DNA from: Clostridiales bacterium | GTDB lineage: Bacteria; Bacillota; Clostridia; Oscillospirales; CAG-272 | Reading direction: 5' to 3' | DNA: 44,471 bases | Assembly: GCA_012519315.1 (NCBI GenBank) | Contig: JAAYQM010000037.1 | Location: 1-44,471 of the forward strand | Part shown: positions 1 to 44,471 of the stretch, one piece after another | Layout: each line of letters starts with the position of its first letter | Numbering within the stretch: position 1 is the stretch's first letter | Notes under the pieces: model-generated | The model's database searches: none | The model's input: only the letters and a program-made list of their open reading frames with translations | What the model was told of the DNA's origin: nothing | Position numbers and translations under genes: made by a program

Positions 1-383
1 AGAAAGGCGGCGATCTCCTCATTGCTGAGAATTATTTCCTTGAGCGTCTTTATCGCAGCCCCAATGCCCTCATTCTCAGAAAAATCACGGTCGATAAACC
101 TGCTTGCACGGATTGTCAGCATTAGGCTGAGAGATAGAACTATGCAAAGCAACAGAATGGAGCCTATTACCCGCTCCTCCCCCTCCGCCCTCCTTAGCGG
201 AGAGGGGGAAGAGGGGGTTCTGCTTTTAATGCTTGGCTGATCGTCCTTTCTCTGCTCTGATCCTTCTGTCCGCCCCTCTGCCGACATTCTACTGTCGGCA
301 GCATCGGCTCTGTTTTGTCGGCGGTTCTCACCTTGAAGAATCGGACGGCTGGAACAGCTTTTTTTTGATTTATCGTAATTCAT
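1..383 (-). CDS. Hypothetical single-pass membrane protein, C-terminus cut by window edge
   Basis: Reading right to left, an ATG at 381-383 preceded by GGGGGCA opens a frame that stays open for 127 codons to the left edge. Residues 1-70 are polar, low in complexity and rich in Arg, Ser and Glu, so probably a disordered cytoplasmic tail. Residues about 72-90 form one hydrophobic helix, and the remainder, probably outside the membrane, begins with ENEGIGAAIKTLKEII. The gene is divergent from the AI-2E-type permease at 694. I do not recognise the family. The layout of tail, one membrane helix and exported domain resembles several sporulation proteins with exported peptidase or binding domains, but the decisive part lies outside the window. 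Confidence 0.6.
   Translation of the reverse strand, partial: MNYDKSKKSCSSRPILQGENRRQNRADAADSRMSAEGRTEGSEQRKDDQPSIKSRTPSSPSPLRRAEGEERVIGSILLLCIVLSLSLMLTIRASRFIDRDFSENEGIGAAIKTLKEIILSNEEIAAF
278..301. repeat. Perfect 9-bp inverted repeat inside the partial gene
   Basis: CTGCCGACA and TGTCGGCAG flank a 6-nt loop, within the part of the partial gene that encodes its low-complexity tail. It may be a small mobile palindrome or chance. Confidence 0.5.
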
Positions 384-404
384 AAATGCCCCCGTTATGC
401 TGAT

Positions 405-430
405 GGTGACCGGGATGGCTCCCGATCACC
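405..430 (-). promoter_or_regulatory. Leader hairpin upstream of the partial gene
   Basis: GGTGACCGGGA at 405-415 pairs with TCCCGATCACC at 420-430 with one mismatch. It ends about 20 nt before the start codon at 383 and could affect translation or termination in the leader. The role is inferred. Confidence 0.35.
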
Positions 431-540
431 CTTATTTCGAAGTTTGCGGCGGCTCCCCTCTATCGGGGAACAGACCTCATCAATTTATATGCAAAATCGG
501 GATAAAAAATTACTTTTATTGTGTTTTTTGCAATTGGGCT

Positions 541-568
541 TTTATAGCAGTTCTTTCTGTGCTATAAT
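541..568 (+). promoter_or_regulatory. Extended -10 promoter for the AI-2E-type permease
   Basis: TGCTATAAT at 560-568 is a perfect extended -10 element. The -35 (TTTATA, 541-546, 16-bp spacer) is weak, as is common for extended -10 promoters. Confidence 0.6.
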
Positions 569-693
569 TGTAGAAGGAAGGCTGACGGTGCAACCTTTGG
601 CGCCCGTCGGAGAGGAAATCCTTCTCTCCTGGCCGAAATTATCATAAGAAGGGTGTTATTTATCAAAAGGATTGATAAATAGTCGGTAAATTT

Positions 694-1827
694 ATGAGTA
701 AAAAGCTTTTCAGAAGCATTCTCGGGCTGATGACAGTCTTTGTTGCGATGATCTTTGTCGTTTTGCGCTTTTCGGGTATTATGCAGGTGCTTGCAAGGCT
801 TGCTGCCGTCCTTGCCCCTCTTGTGTTCGGCGGCGCCCTCTTTCTCGCCCTCCTGCGCCCCTACAATCAGATACTGCGTCTCTATCAGAGGATCTTCAGG
901 CGCCGCCCGAAGAAAGGGCGTATCGCTAAACCCTTGGCGATTTTCACCATTTACTTAGGTCTTCTGCTCGTTGTTGCCCTTGTTCTCTTGGTGCTTATTC
1001 CCCAGATAAAGGAGAGCGCAGAGCTTTTTTATTCAAACATCAATCTTTATATCAGGCGCTTGGAGGGTATGGCAAACAGACTTCTCGACTCCCTCGGCTC
1101 CGACCTTGATCTCTCCTTTTTTGAAGAGATGCTGGCCGAGGCTCCGAGTAATCTGTCAAGCTGGCTCTCTACCGCCGCATCCTATATTGTCCCCGGTATA
1201 TTCTCATTTACATCAAGCTTTATCAGCGTGCTATTTAATATTATTGTGGGATTCGTTTTCTCGGTCTATCTTCTCGCCAGTAAGGATACCCTGAAGGTTC
1301 ACTTTAAACTTTTGCTTGAGCGTTGGTGCTCGAAGGAGAGGACTGAATGCATTCTGTTTTGGGGGCGGGAGACTGTGAACACCTTCACCGGATTTATCTG
1401 GGGTCAGCTTACCGAGGCGGTTATCCTCGGCTCCCTCTGCTTTGTGGGAATGCTGATTTTCCGCTTTCAATACCCGGTGCTCATCAGCGTTCTTATAGCT
1501 ATTACCAGTGTTATTCCGATTGTGGGGGGCTTTATCGGCGCTATTCCCGCCATCCTCATTCTGCTGATGATAGATCCTATGCAGGCCATATGGTTTACCG
1601 TCTTTATCATTTTTCTGCAGCAGTTTGAGAGCAATCTGATATATCCTCATGTAATGGGGGATAACATAGGGCTGTCCGGTATATGGGTGCTGGTTGCCGT
1701 TATTGTCGGGGGCGGGCTCTTCGGAATATGGGGAATGCTTATCGGCGTTCCTGCCGCCGCCGTTATCTACAAGATGCTCTGGCGCGATGTGTCGAAAAAT
1801 CGGGAGACTAAAGGGGAGAGGCGGTAG
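694..1827 (+). CDS. AI-2E family transporter (permease)
   Basis: A 377-residue polytopic membrane protein of the AI-2E/PerM/UPF0118 family. Several strongly hydrophobic helices lie in the N-terminal 120 residues. An amphipathic soluble segment follows (about 115-180), then the conserved C-terminal helices containing SVIPIVGGFIGAIPA and LIYPHVMGDNIGLSG, which are typical of the family. Despite the family name most members have no proven substrate; some act as Na+/H+ antiporters and some in sporulation. The ATG has only a weak ribosome binding site, and a stop codon lies just upstream in frame, so no earlier start is available. A second member of the same superfamily lies at 4625. Confidence 0.85.
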   Translation: MSKKLFRSILGLMTVFVAMIFVVLRFSGIMQVLARLAAVLAPLVFGGALFLALLRPYNQILRLYQRIFRRRPKKGRIAKPLAIFTIYLGLLLVVALVLLVLIPQIKESAELFYSNINLYIRRLEGMANRLLDSLGSDLDLSFFEEMLAEAPSNLSSWLSTAASYIVPGIFSFTSSFISVLFNIIVGFVFSVYLLASKDTLKVHFKLLLERWCSKERTECILFWGRETVNTFTGFIWGQLTEAVILGSLCFVGMLIFRFQYPVLISVLIAITSVIPIVGGFIGAIPAILILLMIDPMQAIWFTVFIIFLQQFESNLIYPHVMGDNIGLSGIWVLVAVIVGGGLFGIWGMLIGVPAAAVIYKMLWRDVSKNRETKGERR

Positions 1828-2010
1828 GTTCGCGTCCGGGCTCCTTTGATTTACTATTCCCCACGGTGGCGGTGCGCTTTTTGCAGATTTCAGGTGTTAT
1901 TTTGAAAAAAGATGCCTCCTAACCGAATTGCGGTCAGAATAAACTGAATATTGTAAATAAATAACAATAATCAATGTAAAAATTTGTTTATTATTCTTTA
2001 AATAAACCTC

Positions 2011-2039
2011 TTGCAATAATTACCAGTATATGGTAGAAT
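2011..2039 (+). promoter_or_regulatory. Sigma-A type promoter of spo0A
   Basis: TTGCAA (2011-2016), a 17-bp spacer and TAGAAT (2034-2039) lie about 40 nt before the spo0A start. The sequence upstream is very AT-rich and could act as an UP element. Confidence 0.7.
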
Positions 2040-2078
2040 GTCATCATAAAATAAAATTATTGCATTGGAGAAAACACT

Positions 2079-2864
2079 ATGGAGCGCAGTACGAAAATTC
2101 TTATAGCAGATGAGAACATTGAGCAAAGACAGGTATTGAAGGAAAATCTGATGCGTGCGGGGTATCGCAATATCGAGGAAGCGGTTAATGGAGAGGAAGC
2201 CCTGCTGAAGATAAACCGGTTTCATCCCGATATTGCCTTAATTGACATCTGGTTATCAAAGATTGACGGCATCGGGGTTATCAGAAACTGCAAGAGTATG
2301 AATTTTACCCCGGACATGCCCCCGTTCTTTATTGTTGTTTCAATGGTATCCAATCAAAATATTTTTGTGGAGGCAACAAATGCCGGCGCCGATCTCTGTC
2401 TCCTCAAGCCCTATGATTATGTCAGCCTGATTGAGCATATTGCCTCTCTTGAAAAAAACCGCGCCTACAACCGGATTATCAAGTCGCCGGCTAAAGCGGA
2501 CGGTATGCCCCACGATATCGAGACCCAGGTGACCAAGATTATCCATCAGATCGGGGTGCCTGCCCATATTAAGGGCTATCAATATCTGCGTACCGCAATA
2601 CTTATGACCATCAAGGACAGCGATATCATCAATTCGGTGACAAAGGTGCTCTATCCCTCAGTTGCCAAAAAGTATTCCACCACCACCTCCCGGGTTGAGC
2701 GGGCGATCCGCCATGCTATTGAGGTTGCGTGGGACAGAGGGGATATCGACACCCTCAACTCCTATTTCGGATACACTATTCAAAACAATCGGGGAAAACC
2801 GACAAACAGCGAGTTTATCGCTATGATTGCGGACAATCTCCGACTGAAATATAAGCTTTTCTAA
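2079..2864 (+). CDS. spo0A: Sporulation response regulator Spo0A
   Basis: Master transcription factor for entry into sporulation, activated by phosphorylation. The N-terminal receiver domain (about 1-125) has acidic D11/E12, the phosphoacceptor D56 in LIDIW, the switch residue S88 and K110 in LLKPYD. After a linker, the C-terminal DNA-binding domain is close to the family signature, with [14 protein letters not shown], the recognition helix [15 protein letters not shown] and [14 protein letters not shown]. At 261 residues the length matches the family. In many Firmicutes spo0A follows spoIVB; here it stands alone between its own promoter and a strong terminator. The ATG follows a TTGGAGAA ribosome binding site. 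The wording around D56 (DIWLSKIDG instead of the usual DIIMPxLDG) is slightly divergent. Confidence 0.96.
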
Positions 2865-2878
2865 CCCAAAGGGACAGA

Positions 2879-2920
2879 AAAAATGCCTTGAAAGAAAGTT
2901 TTCTTTCAAGGCGTTTTTTT
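2879..2920. terminator. Bidirectional terminator between spo0A and the MBL lipoprotein gene
   Basis: GCCTTGAAAGAAA (from 2885) pairs with TTTCTTTCAAGGC (to 2912), and T-runs follow on both strands. It serves the convergent genes on either side. Confidence 0.9.
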
Positions 2921-2954
2921 GTCTTATATTTGCGGGAGGCATACCTCTTCAAGG

Positions 2955-3842
2955 TTAGTCAGAAATCAGGCGGATCTCACGTTTGTCCGTTCTTAGCAGT
3001 ATAGAGCCGATATCATCGGTGCGCAGTATGGTGCAACCGATATCCTCAAGTATTCTCAACGTTCTTATATGCGGGTGACCGTAGGAATTGTTTTTACCGC
3101 AGCTGATGATTGCCACCGCCGGGGAGACCGCCGAGAGAAAGGGGCTTGAGGTAGAGGTGTCGGAGCCGTGGTGACCGACCTTCAGGACATCGCAAGTAAG
3201 CTCTCCCTTATCGTAGCGGGCGAGAATCTCCGCCTCTGACATCTCCTCTGCATCCCCCGTCATCAAAAAGGAGGTGTCACCGTAGGTTATTCGCAGAACG
3301 ACGCTGTAATTGTTGAGATCCTCATAGGACATGGAGTTTGGCGCAAGAACCTTAAAGGCAAGGTCTCCGAGGGTATATTCCTCACCTGAGATCGCCTCGA
3401 TCACGCAGGCGTCGCTGTTCTCGATAGCGGTGAGCATATTCTCATAGGCTCTGGTTGTGGCAACCGCGTTCGGGAGAAGGACATTTTCCACGGTGAAGTT
3501 TTCGATGACCATGCTTGCGTTACCGATATGATCCTCGTGGGGGTGGGTTAGGACGAGATAGTCGATTCTCTCGACTTTCAGCCCGGTCAGATAATCCTTA
3601 AGCTCACTGACCGCACTCTGCCCGCCGGTATCGATCAGCATTGTGCCCCCGGGGGATATTATCAGTGTGCTGTCCCCCTGCCCGACGTCAATAAAGTGAA
3701 AATCCGCAATCTCCTTTGACAGATCGGTCTCATCTGGATGATGAGTACAGCCTGATATGGCTGCGGAAACGACAAGGAGGAGAAGGAGGAGCCGTATTGC
3801 GGGGGAGGGGGTCAGCTTTTTTGGTGCTGTTACCTTTTTCAC
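2955..3842 (-). CDS. ComEC/Rec2-like metallo-beta-lactamase-fold lipoprotein
   Basis: A secreted lipoprotein of 295 residues. A basic N-terminus and a leucine-rich stretch lead to a lipobox ending in AISGC (Cys32). The mature part is a metallo-beta-lactamase fold hydrolase: DVGQGDST begins the fold, HPHEDH is the metal-binding motif, TGDAEE supplies the bridging Asp, and GHHGSDTSTS and YGHPH are the later metal and C-terminal motifs. This is the ComEC C-terminal domain type, here as a free lipoprotein rather than fused to the DNA channel; such stand-alone members may act as nucleases or phosphodiesterases outside the membrane. The start is GTG, 12 nt after the stop of the cyclophilin gene and without a clear ribosome binding site, so it is probably translated by coupling. 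Confidence 0.87.
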   Translation of the reverse strand: MKKVTAPKKLTPSPAIRLLLLLLVVSAAISGCTHHPDETDLSKEIADFHFIDVGQGDSTLIISPGGTMLIDTGGQSAVSELKDYLTGLKVERIDYLVLTHPHEDHIGNASMVIENFTVENVLLPNAVATTRAYENMLTAIENSDACVIEAISGEEYTLGDLAFKVLAPNSMSYEDLNNYSVVLRITYGDTSFLMTGDAEEMSEAEILARYDKGELTCDVLKVGHHGSDTSTSSPFLSAVSPAVAIISCGKNNSYGHPHIRTLRILEDIGCTILRTDDIGSILLRTDKREIRLISD

Positions 3843-3854
3843 CGAACTTTTTTG

Positions 3855-4460
3855 TTATTCTGACTGTTCGTCGATAACGGTAATCGATTTGATAACCTGA
3901 GGTGTTAAGGGGCGGTCGTTTCCATCCACCTTAACCGAGGCGATCTCATCCACAACCTCCATGCCCGAAATTACCCGTCCGAATGCGGCATAGTTGCCGT
4001 CAAGGCCGGTAGAATCCTTATGAACGATGAAAAATTGGGAGGACGCCGAGTTTGGGGCTTGGGAGCGAGCCATCGAAAGGACACCCCGCTCATGGGACAG
4101 GGTATTGTTGAACCCGTTAGATGCAAACTCGCCGAAAATCTTCTCGGAGGAGCCGCCATAGCCGGTGCCCTCAGGGTCACCTCCCTGTATCATAAAACCC
4201 TTGATGACTCGATGAAAGATAAGACCGTCATAAAATCCCTGTTTTGCCAGCTTTACAAAATTGGCAACGGTTTTGGGGGCGACAGAGGGATAAAGCTCTG
4301 CCTTAATAATTCCGCCGTTTTCCATCTCGATTTGAATCATAACAATATCTCCTTCAATAATTGGGTCTGAATCGTTCTTCTTTGCGCAGCCTGAAAAAAC
4401 AAGCAGTACGCACAAAATCGTGCAAAATATCAGTAGAACAGATTGCTTTTCCTTTACCAT
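3855..4460 (-). CDS. Cyclophilin-type peptidyl-prolyl isomerase, lipoprotein
   Basis: A 201-residue peptidyl-prolyl cis-trans isomerase anchored outside the membrane. A signal sequence ends in the lipobox LVFSGC (Cys25). The cyclophilin domain (about 40-195) has the catalytic FHRVIKGFMIQGGDPEGTG segment, the SMAR motif and FFIVHKDS, followed by LDGNYAAFGRVI, so the active-site Arg, Phe and Gln residues are present. It probably helps fold secreted proteins. A GAGAGGAT ribosome binding site supports the ATG. It is the first gene of a two-gene operon with the metallo-beta-lactamase-fold lipoprotein. Confidence 0.94.
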   Translation of the reverse strand: MVKEKQSVLLIFCTILCVLLVFSGCAKKNDSDPIIEGDIVMIQIEMENGGIIKAELYPSVAPKTVANFVKLAKQGFYDGLIFHRVIKGFMIQGGDPEGTGYGGSSEKIFGEFASNGFNNTLSHERGVLSMARSQAPNSASSQFFIVHKDSTGLDGNYAAFGRVISGMEVVDEIASVKVDGNDRPLTPQVIKSITVIDEQSE

Positions 4461-4529
4461 ATATAATATCCTCTCATTGAAAAAATTAAATAAATGATTT
4501 ATCGCTGTCTATGAGCCGATATCCTAATA

Positions 4530-4558
4530 AGTTTAACAAAAAAATGAAATTTCGTCAA
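4530..4558 (-). promoter_or_regulatory. Promoter of the cyclophilin operon
   Basis: On the minus strand, TTGACG (4553-4558), a 17-bp spacer and TAAACT (4530-4535). It is divergent from the ytvI-like gene. Confidence 0.65.
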
Positions 4559-4574
4559 GGGAATCGGGGGAAGG

Positions 4575-4605
4575 TTAAATAAATTTGTTTTTTCCGGCGT
4601 ATAAT
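4575..4605 (+). promoter_or_regulatory. Probable promoter of the ytvI-like gene
   Basis: A perfect TATAAT lies at 4600-4605, 20 nt before the start codon. The best -35 (TTAAAT, 4575-4580) is 19 bp away, so the assignment is weak. Confidence 0.4.
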
Positions 4606-4624
4606 ACCACGAAGGGGTGATGGG

Positions 4625-5740
4625 ATGGAATGGAATAAAATCAACTGGAACCGGGCGGCCGCCGTCTTTATCTGCCTTGTGGGCGGGTGCGTTGGGATTT
4701 ACCTTCTTTTTAAATATGCTCTGGCGCCGGCGATGCCCTTCCTGCTGGCATGGCTGACCGCTATTGCCATTCGTCCGGTTGCTGCCTATATCAGCCGAAG
4801 GACGAAAATTCCGCTGAGGATAACCTCGGTTATACTTATGCTGCTGGTGCTTTGCCTTATCGGGATCCTCATTTTTGTTATAAGCAGCCGCATTTTATAC
4901 GAGCTGCGTTCCCTGATAAGCAGGCTGGGCAGCGACATGGAGCTTGTGGAGGATTATATCCAGAGGATAACCGATTTCTTTAACGGGCTTGCCGACAAAG
5001 TCCCCCTCTTAAGGGGACTGTCCGAAAGCGAGCAGCTGGAGGAGATCTGGAATCGGGTCAATGAGATCGCCTCGGGCATGATCGAGGATTTCATTATGCG
5101 GATCAGCGCGGTTTTGCCGGCGATAATCACCTTTATTCTCCGGTCGCTGCCCGATGTCCTCCTCTTTGTCGTTATCAGTATCATTGCCGCCTTCTATTTT
5201 GCCCTTGATCTGCAGACGGTAAATAAGGCGGTGCTGGATGCACTCCCCCCGAAATGGGCACAAGGGGTGCAGAGGGCGAGACAGAATGTCAGTGGCACCA
5301 TTCTGAAATATCTCCGTGCCTACCTTTTTTTAATGGTTATCACCTTTATCCAGCTGCTTATCGGGTTTTTAATCCTTGAGATCGATTATGCCTTTATTCT
5401 TGCGCTGGTTATAGCCGTTATCGATATTCTGCCCGTTTTGGGGGTCGGAACGATTCTCGTCCCGTGGGGGGTGGTTCTTATGATCGGTGGGAATTATTAT
5501 ATCGGATTCGGGCTATTAATTATCTTTGCCATCATCACGGTGGTGCGGCAGTTCGCCGAGCCGAAAATCGTCGGGGAAAGTCTCGGTCTGCACCCGATTA
5601 TTACCCTTGTTGCCATTTATGCCGGATTTAAGCTGTTTGGAATCTTTGGGATGATTGTGGGTCCTGTGGTCGCCATGATAGCAAAAAGCGCGCTGACCGA
5701 GGGTCGGCGCGCGAAGGAGGAAAAGAGGATCAGAGGCTGA
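4625..5740 (+). CDS. ytvI: YtvI-like sporulation membrane protein (AI-2E family)
   Basis: A 371-residue polytopic protein of the AI-2E superfamily. Its length, N-terminal helix pair, long amphipathic loop (about 95-165) and C-terminal DILPVLGVGTILVPWGVVLM, AEPKIVGESLGLHP and GIFGMIVGPV motifs match the YtvI group, which is linked to sporulation in Bacillus. Transport function and substrate are not established. A GAAGGGGTGA ribosome binding site precedes the ATG. The gene runs into the convergent esterase gene, sharing the last 11 bp, and no terminator lies between them. A generic AI-2E permease is the alternative. Confidence 0.75.
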   Translation: MEWNKINWNRAAAVFICLVGGCVGIYLLFKYALAPAMPFLLAWLTAIAIRPVAAYISRRTKIPLRITSVILMLLVLCLIGILIFVISSRILYELRSLISRLGSDMELVEDYIQRITDFFNGLADKVPLLRGLSESEQLEEIWNRVNEIASGMIEDFIMRISAVLPAIITFILRSLPDVLLFVVISIIAAFYFALDLQTVNKAVLDALPPKWAQGVQRARQNVSGTILKYLRAYLFLMVITFIQLLIGFLILEIDYAFILALVIAVIDILPVLGVGTILVPWGVVLMIGGNYYIGFGLLIIFAIITVVRQFAEPKIVGESLGLHPIITLVAIYAGFKLFGIFGMIVGPVVAMIAKSALTEGRRAKEEKRIRG

Positions 5741-6542
5741 GTAGCCACTCAATGCACAGTGTAAGCCAGTGTGCGGCATGGGGGTTGATATAGCTCTCCT
5801 TGGCGGAGCAGGTCTGTTCGGTGGCGAGGGAAAGCCCGTGGGGACCGTCGGTGAAAACGTGCAACTCAAAGGGGATATTGTGCCGTCTTAAGGCATTTGC
5901 CATTAGCAGGGCGTTTTCCACCGGCACCGACTTATCGGTAAAGGTGTGCCAGATAAAGGCGGGCACCGTTCTCTCGTCAACAAGATACTCTATCGAATAT
6001 CGATTCAGCTCTTCCTCGGTGGGGTTGGGGTTGCCGAGCAGATTTCTGAAGGATTTGCTGTGGGCAAAGGTGCCGGAGGAGATAACCGGATAGGATAGAA
6101 CCATGCCGGATGGTCTGTTGCTGCCATAGGGAATGTCATAGCCGGAAAAAAGGTCGCTGTTGTGCCAAAGTGTACCGAGAGACGCCGCAAGATGTCCGCC
6201 GGCCGAGAAGCCTATAACAAAAATGCGGTCGGGATCGATGTTGAATTTTTCGGCGTTATCCCGAAGATATTTCATGGCAAGGGAGGTCTGAATCAGCGGG
6301 CGGGGGAATTTTGCAAACTCGCCGACGCCGTACTTCAGGATTGCGGCATTAAATCCGGCGGCAAGAAAGGCCTTCGCAACAGGCTCCCCTTCGCGGTCGC
6401 TAAGGAAGGAGTAGCCGCCCCCCGGCAGAATGAGAATGGCGGGGCGAGGGGGCATCTTCAGCTCGCTTGTATCGTCGGCAATATAGGTAATCAGTTCTGC
6501 TTCGGGAAAATCTTGGTGTAGGGTGATTTTTTCGTGTATCAT
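5730..6542 (-). CDS. Alpha/beta hydrolase, acetyl-esterase-like
   Basis: A 270-residue cytoplasmic alpha/beta-hydrolase with no signal peptide. The oxyanion segment is ILILPGGGYSFL, the nucleophile elbow is GFSAGG, the acid is in TDKSVPVEN and the catalytic His in DGPHGLS. The arrangement matches the BD-FAE/esterase-lipase group that deacetylates sugars or small esters. The ATG follows a CAGAGGT ribosome binding site. The upstream GME-fold gene ends 42 nt away and the pair probably forms one transcript. The 3' end overlaps the convergent ytvI-like gene by 11 bp. The substrate cannot be read from the sequence. Confidence 0.85.
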   Translation of the reverse strand: MIHEKITLHQDFPEAELITYIADDTSELKMPPRPAILILPGGGYSFLSDREGEPVAKAFLAAGFNAAILKYGVGEFAKFPRPLIQTSLAMKYLRDNAEKFNIDPDRIFVIGFSAGGHLAASLGTLWHNSDLFSGYDIPYGSNRPSGMVLSYPVISSGTFAHSKSFRNLLGNPNPTEEELNRYSIEYLVDERTVPAFIWHTFTDKSVPVENALLMANALRRHNIPFELHVFTDGPHGLSLATEQTCSAKESYINPHAAHWLTLCIEWLLSL

Positions 6543-6584
6543 GGAATACCTCTGTTTTTTCTGAAAAGTGTTAATGATATATTG

Positions 6585-7304
6585 TTAAAGGAAAAACAGG
6601 CTGCCCACGTCGGTAAGGGGTTCCTTTGACAGGGGGATCGGTCTTTTGCCCTGTCTTTTGCAAAAGGCGTCGATGGCGGCAAAATCGGGATGAGCCGTGA
6701 TATCGCCGCAGAAGTAGACATTTTTCTCATCGGTGCCTCCTGTTCCGCCGATAAAGCCATAGTCCACCCCCTCAAGGCGGATGTGTCCCGGACGGATAAG
6801 GAGAACCTCGATCCCTCTTTTCTCCGCCGCCCTCATAATGCTATGGTCGGCGGTGATAATAGCGTTTTCCGAGACAATGGCGACAGAGCATCGGGCATAG
6901 CCCTGGGCGACGTGAACGGGCTTTGCCCCCTCCTTTCGGGCAAGAGCGAGAAGGGCGGGGGAGAGCTTGTCCAGCCTGCCGAAAAGGAAGGCGCCCACGG
7001 GGGCGGCGTTCATCAAAATATCATCGGGGTAGGTCTCTTTCGGCAGCTCGTCGGTCAGCAACAGGTCAAGCTCCGGGTGAAGGGAAAGAAGCTGCCCAAA
7101 TGCCGGGGCGGCGCAGCTTTCATAGTAGTCTCTGAATGTGAGAAGGGTATCTCCCCTGACAAAAAGAAAAAGGTCGGGATGGCTCTCTACCGGCGGGGAG
7201 AGCCGTCGGTAGGGCGGGAAGGTGATGGGGCGGTATCCGTATCTCTTAAGGGAGCTTTTACACAGTTCAGAGACCGATGCGCCCACAAGGACTGCTCTAT
7301 CCAT
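6585..7304 (-). CDS. DUF6873-type protein with a guanidine-modifying-enzyme fold
   Basis: A 239-residue soluble protein. VAQGYARCS and the IITADHSIMRAAEKRGIEVLLI stretch, followed by a Gly-rich FIGGTGG loop, resemble the Clostridial family I know as DUF6873, assigned to the guanidino-group modifying enzyme (GME, pentein) fold. Family members have no established reaction that I know of. The Cys in YARC and the Asp-His pair in TADHS are candidate active-site residues by analogy with deiminases, which is inference. The ATG has an AAGG ribosome binding site about 10 nt upstream. It lies downstream of rpmB and its terminator and upstream of the esterase gene. Confidence 0.6.
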   Translation of the reverse strand: MDRAVLVGASVSELCKSSLKRYGYRPITFPPYRRLSPPVESHPDLFLFVRGDTLLTFRDYYESCAAPAFGQLLSLHPELDLLLTDELPKETYPDDILMNAAPVGAFLFGRLDKLSPALLALARKEGAKPVHVAQGYARCSVAIVSENAIITADHSIMRAAEKRGIEVLLIRPGHIRLEGVDYGFIGGTGGTDEKNVYFCGDITAHPDFAAIDAFCKRQGKRPIPLSKEPLTDVGSLFFL

Positions 7305-7350
7305 CGCTTATTACCTTACTTTGTCCGGATTTGCAAATATAAAAAGTGAA

Positions 7351-7379
7351 AATAAAAAAGCAGACCGATTGTCTGCTTT
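7351..7379 (-). terminator. Terminator of rpmB
   Basis: On the minus strand a GCAGAC/GTCTGC hairpin (7360-7376) with AAA/TTT extension is followed by a run of T residues. Confidence 0.85.
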
Positions 7380-7390
7380 CTTTTATTGAA

Positions 7391-7579
7391 TTATACAGCG
7401 CGGTTAACCTTACCCGAACGCAGACAGCGGGAGCATACGTTGATCGTTTTATGGGCACCACCGACAATAGCCTTTACCTTGCGGATATTCGGCTTCCAGG
7501 TTCTGTTGGTTTTGCGGTTCGAGTGGGAAACCTTGTGACCGAAGGAAACACTTTTGCTGCAAAAACTGCACTTAGCCAT
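7391..7579 (-). CDS. rpmB: Ribosomal protein L28
   Basis: A 62-residue large-subunit ribosomal protein bL28. It starts MAKCSFCSKSVSFGHKVSHS and ends with the Cys pair CSRC near residue 50, so this is the zinc-binding (C+) form with CxxC...CxxC. The core TNRTWKPNIRKVKA is typical of the family. An AGGAGGTG ribosome binding site lies 7 nt before the ATG. The gene is monocistronic, with a strong extended -10 promoter upstream and a terminator downstream. Confidence 0.97.
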   Translation of the reverse strand: MAKCSFCSKSVSFGHKVSHSNRKTNRTWKPNIRKVKAIVGGAHKTINVCSRCLRSGKVNRAV

Positions 7580-7657
7580 TTCTTGACACCTCCTGACAGC
7601 AACGAAATTCGTGCAAATTTATTCGAATATTAGTATCTACAATAAACAACAATCGAT

Positions 7658-7686
7658 ATTATAACATAAGACAAATTAAAAAGCAA
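7658..7686 (-). promoter_or_regulatory. Promoter of rpmB
   Basis: On the minus strand, TTGCTT (7681-7686), a 17-bp spacer and TATAAT (7658-7663) with a TGT extension. Confidence 0.8.
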
Positions 7687-7726
7687 GACCGAATGTGAAA
7701 AAAACAGGCAAATTAGCAAATTATTT

Positions 7727-7870
7727 ATCTGCCCCGCCCCTGTGGGGGTTTTTTGGCGCAATCTGATTTGGTGGGGCGGTACAAGGGATAGCCACGCCCC
7801 TGTGGGGATTCTCCGGCTGCGCCGGGCTTTGGTAGAATCCCCTCTGTGTCGGGGCGGCTGCGGGGCAGAT
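7727..7870. repeat. 144-bp nested palindromic element downstream of purL
   Basis: ATCTGCCCCGC (7727-7737) and GCGGGGCAGAT (7860-7870) are perfect 11-bp terminal inverted repeats. Nested inside are CGCCCC (7795-7800) with GGGGCG (7851-7856), GGGGATTCT (7804-7812) with AGAATCCCC (7834-7842), and CCGGC (7813-7817) with GCCGG (7821-7825). CGCCCCTGTGGGG also occurs as a direct repeat at 7736 and 7795. It contains no ORF. It looks like a dispersed palindromic intergenic repeat of the REP or MITE kind, possibly also acting as the purL terminator. Confidence 0.7.
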
Positions 7871-7880
7871 TTGTTTTGAA

Positions 7881-10800
7881 TTATTTAAAATAGGCGACGC
7901 CGGATTGGAAGATGTGCTGCTCGTGGTTGCCGGGAATGTTGCGGTAGAGGTTGCTGTCGATACGCTCGCTGTGACCCATCTTACCGAGGATGCGCCCGTC
8001 CGGGCTGATGATTGCCTCGATTGCGTGGACAGAGCCGTTTGGATTATAGCCGTCCTCCATGGTGGGCTTGCCCTCCGGGGTCACGTACTGGGCGGCGATC
8101 TGCCCGTTTTCGGCAAGCTCGGCAATAAGCTCCTCCCTCGCCACAAAACGTCCCTCCCCGTGGGAGATTGGAATTGTGTGAATATCACCTACATTTACGC
8201 CGGCAAGCCAAGGAGATTTTACCGAGGCGATGCGGGTGTGTACCATTCTTGACTGGTGACGCCCGATGGTGTTATAGGTCAGGGTGGGGCTGTCCGGAGT
8301 CAGGGAATCGGCGATTTTCCCGTAGGGGAGCAGTCCCGATTTCAGCAGGGCCTGAAATCCGTTACAGATGCCGAGGACAAGCCCGTCCCGATGTTCGATA
8401 AGCTCGGTGACAGCTTCCTTAATCTTCGGATTGCGCAAAACGGCGGTGATAAACTTGCCCGACCCGTTCGGTTCGTCTCCGCCTGAAAATCCGCCGGGCA
8501 GCATGAGTATCTGAGAGTTTGAGATCCTTTCGGCAAGGGCATTTATCGACTCCTCCAGCGCCTGTGCGGTAATGTTCCTGAAAACGAAGATGTCGGCGGC
8601 GGCGCCTGCCCGTTCAAAGGCGCGGGCGGTGTCGTATTCACAGTTTGTGCCCGGGAAGACGGCGATAAGCGCCCGGGGTGCGGCGAATCTTTCGGCGTTG
8701 ACCGACTGCGCACGGGGACGGCTGTGGCAGGAATACGCCGGTATATTAGCGGTCTTTTCCCCTTCGGTTTTGGTGGGGAAGATCGGCTCGAGAGTTTCCT
8801 CCCAAGCCTTCTTGAGGGAGGAGAGGGGGATTTCTTCCCCTTTTATGGTGATGAAGGGGTTGTCCGTTGTCCTGCCGAGGTATTCGCCCCGTATTTTTTC
8901 GGTAGCCTCCACAACAAAGGAGCCGTACCTCCGCTCAAACAGCGTTTTTATGCAGAGATCGGGGCTGTAGCTGAAGCCGATGCCGTTTCCGAAGCACATT
9001 TTCGCTACCGCTTCCACAACTCCCCCGCAGCCGACGGCATAAACCGAGGTTGCAATGCCTGCGCCGGTGAGGGAATGGATGTATTCAAAAATTTCGCAAA
9101 GATCGCTGAAAACAGGGGGCCCGTTTTCGGTGTATCGGGGGGAGAGACGATAGACCTTGTTTCCCGGCGCCTTGAACTCTGGGGTGACTGCTCCTGAGGC
9201 CTTGCCCGGTGCGATAGCAAAGGAGACAAGGGTGGGGGGAACGTCGATATCCTCGAAGGTGCCGGACATACTGTCCTTCCCTCCGATGGCGGCAAGGCCG
9301 AGGGCGGTCTGCGCACGGTATGCCCCAAGTAGGGCGGCCATAGGCTTGCCCCAGCGACGGGGATCGTTCTTTGTTCGCTCAAAGTATTCCTGAAAGGTTA
9401 GATAGGCATCTTTATAATCGACGCCGGCGGCGACAAGGCGGGCTACCGACTCGATAACCGCATACATGGCGCCGTGGTAGGGGCTCTGCTTTGAAAGATA
9501 AGGGTCAAAGCCGTATGCCATATAGGAGGCGGTGTCCGTCTCCCCCTTGAGCAGAGGCAGCTTTGCCGCCATGTATTGGGGGGGCGTTATCTGATTCTTT
9601 CCACCAAAGGGCATCACTACGGTTGCCGCGCCCACGGTGGAGTCAAAGCGCTCGCCAAGTCCCCGCTTTGAGCAGGCATTAAGGTCGGAGAGCAGGGTGT
9701 GGCAGGCAGAGGAGATGTCGCTTTCCTCATTTATGTCAAGTGTTTTTGCAAAGCCGGCAAGAATGTCGGTGTCCTCGGCCTTGACAACTTCGATTTCGGT
9801 ATATTTCGGGGCGCCGTTAGAGTTGAGAAACTCCCGGGAAAGGTTGACGATGGTCATATTCTTCCACTTCATGACAAGGCGTGGCTCAGCCCGTACCTCG
9901 GCGACGACGGTTGCCTCAAGATTTTCCTCGTCGGCAAGGGCGCGGAAGGTCTCGGCATCCTCAGCCGAGGTGACCACCGCCATACGCTCCTGAGATTCGG
10001 AGATGGCAAGCTCGGTGCCGTCAAGCCCCTCGTATTTTTTCGGAATGCGGGAGAGATCGATCTCAAGACCGTCGGCAAGCTCGCCGATTGCGACTGAAAC
10101 GCCCCCCGCGCCAAAGTCGTTGCACCGCTTGATAAGGCGGGTGGCGTCAGGATTTCTAAACAGGCGCTGCAGCTTGCGCTCTTCGGGGGGATTCCCCTTC
10201 TGAACCTCGGCGCCGCAGGAGGTGAGGGATTCGGCGGTGTGGGCCTTTGAGGAGCCGGTAGCACCGCCGCAGCCGTCCCGACCTGTGCGACCGCCTAGCA
10301 GAATGACAACATCACCGGGCTCAGGGCGCTTTCTCACAACGTTTTCCGCCGGGGCGGCGCCTACAACAGCGCCGATCTCAAGGCGCTTTGCCACATAGTC
10401 GGGGTGATAATGCTCGTACACACCGCCGGTGGCAAGCCCTATCTGGTTGCCGTAGGAGCTGTAGCCGGCGGCGGCGCCGAGGGTGATTTTTGCCTGCGGC
10501 AGCTTGCCGGGAAGGGTATTTTCAATAGGTGTGCGGGGGTCGGCGGCGCCGGTGACCCGCATCGCTTGATAGACATAGGATCTGCCTGAGAGGGGGTCGC
10601 GGATAGCCCCGCCGAGACAGGTGGCCGCCCCGCCGAAGGGCTCGATCTCGGTGGGGTGGTTGTGGGTTTCGTTCTTAAACATGAGGAGCCAATCCTGTTC
10701 CTCCCCGTCTACATCCACCTTGATTTTTATCGAACAGGCGTTGATTTCCTCCGATTCGTCAAGGTTTTTGAGCATTCCCTTGCTCTTCAGATACTTCGCG

Positions 10801-11615
10801 GCGACGGTGGCAAGGTCCATTAGGGTGATGGGACGGCGCTTGCCGGCATAGACCTGCTCCCGATGGGCAAGGTATTCTTTGAAGGTTTCCTCGATATATT
10901 CGTCCTCAAAGGAAACCTTTTCGATTTCGGTAAGGAAGGTGGTGTGGCGGCAGTGGTCCGACCAGTAGGCGTCAATAAGGCGAATCTCGGTGATGGTGGG
11001 ATCTCTCCCCTCCGACCGGAAGTATTCACGGCAGAAGATCAGATCCTCCCTGTCCATGGCAAGGGAATATTCCTCGATATGGGCGATTAGCTCCTCCTCG
11101 GTGCTGGTGATAAAGCCATGGAGGGTCTCAATCTCGTCCGGTGTCTCAAAATCGGTTTTGAGGGTGGCTGGCAGCTCAAGGGAGGCCTCTCGACATTCTA
11201 TCGGGTTGATGATATATTCCTTAATTCTTTTGAGCTGGTTTTCATCAATGCCCGAAAAAACATAGACATTCGCCGTGCGAACCCTCGGACGCTCCCCACG
11301 GGTGATAAGCTGAATGCACTGCTCGCAGGAATCCGCCCGCTGGTCATACTGCCCGGGCAGATACTCGACTGCAAAGCAGACCTCATCCTCGGATAGAATG
11401 ATCTTGTCCGAAACAATTTCGGTCTGGGGCTCGGAAAAGACGGTTTTTTCGGCTGCTTTCAGAGTTGCCTCGTCGATTCCCTCGATGTCATAGCGGTTGT
11501 ATAGCCGCACCTCTCTCAGACTTGAAATCTGGAGGTTGCGGCGGAGATCCTGCTTTATGCGCGCGGCCTCAAGTGCGTATTCGGGCCGGCGCTCTACATA
11601 AACTCTGTATACCAT
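7881..11615 (-). CDS. purL: Phosphoribosylformylglycinamidine synthase, single-chain Clostridial type
   Basis: Fourth step of purine synthesis: FGAR + ATP + glutamine to FGAM. The 1244-residue protein fuses the synthetase and glutaminase parts. DHCRHTTF (about 225) and ETHNHPTEIEPFGGAA (about 330) mark the first AIR-synthetase-like half. GGKDSMSGTF and neighbours mark the second half. The C-terminal glutaminase has PGGFSGGDE, the nucleophile Cys in GICNGFQ and a late HGEGR. I start at ATG 11615 (MVYRVYVERRPEY), 22 nt after the mtaB stop; an AAAGGA lies 13 nt upstream. An in-frame ATG at 11687 would overlap mtaB and add residues foreign to the family. It is cotranscribed with mtaB, away from other pur genes in this window. 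Confidence 0.96.
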   Translation of the reverse strand: MVYRVYVERRPEYALEAARIKQDLRRNLQISSLREVRLYNRYDIEGIDEATLKAAEKTVFSEPQTEIVSDKIILSEDEVCFAVEYLPGQYDQRADSCEQCIQLITRGERPRVRTANVYVFSGIDENQLKRIKEYIINPIECREASLELPATLKTDFETPDEIETLHGFITSTEEELIAHIEEYSLAMDREDLIFCREYFRSEGRDPTITEIRLIDAYWSDHCRHTTFLTEIEKVSFEDEYIEETFKEYLAHREQVYAGKRRPITLMDLATVAAKYLKSKGMLKNLDESEEINACSIKIKVDVDGEEQDWLLMFKNETHNHPTEIEPFGGAATCLGGAIRDPLSGRSYVYQAMRVTGAADPRTPIENTLPGKLPQAKITLGAAAGYSSYGNQIGLATGGVYEHYHPDYVAKRLEIGAVVGAAPAENVVRKRPEPGDVVILLGGRTGRDGCGGATGSSKAHTAESLTSCGAEVQKGNPPEERKLQRLFRNPDATRLIKRCNDFGAGGVSVAIGELADGLEIDLSRIPKKYEGLDGTELAISESQERMAVVTSAEDAETFRALADEENLEATVVAEVRAEPRLVMKWKNMTIVNLSREFLNSNGAPKYTEIEVVKAEDTDILAGFAKTLDINEESDISSACHTLLSDLNACSKRGLGERFDSTVGAATVVMPFGGKNQITPPQYMAAKLPLLKGETDTASYMAYGFDPYLSKQSPYHGAMYAVIESVARLVAAGVDYKDAYLTFQEYFERTKNDPRRWGKPMAALLGAYRAQTALGLAAIGGKDSMSGTFEDIDVPPTLVSFAIAPGKASGAVTPEFKAPGNKVYRLSPRYTENGPPVFSDLCEIFEYIHSLTGAGIATSVYAVGCGGVVEAVAKMCFGNGIGFSYSPDLCIKTLFERRYGSFVVEATEKIRGEYLGRTTDNPFITIKGEEIPLSSLKKAWEETLEPIFPTKTEGEKTANIPAYSCHSRPRAQSVNAERFAAPRALIAVFPGTNCEYDTARAFERAGAAADIFVFRNITAQALEESINALAERISNSQILMLPGGFSGGDEPNGSGKFITAVLRNPKIKEAVTELIEHRDGLVLGICNGFQALLKSGLLPYGKIADSLTPDSPTLTYNTIGRHQSRMVHTRIASVKSPWLAGVNVGDIHTIPISHGEGRFVAREELIAELAENGQIAAQYVTPEGKPTMEDGYNPNGSVHAIEAIISPDGRILGKMGHSERIDSNLYRNIPGNHEQHIFQSGVAYFK

Positions 11616-11637
11616 GTTAATATATGCATCCTTTCGG

Positions 11638-12984
11638 TTAATTATCGAAAAGTGTGGCGAGGCAGATGCCCTCTTCAACCCGCTCAAGGAGGACCGTCCT
11701 TATCTCCCCGTGCAGGTCGGCGTCTGTCCTTACCTTCACCTCTATAAAGTTCGGAGTATGACCGTAAAACCAGCTCCCTTCCTTTGTCTCAAAGAGAACC
11801 CTTTGGCGGGGGCTGCTTTGAATCTGCTCTTCAATAACCCTGTCCCGCAGCTTGTCCCGTAGGGCGGAAAGGGCGACAGAGCGAGCCTTTTTGACCGAGG
11901 AGGGAACCTGATCTTGCATTTTTGCCGCAGGTGTGCCCTCCCTTTTTGAGTAGGCAAAGATGTGCATATTCAAGAACATCGCCTTGCGGCAAAATTCCAT
12001 CGTTTCAGCAAAATCCTCGTCGGTCTCACCGGGAAAACCCACCATAATATCGGTGGTGAAGGTGACGCCGGGGATCCTTGCCCGTAATTTTTCCATGCTT
12101 AAAAGGGCGGTATCCGCCTTGTAGCGTCGTTTCATCAAGGCGAGGATGCGGTCGCTGCCGCTCTGCACCGACAGATGAAAGTGGGGGGTGATTTTCTCAA
12201 GTCTTGCGACACGGTTGATAAAATCATCCCTCATAAGGCTGGGATCAAGGGAGCCAAGCCGTATCCGCTCAAGGTTGGGGATATCCTCAAGCTCCTCAAG
12301 CAGGTCGATAAGGGTGACATTCACAAGATCCCGCCCGTAGGATGCCGTCTCAATGCCGGTAAGGACAACCTCACGACAACCACCGGCGGCAAGGGCTGCA
12401 ACCTCATCATAGACATCCCTCGGCGCCTTTGAGCGGACGGAGCCGCGGGCGGCGGGAATAATACAGTAGGTGCAGCGGCATTCGCAGCCGTCCTCAATCT
12501 TGACATAGGCACGGGTGCGGGGCGCCTTTGAAATCCTTATCGGCTCAAAGGGGATGTTTGAGATGTCGGTGATCTCCACCAAGGGTTTCTTTGATGACCC
12601 TTTGGAGGGGATCTCCTCCTTTTTTATCTCCATTAGTTCAAGGGCACGGGCGGGCAGGGCGGTTTTGTTTTCCGTTCCGCTGACATAGTCCACCTCAGGC
12701 ATGATTTTGACCATGTCCGGGTTCGCCTGTGGATAGCAGCCGGTAACCATAATAATGGCGGCGGGATTCGTCGCGGCTGCCCTGCGGATCATCTGGCGGG
12801 ACTTTCGGTCGCTCTCGGCGGTGACTGTGCAGGTGTTTATCACATAAACATCGCATAGCCCGTCAAAGGGCAGTACCTCAAACCCTGCTATCTCAAAGGC
12901 CTCGGATATGGCCTGTCCCTCATATTGGCTGACCTTGCAGCCGAGGGTGTAAATCCCGACAGAGGGCTTTATGACAGTTGGCAT
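11638..12984 (-). CDS. mtaB: tRNA (N6-threonylcarbamoyladenosine-37) methylthiotransferase MtaB
   Basis: A radical-SAM enzyme that converts t6A37 to ms2t6A37 in tRNAs reading ANN codons. The N-terminal UPF0004 domain carries cluster cysteines in YTLGCKVSQYE, INTCTVT and VTGCYPQ. The radical-SAM core has the CxxxCxxC motif as CECRCTYC, preceded by VKIEDG. A C-terminal TRAM-like domain includes SWFYGHTPNFIEV. I start at ATG 12984 (MPTVIKPSVGIYTLGC), which gives 448 residues as in the family; the frame stays open for 49 codons further up, but those are AT-rich leader and contain the promoter. AAAAAGGT lies about 13 nt before the ATG. It is first in an operon with purL. Confidence 0.94.
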   Translation of the reverse strand: MPTVIKPSVGIYTLGCKVSQYEGQAISEAFEIAGFEVLPFDGLCDVYVINTCTVTAESDRKSRQMIRRAAATNPAAIIMVTGCYPQANPDMVKIMPEVDYVSGTENKTALPARALELMEIKKEEIPSKGSSKKPLVEITDISNIPFEPIRISKAPRTRAYVKIEDGCECRCTYCIIPAARGSVRSKAPRDVYDEVAALAAGGCREVVLTGIETASYGRDLVNVTLIDLLEELEDIPNLERIRLGSLDPSLMRDDFINRVARLEKITPHFHLSVQSGSDRILALMKRRYKADTALLSMEKLRARIPGVTFTTDIMVGFPGETDEDFAETMEFCRKAMFLNMHIFAYSKREGTPAAKMQDQVPSSVKKARSVALSALRDKLRDRVIEEQIQSSPRQRVLFETKEGSWFYGHTPNFIEVKVRTDADLHGEIRTVLLERVEEGICLATLFDN

Positions 12985-13052
12985 TGCGGATTGTTCTACC
13001 TTTTTAAAAAATTTTAAGTAATATATTCGAAAAATACTACAAAATATATAAT

Positions 13053-13081
13053 ATTGTAGCACGTTTTTTCCTTTATGTAAA
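13053..13081 (-). promoter_or_regulatory. Promoter of the mtaB-purL operon
   Basis: On the minus strand, TTTACA (13076-13081), a 17-bp spacer and TACAAT (13053-13058) with a TGC extension. The leader is about 60 nt. Confidence 0.75.
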
Positions 13082-13187
13082 TATACATTAGCAATTAAAC
13101 TTTTTCCGGTATTGTCCCGATGCTTGTTCAATAAAGCGAAGTCGGCGAAAAAAACCGAAACAAAAGAGGAGGAAATGCTATTTTTAC

Positions 13188-13216
13188 TTGAAATAGGGCG
13201 ATATTTGAGTTATAAT
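13188..13216 (+). promoter_or_regulatory. Promoter of upp and downstream genes
   Basis: TTGAAA (13188-13193), a 17-bp spacer and TATAAT (13211-13216) lie about 38 nt before the upp start. Confidence 0.8.
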
Positions 13217-13253
13217 AATCAATAAGAATTTTTGAGAGGAAACAGAATAAATT

Positions 13254-13883
13254 ATGAGTAAATTGCACGTATTTGACCATCCCCTTATCACACATAAGCT
13301 GTCAATTATGCGGGATAAGGATACCGGCTCCAAGGATTTTCGCGATCTCCTTGAGGAGATAACCATGCTGATGGGTTATGAACTGACCCGTGATCTCCCC
13401 CTTGAGGAGATTGTTATCGAAACCCCTCTTGCCAAAATGACGGCAAAGAAAATTTCGGGCAAGAAGCTTGCCGTTATTCCGATTTTGCGGGCGGGTCTTG
13501 GCATGGTGGACGGTCTTTTGAGACTGGTGCCGGTGGCGAAGGTTGGTCATATCGGACTTTATCGTGATCCCGTGACCCACCTCCCGGTGGAATATTATTG
13601 CAAGGTGCCCTCTGATATCGGGGAGCGGATTGTCATTGTTGTTGACCCGATGCTTGCCACCGGCGGGAGCGCTGTGGACGCCATTACAAATCTTAAGGAG
13701 AAGGGATGCACCACTATCCGTCTTATGTGCCTTGTGGCCGCTCCTGAGGGGGTTAAAAAGGTGCAGGAAGCCCACCCCGATATTGATATATACACCGCCG
13801 CTCTTGACGAGTGTCTGAACGATCAGGCTTATATCGTTCCCGGACTCGGGGATGCGGGTGACCGGCTGTTCGGAACGAAATAG
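13254..13883 (+). CDS. upp: Uracil phosphoribosyltransferase
   Basis: Pyrimidine salvage enzyme making UMP from uracil and PRPP. All 209 residues fit the family: [12 protein letters not shown], the [14 protein letters not shown] loop at about 130-139, and the C-terminal uracil-binding [19 protein letters not shown] lies 14 nt upstream of the ATG, rather distant, with no alternative start. The stop is followed after 2 nt by the start of the pseudouridine synthase, so the two are translationally coupled. Confidence 0.97.
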
Positions 13884-13885
13884 AG

Positions 13886-14851
13886 ATGCGAGAGCTGATA
13901 ATAAAGGCCAACGACGCGGGGCAGAGACTGGACAAGTTCTTATCAAAGACATTGACGGCCATGCCCCCGTCTTTGATGTACAAATATATCCGCACCAAAA
14001 AAATCAAGGTGAACCGTGCCCGGGCAAAAGAGGGTTATATGCTTCGGGAGGGGGATCGGATTCAGCTTTTTATCAAGGATGAGTTTTTTGAGAAAAGGAC
14101 GGGGGTCAGCCGTCTTTCCGGGATAATTCCCCGCCTGTCAATAGTCTATGAGGACGAGAATATCCTCCTTCTGGACAAGCGTCCGGGGGTTCTTGTCCAT
14201 GAGGATGATAAGGGGGAGGGAAATACCCTTCTTTTGCATATTAAGGCCTATTTGTATCAAAAAGGGGAGTATGACCCCGACAGCGAGCTTTCCTTTGCCC
14301 CTGCGCTGTGTAATCGCATTGACCGGAACACCGGGGGCATTGTTATCGCCGCGAAGAATGCGACGACGCTGCGGGTGCTGAACGAAAAGATGCGCGCTCG
14401 CCAAATCGGAAAATACTATGTCTGTGCGGTGCACGGCATTCTTGCGAAAAAGAGGGATACCCTTGTCGCCCGGCTGAAGAAGGATGCGGATGAAAATAGG
14501 GTTACAATCTATAGCGATGGGGATAGCCCGAAGGATTCAAAGCCGATAAAAACCCGTTATCGTGTACTTGACGAGCGGGGGGAGCGTTCCCTACTTGAGG
14601 TTGAGCTTTTGACGGGGCGAACCCATCAGATTCGGGCGCAGCTTGCCCATATCGGTCACCCCCTTCTCGGTGATGGGAAATACGGCATTAACCGTGAGGA
14701 GAAAAAGGAGGGTTACAAATATCAGGCCCTCTATTCCTATCGGCTTATCTTCAATTTTGAGGGGGACAGCGGTCACCTTGCCTATCTTGCCGGACGGGAG
14801 TTTTCGGTCGATAAGGGGCAGATCTGGTTTGTCCGGGATTTTTATAAATGA
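13886..14851 (+). CDS. RluA-family RNA pseudouridine synthase
   Basis: A 321-residue enzyme that isomerises uridine in rRNA or tRNA. An S4 RNA-binding domain (about 1-75, RLDKFLSK...KIKVNRARAKEGYMLREGD) precedes the catalytic domain. The catalytic Asp lies in CNRIDRNTGG, which corresponds to the usual HRLDxxTSG, and the conserved RTHQIRAQLAHIGHPLLGD is present. The S4 fusion and overall length fit the RluC/RluD group; the exact target uridine cannot be told. It begins 2 nt after upp, so it has no independent promoter. Confidence 0.92.
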   Translation: MRELIIKANDAGQRLDKFLSKTLTAMPPSLMYKYIRTKKIKVNRARAKEGYMLREGDRIQLFIKDEFFEKRTGVSRLSGIIPRLSIVYEDENILLLDKRPGVLVHEDDKGEGNTLLLHIKAYLYQKGEYDPDSELSFAPALCNRIDRNTGGIVIAAKNATTLRVLNEKMRARQIGKYYVCAVHGILAKKRDTLVARLKKDADENRVTIYSDGDSPKDSKPIKTRYRVLDERGERSLLEVELLTGRTHQIRAQLAHIGHPLLGDGKYGINREEKKEGYKYQALYSYRLIFNFEGDSGHLAYLAGREFSVDKGQIWFVRDFYK

Positions 14852-14908
14852 GTATTAGATTTTTCGTGCAGTACTGCCTTACAGAGGCTTATTCAAAAGG
14901 GAGGATAA

Positions 14909-16540
14909 ATGATGACACGGTCCGGGATAACTAATATAGCTTTGACGGTTGTTGCGGGTCTTCTTACCGCTATCCCCCTTTTGTTCCCGAATGCTTTTTT
15001 AGTTGCATTTGTCGCCCAAGTTCCCTATTTCTATCTGCTTTTAGGGGATAGGGGGGCAGGGCGAATGAGGCTTGCCTCCGCCTATCGGTGGGGGCTTTGC
15101 TACTATATGTCCTATTATATTGCAATCTACCACTGGTTTTTATACCTTTATCCTATGGAGTTCACAGGATTCTCAAGGGGGAGCGCCTTATCCGTTGTTC
15201 TTGTGGCATGGTTTGGTCTATCCCTGCTTCAGGCGTCGGTTTTTGCCCTGATACCCCTTCTGTTCAGGTTGCTTTGTCGCGCACCTTTGATGAAAAAACA
15301 CAGGATCCTGTCCCCTCTTGCCATTGCCGCCCTCTGGATAATCTTTGAATGGCTGCAAACCCTGACCTGGGCGGGGGTTCCCTGGGCGCGGCTGTCGGTG
15401 GGGCAGTATTCCTATCTGCCTATGATACAGAGCGCCGCCCTACTTGGCTCCTATTTTATCAGCTTTCTGATTGTTTTTGTAAATGGGATTGTTGCTTTGG
15501 CAATCCTTGAAAAAAAGGGAAGGGGAATTCTTATATCGACGGCGGCGGCCCTCCTTGTCGCAAACATCGGCTATGGCGAATTGGTACTCCGCCTTTCCGA
15601 CTATAAAAAGGGGGAGAGGGAGATGGTGGTGGTCGCCGCCATTCAGGGGAATATTTCCTCTCACGAAAAATGGACGGCGGGCAGCAGGCGGAAATCCTTG
15701 CATACCTATGAGATGCTGAGCCGGGAGGCGGCACAGAGGGGAGCGTCCCTGATTGTGTGGCCGGAGACCGTCATCCCTTACAAATTGCTCTCAAATCAGG
15801 AAAGCAGCCAAAAGGTCAAGGATCTTGCAAGGGAGCTTGGGGTCGAGCTCATTGTGGGCACCTTTATAAGCGAGAAGGGGGCGGAGGGCGAGGAGATGTC
15901 CTATAATGCCCTGCTCCCCATCGGTAGGGAGGGTGAGATTTTGCCCTATGCCTACAAAAAGCGGCATCTTGTTCCCTTCGGTGAATATGTTCCGATGGAG
16001 GGGGTTATTAAGGTTCTGATCCCTCCCTTGGCGGAGCTGGATATGTATGCGGACCCGGTCTTTGCCGGTGATGGCAGTATGCTTATCGAGATTGACGGCA
16101 TAAAGATAGGCGCACTTATTTGCTTTGATTCGATTTATGAGGAGTTGACAAGGGAGAGCGTGAGGGACGGTGCCGAGCTGCTTGTCTTATCTACCAACGA
16201 TTCCTGGTTTTTTGATTCCGCCGCCGTCTATCAGCATAACGGGCACGCCGTCATGCGTGCCGTTGAGAGCGGGCGGTATCTTGTGCGCGCGGCAAATACC
16301 GGAATTTCCTCGATTATTGCGCCAAGCGGTAAGATTGTTGCGCAGCTGGAGCCGCTGGTGCAGGGGCAGATTGTCGCCGGGGTGTACCCCAGGGATGAGT
16401 TAACCCTCTATATGTGGATGGGGAATGTCATTGTTGCTCTGGCGGGCGTCGGTCTTGCCCTTATCCCTCTGTTTTCCGTTTTTGAATCGAATAGAAAAAA
16501 GATAAGACGGTTCGGGGGAGATGAATGGAAAATATCTTAA
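14909..16540 (+). CDS. lnt: Apolipoprotein N-acyltransferase
   Basis: Membrane enzyme that adds a third acyl chain to the N-terminal Cys of lipoproteins. About 200 residues of hydrophobic helices come first (with TWAGVPWARLSVGQY), then an exported nitrilase-fold domain. The catalytic Glu is in VWPETVIPY, the Lys in AYKKRHLVPFGEYVP and the Cys nucleophile in ALICFDSIYEE; AANTGISSIIAPSG follows. A final helix closes the protein. At 543 residues it is full length. GGGAGGATAA precedes two adjacent ATGs (14909 and 14912). The last 16 bp overlap the phosphoesterase gene. Lnt is best known from Gram-negative bacteria, so its presence in a spore-forming Clostridium-type genome is notable. Confidence 0.92.
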   Translation: MMTRSGITNIALTVVAGLLTAIPLLFPNAFLVAFVAQVPYFYLLLGDRGAGRMRLASAYRWGLCYYMSYYIAIYHWFLYLYPMEFTGFSRGSALSVVLVAWFGLSLLQASVFALIPLLFRLLCRAPLMKKHRILSPLAIAALWIIFEWLQTLTWAGVPWARLSVGQYSYLPMIQSAALLGSYFISFLIVFVNGIVALAILEKKGRGILISTAAALLVANIGYGELVLRLSDYKKGEREMVVVAAIQGNISSHEKWTAGSRRKSLHTYEMLSREAAQRGASLIVWPETVIPYKLLSNQESSQKVKDLARELGVELIVGTFISEKGAEGEEMSYNALLPIGREGEILPYAYKKRHLVPFGEYVPMEGVIKVLIPPLAELDMYADPVFAGDGSMLIEIDGIKIGALICFDSIYEELTRESVRDGAELLVLSTNDSWFFDSAAVYQHNGHAVMRAVESGRYLVRAANTGISSIIAPSGKIVAQLEPLVQGQIVAGVYPRDELTLYMWMGNVIVALAGVGLALIPLFSVFESNRKKIRRFGGDEWKIS

Positions 16541-17355
16541 GAATTATATGTTTTGCCCTCTGCTTTATTGGGGCGGTCGGGGTGATCGGCTTTTTTGCCG
16601 GGGCTTTTTCGGGCAGGATGGAAATTGTTCATTATACCGTGAAAAGCGGAAAGGTTCAGGCAAAGGTCCGGTTTTTGCTTATTGCCGACCTCCACAGCTT
16701 TTTTTACGGTGAGGGGCAGGGGGCACTTATCGCAGCTATAAAGGAGCAGTCCCCCGATGTTATTTTCATGGCGGGGGATATTGTCGATGATCGCTATACC
16801 GCCGACGGGGCAGAGGTGCTACTCTCGGCAGTGGGGAGAAAATACCCGTGTTGCTATGTTATCGGCAATCATGAGCATGGCTCGGGGAGAGTCGATGAAA
16901 TCAAGGAGCTGTTCTCCTCCCTTGGGGCGTATGTGCTTGCGGGAGATTGCCGCAAAATCAACATAAAGGGGCAGAATCTTTCTCTTTGCGGTGTGGACGA
17001 TCCCTATATCGGTGAGGAGGAATTTTACCGCCAGCTCGAGAGGTGCGGTCGACTGAAATCGAGGCAGGGTTTTTCCGTCCTTCTGTCCCATCGTCCTGAG
17101 CGGATAGCCGATTACAGCTCCCGTGGCTTTGATCTGGTTTTATGCGGTCATGCCCATGGCGGACAGGTGCGGATCCCCTTTGTCCTAAACGGGCTGTATG
17201 CCCCCCATCAGGGTGTCTTTCCCAAATACGCCGGGGGGAAATATGATTTCAAAGGCTCGGTGATGATCGTCAGCCGCGGTCTTGCCAAAAAGCCCCGCCC
17301 CCGCATCTTTAACAGACCAGAGCTTGTGGTTGTGGATATTGTCCCCGAAGAATAA
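16525..17355 (+). CDS. Membrane-anchored metallophosphoesterase, YkuE-like
   Basis: A 276-residue calcineurin-like phosphoesterase with one N-terminal membrane helix (about 5-27). All metal motifs are present in order: IADLH, AGDIVDD, GNHEHGS, LLSHRPE and CGHAHGGQ. The C-terminal VSRGLAKKPRPRIFNRPELVVV resembles the YkuE/UDP-diacylglucosamine pyrophosphatase group (the pattern SRGLG...R.NxPPE). The active site may face the cell surface or the membrane. It overlaps lnt by 16 bp and is probably cotranslated, which suggests a role in envelope lipid or polymer metabolism. The substrate is unknown. Confidence 0.88.
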   Translation: MENILRIICFALCFIGAVGVIGFFAGAFSGRMEIVHYTVKSGKVQAKVRFLLIADLHSFFYGEGQGALIAAIKEQSPDVIFMAGDIVDDRYTADGAEVLLSAVGRKYPCCYVIGNHEHGSGRVDEIKELFSSLGAYVLAGDCRKINIKGQNLSLCGVDDPYIGEEEFYRQLERCGRLKSRQGFSVLLSHRPERIADYSSRGFDLVLCGHAHGGQVRIPFVLNGLYAPHQGVFPKYAGGKYDFKGSVMIVSRGLAKKPRPRIFNRPELVVVDIVPEE

Positions 17356-17365
17356 AGAGAAATAA

Positions 17366-17393
17366 AAAAAGGAATGATCCTTCATTCCTTTTT
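17366..17393. terminator. Bidirectional terminator
   Basis: GGAATGA (17371-17377) pairs with TCATTCC (17382-17388), flanked by A5 and T5. It ends the upp-lnt transcript on one strand and the rpsF operon on the other. Confidence 0.85.
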
Positions 17394-17422
17394 GTTTTAT
17401 CTAATTTATATCATTATATATG

Positions 17423-17668
17423 TCAGTCGCTGATATAAGGGAGCAATGCAACGTGGCGGGCTCTCTTAATCGCGTTTGTAAGCTGGCGCTGGTGCTTTGC
17501 GCAGGTGCCCGAAATTCTTCTGGGAAGAATTTTGGCGCGCTCGCTTATAAACTTACGCAGCCGCGGTACATCTTTATAATCGATGTGGTCAACCTTGTCG
17601 ACGCAGAAGGTACATACCTTCCTTCTTCTGCGCGGACGGTTGGGGCGCGGATTGTCGTTTCTATCCAT
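17423..17668 (-). CDS. rpsR: Ribosomal protein S18
   Basis: An 81-residue small-subunit protein bS18. A basic N-terminus ([11 protein letters not shown]) precedes CTFC and, later, GTCAKHQRQ, a zinc-binding variant, followed by [16 protein letters not shown] at the C-terminus. A CAAGGAGGTAG ribosome binding site precedes the ATG. It is third in the conserved rpsF-ssb-rpsR operon, where S6 and S18 form a heterodimer on the ribosome. Confidence 0.97.
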
Positions 17669-17709
17669 GTCTACTACCTCCTTGTAAAAAATGGGGTGAT
17701 AATCTCCCT

Positions 17710-18171
17710 TTAAAAGGGCAGATTATCGTCATCGTTCACTTCTTCAAATTTAGGTGTGGCGTCATTGCTCGCAAAGGTGGGTGTGTTGTATACATCAGGC
17801 ACATATGCGGTGTTGTCGCTCTGGGAGGTGCTTTGAGGCTTTGAATCGACAAAGCCAACCTCATCGGCGACAACCTCGGTAGCATAACGCTTGTTCCCCT
17901 GCTGGTCGGTCCAAGTGCGGGATTGCAGGGTACCGCAGATTAGGATAGGTTTGCCCTTTTTGAAGTAGCGAGTTATAAATTCAGCCTGCTGACGCCAGGC
18001 GACAATGTTTATAAAGTCGGCGGTTTGCTGTCCCTGGGTCTCACCCTGCTTTACATAACGGCGCTGAACCGCAATCGAAAAGGAGGTTACTGAAATCCCG
18101 TTTTGCGTCTGTCTCAGCTCAGGGTCGGCCGTCAGATTGCCGATAAGAATGACCTTGTTTAAGCTTGCCAT
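17710..18171 (-). CDS. ssb: Single-stranded DNA-binding protein
   Basis: A 153-residue SSB. The OB-fold occupies about residues 1-105 ([45 protein letters not shown]). A flexible Ser/Thr-rich linker and the acidic protein-interaction tip DDDNLPF complete it. It protects single-stranded DNA and recruits replication and repair proteins. AAGGAGGAT precedes the ATG. It lies between rpsF and rpsR. Confidence 0.97.
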
Positions 18172-18211
18172 TATAAGATCCTCCTTGTTTTACGCTTGAA
18201 AAACATAAACC

Positions 18212-18532
18212 TTATGCCTTTGCCTTGACTTTTTTCTCGTCGAGCCGAACAACCATAGAGCGCATGATTGCATCGTCGATACCGAATCGACGCTCAAGCT
18301 CAAGAGGAAAATCAGGCCCGCTTTTGAAGGTAACGACAACGTAATAGCCTTCGGGAATGTCGTTTATCGGATAAGCAAGTCTGCGCTTGCCCCAATCGGC
18401 AACATCCTCGACGGTGGCGTTCTCGGCGATCAAAGCGGTAAACTTGTCCACAACAGCCTTGACGGCCTCCTCATCCCCAACCTGAGGGTTGACTATGAAC
18501 ATCGTTTCATACAAATTGATGACCTTTTCCAT
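18212..18532 (-). CDS. rpsF: Ribosomal protein S6
   Basis: A 106-residue small-subunit protein bS6. The family pattern is plain: YETMFIVNPQ at the start, WGKRRLAYPINDIPEGYYVVVTF in the centre and RRFGIDDAIMRSMVVR near the end. AAGGAGGTG lies 6 nt before the ATG. It is the first gene of rpsF-ssb-rpsR, transcribed from a perfect consensus promoter behind a leader of about 100 nt. Confidence 0.97.
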   Translation of the reverse strand: MEKVINLYETMFIVNPQVGDEEAVKAVVDKFTALIAENATVEDVADWGKRRLAYPINDIPEGYYVVVTFKSGPDFPLELERRFGIDDAIMRSMVVRLDEKKVKAKA

Positions 18533-18551
18533 CTTTTACACCTCCTTATGG

Positions 18552-18580
18552 ACTTTAGACCGCATGCCCGGAGCCTAAAT
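18552..18580 (-). promoter_or_regulatory. Candidate S6:S18 autoregulatory leader motif
   Basis: In the rpsF leader TTTAG and CTAAA (18554-18558 and 18575-18579) form a stem enclosing a CUCCG-GGCAUG-CGGU core, ending about 20 nt before rpsF. A stem with a conserved CCG next to a second helix is the known binding element of the S6:S18 dimer in rpsF leaders. I see the stem and the CCG; the assignment rests on that likeness. Confidence 0.45.
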
Positions 18581-18639
18581 GGCGGCAGTATTAAGCTTGC
18601 GGCAAGGAGACAGGGATCTCTCACCTGTACTAAAATGGT

Positions 18640-18668
18640 ATTATATCACAACCCCCTCACCGTGTCAA
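18640..18668 (-). promoter_or_regulatory. Consensus promoter of the rpsF operon
   Basis: On the minus strand, TTGACA (18663-18668), a 17-bp spacer and TATAAT (18640-18645) with a TGA extension: a full match to the sigma-A consensus. Confidence 0.92.
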
Positions 18669-18733
18669 GGGAATGTTGCTTTTTTTGAGATTACCGCTCT
18701 TGAGAGAAAAAAGAGAGAAGTGGAAAAAAGGTG

Positions 18734-18762
18734 TTGACAAACCCTTTAGGATATGCTATTAT
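18734..18762 (+). promoter_or_regulatory. Promoter of tRNA-Lys
   Basis: TTGACA (18734-18739), a 17-bp spacer and TATTAT (18757-18762) with a TGC extension, 32 nt before the tRNA. It diverges from the rpsF promoter. Confidence 0.85.
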
Positions 18763-18793
18763 ATAAAAGCGCGATTTAAATATCGGCAAAATT

Positions 18794-18869
18794 GATCCAT
18801 TAGCTCAGATGGCAGAGCACATGACTTTTAATCATGGTGTCCGGAGTTCGACTCTCCGATGGATCACCA
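18794..18869 (+). tRNA. tRNA-Lys (anticodon TTT)
   Basis: A complete 76-nt cloverleaf. The acceptor stem is GATCCAT/ATGGATC with discriminator A and an encoded CCA. The D arm is GCTC...GAGC. The anticodon stem CATGA/TCATG holds the loop CTTTTAA. The T arm is CGGAG-TTCGACT-CTCCG. It is a single-gene unit with its own promoter and terminator. Confidence 0.97.
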
Positions 18870-18871
18870 GC

Positions 18872-18930
18872 AAAACAGCCCTGAAAACAATGTGTCAAAG
18901 CGGTTTTCAGGGCTGTTTTATCTTTTTCTT
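18872..18930 (+). terminator. Strong terminator of tRNA-Lys
   Basis: A perfect 17-bp stem (18872-18888 with 18903-18919, core CAGCCCTGAAAAC) is followed by TATCTTTTTCTTTT. It begins 3 nt after the CCA. Confidence 0.92.
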
Positions 18931-19174
18931 TTGCCATGACCGAATCTGCCGGACTGCATATAAAAACATGAAATGTGTAGTCAAAATTGTTGTCAGAAAT
19001 CGATGAAAACGCTACATTGCCCCGAACACATCACCCCGATAAGACCGATTAAAAAAAGATTGACGGTCGGTTTTTTGCAGAAATTGGAGTTTCATTTTTC
19101 GATAAATTATGATAAAATCTAACGTAGGATGATTCGAGAAAGGAGAATTCTTCATAATTAATATATATTGATCT
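18931..19174. other. Intergenic region before the AraC regulator
   Basis: No gene is visible. A weak hairpin (GACCG at about 19041 with CGGTC at about 19062, then GGTTTTTT) and the promoter at 19090-19118 are the only recognisable elements. Confidence 0.5.
19090..19118 (+). promoter_or_regulatory. Promoter of the first AraC-type regulator
   Basis: TTTCAT (19090-19095), a 17-bp spacer and TAAAAT (19113-19118) with a TGA extension. Confidence 0.55.
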
Positions 19175-20101
19175 ATGAGGAATCGGTGTCATTTTATGGG
19201 TCGCATCTATTATCAACGGGAAACTCCCGACCAAAAGCTAAACGGTAATTGTCCTGAAACCTTTTTTGCCGAAAAGCCCCGATACTTCAGCGATATAATT
19301 TTTCACTCCCGAAGCGATACCTCAGATTTTTATGTGGTCACCGCCGGTCATGACAAAAGCTGGCCGGACAAGATTATCCAGGACAGGGTCACCGACCGGC
19401 TGATGATCTTGTTTGTGGTTGACGGTCAGGGATATATCGATGACCGGATCGTTGGTGCGGGGCAGGGTATATTTCTCTACCCCAACGAGAAGCATTCCAT
19501 AACACAGGAAAAAAGCAACCCCATGGAGCTTTATTTCCTCACCTTTCGCGGCTCTAAGATGGCGGAATTTATTATAAATGCCGGGCTGCAGAACATACCT
19601 CGGGTCTTTGAGTATAACTGGCAGGACAAAATCATACCGATCTTTGAGGATATGATCTACCGCTCCCATGAGGGGGCGGATATGGAAATGTATCTTTACG
19701 GAGCCTCCCAAATGATCATGTCCTACCACAAGCATCACTACAACAAGGAAAAACGGGATCCTTCCCTTAATTCCAAGGCAAGATATGTGAAGGAGGCGGT
19801 CAACTATATCCGCCACAACTTCACCAGGGATATCTCGGTTGCCGAAATTGCAAACCAGCTACACCTGACCCCAAACTACCTCGGAAACATCTTCAGGGAA
19901 GAGCTGGGCTACTCTCCCATGTCCCTGATTATCTCCCTGCGCATGGCTCATGCCCTGAATCTTCTGGTGGAAAATCAGTTTACCGTCAAGCAGATTGCAT
20001 GGATGGTGGGATATAAGGATTATTCCCAGTTTTCCAAGATGTTTAAGAAGCATTACGGCATTTCTCCCACCGCATACGCTGAAAGACTGCTCCAAAAATA
20101 G
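19175..20101 (+). CDS. AraC-family transcriptional regulator
   Basis: A 308-residue regulator. The N-terminal part (about 45-150) is a cupin-like sensor domain with LFVVDGQGYIDDR and FLYPNEKHSI. The C-terminal 100 residues hold two helix-turn-helix motifs: ISVAEIANQLHLTPNYLGNIFREELGYSP and FTVKQIAWMVGYKDYSQFSKMFKKHYGISP in two halves, ending in the usual TAYAERL. Such regulators usually respond to sugars and act on adjacent genes. The start may be ATG 19175 or ATG 19196; neither has a convincing ribosome binding site. It points at the surface protein and binding protein genes downstream, its likely targets. Confidence 0.9.
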   Translation: MRNRCHFMGRIYYQRETPDQKLNGNCPETFFAEKPRYFSDIIFHSRSDTSDFYVVTAGHDKSWPDKIIQDRVTDRLMILFVVDGQGYIDDRIVGAGQGIFLYPNEKHSITQEKSNPMELYFLTFRGSKMAEFIINAGLQNIPRVFEYNWQDKIIPIFEDMIYRSHEGADMEMYLYGASQMIMSYHKHHYNKEKRDPSLNSKARYVKEAVNYIRHNFTRDISVAEIANQLHLTPNYLGNIFREELGYSPMSLIISLRMAHALNLLVENQFTVKQIAWMVGYKDYSQFSKMFKKHYGISPTAYAERLLQK

Positions 20102-20135
20102 TGTAATTACGCCATCGTTTAGTGTAAAAACGAAC

Positions 20136-20164
20136 TTGTTTTACTCGGATTTGTCTGTTATAAT
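20136..20164 (+). promoter_or_regulatory. Promoter of the surface protein gene
   Basis: TTGTTT (20136-20141), a 17-bp spacer and TATAAT (20159-20164) with a TGT extension, followed at once by a palindrome. Confidence 0.75.
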
Positions 20165-20171
20165 AAATATA

Positions 20172-20191
20172 AAAAATTGTGCACAATTTTT
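20172..20191. promoter_or_regulatory. 20-bp perfect palindrome at the transcription start
   Basis: AAAAATTGTGCACAATTTTT is self-complementary over 20 bp. It begins 8 nt after the -10 box, so it covers +1 to about +20. That is a classic repressor operator position; the protein is unknown. Confidence 0.65.
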
Positions 20192-20284
20192 ATATCGAAT
20201 CTACCTCAAAATATTTATTTTGCATAGTTTTCACCGAGGCGTGTGAACGCTTTGTTAAAATTATGTGAAAAAAAGGAGAGTTTT

Positions 20285-21184
20285 ATGAAAAAGAAACTAC
20301 TAGCCATCTGTGTTTTGACGGTTATGCTGGTCTCTGCATTGTTTGTCAATGCTTCGGCCGCGACCTACAGCCCCGGTCAGATTATCTACAAGGATGATTT
20401 TGACGGGAACTCCGGTTATGACTATGCAGTTACAGCCTCAAACACCACAATTTCAGACCTGACTGTTGCTATCAACTCCAAGGGTCAGCTTCAGTTTACC
20501 AAGACCGGTGAGAAGGATCCCGACGGACGCTACTATATGTTCCCCTATGAAGCTATTGCAGGTGTTGATTCCTTTACCGTTATCTATGACCTTTACATCT
20601 ATGAAAAATCGGGTACCGATGTTACCGCTCCTTTCTTCGCCTACGGTATGAAGATCAACACCGACGGCTCCCTTAACGCACGCTACGGTGGCTGGGGCTA
20701 CAACAACTCCCCGATGCATATAGGCTACTACCTTGACGGCGTCAACAAAAACTCTTATGCAAGCCTCTATACCGATGAAAGCTATGAAACCAAGCTTACC
20801 TATGATGCCACTAAGGATACAACCTCGGTTTATAAAATGAAGCTTGAGGCGACAAAGGGAACATGGCCTGCAGATGTTACTGTCAACGGCACCTGCTACA
20901 ATATGCGGGAATTCAGCCCTGCTTCCTTTGATCAAGAGGGCTGGACTGACGGCGCTTTCGGCTTTGTTTTCCGTCAGTGCTCTACCTTTGACTTTGCAAT
21001 TGACAATCTCGTAATCTATGCCGGCACCGGGGTCGAACCTGTCGAAGAGACCACCGCTTCGGACAGCACTACCTCGCCTGTTACCGGAGACGCAGGATTT
21101 ATAATCGCTCTTACTGCAGTGGCAACCCTTGCGGTTGTTTCGATCCCTCTTATCAGCATAAAAAAGAGCAGAAGAAGCTCATAA
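20285..21184 (+). CDS. Secreted cell-surface protein with SPxTG-like C-terminal anchor
   Basis: A 299-residue exported protein of unknown function. The signal peptide (MKKKLLAICVLTVMLVSALF) ends at NASA-A, a signal peptidase I site. The mature part (about 30-245) is rich in Tyr, Gly and Asn with alternating beta-type patterns (ILYKDDFDG-like opening, FAIDNLVIYAG ending), resembling jelly-roll carbohydrate-binding or LamG-type domains; that is inference. A Thr/Ser linker, SPVTGD, one membrane helix and KKSRRSS form a cell-wall sorting-like tail, though not the exact LPxTG. I start at ATG 20285 behind AAGGAGAG; an in-frame ATG at 20243 would put 14 residues before the signal. It lies between AraC and a binding-protein gene. 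Confidence 0.75.
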   Translation: MKKKLLAICVLTVMLVSALFVNASAATYSPGQIIYKDDFDGNSGYDYAVTASNTTISDLTVAINSKGQLQFTKTGEKDPDGRYYMFPYEAIAGVDSFTVIYDLYIYEKSGTDVTAPFFAYGMKINTDGSLNARYGGWGYNNSPMHIGYYLDGVNKNSYASLYTDESYETKLTYDATKDTTSVYKMKLEATKGTWPADVTVNGTCYNMREFSPASFDQEGWTDGAFGFVFRQCSTFDFAIDNLVIYAGTGVEPVEETTASDSTTSPVTGDAGFIIALTAVATLAVVSIPLISIKKSRRSS

Positions 21185-21205
21185 AGATTATTTTACTATG
21201 AAGTT

Positions 21206-21247
21206 AAATGCGGCGTCGTAGCTTTGATCTGCGGTGCCGCATTTTAA
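21206..21247 (+). terminator. Weak terminator or attenuator after the surface protein gene
   Basis: AAATGCGGC (21206-21214) pairs with GCCGCATTT (21236-21244), with only a short T-run. Partial read-through into the binding protein gene is possible. Confidence 0.55.
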
Positions 21248-21287
21248 ACAAATATCCTTAATTCAATCATATCTGTAAGGAGAAAAC

Positions 21288-22748
21288 ATGAAAATTACAA
21301 AGATTATCGCTTTATTGCTGTGCGTTGTTTTTGTGGGAGCCATCTTTGCCGCCTGCGGCGATAAAACACCCGATGATACTACAAATTCGAGTACCACAAC
21401 CACCGGGGACACATCGGCTACAACCGATGCCGACGGCTATATTCTGGACGAGCTTCCCGATCTTGATTTTGAGAATCGGACTATGACTATTCTTCAGTGG
21501 AAAACATATACGGCAGAATTTAACACCGAGGAGAGGTCGGGGGACGCTGTAAGCATTGCCCTGTACGACCGCATCTCCAATGTGGAAAGCCGCCTCAACT
21601 GCAATATTGAAATTATCGAGGAGCCCGGCGACTGGGATCGCCGCAATTCCTTTGTCAGCCTTGCGGCAAAGAGCATAAATGCCGGGGATGGGGAGTATGA
21701 CCTTATTTCCCAATACAGTATGTCCGCCTCTATCGGAACAATGCAGGATCTCTATCAGGACATTTCCCAGCTCAGATATGTGGATCTGGAAAAGCCCTGG
21801 TGGCCTGACGACCTCGCAAAATCCACCTCGATAAACGGAAAGATCTATTTTGTTTCGGGGGATATTGCACCTACTCTTATCTATAATTTGTTTGTGATTT
21901 ACTTTAATCAGAATATGCTTAACAAATTAGGCTATGAGTCACCCTATGGGCTTGTCGATGAAGGAAAATGGACCTATGACAAGCTTAAGGAGATGACTGC
22001 TGGTCTCTATGAGGACCTTAATAATGACAATGTCGCCAATGGTGATGACCAGTACGGCATGATTCTTAACTACACCGTCTTGGTGGATGCCTTCCAATAT
22101 GCCGGCGGCATCAACATCATTGATGTCGGCAACGATGGAGTTTATCAGCTCTCACCCAGCTTTGGAAGCGAGAAGGCCGCTACCTATCTTGCAGACCTTT
22201 GCGAATACATCCACGGATCCAATGATGTCTTTATCAATTCCAACAATAATAATTCCTTCTTAAACGGGAACACCCTTTTCCTTGCCGGTACCATTGACAA
22301 CGGTGTAAAAAATGTCAGTGCCGTTGATTTTGATTACGGTATTGTGCCCATGCCGAAATATGACGAGCAGCAAGATGGTTACAACTCCCTTGTGGGATTT
22401 GCCTATTCGATGTACACAGTGCCTGTTGACGTGAAGAATGCAGAGCAGTCGGGAGCGCTCCTTGAGGCCCTTGCCTCGGACGCCTACCGCAACATTACCC
22501 CGGAGATCTTCGAGGTCGCTCTGAAGTATCGCTATTCTCTTAACAAAGAGGATTCCCGTATGTATGACATTGTCAGGGACGGTATTGTATTTGACGTTGG
22601 ACGCAATTATGCCGATGCTCTCGGCTCCGCCTTCGGTCTTTTCCGCAACGCAGTTGTCAACAACAATCCCAACTGGGCGTCCATCTATGCCTCAAACAAG
22701 GATTCTATCGAAAACAAGCTGCAGGATATAATCAACAAGATAGGCTGA
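21288..22748 (+). CDS. Extracellular solute-binding lipoprotein
   Basis: A 486-residue ABC-type substrate-binding protein. The signal ends in the lipobox AIFAAC (Cys23), followed by a Thr/Ser/Asp-rich linker (about 25-50). The mature part has family-1 style features: SVNGKIYFVSGD-like segment, LFVIYFNQNMLNKLG, WTYDKLKEM, LNNDNVANGDDQYG and the late FDYGIVPMPKYDEQQ. This group usually binds sugars or oligosaccharides. TAAGGAGAA precedes the ATG. No permease or ATPase gene lies nearby, so it must work with transporter parts encoded elsewhere or as a receptor. The next gene starts 48 nt downstream. Confidence 0.88.
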   Translation: MKITKIIALLLCVVFVGAIFAACGDKTPDDTTNSSTTTTGDTSATTDADGYILDELPDLDFENRTMTILQWKTYTAEFNTEERSGDAVSIALYDRISNVESRLNCNIEIIEEPGDWDRRNSFVSLAAKSINAGDGEYDLISQYSMSASIGTMQDLYQDISQLRYVDLEKPWWPDDLAKSTSINGKIYFVSGDIAPTLIYNLFVIYFNQNMLNKLGYESPYGLVDEGKWTYDKLKEMTAGLYEDLNNDNVANGDDQYGMILNYTVLVDAFQYAGGINIIDVGNDGVYQLSPSFGSEKAATYLADLCEYIHGSNDVFINSNNNNSFLNGNTLFLAGTIDNGVKNVSAVDFDYGIVPMPKYDEQQDGYNSLVGFAYSMYTVPVDVKNAEQSGALLEALASDAYRNITPEIFEVALKYRYSLNKEDSRMYDIVRDGIVFDVGRNYADALGSAFGLFRNAVVNNNPNWASIYASNKDSIENKLQDIINKIG

Positions 22749-22796
22749 TTATCTTCGGAGTTGTCCTAAAGCGGGTCATTTCATAATCTTATAGGA

Positions 22797-24545
22797 ATGG
22801 TTAAAAACTTGAAAAAAACAATATTGGCTTTATTGTGCCTCGTTCTCCTTATAAGCTGTGTTGCCTGTGGCGGGGGAGACCCCGCCCTCTCCTCGGAGAG
22901 CACCGATGAAAACAGCCCGGACGAGAACCCCTCCTCGGTACAGATTATATCGGAGGGCACTGCTCTGTATCAGATAGTTCGGGCTGATGAGGCGGGCAAG
23001 GATGTCAAGGAGGTGGTGTCCGCCTTCCACCGGAAGATTAAAGAAAAGACGGGCGTCGAGTTAAAAATAAAGACTGACTGGCTCGGTAGGGGGGAGGAGC
23101 GGGACCCTGGCGCTAAGGAGATACTTATCGGCATTACAAATTATGAGGAAAGCCAGAGGGTACTTGACAGCATAAATTATAATGATTACGCCATCAAAAT
23201 TGAGGGCAGTAAAATCGTTATCATAGCCCATAATACCACCATGCTCCAGAGGGCGGTCAATTATTATGTGAGCACCCTTTCCGGCAATCTGACCCTTGAC
23301 GACGAGGGGAGGGCTGTCTCCCTTACCCTTTCCGAATATGTTTATACCGGGGACTACCCCATAAATTCCATAGCCCTTGCAGGCAGGGAGCTGCGGGACT
23401 ATCGCATCGTTTATGACGAGGGTTCGGTGGCTGCCAAGGAGGCGGCAGAGGAGCTGAAAAAGCGTATCGCCGCTGTCTATCCGGCGGTTTTGCCTGTTGT
23501 GGGTGACTCTGCGCCGGCGACCGAGGGGGAGATCCTTATCGGGAGGACAAATCGCCCCGAATCGGAACAGTATTATACCGAAAATGATATACCCCTTATC
23601 GATTACCGGATATTGGTGAAGGGGGGCAAGCTGCTTTTCTGCGCCGGCGGCAACTATGCCATCGGCAGGGCGCCCGTTGCCTTTGGTGAGAAATTCCTGC
23701 TGCTGAAGAAGGATAAAGTCGCAATTGATGACAATATGACCCTTTCTTCTGCGGAGCAGAGAGAGTATCAGCCCCTTGCCGAGGGGGCGGACCTGCGCAT
23801 TATGACGGCGAATATCCTCGCCGAGAAATGGGGCGGCACTCCCGAGGCTATGCGCTCCGAGCTGTTTGATTCGGTGCTGAGAAGCTATCTGCCCGATGTT
23901 GTGGGGCTTCAGGAGATTGCCGACGAGTGGACCGATCTTGTAGAGTCCGCCTTTGACGGTAAATATGCCTATGTTCACGCTTACACCCCCGAAAAGCTGC
24001 AGAATTACAGCACCATGATTTATCGACAGGACAAGTTTAGTGTTATTGAAAGCGGGGTTTATTACTTCAAAACTCATAAGCTTAACAATATCCGGCTTGT
24101 AACCTGGGCGGTTTTTGAGAGGAAGTCCGATTCGGTCCGCTTTGCGGTCTTTAACACCCACTGGAGCTTTGATTCGGTGCAGGTGCAGATTAAGCATGCG
24201 GAGGAAATGTTCGAGCTGATTGACCGCGTTTGTGCAAAATATGACGTGCCTGTATTTTGTACCGGAGACTTTAATGCAAAGCCGTCTACCGATTCGTATA
24301 AACGGTTTGTCGAGCTGACAGGGCTTTCTGACGTGCGTGTCACCGCTGAAATCAATGTAAATCCGGAGGTTTGCGGCACCCATCCCTTAGGGGTTAAAAA
24401 CTGGAACGGTGAAAATAATATTGACCATATCTTTGCATCGAAGGATATTAAGGCATTAAAATTTGAAACGATAGTCGGAAACGCCGTTGTTGATCTGTCC
24501 GATCACTGTCCGAGGTATGCCGACTTTGCTTTACCAAAACAATAA
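22797..24545 (+). CDS. Exported endonuclease/exonuclease/phosphatase (EEP) family lipoprotein
   Basis: A protein of about 580 residues. The signal leads to a Cys (LISC at residue 21, or Cys24), so it is a likely lipoprotein. Two related N-terminal units follow, marked by EILIGITNYEES (about 109) and EILIGRTNRPES (about 245), resembling the small domains that precede catalytic domains in some glycoside hydrolases. The EEP domain (about 335-582) has ANILAEKWGG, VGLQEIAD, NTHWSF, TGDFNAKP, NIDHIF and LSDHCPRYADF, covering all metal and catalytic positions. It may cleave a phosphodiester or phosphomonoester. ATG 22797 directly abuts AGGA; TTG 22809, 12 nt after AGGA, would give MKKTILALL and may be the true start. 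Confidence 0.82.
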   Translation: MVKNLKKTILALLCLVLLISCVACGGGDPALSSESTDENSPDENPSSVQIISEGTALYQIVRADEAGKDVKEVVSAFHRKIKEKTGVELKIKTDWLGRGEERDPGAKEILIGITNYEESQRVLDSINYNDYAIKIEGSKIVIIAHNTTMLQRAVNYYVSTLSGNLTLDDEGRAVSLTLSEYVYTGDYPINSIALAGRELRDYRIVYDEGSVAAKEAAEELKKRIAAVYPAVLPVVGDSAPATEGEILIGRTNRPESEQYYTENDIPLIDYRILVKGGKLLFCAGGNYAIGRAPVAFGEKFLLLKKDKVAIDDNMTLSSAEQREYQPLAEGADLRIMTANILAEKWGGTPEAMRSELFDSVLRSYLPDVVGLQEIADEWTDLVESAFDGKYAYVHAYTPEKLQNYSTMIYRQDKFSVIESGVYYFKTHKLNNIRLVTWAVFERKSDSVRFAVFNTHWSFDSVQVQIKHAEEMFELIDRVCAKYDVPVFCTGDFNAKPSTDSYKRFVELTGLSDVRVTAEINVNPEVCGTHPLGVKNWNGENNIDHIFASKDIKALKFETIVGNAVVDLSDHCPRYADFALPKQ

Positions 24546-24573
24546 TCTTTATATCAGAAAGGCAAATAATATT

Positions 24574-25767
24574 TTGAACTCCCCTGTAATACTACCTTCC
24601 GGACATTTGCTTAGCAATTTCTGCATTGTATATGCGGCAAAGCCAGACGGTCTCGATTTGGCGGCACATGCCCTTTACAGCTATATCGTTGCCAGATTCG
24701 GCGTCCATCTGCCGGTCATTACCGATGCCGAGCCGGAGAGTGAATGCGAATTTTTGATAGGAAAGACCAATCGGGAGGAAAGCCGAAAATTCTATGGCCA
24801 AAACAATATCTCCCGGCTTGAATATACAGTTGCCTGTGACGGCAACAAAATCATGATCTTTTCCGGTGGCGTACATTCTGCGATGAGTGCGGTTGAGTTA
24901 ATCTGCAGTCAATATATGCCCTTTGAGGATGGGGCAAATCTGATCGTTCTGCCAAAGAGCCTCAAAAAGAACCTGTGGAGCGAGAAAAACAAGCCCCTAA
25001 CTCCCGGGGCGGATCTTCGGGTCATGTCTACCAATATTCTTGCTCGGCGCTGGGGTGGAACGGATGAGCGCCTGCGGATTGAAATTTTAGCTCACAATAT
25101 CGACTGCTATAAGCCGGATATTATTGGGGTGCAGGAGGTGGCGGACAGATGGACGGACATGGTCCGCGAGTATCTGGGGGGGCGCTATGAGTTTGTACTC
25201 CCCTATACCCCTGAGGATAAGCAGAATTATTCAACCATCATGTACCAAAAAAACAAATACAGCCTGATTGACAGCGGGGTTCACTATTTTAAGACCCACG
25301 GCGTCAACAACATCCGCCTTATCACCTACGGGGTTTTTGAGGATAAAAAGAGGGGGCTGCGCTTTGCCCACTGCAACACCCACTGGAGCTTTGACTCGGA
25401 GGAGATACAGATCGAGCATGCCATCGAGGGGGCGGAGCTGTCCTGTCGCATCGCTGGGGAATACGGTGTTCCCGTTTTCCATACCGGGGACTTTAATGCA
25501 ACACCTGAGTCGGAGTCCTATCGAAGGTTTCTTGAGGCGGGGGATCTGCAGGATGCCTTCTTTACCGCCGAGAGGCTTGTAAACGGTGCCTATAGCGGCT
25601 GTCATAATCCCGGCTCCTACACCATGCGGGGTAAGAACAATATTGACAAAATTGCCGCAACAAAGGATGTTAAGCCCCTCGTCTATGAAACGGTCCTCGG
25701 CAATGAGGTTATCCATCTGTCCGACCATTGCCCGAGATATGCCGACTTTGTTCTGCCGAGGAAATGA
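24574..25767 (+). CDS. EEP family protein without signal peptide, paralogue of the preceding gene
   Basis: A 397-residue tandem paralogue of the preceding protein. It keeps one N-terminal unit (EFLIGKTNREES) and the full EEP domain: NILARRWGG, GVQEVADRWTDM, NTHWSF, TGDFNATP, NIDKIAATKD and LSDHCPRYADF. The Asp of IDxI and the SDH His are kept; Lys replaces the His after Asp, a position that varies in the family. I favour TTG 24574, 11 nt after AGAAAGG and just after the upstream stop; ATG 24517 or 24487 would overlap the first gene. No choice gives a signal peptide, so the protein appears cytoplasmic, unlike its neighbour. About half of the EEP residues match by eye. Confidence 0.75.
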   Translation: MNSPVILPSGHLLSNFCIVYAAKPDGLDLAAHALYSYIVARFGVHLPVITDAEPESECEFLIGKTNREESRKFYGQNNISRLEYTVACDGNKIMIFSGGVHSAMSAVELICSQYMPFEDGANLIVLPKSLKKNLWSEKNKPLTPGADLRVMSTNILARRWGGTDERLRIEILAHNIDCYKPDIIGVQEVADRWTDMVREYLGGRYEFVLPYTPEDKQNYSTIMYQKNKYSLIDSGVHYFKTHGVNNIRLITYGVFEDKKRGLRFAHCNTHWSFDSEEIQIEHAIEGAELSCRIAGEYGVPVFHTGDFNATPESESYRRFLEAGDLQDAFFTAERLVNGAYSGCHNPGSYTMRGKNNIDKIAATKDVKPLVYETVLGNEVIHLSDHCPRYADFVLPRK

Positions 25768-25839
25768 TTCTCCAGAGGATTTTTCGGTACGAGAGCAGAT
25801 GTCGCTTTGCGCAAAAACGCAAAAAAATGCAAAAAAGCA

Positions 25840-25869
25840 AAAAAACCGGAGGAATTCCTCCGGTTTTTT
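25840..25869. terminator. Bidirectional terminator
   Basis: CCGGAGG (25846-25852) and CCTCCGG (25857-25863), loop AATT, flanked by A6 and T6. It separates the EEP genes from the convergent oxidoreductase gene. Confidence 0.9.
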
Positions 25870-25884
25870 ATGCTTTTAGAGAGA

Positions 25885-26844
25885 TCAGTTAAAGTCCAGC
25901 AGAGTTTTAAGGACGATCTGAAGCTCCTCTTTTTTTACCTTCTCGGTTGTGGGCTTGTCCTCTGCAACGCAGGAGACAAAATATTCGATTTCATTCAGAA
26001 AAGCGTTGGTTGCCGGGAGATTTATGCCGCTGTCCGCAGCCCCGGTGTCCCCGGTGACAAAGAAGGATTCCCCGTCCTTGGGAATAACCTTGAGCCTTTT
26101 TTCCTTGAAGATCACAAGGGCGTCCTCAAACTGGAAGCGGTAGCCCGATTGAAAGGGCACGTCCTTGTTAAACCATGCGGAGTCTGCCGAGACGAAAAAG
26201 TCGTCATACTCGTAGACCACATGGATATAATCCTGATTTTCGCCGCGGGCGCGGTATTTGCGGCTGCCCTTCGGCTCACCGAAGGTGTAGATCAGAAAGT
26301 CGAGATCGTGGATATGGAGATCGAAGGGGACAAGCCCGCTGCGGCTCTCGTCGGTCATCCAGTTCTCAAAGCTCCAACCGGGGGTTGTGCCGATTCGCTC
26401 CATTGAGCCGCTGAGAACTCTGCCGTAGATCCTCTTGTCAACCAGCTCCTTCAGATAGAGGTAATCCCTCCAGAAGCTCAGCACCTGAGCCACCATGACC
26501 TTAACCCCGTGCTTCTCCGCGGCGGAATAGACCCGCTCCACGTCCTCGTATTTCAGGGAAATCGGCTTTTCTATGAGGACATTGATCCCCTTTTCAATAG
26601 CCTTTATTGCATAATCGGCGTGCAGATCGGTGGGTAGGCAGATGTCAAGAATGTCGATCTGCTCTCTTTCCAGCATTTCGTCAAAGCTCACATAGGTGGT
26701 CGCACCCGTCTGCTCTTGGGGCCCCTTCATCTGCTCGGGGCGCACGTCGCACAGAGCGGTAATTTTCGCATTCGGAATTTTGAGCCAGGCGGCGATATGG
26801 CTTTTACTGATTCCGCCGACGCCGGCGATTGCTACCTTAAACAC
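25885..26844 (-). CDS. Gfo/Idh/MocA family oxidoreductase
   Basis: A 319-residue NAD(P)-dependent sugar or cyclitol dehydrogenase type protein. The Rossmann fold opens with VAIAGVGGISKSHI and LCDVRPEQ. The catalytic Lys is in NVLIEKPIS (about 97), and LVPFDLHIHDLDFLIYTFG carries the Asp and His of the family motif. No signal peptide, so it is cytoplasmic. The upstream isomerase gene ends 26 nt away, and together they look like an operon that oxidises and isomerises a sugar derivative. The ribosome binding site AAAGGAGAT precedes the ATG. Confidence 0.92.
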   Translation of the reverse strand: MFKVAIAGVGGISKSHIAAWLKIPNAKITALCDVRPEQMKGPQEQTGATTYVSFDEMLEREQIDILDICLPTDLHADYAIKAIEKGINVLIEKPISLKYEDVERVYSAAEKHGVKVMVAQVLSFWRDYLYLKELVDKRIYGRVLSGSMERIGTTPGWSFENWMTDESRSGLVPFDLHIHDLDFLIYTFGEPKGSRKYRARGENQDYIHVVYEYDDFFVSADSAWFNKDVPFQSGYRFQFEDALVIFKEKRLKVIPKDGESFFVTGDTGAADSGINLPATNAFLNEIEYFVSCVAEDKPTTEKVKKEELQIVLKTLLDFN

Positions 26845-26870
26845 TTTACTATCTCCTTTTTTTGGCCGTA

Positions 26871-27698
26871 TTATAAGCTTGTCCGGATGTTATCGAGGAA
26901 ATCCCGGCTCTTTAGAATGGCGGCGAAGGCGTCCTTGTCGTCCTTTATCTCACGCTCAATGGTGATAGGTCCGGTGTAGCCGATCTCCTTCAGCTTCTTC
27001 AAAAAGGCGGGGAAATTTGCCTTGCCCTGCCCAAGCTCTACCTCCCGCCCGAGATTGCGCCCGTTTGTGGGGTAGAGGCAGTCCTTGGCGTGAATGTTGC
27101 GGACATATTTGCCGATAACGTCAAGAGAGTCCACCGGATTTGCCTTGCCGTAGCAGATAAGATTACCCGTGTCAAGGTTGACACCCAGATTGTCCGTCCC
27201 GATGTCCTCAAAAGTGCGAAGCAGGGTGACCGGCGTTTCTTGCCCGGTCTCAAACAAGAGATACTGTCCCTGCTTTTTCAGGTAATTTGCCACCGTCTTC
27301 ATGGCGACGATAAAGCCGGAATAGTTGGGGTCGTAGGGGTTTTCAGGAATGTAGCCCATGTGGCTGATAACGTCGGTGATCCCCATCTTTTTTGCAAAAT
27401 CGGCGCCGGCCATCAGGTTTTTCATGCGGACATAGCGATAAGTGGGGGGGACAAGCCCTAAATTTTCCTGTCCCTCGTAAAAGTTCCAACTGACAGGTCC
27501 TTCCCAACCGCACCAAAAGCCGGTGATGGTGATCTTGTACTTATCAGCGGCCGTTATGACCTCTTTGGCATTTTCGTCGGTCCAGTCGGCGGGACTCCAG
27601 GAGACAAGCTGGCAGTTGTCAAAGCCGTTGTCGGCAAGTTGCTTTAGCTTATGATCCATAGCGCCGCTCTCAAGTCTTGTTAAAAGTCCTATGGTCAT
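26871..27698 (-). CDS. Sugar phosphate isomerase/epimerase (xylose isomerase-like TIM barrel)
   Basis: A 275-residue protein of the AP endonuclease 2/xylose isomerase-like TIM-barrel family. Candidate metal ligands lie in YLLFETGQETP, GVNLDTGNLI, NIHAKDC and ITIEREI. I start at ATG 27698 (MTIGLLTRLESGAM) behind a strong TTGGGAGGT site; an in-frame ATG at 27749 would add 17 lysine-rich residues overlapping the divergent AraC promoter. It is paired with the Gfo/Idh/MocA gene and divergent from the AraC regulator at 27823, the probable controller. The sugar is unknown. Confidence 0.9.
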   Translation of the reverse strand: MTIGLLTRLESGAMDHKLKQLADNGFDNCQLVSWSPADWTDENAKEVITAADKYKITITGFWCGWEGPVSWNFYEGQENLGLVPPTYRYVRMKNLMAGADFAKKMGITDVISHMGYIPENPYDPNYSGFIVAMKTVANYLKKQGQYLLFETGQETPVTLLRTFEDIGTDNLGVNLDTGNLICYGKANPVDSLDVIGKYVRNIHAKDCLYPTNGRNLGREVELGQGKANFPAFLKKLKEIGYTGPITIEREIKDDKDAFAAILKSRDFLDNIRTSL

Positions 27699-27722
27699 TT
27701 TTGAATACCTCCCAAATAATAT

Positions 27723-27750
27723 TTGTTTTTTCTTATTATTATGGTACAAT
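27723..27750 (+). promoter_or_regulatory. Promoter of the second AraC-type regulator
   Basis: TTGTTT (27723-27728), a 16-bp spacer and TACAAT (27745-27750) with a TGG extension. It lies close to the start of the divergent isomerase gene. Confidence 0.55.
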
Positions 27751-27822
27751 AGAAGATAAGAAATTCAAATAGATAAATCAGTCATGAAATAGCACAAAAT
27801 TGACTTTTGCAAGGAGGCTGTT

Positions 27823-28680
27823 ATGTCAGGGTTTCTTATGGAAACGAAGGTGGTTTCCTATGAGAGCTTTCCTGCTCGCTTTCTCTCGGTGAAGGTTGAC
27901 GGTGGGGGCTCCTGCTTTCGGATACATTGGCATGAGCGTATCGAGTTTTTGCATATTGATAGCGGGGAGATGCATATCGTCTGCGGTGAGGAGTCCTTTG
28001 TCGCTTCGGCGGGGGATTTTGTCACCTTTCATGGCCGAAAGGCCCATACGGCGACAGCGGGACGGGAGGGGGTCTCCTACCGTGTGCTGATGTTTGAGCC
28101 TCCCGCTCTCACAAATCCGGGGGCGACGGATGCCCGCCTTCTCGATGCGCTGCAGGACGGCTTTGTGCAGTTTAGGACAAAGGTGAGGGATGAGTACATT
28201 TCTGCCCTTGTGGATGCCATCGCCGAGGAAAATGGGAAGGGGGGCGCCATAAGCTGGCTTGTTGCAAAGGGGCAGCTCTGCCTTTTGCTCGGGGTGATGT
28301 TTGACCGCTATCAGCGCCCCGATTCGGAGGTGACGGCGGCGGATCGGCAGTTTTATCATGTTCTCAAATATATCGATGCCCACTACACAGAGCCCCTTTC
28401 TGTAAAAGGGCTTGCCGGGAAGTTTTCCTATGACCCCTCCTATTTTTGCAGGAAATTTAAACAGTCTACCGGGCTCAGTCCCCTGCAGTATATTCGGATA
28501 CTGCGGCTGGAGCGGGCATATTCCTTGCTGCGCTCTACCGATCTGCCTGTCCGCCTTGTGGCGAAGCAGTGCGGGTATGAGGATGCAAATTATTTTTCCC
28601 GCTGCTTTCAGAAAAGATACGGTACCTCCCCTGTAAAGGTGCGGTCTGAGTCTGCCTCCTCCTCAATCTACGGCAGATAG
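27823..28680 (+). CDS. AraC-family transcriptional regulator with cupin sensor domain
   Basis: A 285-residue regulator. The N-terminal cupin (about 15-100) shows HWHERIEFLHIDSGEMHI and GDFVTFHGRKAHTA, His-rich positions typical of the fold. The C-terminal DNA-binding domain has LSVKGLAGKFSYDPSYFCRKF and RLVAKQCGYEDANYFSRCFQ followed by RYGTSPVKVR. AAGGAGGCT precedes the ATG. It is divergent from the isomerase-oxidoreductase pair, an arrangement that usually means direct control of that operon. Confidence 0.92.
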   Translation: MSGFLMETKVVSYESFPARFLSVKVDGGGSCFRIHWHERIEFLHIDSGEMHIVCGEESFVASAGDFVTFHGRKAHTATAGREGVSYRVLMFEPPALTNPGATDARLLDALQDGFVQFRTKVRDEYISALVDAIAEENGKGGAISWLVAKGQLCLLLGVMFDRYQRPDSEVTAADRQFYHVLKYIDAHYTEPLSVKGLAGKFSYDPSYFCRKFKQSTGLSPLQYIRILRLERAYSLLRSTDLPVRLVAKQCGYEDANYFSRCFQKRYGTSPVKVRSESASSSIYGR

Positions 28681-29002
28681 GAGATCCTTTGCTGTAAGGG
28701 GGAGTGACCGAAAGGATGCATCGGTGTTGCGGCTTTGCGTGGGAATTGCGGTTTAGTTGGTCTATCATGGATTTGCAAGGGATTAGTGTGGTTTTTGGGA
28801 GAGTGTGGGGCACTTGCAAGGGCTTTTGGCGGTGGGATGGTCTGGAGTTAAGGTACATTTATGAAGAATTCTTTTTTCTAATATAATCTAATATAAAATA
28901 AGAGCCTCCGGCGGTCGCCTATGGTACCGCAGAGGCTCTTTGATATTTACATTGGTTTTGCTTAGGGTAGGCTTTCCTCCGTAGTTTGACTGAAAAAGGG
29001 GA
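28681..29002. other. Intergenic region without a gene
   Basis: Between the convergent araC and galE genes. The first 180 bp are G-rich on the plus strand with no protein signature. A TAATATAATCTAATATAAAA direct repeat at about 28880 and the galE terminator follow. Confidence 0.5.
28900..28940 (-). terminator. Terminator of the galE operon
   Basis: AAGAGCCTC (28900-28908) pairs with GAGGCTCTT (28932-28940), with an inner GCGGT/ACCGC pair. On the minus strand it is followed by ATTTTAT. Confidence 0.75.
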
Positions 29003-30013
29003 TTAATCCAGACCTTTAGGGTTTTTGCTCTGCCAATTGAAAAGATCGCGGCACATGCAATCGAGATCCCGCTCCGCCTTCCAGCCGAGGAGGCGGGCCG
29101 CCTTTGTCGGGTCGGCATAGCATTCGTCGATATCTCCGGGGCGCCGCGGGGCAAAGCGGTAATTGAGCTTGATACCCGACGCCTTCTCATAGGCGGCGAT
29201 AATATCAAGAACAGAGTAGCCGATACCGGTGCCGATGTTGAAGGTCTCAACTCCCGTTACCTTCTCGGCGCGGTCAAGGGCCTTCAGATGAGCGAGGGCG
29301 AGGTCAACCACATGGATATAGTCCCTCACACCGGTGCCGTCGTGGGTGTCGTAATCGTTGCCGTAAACCGGCAGGTATTCCAGCTGACCGGCCGCCACCT
29401 TAGCAACATAGGGGAGCAGGTTGTTGGGGATACCCTGAGGGTCCTCGCCGATAAGACCGCTAGGGTGGGCGCCGATGGGGTTGAAATAGCGCAGAATAGA
29501 CACGCTCCAATCCTTGTCGGCGGCGGAGATATCGGTAAGTATGCGCTCGATCATATGCTTTGTAGCGCCGTAGGGGTTGGTGGTGGAGAGGGGGAAGTCC
29601 TCCTTTATCGGCACTGACTCTGGCTTGCCGTAAACGGTGGCGGAGGAGCTGAATACCATCCGCTTGACCCCCTTCTGCTGCATGACATCGCATAAAACCA
29701 GAGTGCCGGTGATGTTGTTGTGATAATATTTCATGGGGATTGAAACCGATTCTCCCACTGCCTTCAGCCCGGCAAAATGTATGACCGAGTCGATCGCATT
29801 TTCGTCAAAGATTTTTTTTATGGCGGCATGATCAAGCATATCCGCCTCGTAGAATTTAAAGGTCTTGCCTGTTATCTGCCGAATCCGGTCAAGGGCGGCG
29901 GGCTTGCTGTTTGAGAAGTTGTCAAAGACAACCACATCGCGCCCCGCCTCTAAAAGTTCGATCACCGTGTGCGAACCGATATAGCCGGCTCCGCCTGAAA
30001 TCAAGACTGCCAT
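29003..30013 (-). CDS. galE: UDP-glucose 4-epimerase
   Basis: A 336-residue short-chain dehydrogenase fold enzyme interconverting UDP-glucose and UDP-galactose (or the acetamido sugars). GGAGYIGSH is the NAD-binding loop, FDNFSNS follows strand 2, FSSSATVYG holds the catalytic Ser/Thr, and YGATKHMIE has the catalytic Tyr-Lys pair. RYFNPIGAHPSG, GVRDYIHVVDLA and APRRPGDIDECYAD are typical of GalE. TGAGGAAAA precedes the ATG. It lies 27 nt after the nucleotidyltransferase gene, the two forming a sugar-nucleotide operon for cell-surface glycans or galactose use. Confidence 0.96.
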   Translation of the reverse strand: MAVLISGGAGYIGSHTVIELLEAGRDVVVFDNFSNSKPAALDRIRQITGKTFKFYEADMLDHAAIKKIFDENAIDSVIHFAGLKAVGESVSIPMKYYHNNITGTLVLCDVMQQKGVKRMVFSSSATVYGKPESVPIKEDFPLSTTNPYGATKHMIERILTDISAADKDWSVSILRYFNPIGAHPSGLIGEDPQGIPNNLLPYVAKVAAGQLEYLPVYGNDYDTHDGTGVRDYIHVVDLALAHLKALDRAEKVTGVETFNIGTGIGYSVLDIIAAYEKASGIKLNYRFAPRRPGDIDECYADPTKAARLLGWKAERDLDCMCRDLFNWQSKNPKGLD

Positions 30014-30040
30014 AGATTTTTCCTCACAATCAAAAAAATA

Positions 30041-30940
30041 TTATTTCCACAATCCCCGGGGATAGATCCCGGAATCGATAAGCTTTGAGATCTCCCTTAC
30101 CACAAAGGGTTTATCCTCCCTATAGGTGACGCCGTACCAGTTATCCGAGGTGGGGAGAACCTTCACATCGCAGATGCCGGCGTTTAGCATTTCCTTGACG
30201 GCGGTGGGGAGATAATATTCGCCGGTGGAAAGGTCGGTGTCAGGATTCCTTAAAAACCGCTCAAAGCCTTCGGCGATATAGTCTAGCGCCTCAGGGGCAA
30301 AGCCGAAACAGTTCATCGAGACAATCGACTCGGGGGGGATCGGGATCCACCGGTCCCCGTCCCTGTACTCGGCGCCGCCGGAGCTGCGGCGGATCTCCTT
30401 ACGCTCGATGACGTTGGTAAGGAAGCCGTCATCATCAATGCTGCAGACCCCGCGGGAAACCGACCCGTTATCGGTCAGGGTGTTGGACAGGACATAGCCC
30501 GCCATGCAGAAATGGTAAATTTGCTTTTTACCGCAGCCCGATTGAAAATACTCGGCGATCCTTAAAAAGGCATCCTGCCCGTAAAAATCGTCGGCGTTTA
30601 TCACGGTGAAGCAGTCGTCTACCTTACCCCGGCAGCTTATCAGCGCATGGGCGGTTCCCCAGGGCTTTTTCCGCTCAGGAGGGGTCATTCCGACCGGCAA
30701 AGTCATCTCCTGAAAGGCGTATTCCACCTCGATATGCCTCTCAAGGCGGGAGCCTATTGTCTCCCTGAAATGCTCATAGTTTTTTTCAAGAATAATGAAT
30801 ACAACCTTTTTGTAGCCCGCCCTTATGGCGTCGTAAACCGAAAAATCAATAATAAATTCGCCCTCCGGCGTGATGGGGTCCAATTGCTTGAGACCGCCGT
30901 ATCTTGAACCCAGTCCGGCCGCCAATACAACTAATGTCAT
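30041..30940 (-). CDS. Sugar-phosphate nucleotidyltransferase family protein
   Basis: A 299-residue protein of the nucleotidyl transferase family. The signature LAAGLGSRYGGLKQLDPITPEGE at the N-terminus (in two halves) is the nucleotide-binding loop with activating Arg and Lys. VINADDFYGQDAF corresponds to the metal-binding Asp strand, and NCFGFAPEALDYI is a later sugar-site segment. It probably activates a hexose-1-phosphate to an NDP-sugar, feeding GalE downstream. This family lacks the usual EKP motif of GalU, so the substrate is uncertain. No good ribosome binding site is visible before the ATG. Confidence 0.85.
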   Translation of the reverse strand: MTLVVLAAGLGSRYGGLKQLDPITPEGEFIIDFSVYDAIRAGYKKVVFIILEKNYEHFRETIGSRLERHIEVEYAFQEMTLPVGMTPPERKKPWGTAHALISCRGKVDDCFTVINADDFYGQDAFLRIAEYFQSGCGKKQIYHFCMAGYVLSNTLTDNGSVSRGVCSIDDDGFLTNVIERKEIRRSSGGAEYRDGDRWIPIPPESIVSMNCFGFAPEALDYIAEGFERFLRNPDTDLSTGEYYLPTAVKEMLNAGICDVKVLPTSDNWYGVTYREDKPFVVREISKLIDSGIYPRGLWK

Positions 30941-31040
30941 GATTCACTACGATGCCAAAGGATGGCACACCTTTCTTATATCTTCATATGTATTTATAAT
31001 CAGCGGCAGAATCATATCGCCGCTTGATACATTCCAAAAT

Positions 31041-31069
31041 ATTATACAACAATGCGAGGGTTTTTTCAA
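31041..31069 (-). promoter_or_regulatory. Promoter of the nucleotidyltransferase-galE operon
   Basis: On the minus strand, TTGAAA (31064-31069), a 17-bp spacer and TATAAT (31041-31046). The leader is about 95 nt. Confidence 0.8.
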
Positions 31070-31141
31070 ATGCCCGAAAAATTAATTTACATTTTATTAA
31101 TATATAACCTATTTTTACCGCGTTTTTCCATTGTTGGAATT

Positions 31142-31183
31142 AAAAAGATTCAAGACGATAACCTGAAGGTTACCGCCTTGAAT
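31142..31183 (-). terminator. Terminator of the arginine-tailed hypothetical gene
   Basis: AATTCAAGGCGGTAACC on the minus strand pairs imperfectly with GGTTATCGTCTTGAAT around the loop TTCA, then CTTTTTAATT follows. Confidence 0.75.
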
Positions 31184-31237
31184 TAAATGGGAAAATTGTA
31201 TGGATAGCTTAGCATTGTGGGTTTTTGGCTGGGGAGG

Positions 31238-31642
31238 TCAGTAGGATCTTCTCCTGCGGCGGAATAGCTCTGATAGAAAGAGTATATCTACAAGGTCCCG
31301 TAGCAGCCCCCTGCGTCTGAAGCCGCGGCTGTATACCCTTGGGCGGCGGGTGATGACCTCTGCCACCGTCGGCTGTGCCTGCTGCTGCATCTCCCGCTCC
31401 TTTTCCCGAGCATATTCGGCGATGTCGGGATACATCTCAAGAATATCTCGGTAGATATTCTCGGTGATCTGGTCGATAAGGTCCTGATTTGGCATTGTGT
31501 CCCCGTAATAGGCGTCCAGCTGGTCGCACATCATGATGATGTAGGGCTGTAGCCGGTAGAAAATCTCAGGGTAAATGCTGCTCAGATCGGGTAGCTCATT
31601 GGCATTGAAGTTTTGATTATTGCTTATATTTTGACTGTTCAT
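31238..31642 (-). CDS. Conserved-looking hypothetical protein with arginine-rich tail
   Basis: A 134-residue soluble protein I cannot assign to a family. Residues 1-15 are Asn/Gln-rich. The middle (about 18-85) is helical and acidic, with IYPEIFYRLQPYIIMMCDQL and ITENIYRDILEMYPDIAEYA. Residues about 95-134 are strongly basic with RRPRVYSRGFRRRGLLRDL and a final RRRRRSY. This acidic-helical plus basic-tail layout occurs in small spore-associated or DNA-binding proteins, but nothing decides it. A sigma-E/K-like promoter pattern lies upstream. The ribosome binding site (AGAGAAAA) is weak. Confidence 0.7.
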   Translation of the reverse strand: MNSQNISNNQNFNANELPDLSSIYPEIFYRLQPYIIMMCDQLDAYYGDTMPNQDLIDQITENIYRDILEMYPDIAEYAREKEREMQQQAQPTVAEVITRRPRVYSRGFRRRGLLRDLVDILFLSELFRRRRRSY

Positions 31643-31731
31643 CGGTTTTCTCTATTGTCTTCCTTTGTAAAATTTTTTGATTCTATTGACTGGATATCAA
31701 TGATTGGCGGTGCTGACACCGTCTATTATTA

Positions 31732-31757
31732 TATTTTATGACACAATCAAAAATAGG
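31732..31757 (-). promoter_or_regulatory. Possible mother-cell (sigma-E/K-like) promoter
   Basis: On the minus strand CATAAAATA (31732-31740) matches the CATAnnnTA -10 pattern of sigma-K, with an ACC about 15 nt upstream. The site is about 90 nt before the arginine-tailed gene. A TATAAT also overlaps it but has no good -35. Confidence 0.3.
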
Positions 31758-31811
31758 TTACCCTAAGATGGATAGGGAAGTGATTTTTTGCAAAAACCGA
31801 ATTGCCGCGAT

Positions 31812-31853
31812 GGGTCACACGGGTCGGAGCAGGGGTCACACGGGTCGGAAGCA
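31812..31853. repeat. Two-copy 20-bp tandem repeat
   Basis: GGGTCACACGGGTCGGAGCA (31812-31831) is repeated with one extra A at 31833-31853. It is non-coding on either strand as far as I can see. Confidence 0.75.
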
Positions 31854-31911
31854 GGGGGAGGCACATGGGAGCAAAAGAGGAGCCTCCCCCCGGATAGGTG
31901 CAGGGGGAGGC
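31854..31911. repeat. Alternating inverted repeats of GGGGGAGGC
   Basis: GGGGGAGGC at 31854-31862 and 31903-31911 can each pair with GCCTCCCCC at 31882-31890, giving two mutually exclusive hairpins just beyond the end of the FUSC-like gene. Confidence 0.65.
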
Positions 31912-31945
31912 GTCAGTACTTTCTGTAAGGGGGGCGGAATTCCGA

Positions 31946-32542
31946 TTAGGGGGTGTTTTCCCGGGGTTCTTCTTTCTTCTCCTTTGGTTGCCCGTGATAG
32001 GGGAAGATATAGCTGTTGAAAAGCCATGCCGAGAAGACGCCGAGGACCGTTTGCGCCGAGCGGGTGATGGCGTAATAATAGGCGTTTTCCTCGGCGTAGC
32101 CGATAATGCAGATGACAAAGATGGTGCAGGCGACGCCGCAAAAGTTTTTGCATTTTGCGATTTCCGCCACGGTGAGGGTGAACAATGCCCCCGCAAGGAG
32201 GGTCAAAAGCTCGATGACAACCGCCCAAAATTGATTTTTTACATAGGGAACAATGCTGAGATAGATAAAAATGAACATAAGTCCGCACAAAAGTCCGATT
32301 GCAGTCGCCTTAATCCTCAGTCTACCGTTGATCTGGGTCAGCTCGGCAGAGTCCCTCATCTCCAAAACCGCGTAAAAATAGGCAAACAGGGGGTGCAGAC
32401 GCAGGGAGGGCACAAATATTCGAATGAGCTGCCAGATAAGGAAGGAGAGGAGTATTGCCAGCACGCTCTTAAACTTTCTCATACCCACGTGAGGGAGGCG
32501 CAGATATTCCTTAATTTTCGGGAGTTTATCTTTAATCTTCAT
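31946..32542 (-). CDS. FUSC/aromatic acid exporter-like membrane protein
   Basis: A 198-residue membrane protein with about six helices, resembling the N-terminal membrane half of FUSC or aromatic acid exporter (ArAE) family proteins. Features: RKFKSVLAILLSFLIWQLI, the cytoplasmic LEMRDSAELTQINGRLRIKATAIGLLCG, which matches the family's motif after the second helix, and late AITRSAQTVLGVFSAWLFN. The C-terminus is charged (KEKKEEPRENTP). Substrate is unknown. AAGGGC precedes the ATG. It is divergent from the YeiH-like exporter. Confidence 0.75.
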   Translation of the reverse strand: MKIKDKLPKIKEYLRLPHVGMRKFKSVLAILLSFLIWQLIRIFVPSLRLHPLFAYFYAVLEMRDSAELTQINGRLRIKATAIGLLCGLMFIFIYLSIVPYVKNQFWAVVIELLTLLAGALFTLTVAEIAKCKNFCGVACTIFVICIIGYAEENAYYYAITRSAQTVLGVFSAWLFNSYIFPYHGQPKEKKEEPRENTP

Positions 32543-32597
32543 TCGGTAGCCCTTGATAATCGAGTTTTTTTATTATGGATACAAAATGGGTATATAT

Positions 32598-32626
32598 AAT
32601 ATAGCACAGAAAGCCCTTGTTGACAA
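32598..32626 (-). promoter_or_regulatory. Promoter of the FUSC-like gene
   Basis: On the minus strand, TTGTCA (32621-32626), a 17-bp spacer and TATATT (32598-32603) with a TGC extension. A Spo0A-box-like TTTGTCGAAAA (32640-32650) lies 14 bp upstream of the -35. Confidence 0.65.
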
Positions 32627-32753
32627 CTGCTTTGCGGAATTTTCGACAAATGATGGATTTTGAGTTAAAATTTATTATTATATCATTTTACAAAGGAAAA
32701 ATCCACAGTCGGGGCGGATGAAAAAGGAATTTCGTATATTTTGACAAAAAATA

Positions 32754-32782
32754 TTGATTTTTTTGTGCATTTATGATAAAAT
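32754..32782 (+). promoter_or_regulatory. Promoter of the YeiH-like gene
   Basis: TTGATT (32754-32759), a 17-bp spacer and TAAAAT (32777-32782) with a TGA extension. Confidence 0.6.
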
Positions 32783-32819
32783 AAAAGAAAACAATTGAAT
32801 ATTATGAAAGGCAAATCTC

Positions 32820-33845
32820 GTGAAAACTTCAAGAAACATTTTTACAGGTGTGCTTCTGTCGGCAGCTATCGCCGCAGTGGCTTTTATTTTGAACGATCTT
32901 CTCCCCCTCGACCTCATCGGTACCGCAATTCTGTCTCTTATCCTCGGTATGCTGCTCAACCCCCTCTTTTTGCGCCATCGCAGCCTCTCCCCCGGGGTGG
33001 ATTGGACGTCTAAGACAGTTCTTAGGGTCGGCATTATTTGCGCCGGTGTTACCCTTAGCTTTGCACAGGTGCTGAAGGCGGGTAAATATGCGCTGATTCT
33101 GATGCTCTTTACCCTGACAACGGCCTTCGGTGTCGGGTATATCTGCAAGCGGATCTTTAAAATCAACTGGAAGCTGGCAAGTCTCCTCTCGATAAGCACC
33201 GCCATTTGCGGCGGAACGGCTGTGGCAACCCTCGGTCCCACAATCGAGGCGGAGGATAGGGATATCGCCTATGCCATCTCCGCAACCTTTATTTTCGACC
33301 TTCTTACTGTTATCGCATTCCCTTGGATAGGGATGATGCTCGGGCTGGGGGATACCGGGTACGGGCTGTGGATCGGCACCTCGGTTAATGACACCTCCTC
33401 GGTGGTGGCGGCAGGATACGCCTTTTCTGACACTGCCGGCGCCCTTGCAACTATTGTTAAGCTGACAAGAACCCTTTTTATCGTGCCCCTTGTTCTTGTT
33501 TTTTCCTGGCTCTATGCGAGAAAATCGGCAGGCTCAGGAGATGCCGCTGCCGGAGGGCGGGGAAGGGTCAACGTGGTAAAGATATTCCCCTGGTTTATCC
33601 TTCTTTTCCTTGTTATGGTGGGAATCCGCAGCACCGGTATCCTATCCGATGCTGTGGTGAGCAACGTGTCCCTCATCTCTAAATTCTGCCTTGCCATGGC
33701 CCTTGCGGCAATCGGGATGAAAACCAGCCTCAGGGAGGTTCGGGATATCGGACCGAAGCCTATGGTGGCAGGGGTCATTATTGACACGTCGGTGGTTATT
33801 GTAGCCCTTGTTGCTCAGGCAGGGATACTGCATTTTATAAAATAG
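32820..33845 (+). CDS. YeiH family putative sulfate exporter
   Basis: A 341-residue protein with about ten membrane helices of the UPF0324/YeiH family. Family signatures include LRVGIICAGVTLSFAQVLKAG, STAICGGTAVATLGPTIEA, GLWIGTSVNDTSSVVAAG and the late CLAMALAAIGMKTSLREV. Some members are reported to move sulfite-related sulfonates or sulfate; the substrate here is not evident. The start is GTG at 32820, 8 nt after AAAGG. A very stable hairpin follows the gene. Confidence 0.92.
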   Translation: MKTSRNIFTGVLLSAAIAAVAFILNDLLPLDLIGTAILSLILGMLLNPLFLRHRSLSPGVDWTSKTVLRVGIICAGVTLSFAQVLKAGKYALILMLFTLTTAFGVGYICKRIFKINWKLASLLSISTAICGGTAVATLGPTIEAEDRDIAYAISATFIFDLLTVIAFPWIGMMLGLGDTGYGLWIGTSVNDTSSVVAAGYAFSDTAGALATIVKLTRTLFIVPLVLVFSWLYARKSAGSGDAAAGGRGRVNVVKIFPWFILLFLVMVGIRSTGILSDAVVSNVSLISKFCLAMALAAIGMKTSLREVRDIGPKPMVAGVIIDTSVVIVALVAQAGILHFIK

Positions 33846-33895
33846 GCATCGATCAGACTGGGGTGTTTTCCCCTTTTTGCGCTGATTTATGAGCC

Positions 33896-33940
33896 AACCC
33901 CCCTTTATTGAAATCTCTTTCGATAAAGGGGGGTTACATT
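33896..33940 (+). terminator. Hairpin downstream of the YeiH-like gene
   Basis: AACCCCCCTTTAT (33896-33908) pairs with ATAAAGGGGGGTT (33923-33935), extended inward by T-G and GAAA/TTTC pairs. The T-run after it (ACATTTTG) is short. Confidence 0.75.
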
Positions 33941-33956
33941 TTGCCTGACGGCGAAT

Positions 33957-34268
33957 TTATTTTGCGGCTGTATGGGCGTCATGACCGGCGGGGGGAGAAT
34001 TTTTTCGGTCGATTGCCCTGTTGCGGAAATAGAGAATGATGTCAACGGCAACCATGATCAGATTCAGTATGTAGAAGATGAGAACATAGTTTATGCTGTT
34101 TGCGATCAGCTTTGCCGCTATTCCGCAGATATATCCGAAAAATATGAAGAAGAGAAAGAGGGGGCTTTTTCCCTTTGCCGTTCTCCCCTTATAGGATCGG
34201 ATAATTGACATGGGCCATGATATGCCGAAGCTGACGACCATCATTGCCTCGAATAAAGATGCGTTCAT
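33957..34268 (-). CDS. Small membrane protein, SemiSWEET/PQ-loop-like
   Basis: A 103-residue protein with three helices (about 7-24, 36-56 and 60-82). SFGISWPMSIIRSYKGRTAK followed by GKSPLFLFFIFFGYICGI resembles the first helix, PQ loop and second helix of bacterial SemiSWEET sugar transporters, with PM in place of PQ. SemiSWEETs are of this size and work as dimers. The tail after the third helix is polar. A TGGAGGAGC ribosome binding site precedes the ATG. The likeness is by eye and the family call is tentative. Confidence 0.55.
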   Translation of the reverse strand: MNASLFEAMMVVSFGISWPMSIIRSYKGRTAKGKSPLFLFFIFFGYICGIAAKLIANSINYVLIFYILNLIMVAVDIILYFRNRAIDRKNSPPAGHDAHTAAK

Positions 34269-34420
34269 AAATGCTCCTCCATAGAATTATCCTGTAAAGT
34301 ATAACACATCAATCTCTCTTAGTCAAATATTTTATATTTTCAGCGCAACAGCAGTTCCCACTCTTTTAGGATTTCGCACTCAAAGTTACAACAAAATTGG
34401 CGATTAAAGAAACATTTGTA

Positions 34421-34449
34421 TTTAAATAGTACGAATTATCTGGTATACT
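34421..34449 (+). promoter_or_regulatory. Promoter upstream of the 51-residue ORF
   Basis: TTTAAA (34421-34426), a 17-bp spacer and TATACT (34444-34449) with a TGG extension. The surrounding 34.3-34.5 kb is clearly more AT-rich than the rest. Confidence 0.5.
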
Positions 34450-34520
34450 TATATTTGAAGACGATTATTTACGTCAAAACTGTTGTTATAGCAATTAATT
34501 TTAGGTTTTAGGGAGTTATA

Positions 34521-34676
34521 GTGGATTTAAAAACTATAATGTTAATGCTGGCAGTCGGATCATTTTTATTCGGGCTGCTGTTTGCTGGATTCATTTTAGA
34601 CAAAATAACCCTAAAAGAGATCTCTTGTTGGATTGCAACAAAGCTTTTTCAGAGATTTCCGGTCGAAATAAGATAG
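34521..34676 (+). CDS. Small single-helix membrane protein (51 residues)
   Basis: A GTG start at 34521, 5 nt after GGGAG, opens a frame of 51 codons ending in TAG at 34674-34676. The product begins MDLKTIMLMLAVG, has one strong membrane helix (about 6-28, including FLFGLLFAGFI) and a basic amphipathic end (SCWIATKLFQRF). It sits behind its own promoter and 85 nt upstream of the flavoprotein gene, so both may be on one transcript. I know no homologue. Chance ORFs of this length with a proper start site and a clean membrane helix are uncommon but not excluded. Confidence 0.5.
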   Translation: MDLKTIMLMLAVGSFLFGLLFAGFILDKITLKEISCWIATKLFQRFPVEIR

Positions 34677-34761
34677 AATACGTTGAAATGATCTAAAGGA
34701 ACCTTGCTTATATTCAGACGATAGAACTTTACCGTAAATATATAATCTGGGAGGTAGGATT

Positions 34762-36249
34762 GTGGATTACTTTGATATTGTTATAGTGGGAAGCGGAGCA
34801 GGACTTATGGTTGCGGAGGCGGCTATTACAAGCAACAAAAAATGTGCCATTATCGAAAAGTCCAAGTTTGGCGGAACCTGTCTTACAAAGGGATGCATAC
34901 CCTCTAAAATGCTGGTTTACCCCGCCGATATGATCCGAACATATGAAAAATCGAGCAGAATCGGTTTAAGCTTTGGCAGCCCTGAGGTTGACTGGGAGAC
35001 TATTTCAAAGCGAATGTGGAACCAGATAGACTATAACAAGGCCATAGAGCAGAGCTTAAAGCAGTCCGAAAATCTACGGATTTATAACGGGGAGGCAGAG
35101 TTTACCGGCAAAGACAAAATGCGGGTAAGGCTTAGCAGCGGCGGCTTTTCTGACGAAATTCGAGGCGGGATTTTTGTCATTGCAAATGGTTCAAGATCCT
35201 TTATTCCTCCGATTCACAATCTGGAAAGGACAGGATATATAACATCCGAGACCTTTTTTGGTGATAAATTTCCCCAGAAACCATGGTCAAGCTTGATAAT
35301 TGTAGGCGGAGGAGCTATAGGCGCCGAGTTTGCCCATATTTTCTCAGCCCTTGGGACAAAGGTTACCGTCATCGAAATGCAGCCGCATATTCTTCCGACC
35401 GAAGAAGAGGAAATCAGCAGATTTGTAGAAACCGAATTTAAAAACAACCGAATTGATTTGATGACAAACTGCAAGGTAATTTCCTCTGAAAAAAAGGGAG
35501 ATATGAAGTCGATAATTGTTGAGAATCTGCAGACGGGGAAAAGAGAAACAGTTGAAGCTCAGGAAATATTTATCGCCTCAGGAGTTTTTCCTAATAACGA
35601 TATCCTTCGCCTTGAAAATACCGAAATTGAGACAGACAAAAGAGGTTGGATAAAAACAAACGAATATTTAGAAACAACGCAAAAAAACGTGTATGCTATA
35701 GGAGATACAAACGGAAAATATCAACTCAGGCATAAAGCTAATTATGAAGCAGAGGTGCTTATACATAACTTATTTTCAGGGGAGAGCAAAAAGAGAAAGG
35801 CCTGTTACAATGCCGTTCCGTGGGCTGTGTTCACATGGCCTCAGGTTGCCCATGTCGGTATTACCGAGAGAGAAGCGAGGGAATCCGGGAAAAAATATTG
35901 GATAGGCAGAAACTACTATTCACGGATTGCCAGCGGTATAGCTATGGGTATAGGCGGACATTCATCCGATGACGGTTTTGTAAAAATTATTGTCGGTGAG
36001 GAAAAAAACATACTTGGCGTTCACATAGTCGGCCCCCATGCATCGATTTTGTTGCAGCCCTTTGTATATCTTATGAATGCAAATTATAAATGCGAGAAGG
36101 GAAGAGAAAAAAGGCGCAGCAGCCTTATATGTCCGCAGCTTGGCAGCTATACGCCGATTGTTCATTCGATGGTAATACATCCCTCGTTTAATGAGTTGAC
36201 AGCTTGGGTTCTGGAAAATATCAATTGGCAGGATGAACGGTGGTTGTAA
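34762..36249 (+). CDS. Dihydrolipoyl dehydrogenase-like pyridine nucleotide-disulfide oxidoreductase
   Basis: A 495-residue class I flavoprotein disulfide reductase. VIVGSGAGLMVAEAA binds FAD, GGTCLTKGCIPSK is the redox-active Cys pair, LIIVGGGAIGAEFAHIFSALG binds NAD(P)H and NVYAIGDTNG is the second FAD motif. The dimerisation domain ends in VIHPSFNELTAWV, supplying the His-Pro...Glu base pair. An extra basic segment (CEKGREKRRSS) lies in the C-terminal domain. No lipoyl acyltransferase or decarboxylase genes are nearby, so its partner disulfide is unknown. The start is GTG 34762 behind GGGAGGTAGG. The gene is more AT-rich than the housekeeping region, which may indicate transfer. Confidence 0.85.
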   Translation: MDYFDIVIVGSGAGLMVAEAAITSNKKCAIIEKSKFGGTCLTKGCIPSKMLVYPADMIRTYEKSSRIGLSFGSPEVDWETISKRMWNQIDYNKAIEQSLKQSENLRIYNGEAEFTGKDKMRVRLSSGGFSDEIRGGIFVIANGSRSFIPPIHNLERTGYITSETFFGDKFPQKPWSSLIIVGGGAIGAEFAHIFSALGTKVTVIEMQPHILPTEEEEISRFVETEFKNNRIDLMTNCKVISSEKKGDMKSIIVENLQTGKRETVEAQEIFIASGVFPNNDILRLENTEIETDKRGWIKTNEYLETTQKNVYAIGDTNGKYQLRHKANYEAEVLIHNLFSGESKKRKACYNAVPWAVFTWPQVAHVGITEREARESGKKYWIGRNYYSRIASGIAMGIGGHSSDDGFVKIIVGEEKNILGVHIVGPHASILLQPFVYLMNANYKCEKGREKRRSSLICPQLGSYTPIVHSMVIHPSFNELTAWVLENINWQDERWL

Positions 36250-36309
36250 GCAAACCGGAAAAATAGCAAATATCGAAAATCTTAGCATTTGTAAAAATGA
36301 AACAATAGA

Positions 36310-36358
36310 AAAATTTCCTCCTATGGCAGAATCGGGACCGACCATAGGAGGAAATTTT
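36310..36358. terminator. Bidirectional terminator
   Basis: A 16-bp perfect stem (AAATTTCCTCCTATGG with its complement, 36311-36326 and 36342-36357) with A and T runs at the ends. It lies between the convergent flavoprotein and glycerol-1-phosphate dehydrogenase genes. Confidence 0.85.
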
Positions 36359-36400
36359 ACATTATAGGAAGCCAGCAATATTGATAATTGAAGGGTGTAT

Positions 36401-37681
36401 TCAGTTAAGCTTAGCAACAGGCATATCAATGCCCAGCAGGGGCAGAATGCGGAGCAGGGTCATTCTGTGCCGCATATACGGTGAGTATCTGACACCGAGT
36501 GCACCAAGTTCGGGGGAGACATCTATTTCGGCAATGGTTGTGGGGGCGCCGGCAAGCTTCATACTTTGGCGCAGTTTATCAACAGGGGGAATTTCCGATT
36601 TGATAATCTCCCTTATATTTTGCCAGTTTTCTTTGATAATTTGGGGTGTTGTCTCCTCGGTTACATTTGGAGTGTTAAGCTTTCTGACCTCGTCTATAAA
36701 GCTTTTGCCGTAGGCGGAAAGCAATTCGTCATAGTCCAAAATTTCACGGACGGGTAAAACATCTTCATGCAAAATTGCCTGATGGTAGATATCTGCCGTC
36801 AGCAAGGTGGCAACGCCGACCTTCCTGCCGTGGAAATCGGAGAGCTGACCGTTCTCCAGTTTTTTGATTTCCCAGAAATGGGAGATTATATGCTCCGATC
36901 CCGATGCCGGGCGTACCGAATCCGCAAGCTTCATGGCAACCCCTGAGAATACAAGGGCCTCCATAAGGCTGCCGGCACTCTCCTCATCGTCCTGTGTTAT
37001 TTTGCCTGCCTGTGACACAACCCCGTTTACCGTCTCCCTGACAAAGGATGCTATTGCCTCGCAGTAGTATTCACCGGTCAAAATATGAGAGATTCTCCAG
37101 TCGGCAAGGGCAATATATTTTGCGACAAGGTCGCCAAATCCGGCGGATTTTAGTATGGCGGGAGCCTTTGCCAGGATTTGAGTGTCCGCAATAATGATGC
37201 TGGGTTCCCGCGCTTTCATGGTTGTCTTAAAATTATCATGGGTTATCGGAGAAGTGCCGGAGGCAAAACCGTCCATGGAGGGAGCGGTGGCGAATATCGC
37301 AAAATCGCAATCTGCCTTCAGCGCAGCCAGCCGGCAGATATCATTAAGGGAACCGCTGCCGACCGATAAAATCCCTTTTGTACCGGTGCTGAGCTCGACA
37401 ATCTCATTAACCTGAACGATGTCGGCAATACGGAGGTCGTCATATAGCTTGAGCTTGTATGTAAATCCTGAGGCGGTCAGATTTTCGAGTATTCCACTTG
37501 AGGCAGTCAAGGTATTTTTATCTGCAACTACGAGAATATCCGATGGAAATCCGTTGGATTTTAATATTTCACCCGTTGTGGCAAGAAGACCGCTACCTAC
37601 CTCAACAGCCTTAATGTTTGCCGTATGCCTTCTTCCGCAGGGACAATTTTGCAATTTTTTAATGATGGAATCAAGATTCAT
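36401..37681 (-). CDS. egsA: Glycerol-1-phosphate dehydrogenase (AraM/EgsA type)
   Basis: A 426-residue NAD(P)-dependent dehydrogenase that reduces dihydroxyacetone phosphate to sn-glycerol-1-phosphate. NCPCGRRHTANIKAVEVG at the start, VGSGSLNDICRLAAL as the NAD-binding loop, ATAPSMDGFASGTSPI, and metal ligands in SEHIISHFWE and SDFHGRKVGVAT all fit the bacterial AraM group of iron-type dehydrogenases. I start at ATG 37681 (MNLDSIIKKLQ) behind GGTGGAGGC; ATG 37726 would run into the promoter. It is divergent from the DeoR regulator. Bacterial G1P can feed heptaprenylglyceryl phosphate or other G1P lipids. Confidence 0.88.
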   Translation of the reverse strand: MNLDSIIKKLQNCPCGRRHTANIKAVEVGSGLLATTGEILKSNGFPSDILVVADKNTLTASSGILENLTASGFTYKLKLYDDLRIADIVQVNEIVELSTGTKGILSVGSGSLNDICRLAALKADCDFAIFATAPSMDGFASGTSPITHDNFKTTMKAREPSIIIADTQILAKAPAILKSAGFGDLVAKYIALADWRISHILTGEYYCEAIASFVRETVNGVVSQAGKITQDDEESAGSLMEALVFSGVAMKLADSVRPASGSEHIISHFWEIKKLENGQLSDFHGRKVGVATLLTADIYHQAILHEDVLPVREILDYDELLSAYGKSFIDEVRKLNTPNVTEETTPQIIKENWQNIREIIKSEIPPVDKLRQSMKLAGAPTTIAEIDVSPELGALGVRYSPYMRHRMTLLRILPLLGIDMPVAKLN

Positions 37682-37719
37682 GTTCAGCCTCCACCGTACA
37701 TATTTATTTTTAGAGCTGT

Positions 37720-37748
37720 TTGACATATGGCTTTATTATTGCTATAAT
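37720..37748 (+). promoter_or_regulatory. Consensus promoter of the deoR-type gene
   Basis: TTGACA (37720-37725), a 17-bp spacer and TATAAT (37743-37748) with a TGC extension; a full consensus match about 100 nt before the start codon. It overlaps the opposing promoter's -10. Confidence 0.85.
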
Positions 37749-37775
37749 GATATCATAATGAACGATAATAATCAA
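37747..37775 (-). promoter_or_regulatory. Promoter of the glycerol-1-phosphate dehydrogenase gene
   Basis: On the minus strand, TTGATT (37770-37775), a 17-bp spacer and TATCAT (37747-37752) with a TGA extension. The -10 boxes of the two divergent promoters share two base pairs. Confidence 0.7.
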
Positions 37776-37850
37776 TATATGTCTAATTTGTTGACTAAAC
37801 GAGCATAACTTTAATAAAAAATATGTCAAAACGGTCATAAAAGGATCAAC

Positions 37851-38624
37851 ATGCAAAACGAAAGGCAAAAACAAATTCTTGAAATGCTCTTTGAGCGGCA
37901 TTTTGTTACAATTAAGGAACTGTGTAAAGCTCTGTATATCAGTGAGGCAACGGCAAGGCGGGATTTGCGCTATCTTGCTCAAAAGGGTCTTATCAATCGC
38001 ACCCATGGCGGTGCAGCAATTCGAGGGATATCGGCCGATTCAAAGATCCCGATACATCTGCGTGAAAATGAGCAGAGTCTGGCAAAGGCTGAGATTGGCA
38101 GGCGTGCCGCCTCCCTTGTGCGGGACGGGCAGGTTATTCTTATGGATGCGAGCACCACAACATATAATATTTTGCCCTATCTTAAGGCGCGCAAGGAGCT
38201 TATTGTCGTTACCAGCGGGGCAAAGACCGCCCTTGTCTTGGCGGGTATGAATATAAAAACCTATTCTACCGGCGGGCAGATGATAACCGAGTCACTCTCC
38301 TATATCGGCGCTGATGCCGAACGAATGGTAAGAGGCGTTAATGCGGACATTCTCTTTTTCTCATGCAGAGGGCTTTCCTTTGACGGCAGATTGAGCGATG
38401 TATCCGAGGAGGAAAATGACCTTAGAAAGGTTATGCTCAGCCGCGCTAAAACTAAGGTCTTTTTATGCGACAGCAGCAAAATCGGAAAAACATATTTTCA
38501 CAATTTGTGCCTTGTTGAGGATATCGATTATATTATTTGCGAAAGAGAGCTGCCCGAAACATTGCGGCATAAAGGGTATATATATATAAAAAATTTTATA
38601 GAAAAGCCGCCGAGACCCTTTTAA
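37851..38624 (+). CDS. DeoR/GlpR-family transcriptional regulator
   Basis: A 257-residue repressor of sugar or polyol metabolism genes. The N-terminal winged helix-turn-helix (about 4-58) has RQKQILEMLFERHFVTIKEL and the family signature LYISEATARRDLRYLAQKG, RTHGGA. The C-terminal DeoRC domain (about 75-230) has MDASTTTYNILPYL, TNGA-like VTSGAKTALVLAGM, STGGQMI and SSKIGKTYFH, typical of phosphosugar-binding. AAAGGATC precedes the ATG. It is divergent from egsA and probably controls it and itself. The stop codon lies in the middle of a 34-bp palindrome. Confidence 0.93.
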   Translation: MQNERQKQILEMLFERHFVTIKELCKALYISEATARRDLRYLAQKGLINRTHGGAAIRGISADSKIPIHLRENEQSLAKAEIGRRAASLVRDGQVILMDASTTTYNILPYLKARKELIVVTSGAKTALVLAGMNIKTYSTGGQMITESLSYIGADAERMVRGVNADILFFSCRGLSFDGRLSDVSEEENDLRKVMLSRAKTKVFLCDSSKIGKTYFHNLCLVEDIDYIICERELPETLRHKGYIYIKNFIEKPPRPF

Positions 38625-38639
38625 AAGGGTCTCGGCGGC
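38606..38639 (-). terminator. 34-bp perfect palindrome, terminator
   Basis: The 17-bp arm GCCGCCGAGACCCTTTT is followed exactly by its reverse complement. On the minus strand TTTTCTATAAAATTTT follows, which fits termination of the GLUG-protein gene. The DeoR gene's TAA is at the centre. Confidence 0.85.
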
Positions 38640-38671
38640 ACAATATTTATTGGAGTTTTTATATTTTTCGA

Positions 38672-40153
38672 TTAATGCTTTATTCCGAATATCGCCAGTT
38701 GGGGCAAGCCCTTCTTCATTTTCCAGATGTTATTTTGGTTAAATCCTTCAAGTGTATCGACCCGGTTTGAGTTTTTGTCATAATAACGGAATTCAATTTT
38801 TGATCCTTTGTCCTTTAATTCTTCTATTACATAACAGTAACTCATACCCATCTTTATTCCTTGCTCCCGAAATTCGTTGATCAAGGCTTCTTTATCGGCA
38901 AGATTGAGTAATAATGTTTCAATAAAATAACGTTCTCTCCGTTTAAGATCGAGCGTTGCGACACAAAATGGGCCGGGAGTCTCATCAACCGGAAGAGTTG
39001 AAAAATTTTGCATCAATACCTGATACAGCTGCTTGATTATTTCTTTCTCTTCATTATCATAGCTATTACTGTCAAAAAGAGTATATAAGGAGTTGATTTT
39101 AACGATTTTGTACTCATCAACACCTAATGAACGCAGCCTATTTGTTATATCATCGAATTGGGAAAAAGAGAGGATTTGCGGTGTAAGTATTTCAATACCT
39201 AATATTTCTCCCGTATAATAATAAGGCTCGGACGCAATATCTCCCATAAAATAACTGGATGTCGCTGAATGTGCCTCTCCGGCAATTCCGCCCACTGCAG
39301 GGTAAGGAAGGACTACATCATTCACATAAGAAACAGCTTCGTTTGCGGTTACGGTGATTTGTGCTGAGGAATAACAGCTGTCAATAATATTGGCAAAGCC
39401 GACAATTCCCCCTACCGATATAGGTCTTTCGTGGTTTACCTCTACTTCTATCAGGATATCCTCACTAAAGCAGCCGGCAATATAATTCCCGATACCGGCA
39501 ATGCTTCCAACTCCTATATGAATATCGCCCTCAGCTACCGAGGCTGCAATTTTCCCTCCCGAGATGCCGAGATTTATTACCTTGCCAAAAAGGACTTCGT
39601 TCGGCTTTTTGTTGAAGCTGTCGATCCCCACCTTTCCGAAAAGACCGACAGATCCTTCGGGATTGTTTATTTGCAAATTATAGATTATATGCCCGTTGCC
39701 GTTAAATACCCCGAGAAAGGGATTTGCCATGTCCCCGATAGGCCTCCAGCCCCCTTCGAAGGCGCCGCCCGCGGCATAATCTTCAGCAGTAAAGACAATA
39801 TCGGCCATCAGCTTATAGTTGGCGGTAAGATCATTCCGAACGGCATCAAGCTCGGCGGCAGTGTATATCTCGATATATTCAACATCGGCAATGAAGCCGA
39901 GATCAGAGGGGTCGCTATTATTGCGATTTAAAAACTGCCGCACGAGAGGAATGGCGGCATAGACCGTCATACCGCTGACAATTAGCAAAATAGCTAGCAG
40001 TGCCGACACCAGAGCAACTCGAGTCTTGCGAAAAGTTCGAGTATGCGTCCTTGTATCGGATGCTTCGATCGCTTGCTTAATATTGGTGCGCAGAGATTCC
40101 TTGTCAATATTCAGTTCGGCGGCCGCTTTTTTCAAGTCGCTTCCCTTTAACAT
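38672..40153 (-). CDS. Membrane protein with GLUG-like repeats, likely sigma-factor partner
   Basis: A 493-residue protein. Residues 1-40 are charged and probably cytoplasmic; one membrane helix follows (about 45-67, VALVSALLAILLIVSGMTVY). The exterior part begins with a Tyr/Ala linker, then FNGNGHIIYNLQI, VGLFGKV, VINLGISGG, VGGIVGFANIIDSCYS and VGGIAGEAHSATSSYF, which resemble GLUG repeats of adhesins and surface sensors. The last 170 residues have no known pattern. I start at ATG 40153, 9 nt after AAAGGTG. Its first 50 bp overlap the end of the sigma gene, so expression is coupled, and it may act as anti-sigma factor or sensor. No known anti-sigma motif is visible. Confidence 0.7.
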   Translation of the reverse strand: MLKGSDLKKAAAELNIDKESLRTNIKQAIEASDTRTHTRTFRKTRVALVSALLAILLIVSGMTVYAAIPLVRQFLNRNNSDPSDLGFIADVEYIEIYTAAELDAVRNDLTANYKLMADIVFTAEDYAAGGAFEGGWRPIGDMANPFLGVFNGNGHIIYNLQINNPEGSVGLFGKVGIDSFNKKPNEVLFGKVINLGISGGKIAASVAEGDIHIGVGSIAGIGNYIAGCFSEDILIEVEVNHERPISVGGIVGFANIIDSCYSSAQITVTANEAVSYVNDVVLPYPAVGGIAGEAHSATSSYFMGDIASEPYYYTGEILGIEILTPQILSFSQFDDITNRLRSLGVDEYKIVKINSLYTLFDSNSYDNEEKEIIKQLYQVLMQNFSTLPVDETPGPFCVATLDLKRRERYFIETLLLNLADKEALINEFREQGIKMGMSYCYVIEELKDKGSKIEFRYYDKNSNRVDTLEGFNQNNIWKMKKGLPQLAIFGIKH

Positions 40154-40727
40154 GCAAATCATCACCTTTCTTAATATTTTTGATCCCTACCGCATCTTCT
40201 TTGCCAAATATACGTCGCAACTCGCCGAGGGTACGGTAAAGGCGGTTTGCCGCATTGCTCGATGAAATACCGAGGGCGCCGGCTGTTTCCCGCATGGTCA
40301 GCCCGACCGAATAAAAAAGGACAAAAACCCGGTAGGTCAGGCTATCCTTATGCCGGATATAGTTTAGTATCTGTTGTGCCATTTCTGCATCGATTACACT
40401 TTTTTCAAGCTGGGACGGTCTGAGTTCGGTCATTATTGTTTCATAGCTTCCATCGTCGTCAAGGGACATTGTCTGCCGACGGTCCCTCTCTCTGATAAAG
40501 TAGCGTCCCATCTCGTGCTTTGCCGATGCCTTTAGGTACTTGATCGCCTCGTCGGCGGGAATCATGCCCTTGTTCAAAAGCCTTTTGTAAAAGGATAGGT
40601 AAGTGTTCTGTAGGACGTCATGCGCATCATCTACAATCTTGATATTTGCGATAACATAGGCGCAAAGTTCCTGATAAGTGTTGTCATATACCTGATCAAA
40701 GTATAGGTCGGCCGCCTGTTTTTCCAT
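40104..40727 (-). CDS. ECF-type RNA polymerase sigma factor
   Basis: A 207-residue extracytoplasmic-function sigma factor. Region 2 (about 10-85) has YQELCAYVIANIKIVDDAHDVLQNTYLSFYKRL, shown here as one family block in two parts, with DDAxDVLQxTY as the core of region 2.2. Region 4 (about 115-170) has LTYRVFVLFYSVGLTMRETAGAL followed by GISSSNAANRLYRTLGELR as the -35-binding helix-turn-helix. AAGGAGGAACT precedes the ATG. The 3' end overlaps the downstream membrane protein gene, a layout typical of sigma and anti-sigma pairs. Confidence 0.9.
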   Translation of the reverse strand: MEKQAADLYFDQVYDNTYQELCAYVIANIKIVDDAHDVLQNTYLSFYKRLLNKGMIPADEAIKYLKASAKHEMGRYFIRERDRRQTMSLDDDGSYETIMTELRPSQLEKSVIDAEMAQQILNYIRHKDSLTYRVFVLFYSVGLTMRETAGALGISSSNAANRLYRTLGELRRIFGKEDAVGIKNIKKGDDLHVKGKRLEKSGRRTEY

Positions 40728-41036
40728 GGAGTTCCTCCTTCCTTTACCTACATTAAGTTGTTTTAATCCGATTTTATTTCATTATTATAAAAATTTTTGA
40801 AAAAAGTTTTTTATGGCGTTCTTGCGGTTGTTTCTGATAAAGTCAAGCCGAATTCATTATAACTTGTATTGGATGTCTTGTCAATATCTGTAAATTGTTA
40901 GAAACACCTTTCATTTTGGCGTAAAAAAAGCGCGTACGGTTTTGGTACGCGCGATATGTAAAAAGAACAGAAATAACCGCTTTCGACAGCTCTTTTCTTT
41001 TAGTTAAAATCTGCCGAAGACACCTTGCTATATGTA
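40728..41036. other. Intergenic region between kinase and sigma factor genes
   Basis: Contains an AT-rich sigma-gene upstream region (40740-40800) without a clear sigma-A promoter, the kinase terminator, and TTTCGACA at about 40980. I see no gene. Confidence 0.5.
40923..40952 (-). terminator. Terminator of the IclR-kinase operon
   Basis: GCGCGTAC (40930-40937) pairs with GTACGCGC (40945-40952), loop GGTTTTG; on the minus strand T7 follows. Confidence 0.9.
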
Positions 41037-42515
41037 TTAGTCTAGCCACAAACTCGATGCTTCTAAATATTGTGTAAACAACTCGTTATAAAGACGATGA
41101 TTTTTATCATCGGGATCGAGGCGGTTTACCACTCGCACCATAGATGCCGAGGCACTGCGTAGATCGGGAAAGAGACCAGTACCCACGGCAGCCGTCATGG
41201 CGGCACCTAGGGCGGTGGAGTCCTCACATTCGAGAATTTCGACAGGGAGACCACATACGTCACACTTTATTTTGCACCATAAGGGGATTCTGCTGCCGCC
41301 GCCGGTAATGCGAAGCGTTTTAAGCACTTGTTTATCTGCCTTCCTTGCCACCTCCAGACAATGGCGCACGCTGAAAGCCACTCCTTTCATGACAGCACGG
41401 GCAAAATGTCTTCGGTCATGCATCGAAGTGAGATTTAAGAAAGCGCCCTTTGCTTTTGCGTTCCAGATTGGGGCACGTTCTCCCGAAAGATAGGGAATAA
41501 ATAGCAGACCCTCCGACCCTGCCGCCACAGAGGATGCCTCTTGAATAAGCACGTTAAAATCGGATTGGCTCGTTACGTTGTTCTTTAGCCAAAACAGAGA
41601 ATTGCCTCCCCCTTGGGTAGGACCGTATAGGATGGACAGGGTACCGGTAATGTAAGGGGGCACAGTCATCAGACCCTTGGTGTATTGTTCTTTTTCGGTA
41701 GAAATTCCGACAATCTCCGATGTTCCTGAACAGTTAAAGGCAAGGGAAGGCTTTTCAAAAACTCCGCTGCCTAGCATAGTTGCGGGGGCATCGCTCAAGC
41801 CCGTGGAGACAGGTATTCCGGCAGGGAGACCGGTTAATTTTGCTGCCCTTTGGCTCACAGTTCCCCTAAGCTCATTCCAGTGTGCAATCTTGGGAAGATG
41901 GTTAGAAGAAAAACCGAGAAAATTCAAGTAGGACTCATTGGTGGTAAAGGTCTTAAGATGAACTAGGCTTTTAAATGTCCAGGAGTCGGATTGATAATTG
42001 CCCGTCAGCTTTAGACCGATATAATCCTTCGGCTGCAATATTTTGTAGCAGCGGGCGGCGATGTTTGGTTCGTTTCGGGCAACCCACATAAGTCGTGAGG
42101 AGGTCCAGTTGGGAGAGACAGGCACATTGCTGCCGAGAATATCGAACAGTTGCCCCTCGCTATATTTTGCCCGAATCAGATCTGCTTCCACAATGGCGCG
42201 TGTATCCTGCCAAGTAATCACTTGACGCAAAGGCAGACCTTGCCGATCGACAAAGATCTCGCTGGGGGTTTGACCGGTAAGCCCGATCCCTCGGATTTTC
42301 CCCTTTATTTCGGGGTTTGCCGAAAATAGCTGCCCGAGTGCCGTAATTGTAGCCTTCCAGTAGTCCTCTGCCTCCTGCTCCACTATTCCGTTTTCCCCGC
42401 GATAAAGGGGGTATGAGCAGGTGGCTTTTCCCACCGAGACACCCTCGGGGGTAAATGCCTCAATTTTGCAGCTGCCGGTGCCAATATCGATGCCGAGAAT
42501 GTAATCGTTGCTCAT
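41037..42515 (-). CDS. FGGY family carbohydrate kinase, xylulokinase-like
   Basis: A 492-residue sugar kinase. ILGIDIGTGSCKIEAF is the N-terminal ATP-binding strand, IGLTGQTPSEIFVD and VITWQDTRA follow, with the catalytic Asp in STGLSDAPATMLGSG. The second domain has FNCSGTSEIVG, YLSGERAPIWNAKAKG and ITGGGSRIPLWCKIKCDV. Order and motifs fit xylulokinase and related FGGY kinases for pentuloses; the exact sugar is uncertain. I start at ATG 42515, 5 nt after the stop of the iclR gene, so translation is coupled; ATG 42530 would overlap. The adjacent regulator probably senses its substrate. Confidence 0.9.
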   Translation of the reverse strand: MSNDYILGIDIGTGSCKIEAFTPEGVSVGKATCSYPLYRGENGIVEQEAEDYWKATITALGQLFSANPEIKGKIRGIGLTGQTPSEIFVDRQGLPLRQVITWQDTRAIVEADLIRAKYSEGQLFDILGSNVPVSPNWTSSRLMWVARNEPNIAARCYKILQPKDYIGLKLTGNYQSDSWTFKSLVHLKTFTTNESYLNFLGFSSNHLPKIAHWNELRGTVSQRAAKLTGLPAGIPVSTGLSDAPATMLGSGVFEKPSLAFNCSGTSEIVGISTEKEQYTKGLMTVPPYITGTLSILYGPTQGGGNSLFWLKNNVTSQSDFNVLIQEASSVAAGSEGLLFIPYLSGERAPIWNAKAKGAFLNLTSMHDRRHFARAVMKGVAFSVRHCLEVARKADKQVLKTLRITGGGSRIPLWCKIKCDVCGLPVEILECEDSTALGAAMTAAVGTGLFPDLRSASASMVRVVNRLDPDDKNHRLYNELFTQYLEASSLWLD

Positions 42516-42519
42516 GATG

Positions 42520-43278
42520 TCACACCACATTATTTGAAATTATTCTTCCCGCTTCGCAGATAGACATGATAATGCTATCGATCTTTGAGAAGTTTTTGTT
42601 CATTTTGGGAATGGAAATACTGATAGACGCAACGGCGTTATTTTTACTGTCAAAAATGGGGACGCCGATACAATATCCACCAAGCTGATACTCCTCGTCG
42701 TCGATTGCATAGCCTTTTTCACGTATTCCGGCAAGCTGTTTTGTCAGCTCCGGCCATTTGTCAATGGTGTGTGGAGTATATTTTGTCAGCTTATTTACAT
42801 CAATTATCCTTTCGACATCCTTTGGATTCATAAAGGCAAGCATGGCCTTCCCCAGCGCTGTGCAATAGGAGGGAATGCGCTTTCCGATATAAGAGGGAAT
42901 CAGTGTGTTGACTATTGCCTCGCATCGGTCAATGTAAATCATTTCACCGTTGTCCATAACGGCAAGGTGAGTGTTGAGATTATATTTAAAGGAAAGTTCC
43001 CTTAAAACCTTGTGTGCCGTTTCTCTAAGATCTGTTCCCATTGTAACAAGCTGCGCCTTTTTCACAAATTTCATCCCTATACGGTAGAGCTTTGTGTCCG
43101 GGTCTCTTTCGAGATAGCCGATCATTTCTAATGATTTAAGAATAGGTACAATTGTAGTGGTAGGAATATTGCAGGCCTTCGCCAAATCCTTCATTGACCA
43201 CTTGTCGTTTTGCACTGTGAACAGGTCGATAATATAGCCTGCTCGGACGATTGATTGATTGTAGATTTCTTTTGCCAT
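42520..43278 (-). CDS. IclR-family transcriptional regulator
   Basis: A 252-residue regulator. The N-terminal winged helix-turn-helix (about 8-70) includes MKDLAKACNIPTTTIVPILKSLEMIGYLERD. The effector domain (about 85-250) has NLNTHLAVMDNGEMIYIDR, YCTALGKAMLAFM, a YAIDDEEYQLGGYCIGVPIFDS segment (two parts) and VASISISIPK, all IclR hallmarks. AAAGGCA lies 9 nt before the ATG. It is first in an operon with the FGGY kinase, behind a leader of about 280 nt. Confidence 0.94.
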   Translation of the reverse strand: MAKEIYNQSIVRAGYIIDLFTVQNDKWSMKDLAKACNIPTTTIVPILKSLEMIGYLERDPDTKLYRIGMKFVKKAQLVTMGTDLRETAHKVLRELSFKYNLNTHLAVMDNGEMIYIDRCEAIVNTLIPSYIGKRIPSYCTALGKAMLAFMNPKDVERIIDVNKLTKYTPHTIDKWPELTKQLAGIREKGYAIDDEEYQLGGYCIGVPIFDSKNNAVASISISIPKMNKNFSKIDSIIMSICEAGRIISNNVV

Positions 43279-43542
43279 AGATATTGCCTTTCGATAAAGT
43301 TAAAGTTTTATAATACTGAAAAAAACAAGGAACCGCATTGTGTATGCCTTAAAAGAAGCTGTTTTTGTCCGAAGCGGCAACATACGGTCAATGCACTTAA
43401 TACCAATGAAATGCATTTGGTTGGTTCTTTCTGGGAAACACCGGTATTGGGCACGGACATTTAATCTCCGGTATACCAACTAGCAAGACCGGTAGGGAAA
43501 CCAGCCGACGAGAAAAACAATCCTAATAGTTAGAACCTAATA

Positions 43543-43559
43543 TGAATATTAAGTATTCA
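43543..43559. promoter_or_regulatory. Inverted repeat at the IclR transcription start
   Basis: TGAATA (43543-43548) and TATTCA (43554-43559) are separated by 5 bp, directly after the -10. The position fits autoregulation by IclR. Confidence 0.45.
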
Positions 43560-43565
43560 AATGTT

Positions 43566-43594
43566 ATTATACCATTAACAAATTATTTTGTCAA
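43566..43594 (-). promoter_or_regulatory. Consensus promoter of the IclR-kinase operon
   Basis: On the minus strand, TTGACA (43589-43594), a 17-bp spacer and TATAAT (43566-43571) with a TGG extension. Confidence 0.88.
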
Positions 43595-43755
43595 TCCACG
43601 ATTTGTTATGTCCATTTCATGTAATAAGTAGGGGGATATTGGTTGCTTTGGTCGCCAAAATCCTTTAGTTAAGGGATTGTTTTATTCGGTTGTTGTGACT
43701 GTCATTATTAGTAGTCATATTCTGCTTTTTTATACGAAAAAATTTAAACAATATA

Positions 43756-43782
43756 TTGACAAGGATAAAAAAATGCTATAAT
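43756..43782 (+). promoter_or_regulatory. Promoter of the right-edge secreted protein gene
   Basis: TTGACA (43756-43761), a short 15-bp spacer and TATAAT (43777-43782) with a TGC extension. The leader is about 80 nt. Confidence 0.65.
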
Positions 43783-43867
43783 CAAATTAACCACTAAAAA
43801 AGTCGAAGTGGGTTCTAAATATTCGAATTAAATTTTTTAAAAATATAAAATTTTTAGGAGGAAAAGA

Positions 43868-44471
43868 ATGAAAAAAGCTTTGGTAATTACAATGATTATG
43901 TTGTTTGCGGTTAGCATGTTTCCTTTTTCGCTATACAGTGCTAATCCCACACCGTCCTTTATTGTTGATTTTCAATTGGACAGAAAAGCGGAAATCGAGT
44001 CAATGTCAAGCGGCGAGTACTTTCAATGCGTTGCCGAATATACCAATGACGATGTAAAAATTACCGCATCGGTTGATAATGCCAACTGGTTCTTAGGCTA
44101 TTACTGTGATTTTAATGCAGAAGAGAACAATTTTATCAAATTGAGAGTTAAAAACGAGACCCTTGGTGATACTTTTGAGGTGTGGGCATCCACCTCAACC
44201 AGCGGAAACTATCCTATACGCTTAGATCTGTGGCAATGCGAGCCAAATAGCACCCAGTATAAAGAATACATATTTGATGTTTCGGAGAATATTGGTAGCG
44301 GTGCGTGGGCAGGGAATATAAAGCGTATTCGCCTTGACTTTATTGTTGGACCGAATCCCCAAAAGGACGATGTGATTTATCTTGATTATTTTGCTGTTTT
44401 CAAGACTAAGGCCGATGCCGAGGCATTCAGCATCGATGCTTGGGAGTCAGCTAATCCTCCTGGCAATATTA
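43868..44471 (+). CDS. Secreted protein, N-terminal part, cut by the right window edge
   Basis: ATG 43868, 6 nt after AGGAGG, opens a frame that runs 201 codons to the edge without a stop. A signal peptide (MKKALVITMIMLFAVSMFPF) probably ends near SLYSA. The mature part has a beta-rich pattern, with NFIKLRVKNETLGDTFEVWAS (in two parts), IRLDLWQCEP and, near 170, IRLDFIVGP...DDVIYLDYFAVFKT. The last pattern, an Asp/Gly turn followed by IYLDYFAVF, is common at the end of carbohydrate-binding jelly-roll domains. It may be part of a large secreted glycan-degrading enzyme or a surface protein; the rest is outside the window. It is divergent from the IclR-kinase operon. Confidence 0.8.
   Translation, partial: MKKALVITMIMLFAVSMFPFSLYSANPTPSFIVDFQLDRKAEIESMSSGEYFQCVAEYTNDDVKITASVDNANWFLGYYCDFNAEENNFIKLRVKNETLGDTFEVWASTSTSGNYPIRLDLWQCEPNSTQYKEYIFDVSENIGSGAWAGNIKRIRLDFIVGPNPQKDDVIYLDYFAVFKTKADAEAFSIDAWESANPPGNI

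Follow-up and report, generated by a model that had tools for sequence, protein, structure and literature searches.

Two-compartment use of glycans, with an outer enzyme, a binding protein, an importer and an inner enzyme, is known from Sus-like loci and from Gram-positive ABC systems. The locus described here lies in a window of 44,471 nucleotides (the whole stretch of DNA that was analysed) from a bacterium of the Clostridiales. Like those systems, it places a predicted exported enzyme, a sugar-type binding lipoprotein and a non-exported enzyme of the same family side by side. In contrast to them, it relies on phosphoesterases, its inner and outer enzymes are sister copies and no permease lies alongside.

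Both enzymes join an N-terminal unit (N unit) to an EEP catalytic domain. The nearest solved EEP structures, by profile and by fold, are a Bacteroides group comprising 3g6s (profile match 8e-37), 3mpr (5e-24) and 4c1r (7e-24), the last being Bt3783, a mannosyl-6-phosphatase according to its PDB title; fold matches to this group had Z scores of about 32 (4c1r, Z 32.1). These chains are 267 to 298 residues long, which leaves room for the EEP domain alone, unlike gene 1 and gene 2 with their N units. We know of no EEP twin pair in this Bacteroides group. The profile search also returned 9sf8 and 9sf9, PDB chains of 562-563 residues named EEP domain-containing protein. For the N unit, the closest described relative is the accessory domain of GH67, GH115, GH20 and GH84 enzymes (Pfam Glyco_hydro_67N, Glyco_hydro_20b and NAGLU_N), which has the same predicted fold. 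In contrast to those enzymes, the unit is doubled in gene 1, and a TIM-barrel catalytic domain after the unit is absent from both genes, where the EEP domain follows instead. A third comparison is a Lachnospiraceae locus (L066) in which an exported EEP lies beside an apparent sugar ABC transporter (two putative permeases and a 602-residue exported protein, all assigned by sequence reading). However, neither an N unit in the L066 EEP protein nor a second EEP in that locus was found. A search of the open-licence literature found, among the papers listed, none on EEP twins or on the union of N unit and EEP domain; PMC13339134 cites the 2015 Nature paper on yeast mannan. The gene set in the window is laid out as follows.

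19175..20101, + strand: AraC-type regulator (PF12833 and PF02311)
20243..21184, + strand: exported protein, 313 aa, likely true start ATG 20285 (from sequence)
21288..22748, + strand: sugar-type solute-binding lipoprotein, 486 aa, 48 nt upstream of gene 1
22797..24545, + strand: gene 1, predicted exported lipoprotein, 582 aa, two GH67N/GH20b-like units and an EEP phosphoesterase domain
22797..22859, + strand: gene 1 signal peptide, lipobox-like LLIS-C21 (from pattern; hydrophobicity 3.30 over 12 residues)
22923..23369, + strand: gene 1 N unit 1 (residues 43-191), motif EILIGITNYEES (profile match)
23355..23753, + strand: gene 1 N unit 2 (residues 187-319), motif EILIGRTNRPES, predicted GH67/GH115/GH20 accessory-domain fold
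23787..24539, + strand: gene 1 EEP catalytic domain (residues 331-581)
24574..25767, + strand: gene 2, non-exported EEP protein, one N unit and EEP, 397 aa from TTG 24574
24577..24975, + strand: gene 2 N unit, motif EFLIGKTNREES
25009..25761, + strand: gene 2 EEP catalytic domain, catalytic residues intact
25840..25869, no strand assigned: bidirectional intrinsic terminator, 13-pair stem, closing the gene set

An earlier note, made from the letters of the sequence, had described tandem EEP paralogues, one a lipoprotein and one lacking a signal, with two N units in gene 1 and one in gene 2. The coordinates, frames and domains bear this out, the N units by profile matches; the N unit motif is present, but the form in which it was quoted was slightly off and reads as given above. 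PF03372 matched gene 1 at E 5.6e-14 (52.8 bits) and gene 2 at E 1.1e-9 (38.8 bits), against a Pfam cut-off of 24.5, and the EEP fold of gene 1 was confirmed (VIA Z 32.5). What we take to be the catalytic set of the EEP superfamily (Asn, Glu, His, Asp-x-Asn, Asp, His) is represented in gene 1 by N339, E373, H455, D491, N493, D543 and H570. The EEP domains of the two genes are 55% identical, gene 2 aligns to the C-terminal two thirds of gene 1, and the two are sisters in the tree (support 100/98). The idea of the same chemistry in two compartments fits this sister relationship and the intact catalytic residues, as judged from sequence.

The N-terminus of gene 1 has a hydrophobic stretch (best 12-residue mean 3.30) followed by the lipobox-like LLIS-C21, a pattern that predicts a bacterial lipoprotein. 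No signal-type hydrophobic stretch was found in the open frame upstream of gene 2 (24475 on), where the best 12-residue mean is 1.37. A missed upstream signal on gene 2, a concern of the earlier note, was ruled out: none of the candidate starts in the frame (TTG 24574, TTG 24526, ATG 24517 and TTG 24487) yields a signal peptide. No ATG or GTG with a clear ribosome-binding site is present in the start region. Upstream, the AraC-type protein is probably the regulator of the gene set. The 313-aa exported protein had no match in Pfam or NCBIfam; its C-terminal SPVTGD, hydrophobic stretch and KKSRR form a sortase-type pattern.

The N units are real repeats, the gene 2 unit matching unit 2 of gene 1 at 2e-14 and unit 1 at 7e-4 (phmmer, small set). 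The modelled unit (pLDDT 86) has a beta-alpha-beta-beta-alpha-beta-beta-alpha fold resembling the GH67, GH115, GH20 and GH84 accessory domains, with VIA Z from 12.7 (GH67, 1gqi) down to about 9; chains other than glycoside hydrolases stood lower in the ranking (BcsB, Z 10.4; an S-layer domain, Z 10.0). The kinship with glycoside-hydrolase accessory domains proposed for follow-up was thus seen in the fold and in the relatives of the unit, which among the matches listed hit Pfam GH67N at 1.9e-11 and GH20b at 8.9e-7, but not in the window units themselves, which matched nothing in Pfam up to E 0.1. Relatives sit on GH43, GH26, GH76, DUF4838, alkaline phosphatase, GDPD and NAGPA proteins, among the families listed; the survey of partners covered 44 of 55 non-EEP proteins plus three from L060-L062, with 25 of its 39 families listed. 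The unit is joined to GDPD in the window genome and to alkaline phosphatase in relatives. Its presence on many other proteins ruled it out as a marker of EEP proteins only. We regard the N unit as a predicted glycoside-hydrolase accessory-domain fold, on the strength of the model, here doubled in gene 1 and fused to a phosphoesterase.

An adjacent exported/non-exported EEP pair was present in 15 of 88 loci, from about nine lineages, with partners that were sisters or close kin in eight of these. Since the loci were picked from the search matches listed, partly because neighbouring matches suggested pairs, these are counts and not frequencies. The possibility that the pair is unique to the window genome is ruled out by pairs in other genomes. 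A protein was called exported if its 12-residue hydrophobicity before the first domain was at least 1.95. Genes of L144 and L158, cut by contig ends, were set as exported by hand, the L054 gene was unlabelled in the trees, and the L151 gene, labelled non-exported, lacks a start close to its N unit and is possibly an exported gene that has been disrupted. The 15 loci hold 16 exported genes with a non-exported partner on the same strand no more than 600 bases away; the other 69 of the 85 exported EEPs lack a twin alongside, and non-exported EEPs are in some cases found on their own. PHP-domain proteins, considered as a stand-in for the inner twin, were found at too few loci (4 of 88). Neighbours at pair loci elsewhere include CE2_N or GDSL-type esterases (L045, L146, L148) and F5/8C proteins (L064).

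The tree was built from 116 of 121 EEP frames, the five dropped being, by our count, four frames of twice-fetched loci (L074, L156, L165) and one fragment; a careful tree of 102 rows left out fourteen more (long branches, other lineages). The AU test ruled out one ancient split into exported and non-exported clades, as well as a lone origin for the non-exported form (p 3e-69). Changes between exported and non-exported numbered 18 on the 102-row tree, 14 of them forced by well-supported branches. The label was more clustered than chance (shuffled mean 24.6 changes; 0 of 500 shuffles as low), which means that non-exported status is inherited as well.

Repeated local origin is also what would be seen if gene 2 were a by-product, that is, if exported EEP genes, once duplicated locally, were frequently truncated at the 5' end, leaving non-exported copies with unrelated, minor or no function. 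The alignment of gene 2 with the C-terminal part of gene 1, its weak start, the many twinless exported genes and the tandem duplication of exported copies as well (L144) all favour this account. Against it, the catalytic positions are kept in 30 of 30 non-exported EEPs, as in 85 of 85 exported ones, apart from changes at D543 (to E in one non-exported and two exported proteins, 3 of 115). A ribosome-binding-site match with an ATG or GTG before or at the first domain was found in 27 of 30 non-exported genes compared to 164 of 952 internal ATG codons; gene 2 is among the three that lack one. Finally, in three groups of loci (L044/L064/L145, L150/L182 and L045/L146) the outer copies and the inner copies each have a supported branch of their own, indicating that both forms were kept across genomes. 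We consider the by-product account unlikely.

The 486-aa lipoprotein itself had no Pfam match above cut-off, but a profile of 12 of its relatives matched the solute-binding protein 2zyk at 4e-8. As the earlier note had asked, we looked for the pair beside such genes elsewhere, and it co-occurs with a binding-protein gene at most pair loci and with an AraC gene at some, the AraC counts being suited to loose use only. A binding-protein gene lay within 3 kb on the same strand of 12 of 16 paired but only 13 of 69 unpaired exported genes (Fisher 3.5e-5). Under phylogenetic control, with 6 independent contrasts on supported branches, the median p was 1, and the association is unproven. No permease was found in the gene set; the genome has 11 PF00528 places, none of them on the contig of the window (C128). 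One permease locus reads as sugar-type (two permease pairs), as against 11 matches to the binding protein in the genome, itself included, so that import has no tie to the window locus.

Lipid scavenging would make the exported EEP a phospholipase C or sphingomyelinase-like enzyme in a set that harvests phospholipid head groups, with the inner twin handling a phosphodiester after import, for instance a glycerophospho-compound. The EEP superfamily does include sphingomyelinases, which matched by fold (8j2f, Z 27.5; 2ddr, Z 23.8) and by profile (staphylococcal beta-hemolysin 3k55, 1e-9; 1zwx, 4e-6), and the fusions of the N unit to GDPD and alkaline phosphatase, together with the GDSL proteins of some pair loci, point the same way. 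Yet the sphingomyelinases match the profile far worse than the Bacteroides group, and also rank below nocturnin (4e-17), PDE12 (4e-14) and the best TDP2 chains (6e-13). Moreover, both accessory domain and binding protein are carbohydrate-type, and the GDSL proteins bear CE2_N, a carbohydrate-esterase domain. Lipid scavenging is, in our estimate, rather improbable.

Nocturnin, PDE12 and TDP2, which we take to be enzymes acting on nucleotides or nucleic acids, come shortly after the Bacteroides group. This is an argument for scavenging of nucleic acids or nucleotides by a surface nuclease or nucleotide phosphoesterase and a cytosolic counterpart; NCBIfam exonuclease III matches add to it, weakly and far under cut-off. 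The Bacteroides group is clearly ahead, however, DNase I matched at just 9e-4, and the carbohydrate-type accessory domains and binding protein again argue otherwise, so that we hold this explanation to be quite improbable. Least probable is a frameshift fusion of the two genes into a single exported protein of the form N-N-EEP-N-EEP, with nothing cytosolic. In its favour, the gene 2 frame runs about 70 nt into the end of gene 1 in the window, where the gene 2 start is weak, and 8 of 15 pair loci show an overlap of frames. In the other 7 (L053, L064, L143, L146, L150, L182, L195), however, the open frames are separate, which makes joining by frameshift impossible there and rules out fusion as a general rule; a start of their own is also present in most non-exported genes.

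The most likely reading is that gene 1 and gene 2 encode EEP phosphoesterases of matched specificity that act, in separate compartments, on a single glycan or glycan-like compound that carries phosphate; we would put it at somewhat short of an even chance. The gene 1 protein would be tethered outside the cell, where its N units, as paired carbohydrate-enzyme accessory domains, may hold the substrate while the EEP domain strips off phosphate or breaks a phosphoester bond. The product would then be captured by the adjacent solute-binding lipoprotein and taken in by an ABC importer encoded outside the gene set, and the gene 2 protein would complete phosphoester removal in the cytoplasm. What the analysis shows is the domain layout, the intact catalytic residues, the sister relationship, the recurrence of the pair and the predicted fold of the N unit; where the proteins reside, that the substrate is a glycan, that the N units bind it, that it is imported and in what order the steps run are what we infer. 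The interpretation in the earlier note is thus supported in part; its proposal that a compound is cut outside and then again inside keeps this conditional form, since the gene set has no permease and the binding-protein association may reflect shared ancestry. The twinless majority of exported EEPs, the solitary non-exported ones, the weak start of gene 2 and the place of nocturnin, PDE12 and TDP2 not far behind the Bacteroides group weigh against matched action on a glycan.

Extended to the uncultured Clostridia of this family, a possible though doubtful generalization is that matched exported/cytosolic phosphoesterase twins, evolved repeatedly and mostly beside a sugar-binding lipoprotein, form a dedicated route for phosphorylated glycans. 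Phosphate would be removed on both sides of the membrane, with glycoside-hydrolase accessory domains refitted to swappable phosphoesterase-type domains (EEP, GDPD, metallo-beta-lactamase fold and alkaline phosphatase). If this is true, the accessory-domain swap would tie proteins of these four kinds to carbohydrate use, and the repeated origin of inner copies would be a natural experiment on the need for the same chemistry twice. A concrete test set would be at hand in the sister pairs of exported and inner enzymes, whose active sites are intact, and a feeding strategy for phosphate-bearing glycans would be named in a large uncultured group.

Pairs consisting of an exported EEP gene (endonuclease/exonuclease/phosphatase domain, PF03372) and an adjacent non-exported one recurred beyond the window. 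An EEP match was present in at least 134 of 395 genomes of the family (E up to 1e-10). Among 88 EEP loci examined, a selected sample whose pair counts are not frequencies, 16 exported genes at 15 loci had a non-exported partner on the same strand and no more than 600 bases away, export being predicted from hydrophobicity before the first domain. The loci were the window, L043, L044, L045, L053, L064 (a Clostridia MAG from roe deer caecum), L143, L145, L146, L148, L150, L152, L182, L187 and L195. The inner partner had one N-terminal (N) unit or none that was found, except at L152, where it had two. Tandem arrays of other kinds were also seen. L153 (5401-9033) carries four non-exported EEP genes, with the N unit found in none, and L144 (3-6971) carries four N-N-EEP genes, the first truncated at the contig end; the 10 kb covered there contained no non-exported partner.

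In the source genome (1.99 Mb, 97% complete), the gene set on contig C128 reads:

19175-20101, AraC regulator
20243-21184, exported protein of unknown family, with C-terminal SPVTGD, a hydrophobic stretch and KKSRR
21288-22748, solute-binding lipoprotein
22797-24545, gene 1: signal peptide (lipobox pattern), followed by two N units and the EEP domain
about 24574-25767, gene 2: a single N unit plus an EEP domain
25840-25869, bidirectional terminator that ends the set

The C-terminus of the exported protein at 20243-21184 follows a sortase-type anchoring pattern, and a relative of this protein adjoins an EEP gene elsewhere in the genome (L052, 11584-12507).

No signal peptide was found on gene 2 from any start in its frame. 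With a start defined as an ATG or GTG that follows four or more bases of AGGAGG, such a start was present in 27 of the 30 non-exported EEP genes, some of which had more than one, compared with 164 of 952 internal ATG codons (a per-codon rate). Gene 2 of the window is among the three that had none.

In the careful tree (102 rows), partners were sisters in the window (100/98), L148 (100/100) and L053 (100/100). L143 formed a trio (100/99), L043 grouped with L147 (99/89) and the L152 pair joined at 97/73. L187 and L195 fell in one clade (100/98), the L195 partners being sisters at 99/57, as did L044, L064 and L145 (100/97) and L150, L182 and L053 (100/99). The exceptions were L045 and L146, whose partners joined only within a 14-row set (94/41). 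Such sister pairs can reflect repeated local duplication or gene conversion, and a non-exported gene that is a by-product of duplication is a main rival to the reading as matched phosphoesterases. In a quick tree, outer and inner copies lay on separate supported branches in L044/L064/L145, L150/L182 and L045/L146. The exported/non-exported label changed at least 18 times on the careful tree, 14 of these forced by supported branches, against a mean of 24.6 with shuffled labels. A single origin of the non-exported form was rejected (AU p 3e-69).

All 30 non-exported and all 85 exported EEP domains had the catalytic residues, except that D543 was E in one non-exported and two exported domains. 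Searched against solved structures, the EEP profile matched best 3g6s (8e-37), 3mpr (5e-24) and the mannosyl-6-phosphatase 4c1r (7e-24), followed by nocturnin (4e-17), the uncharacterised 3l1w (4e-16), PDE12 (4e-14) and TDP2 (best 6e-13). The ranking by fold was topped by the same three proteins, a Bacteroides group (Z 32.5, 32.1, 31.8), with 3l1w (Z 29.4) and neutral sphingomyelinase (Z 27.5) behind. Further down the profile search came two sphingomyelinases, 3k55 (1e-9) and 1zwx (4e-6), and then DNase I (9e-4). The other main rivals to the matched-phosphoesterase reading are scavenging of lipids and use of nucleic acids.

A Pfam scan of the window N units gave no match. Modelled alone (pLDDT 86), the second N unit of gene 1 matched the accessory domain found at the N-terminus of GH67 (Z 12.7, 130 residues, 3.1 Å), GH115, GH20, GH84 and GH138 enzymes; a few non-GH chains ranked lower, including BcsB (Z 10.4) and an S-layer domain (Z 10.0). 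The unit occurred in at least 31 of 59 genomes searched (E up to 1e-6). In 47 non-EEP proteins carrying it, Glyco_hydro_67N (6), Glyco_hydro_20b (6) and NAGLU_N (5) were recognized at E up to 0.01. Its partners, taken from 25 of 39 families, included DUF4838 (11), metallo-beta-lactamase fold (5), alkaline phosphatase (4), GH43 (3), GDPD (2), GH26 (2), GDSL (2) and NAGPA (1). On this range, the N unit is a general hydrolase module, and many of the hydrolases that carry it are carbohydrate-related. The window genome encodes at least nine N-unit proteins, four EEP, three metallo-beta-lactamase fold (one scoring under the Pfam cut-off) and two GDPD, and these nine all have phosphoesterase-type or metallohydrolase folds. 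GDPD and metallo-beta-lactamase-fold proteins with the N unit were noted at L060 (4118-5935, 6035-9076), L061 (6260-8026), L062 (7631-9703) and L233 (3588-5315). At two of these loci, L060 and L062, the N-unit gene has genes for a binding protein and for an exported protein beside it, the same gene set with the catalytic domain swapped.

A same-strand binding-protein gene lay within 3 kb of 12 of 16 paired and 13 of 69 unpaired exported EEP genes (Fisher 3.5e-5); phylogenetically independent contrasts, of which six exist on supported branches, showed no association. At some pair loci an AraC-type gene lay near the exported gene; at L044, L045, L064, L146 and L148, for example, it was 66 to 315 bases away on the opposite strand. 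CE2_N or GDSL esterase-like proteins occurred at pair loci L045, L146 and L148 (the last 0.1 bit below the CE2_N cut-off), and at L149, L191 and two more loci. The window gene set contains no permease. PF00528 was found at 11 places in the genome, none on C128, and the window binding protein had 11 matches, its own included (C128, C11, two on C25, C59, C96, C100, C13, C6, C115 and C20). One locus, on C112 (L259), has two permease pairs whose size and sequence suggest a sugar-type system, and one on C126 reads as a polyamine-type system. A shared importer is therefore possible, and many orphan binding proteins perhaps share one importer or serve as surface glycan binders. By sequence, L259 (817-12958) appears to encode a 988-aa protein, part of which resembles a binding protein, the two permease pairs, an NHL-like 708-aa protein and a 1037-aa exported protein. 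Two permease pairs of similar size and spacing were present in seven of eight relatives searched (G028, G032, G106, G214, G372, G426 and G431). In Lachnospiraceae locus L066 (8686-13558) genes for two permease-like proteins and for an exported protein of 602 aa come after an exported EEP gene, which reads as linking an EEP to an apparently complete ABC importer.

The component parts are known families. A search of open-licence literature with a few terms, most subscription journals lying outside its scope, found no report of tandem GH accessory domains joined to an EEP domain, or of a recurring exported/non-exported EEP twin arrangement. We tentatively suggest, at somewhat less than even confidence, that the pairs are matched phosphoesterases for one phosphorylated glycan-like substrate; the exported enzyme would act on it outside the cell, and the non-exported enzyme of matched type would act on the same substrate inside.
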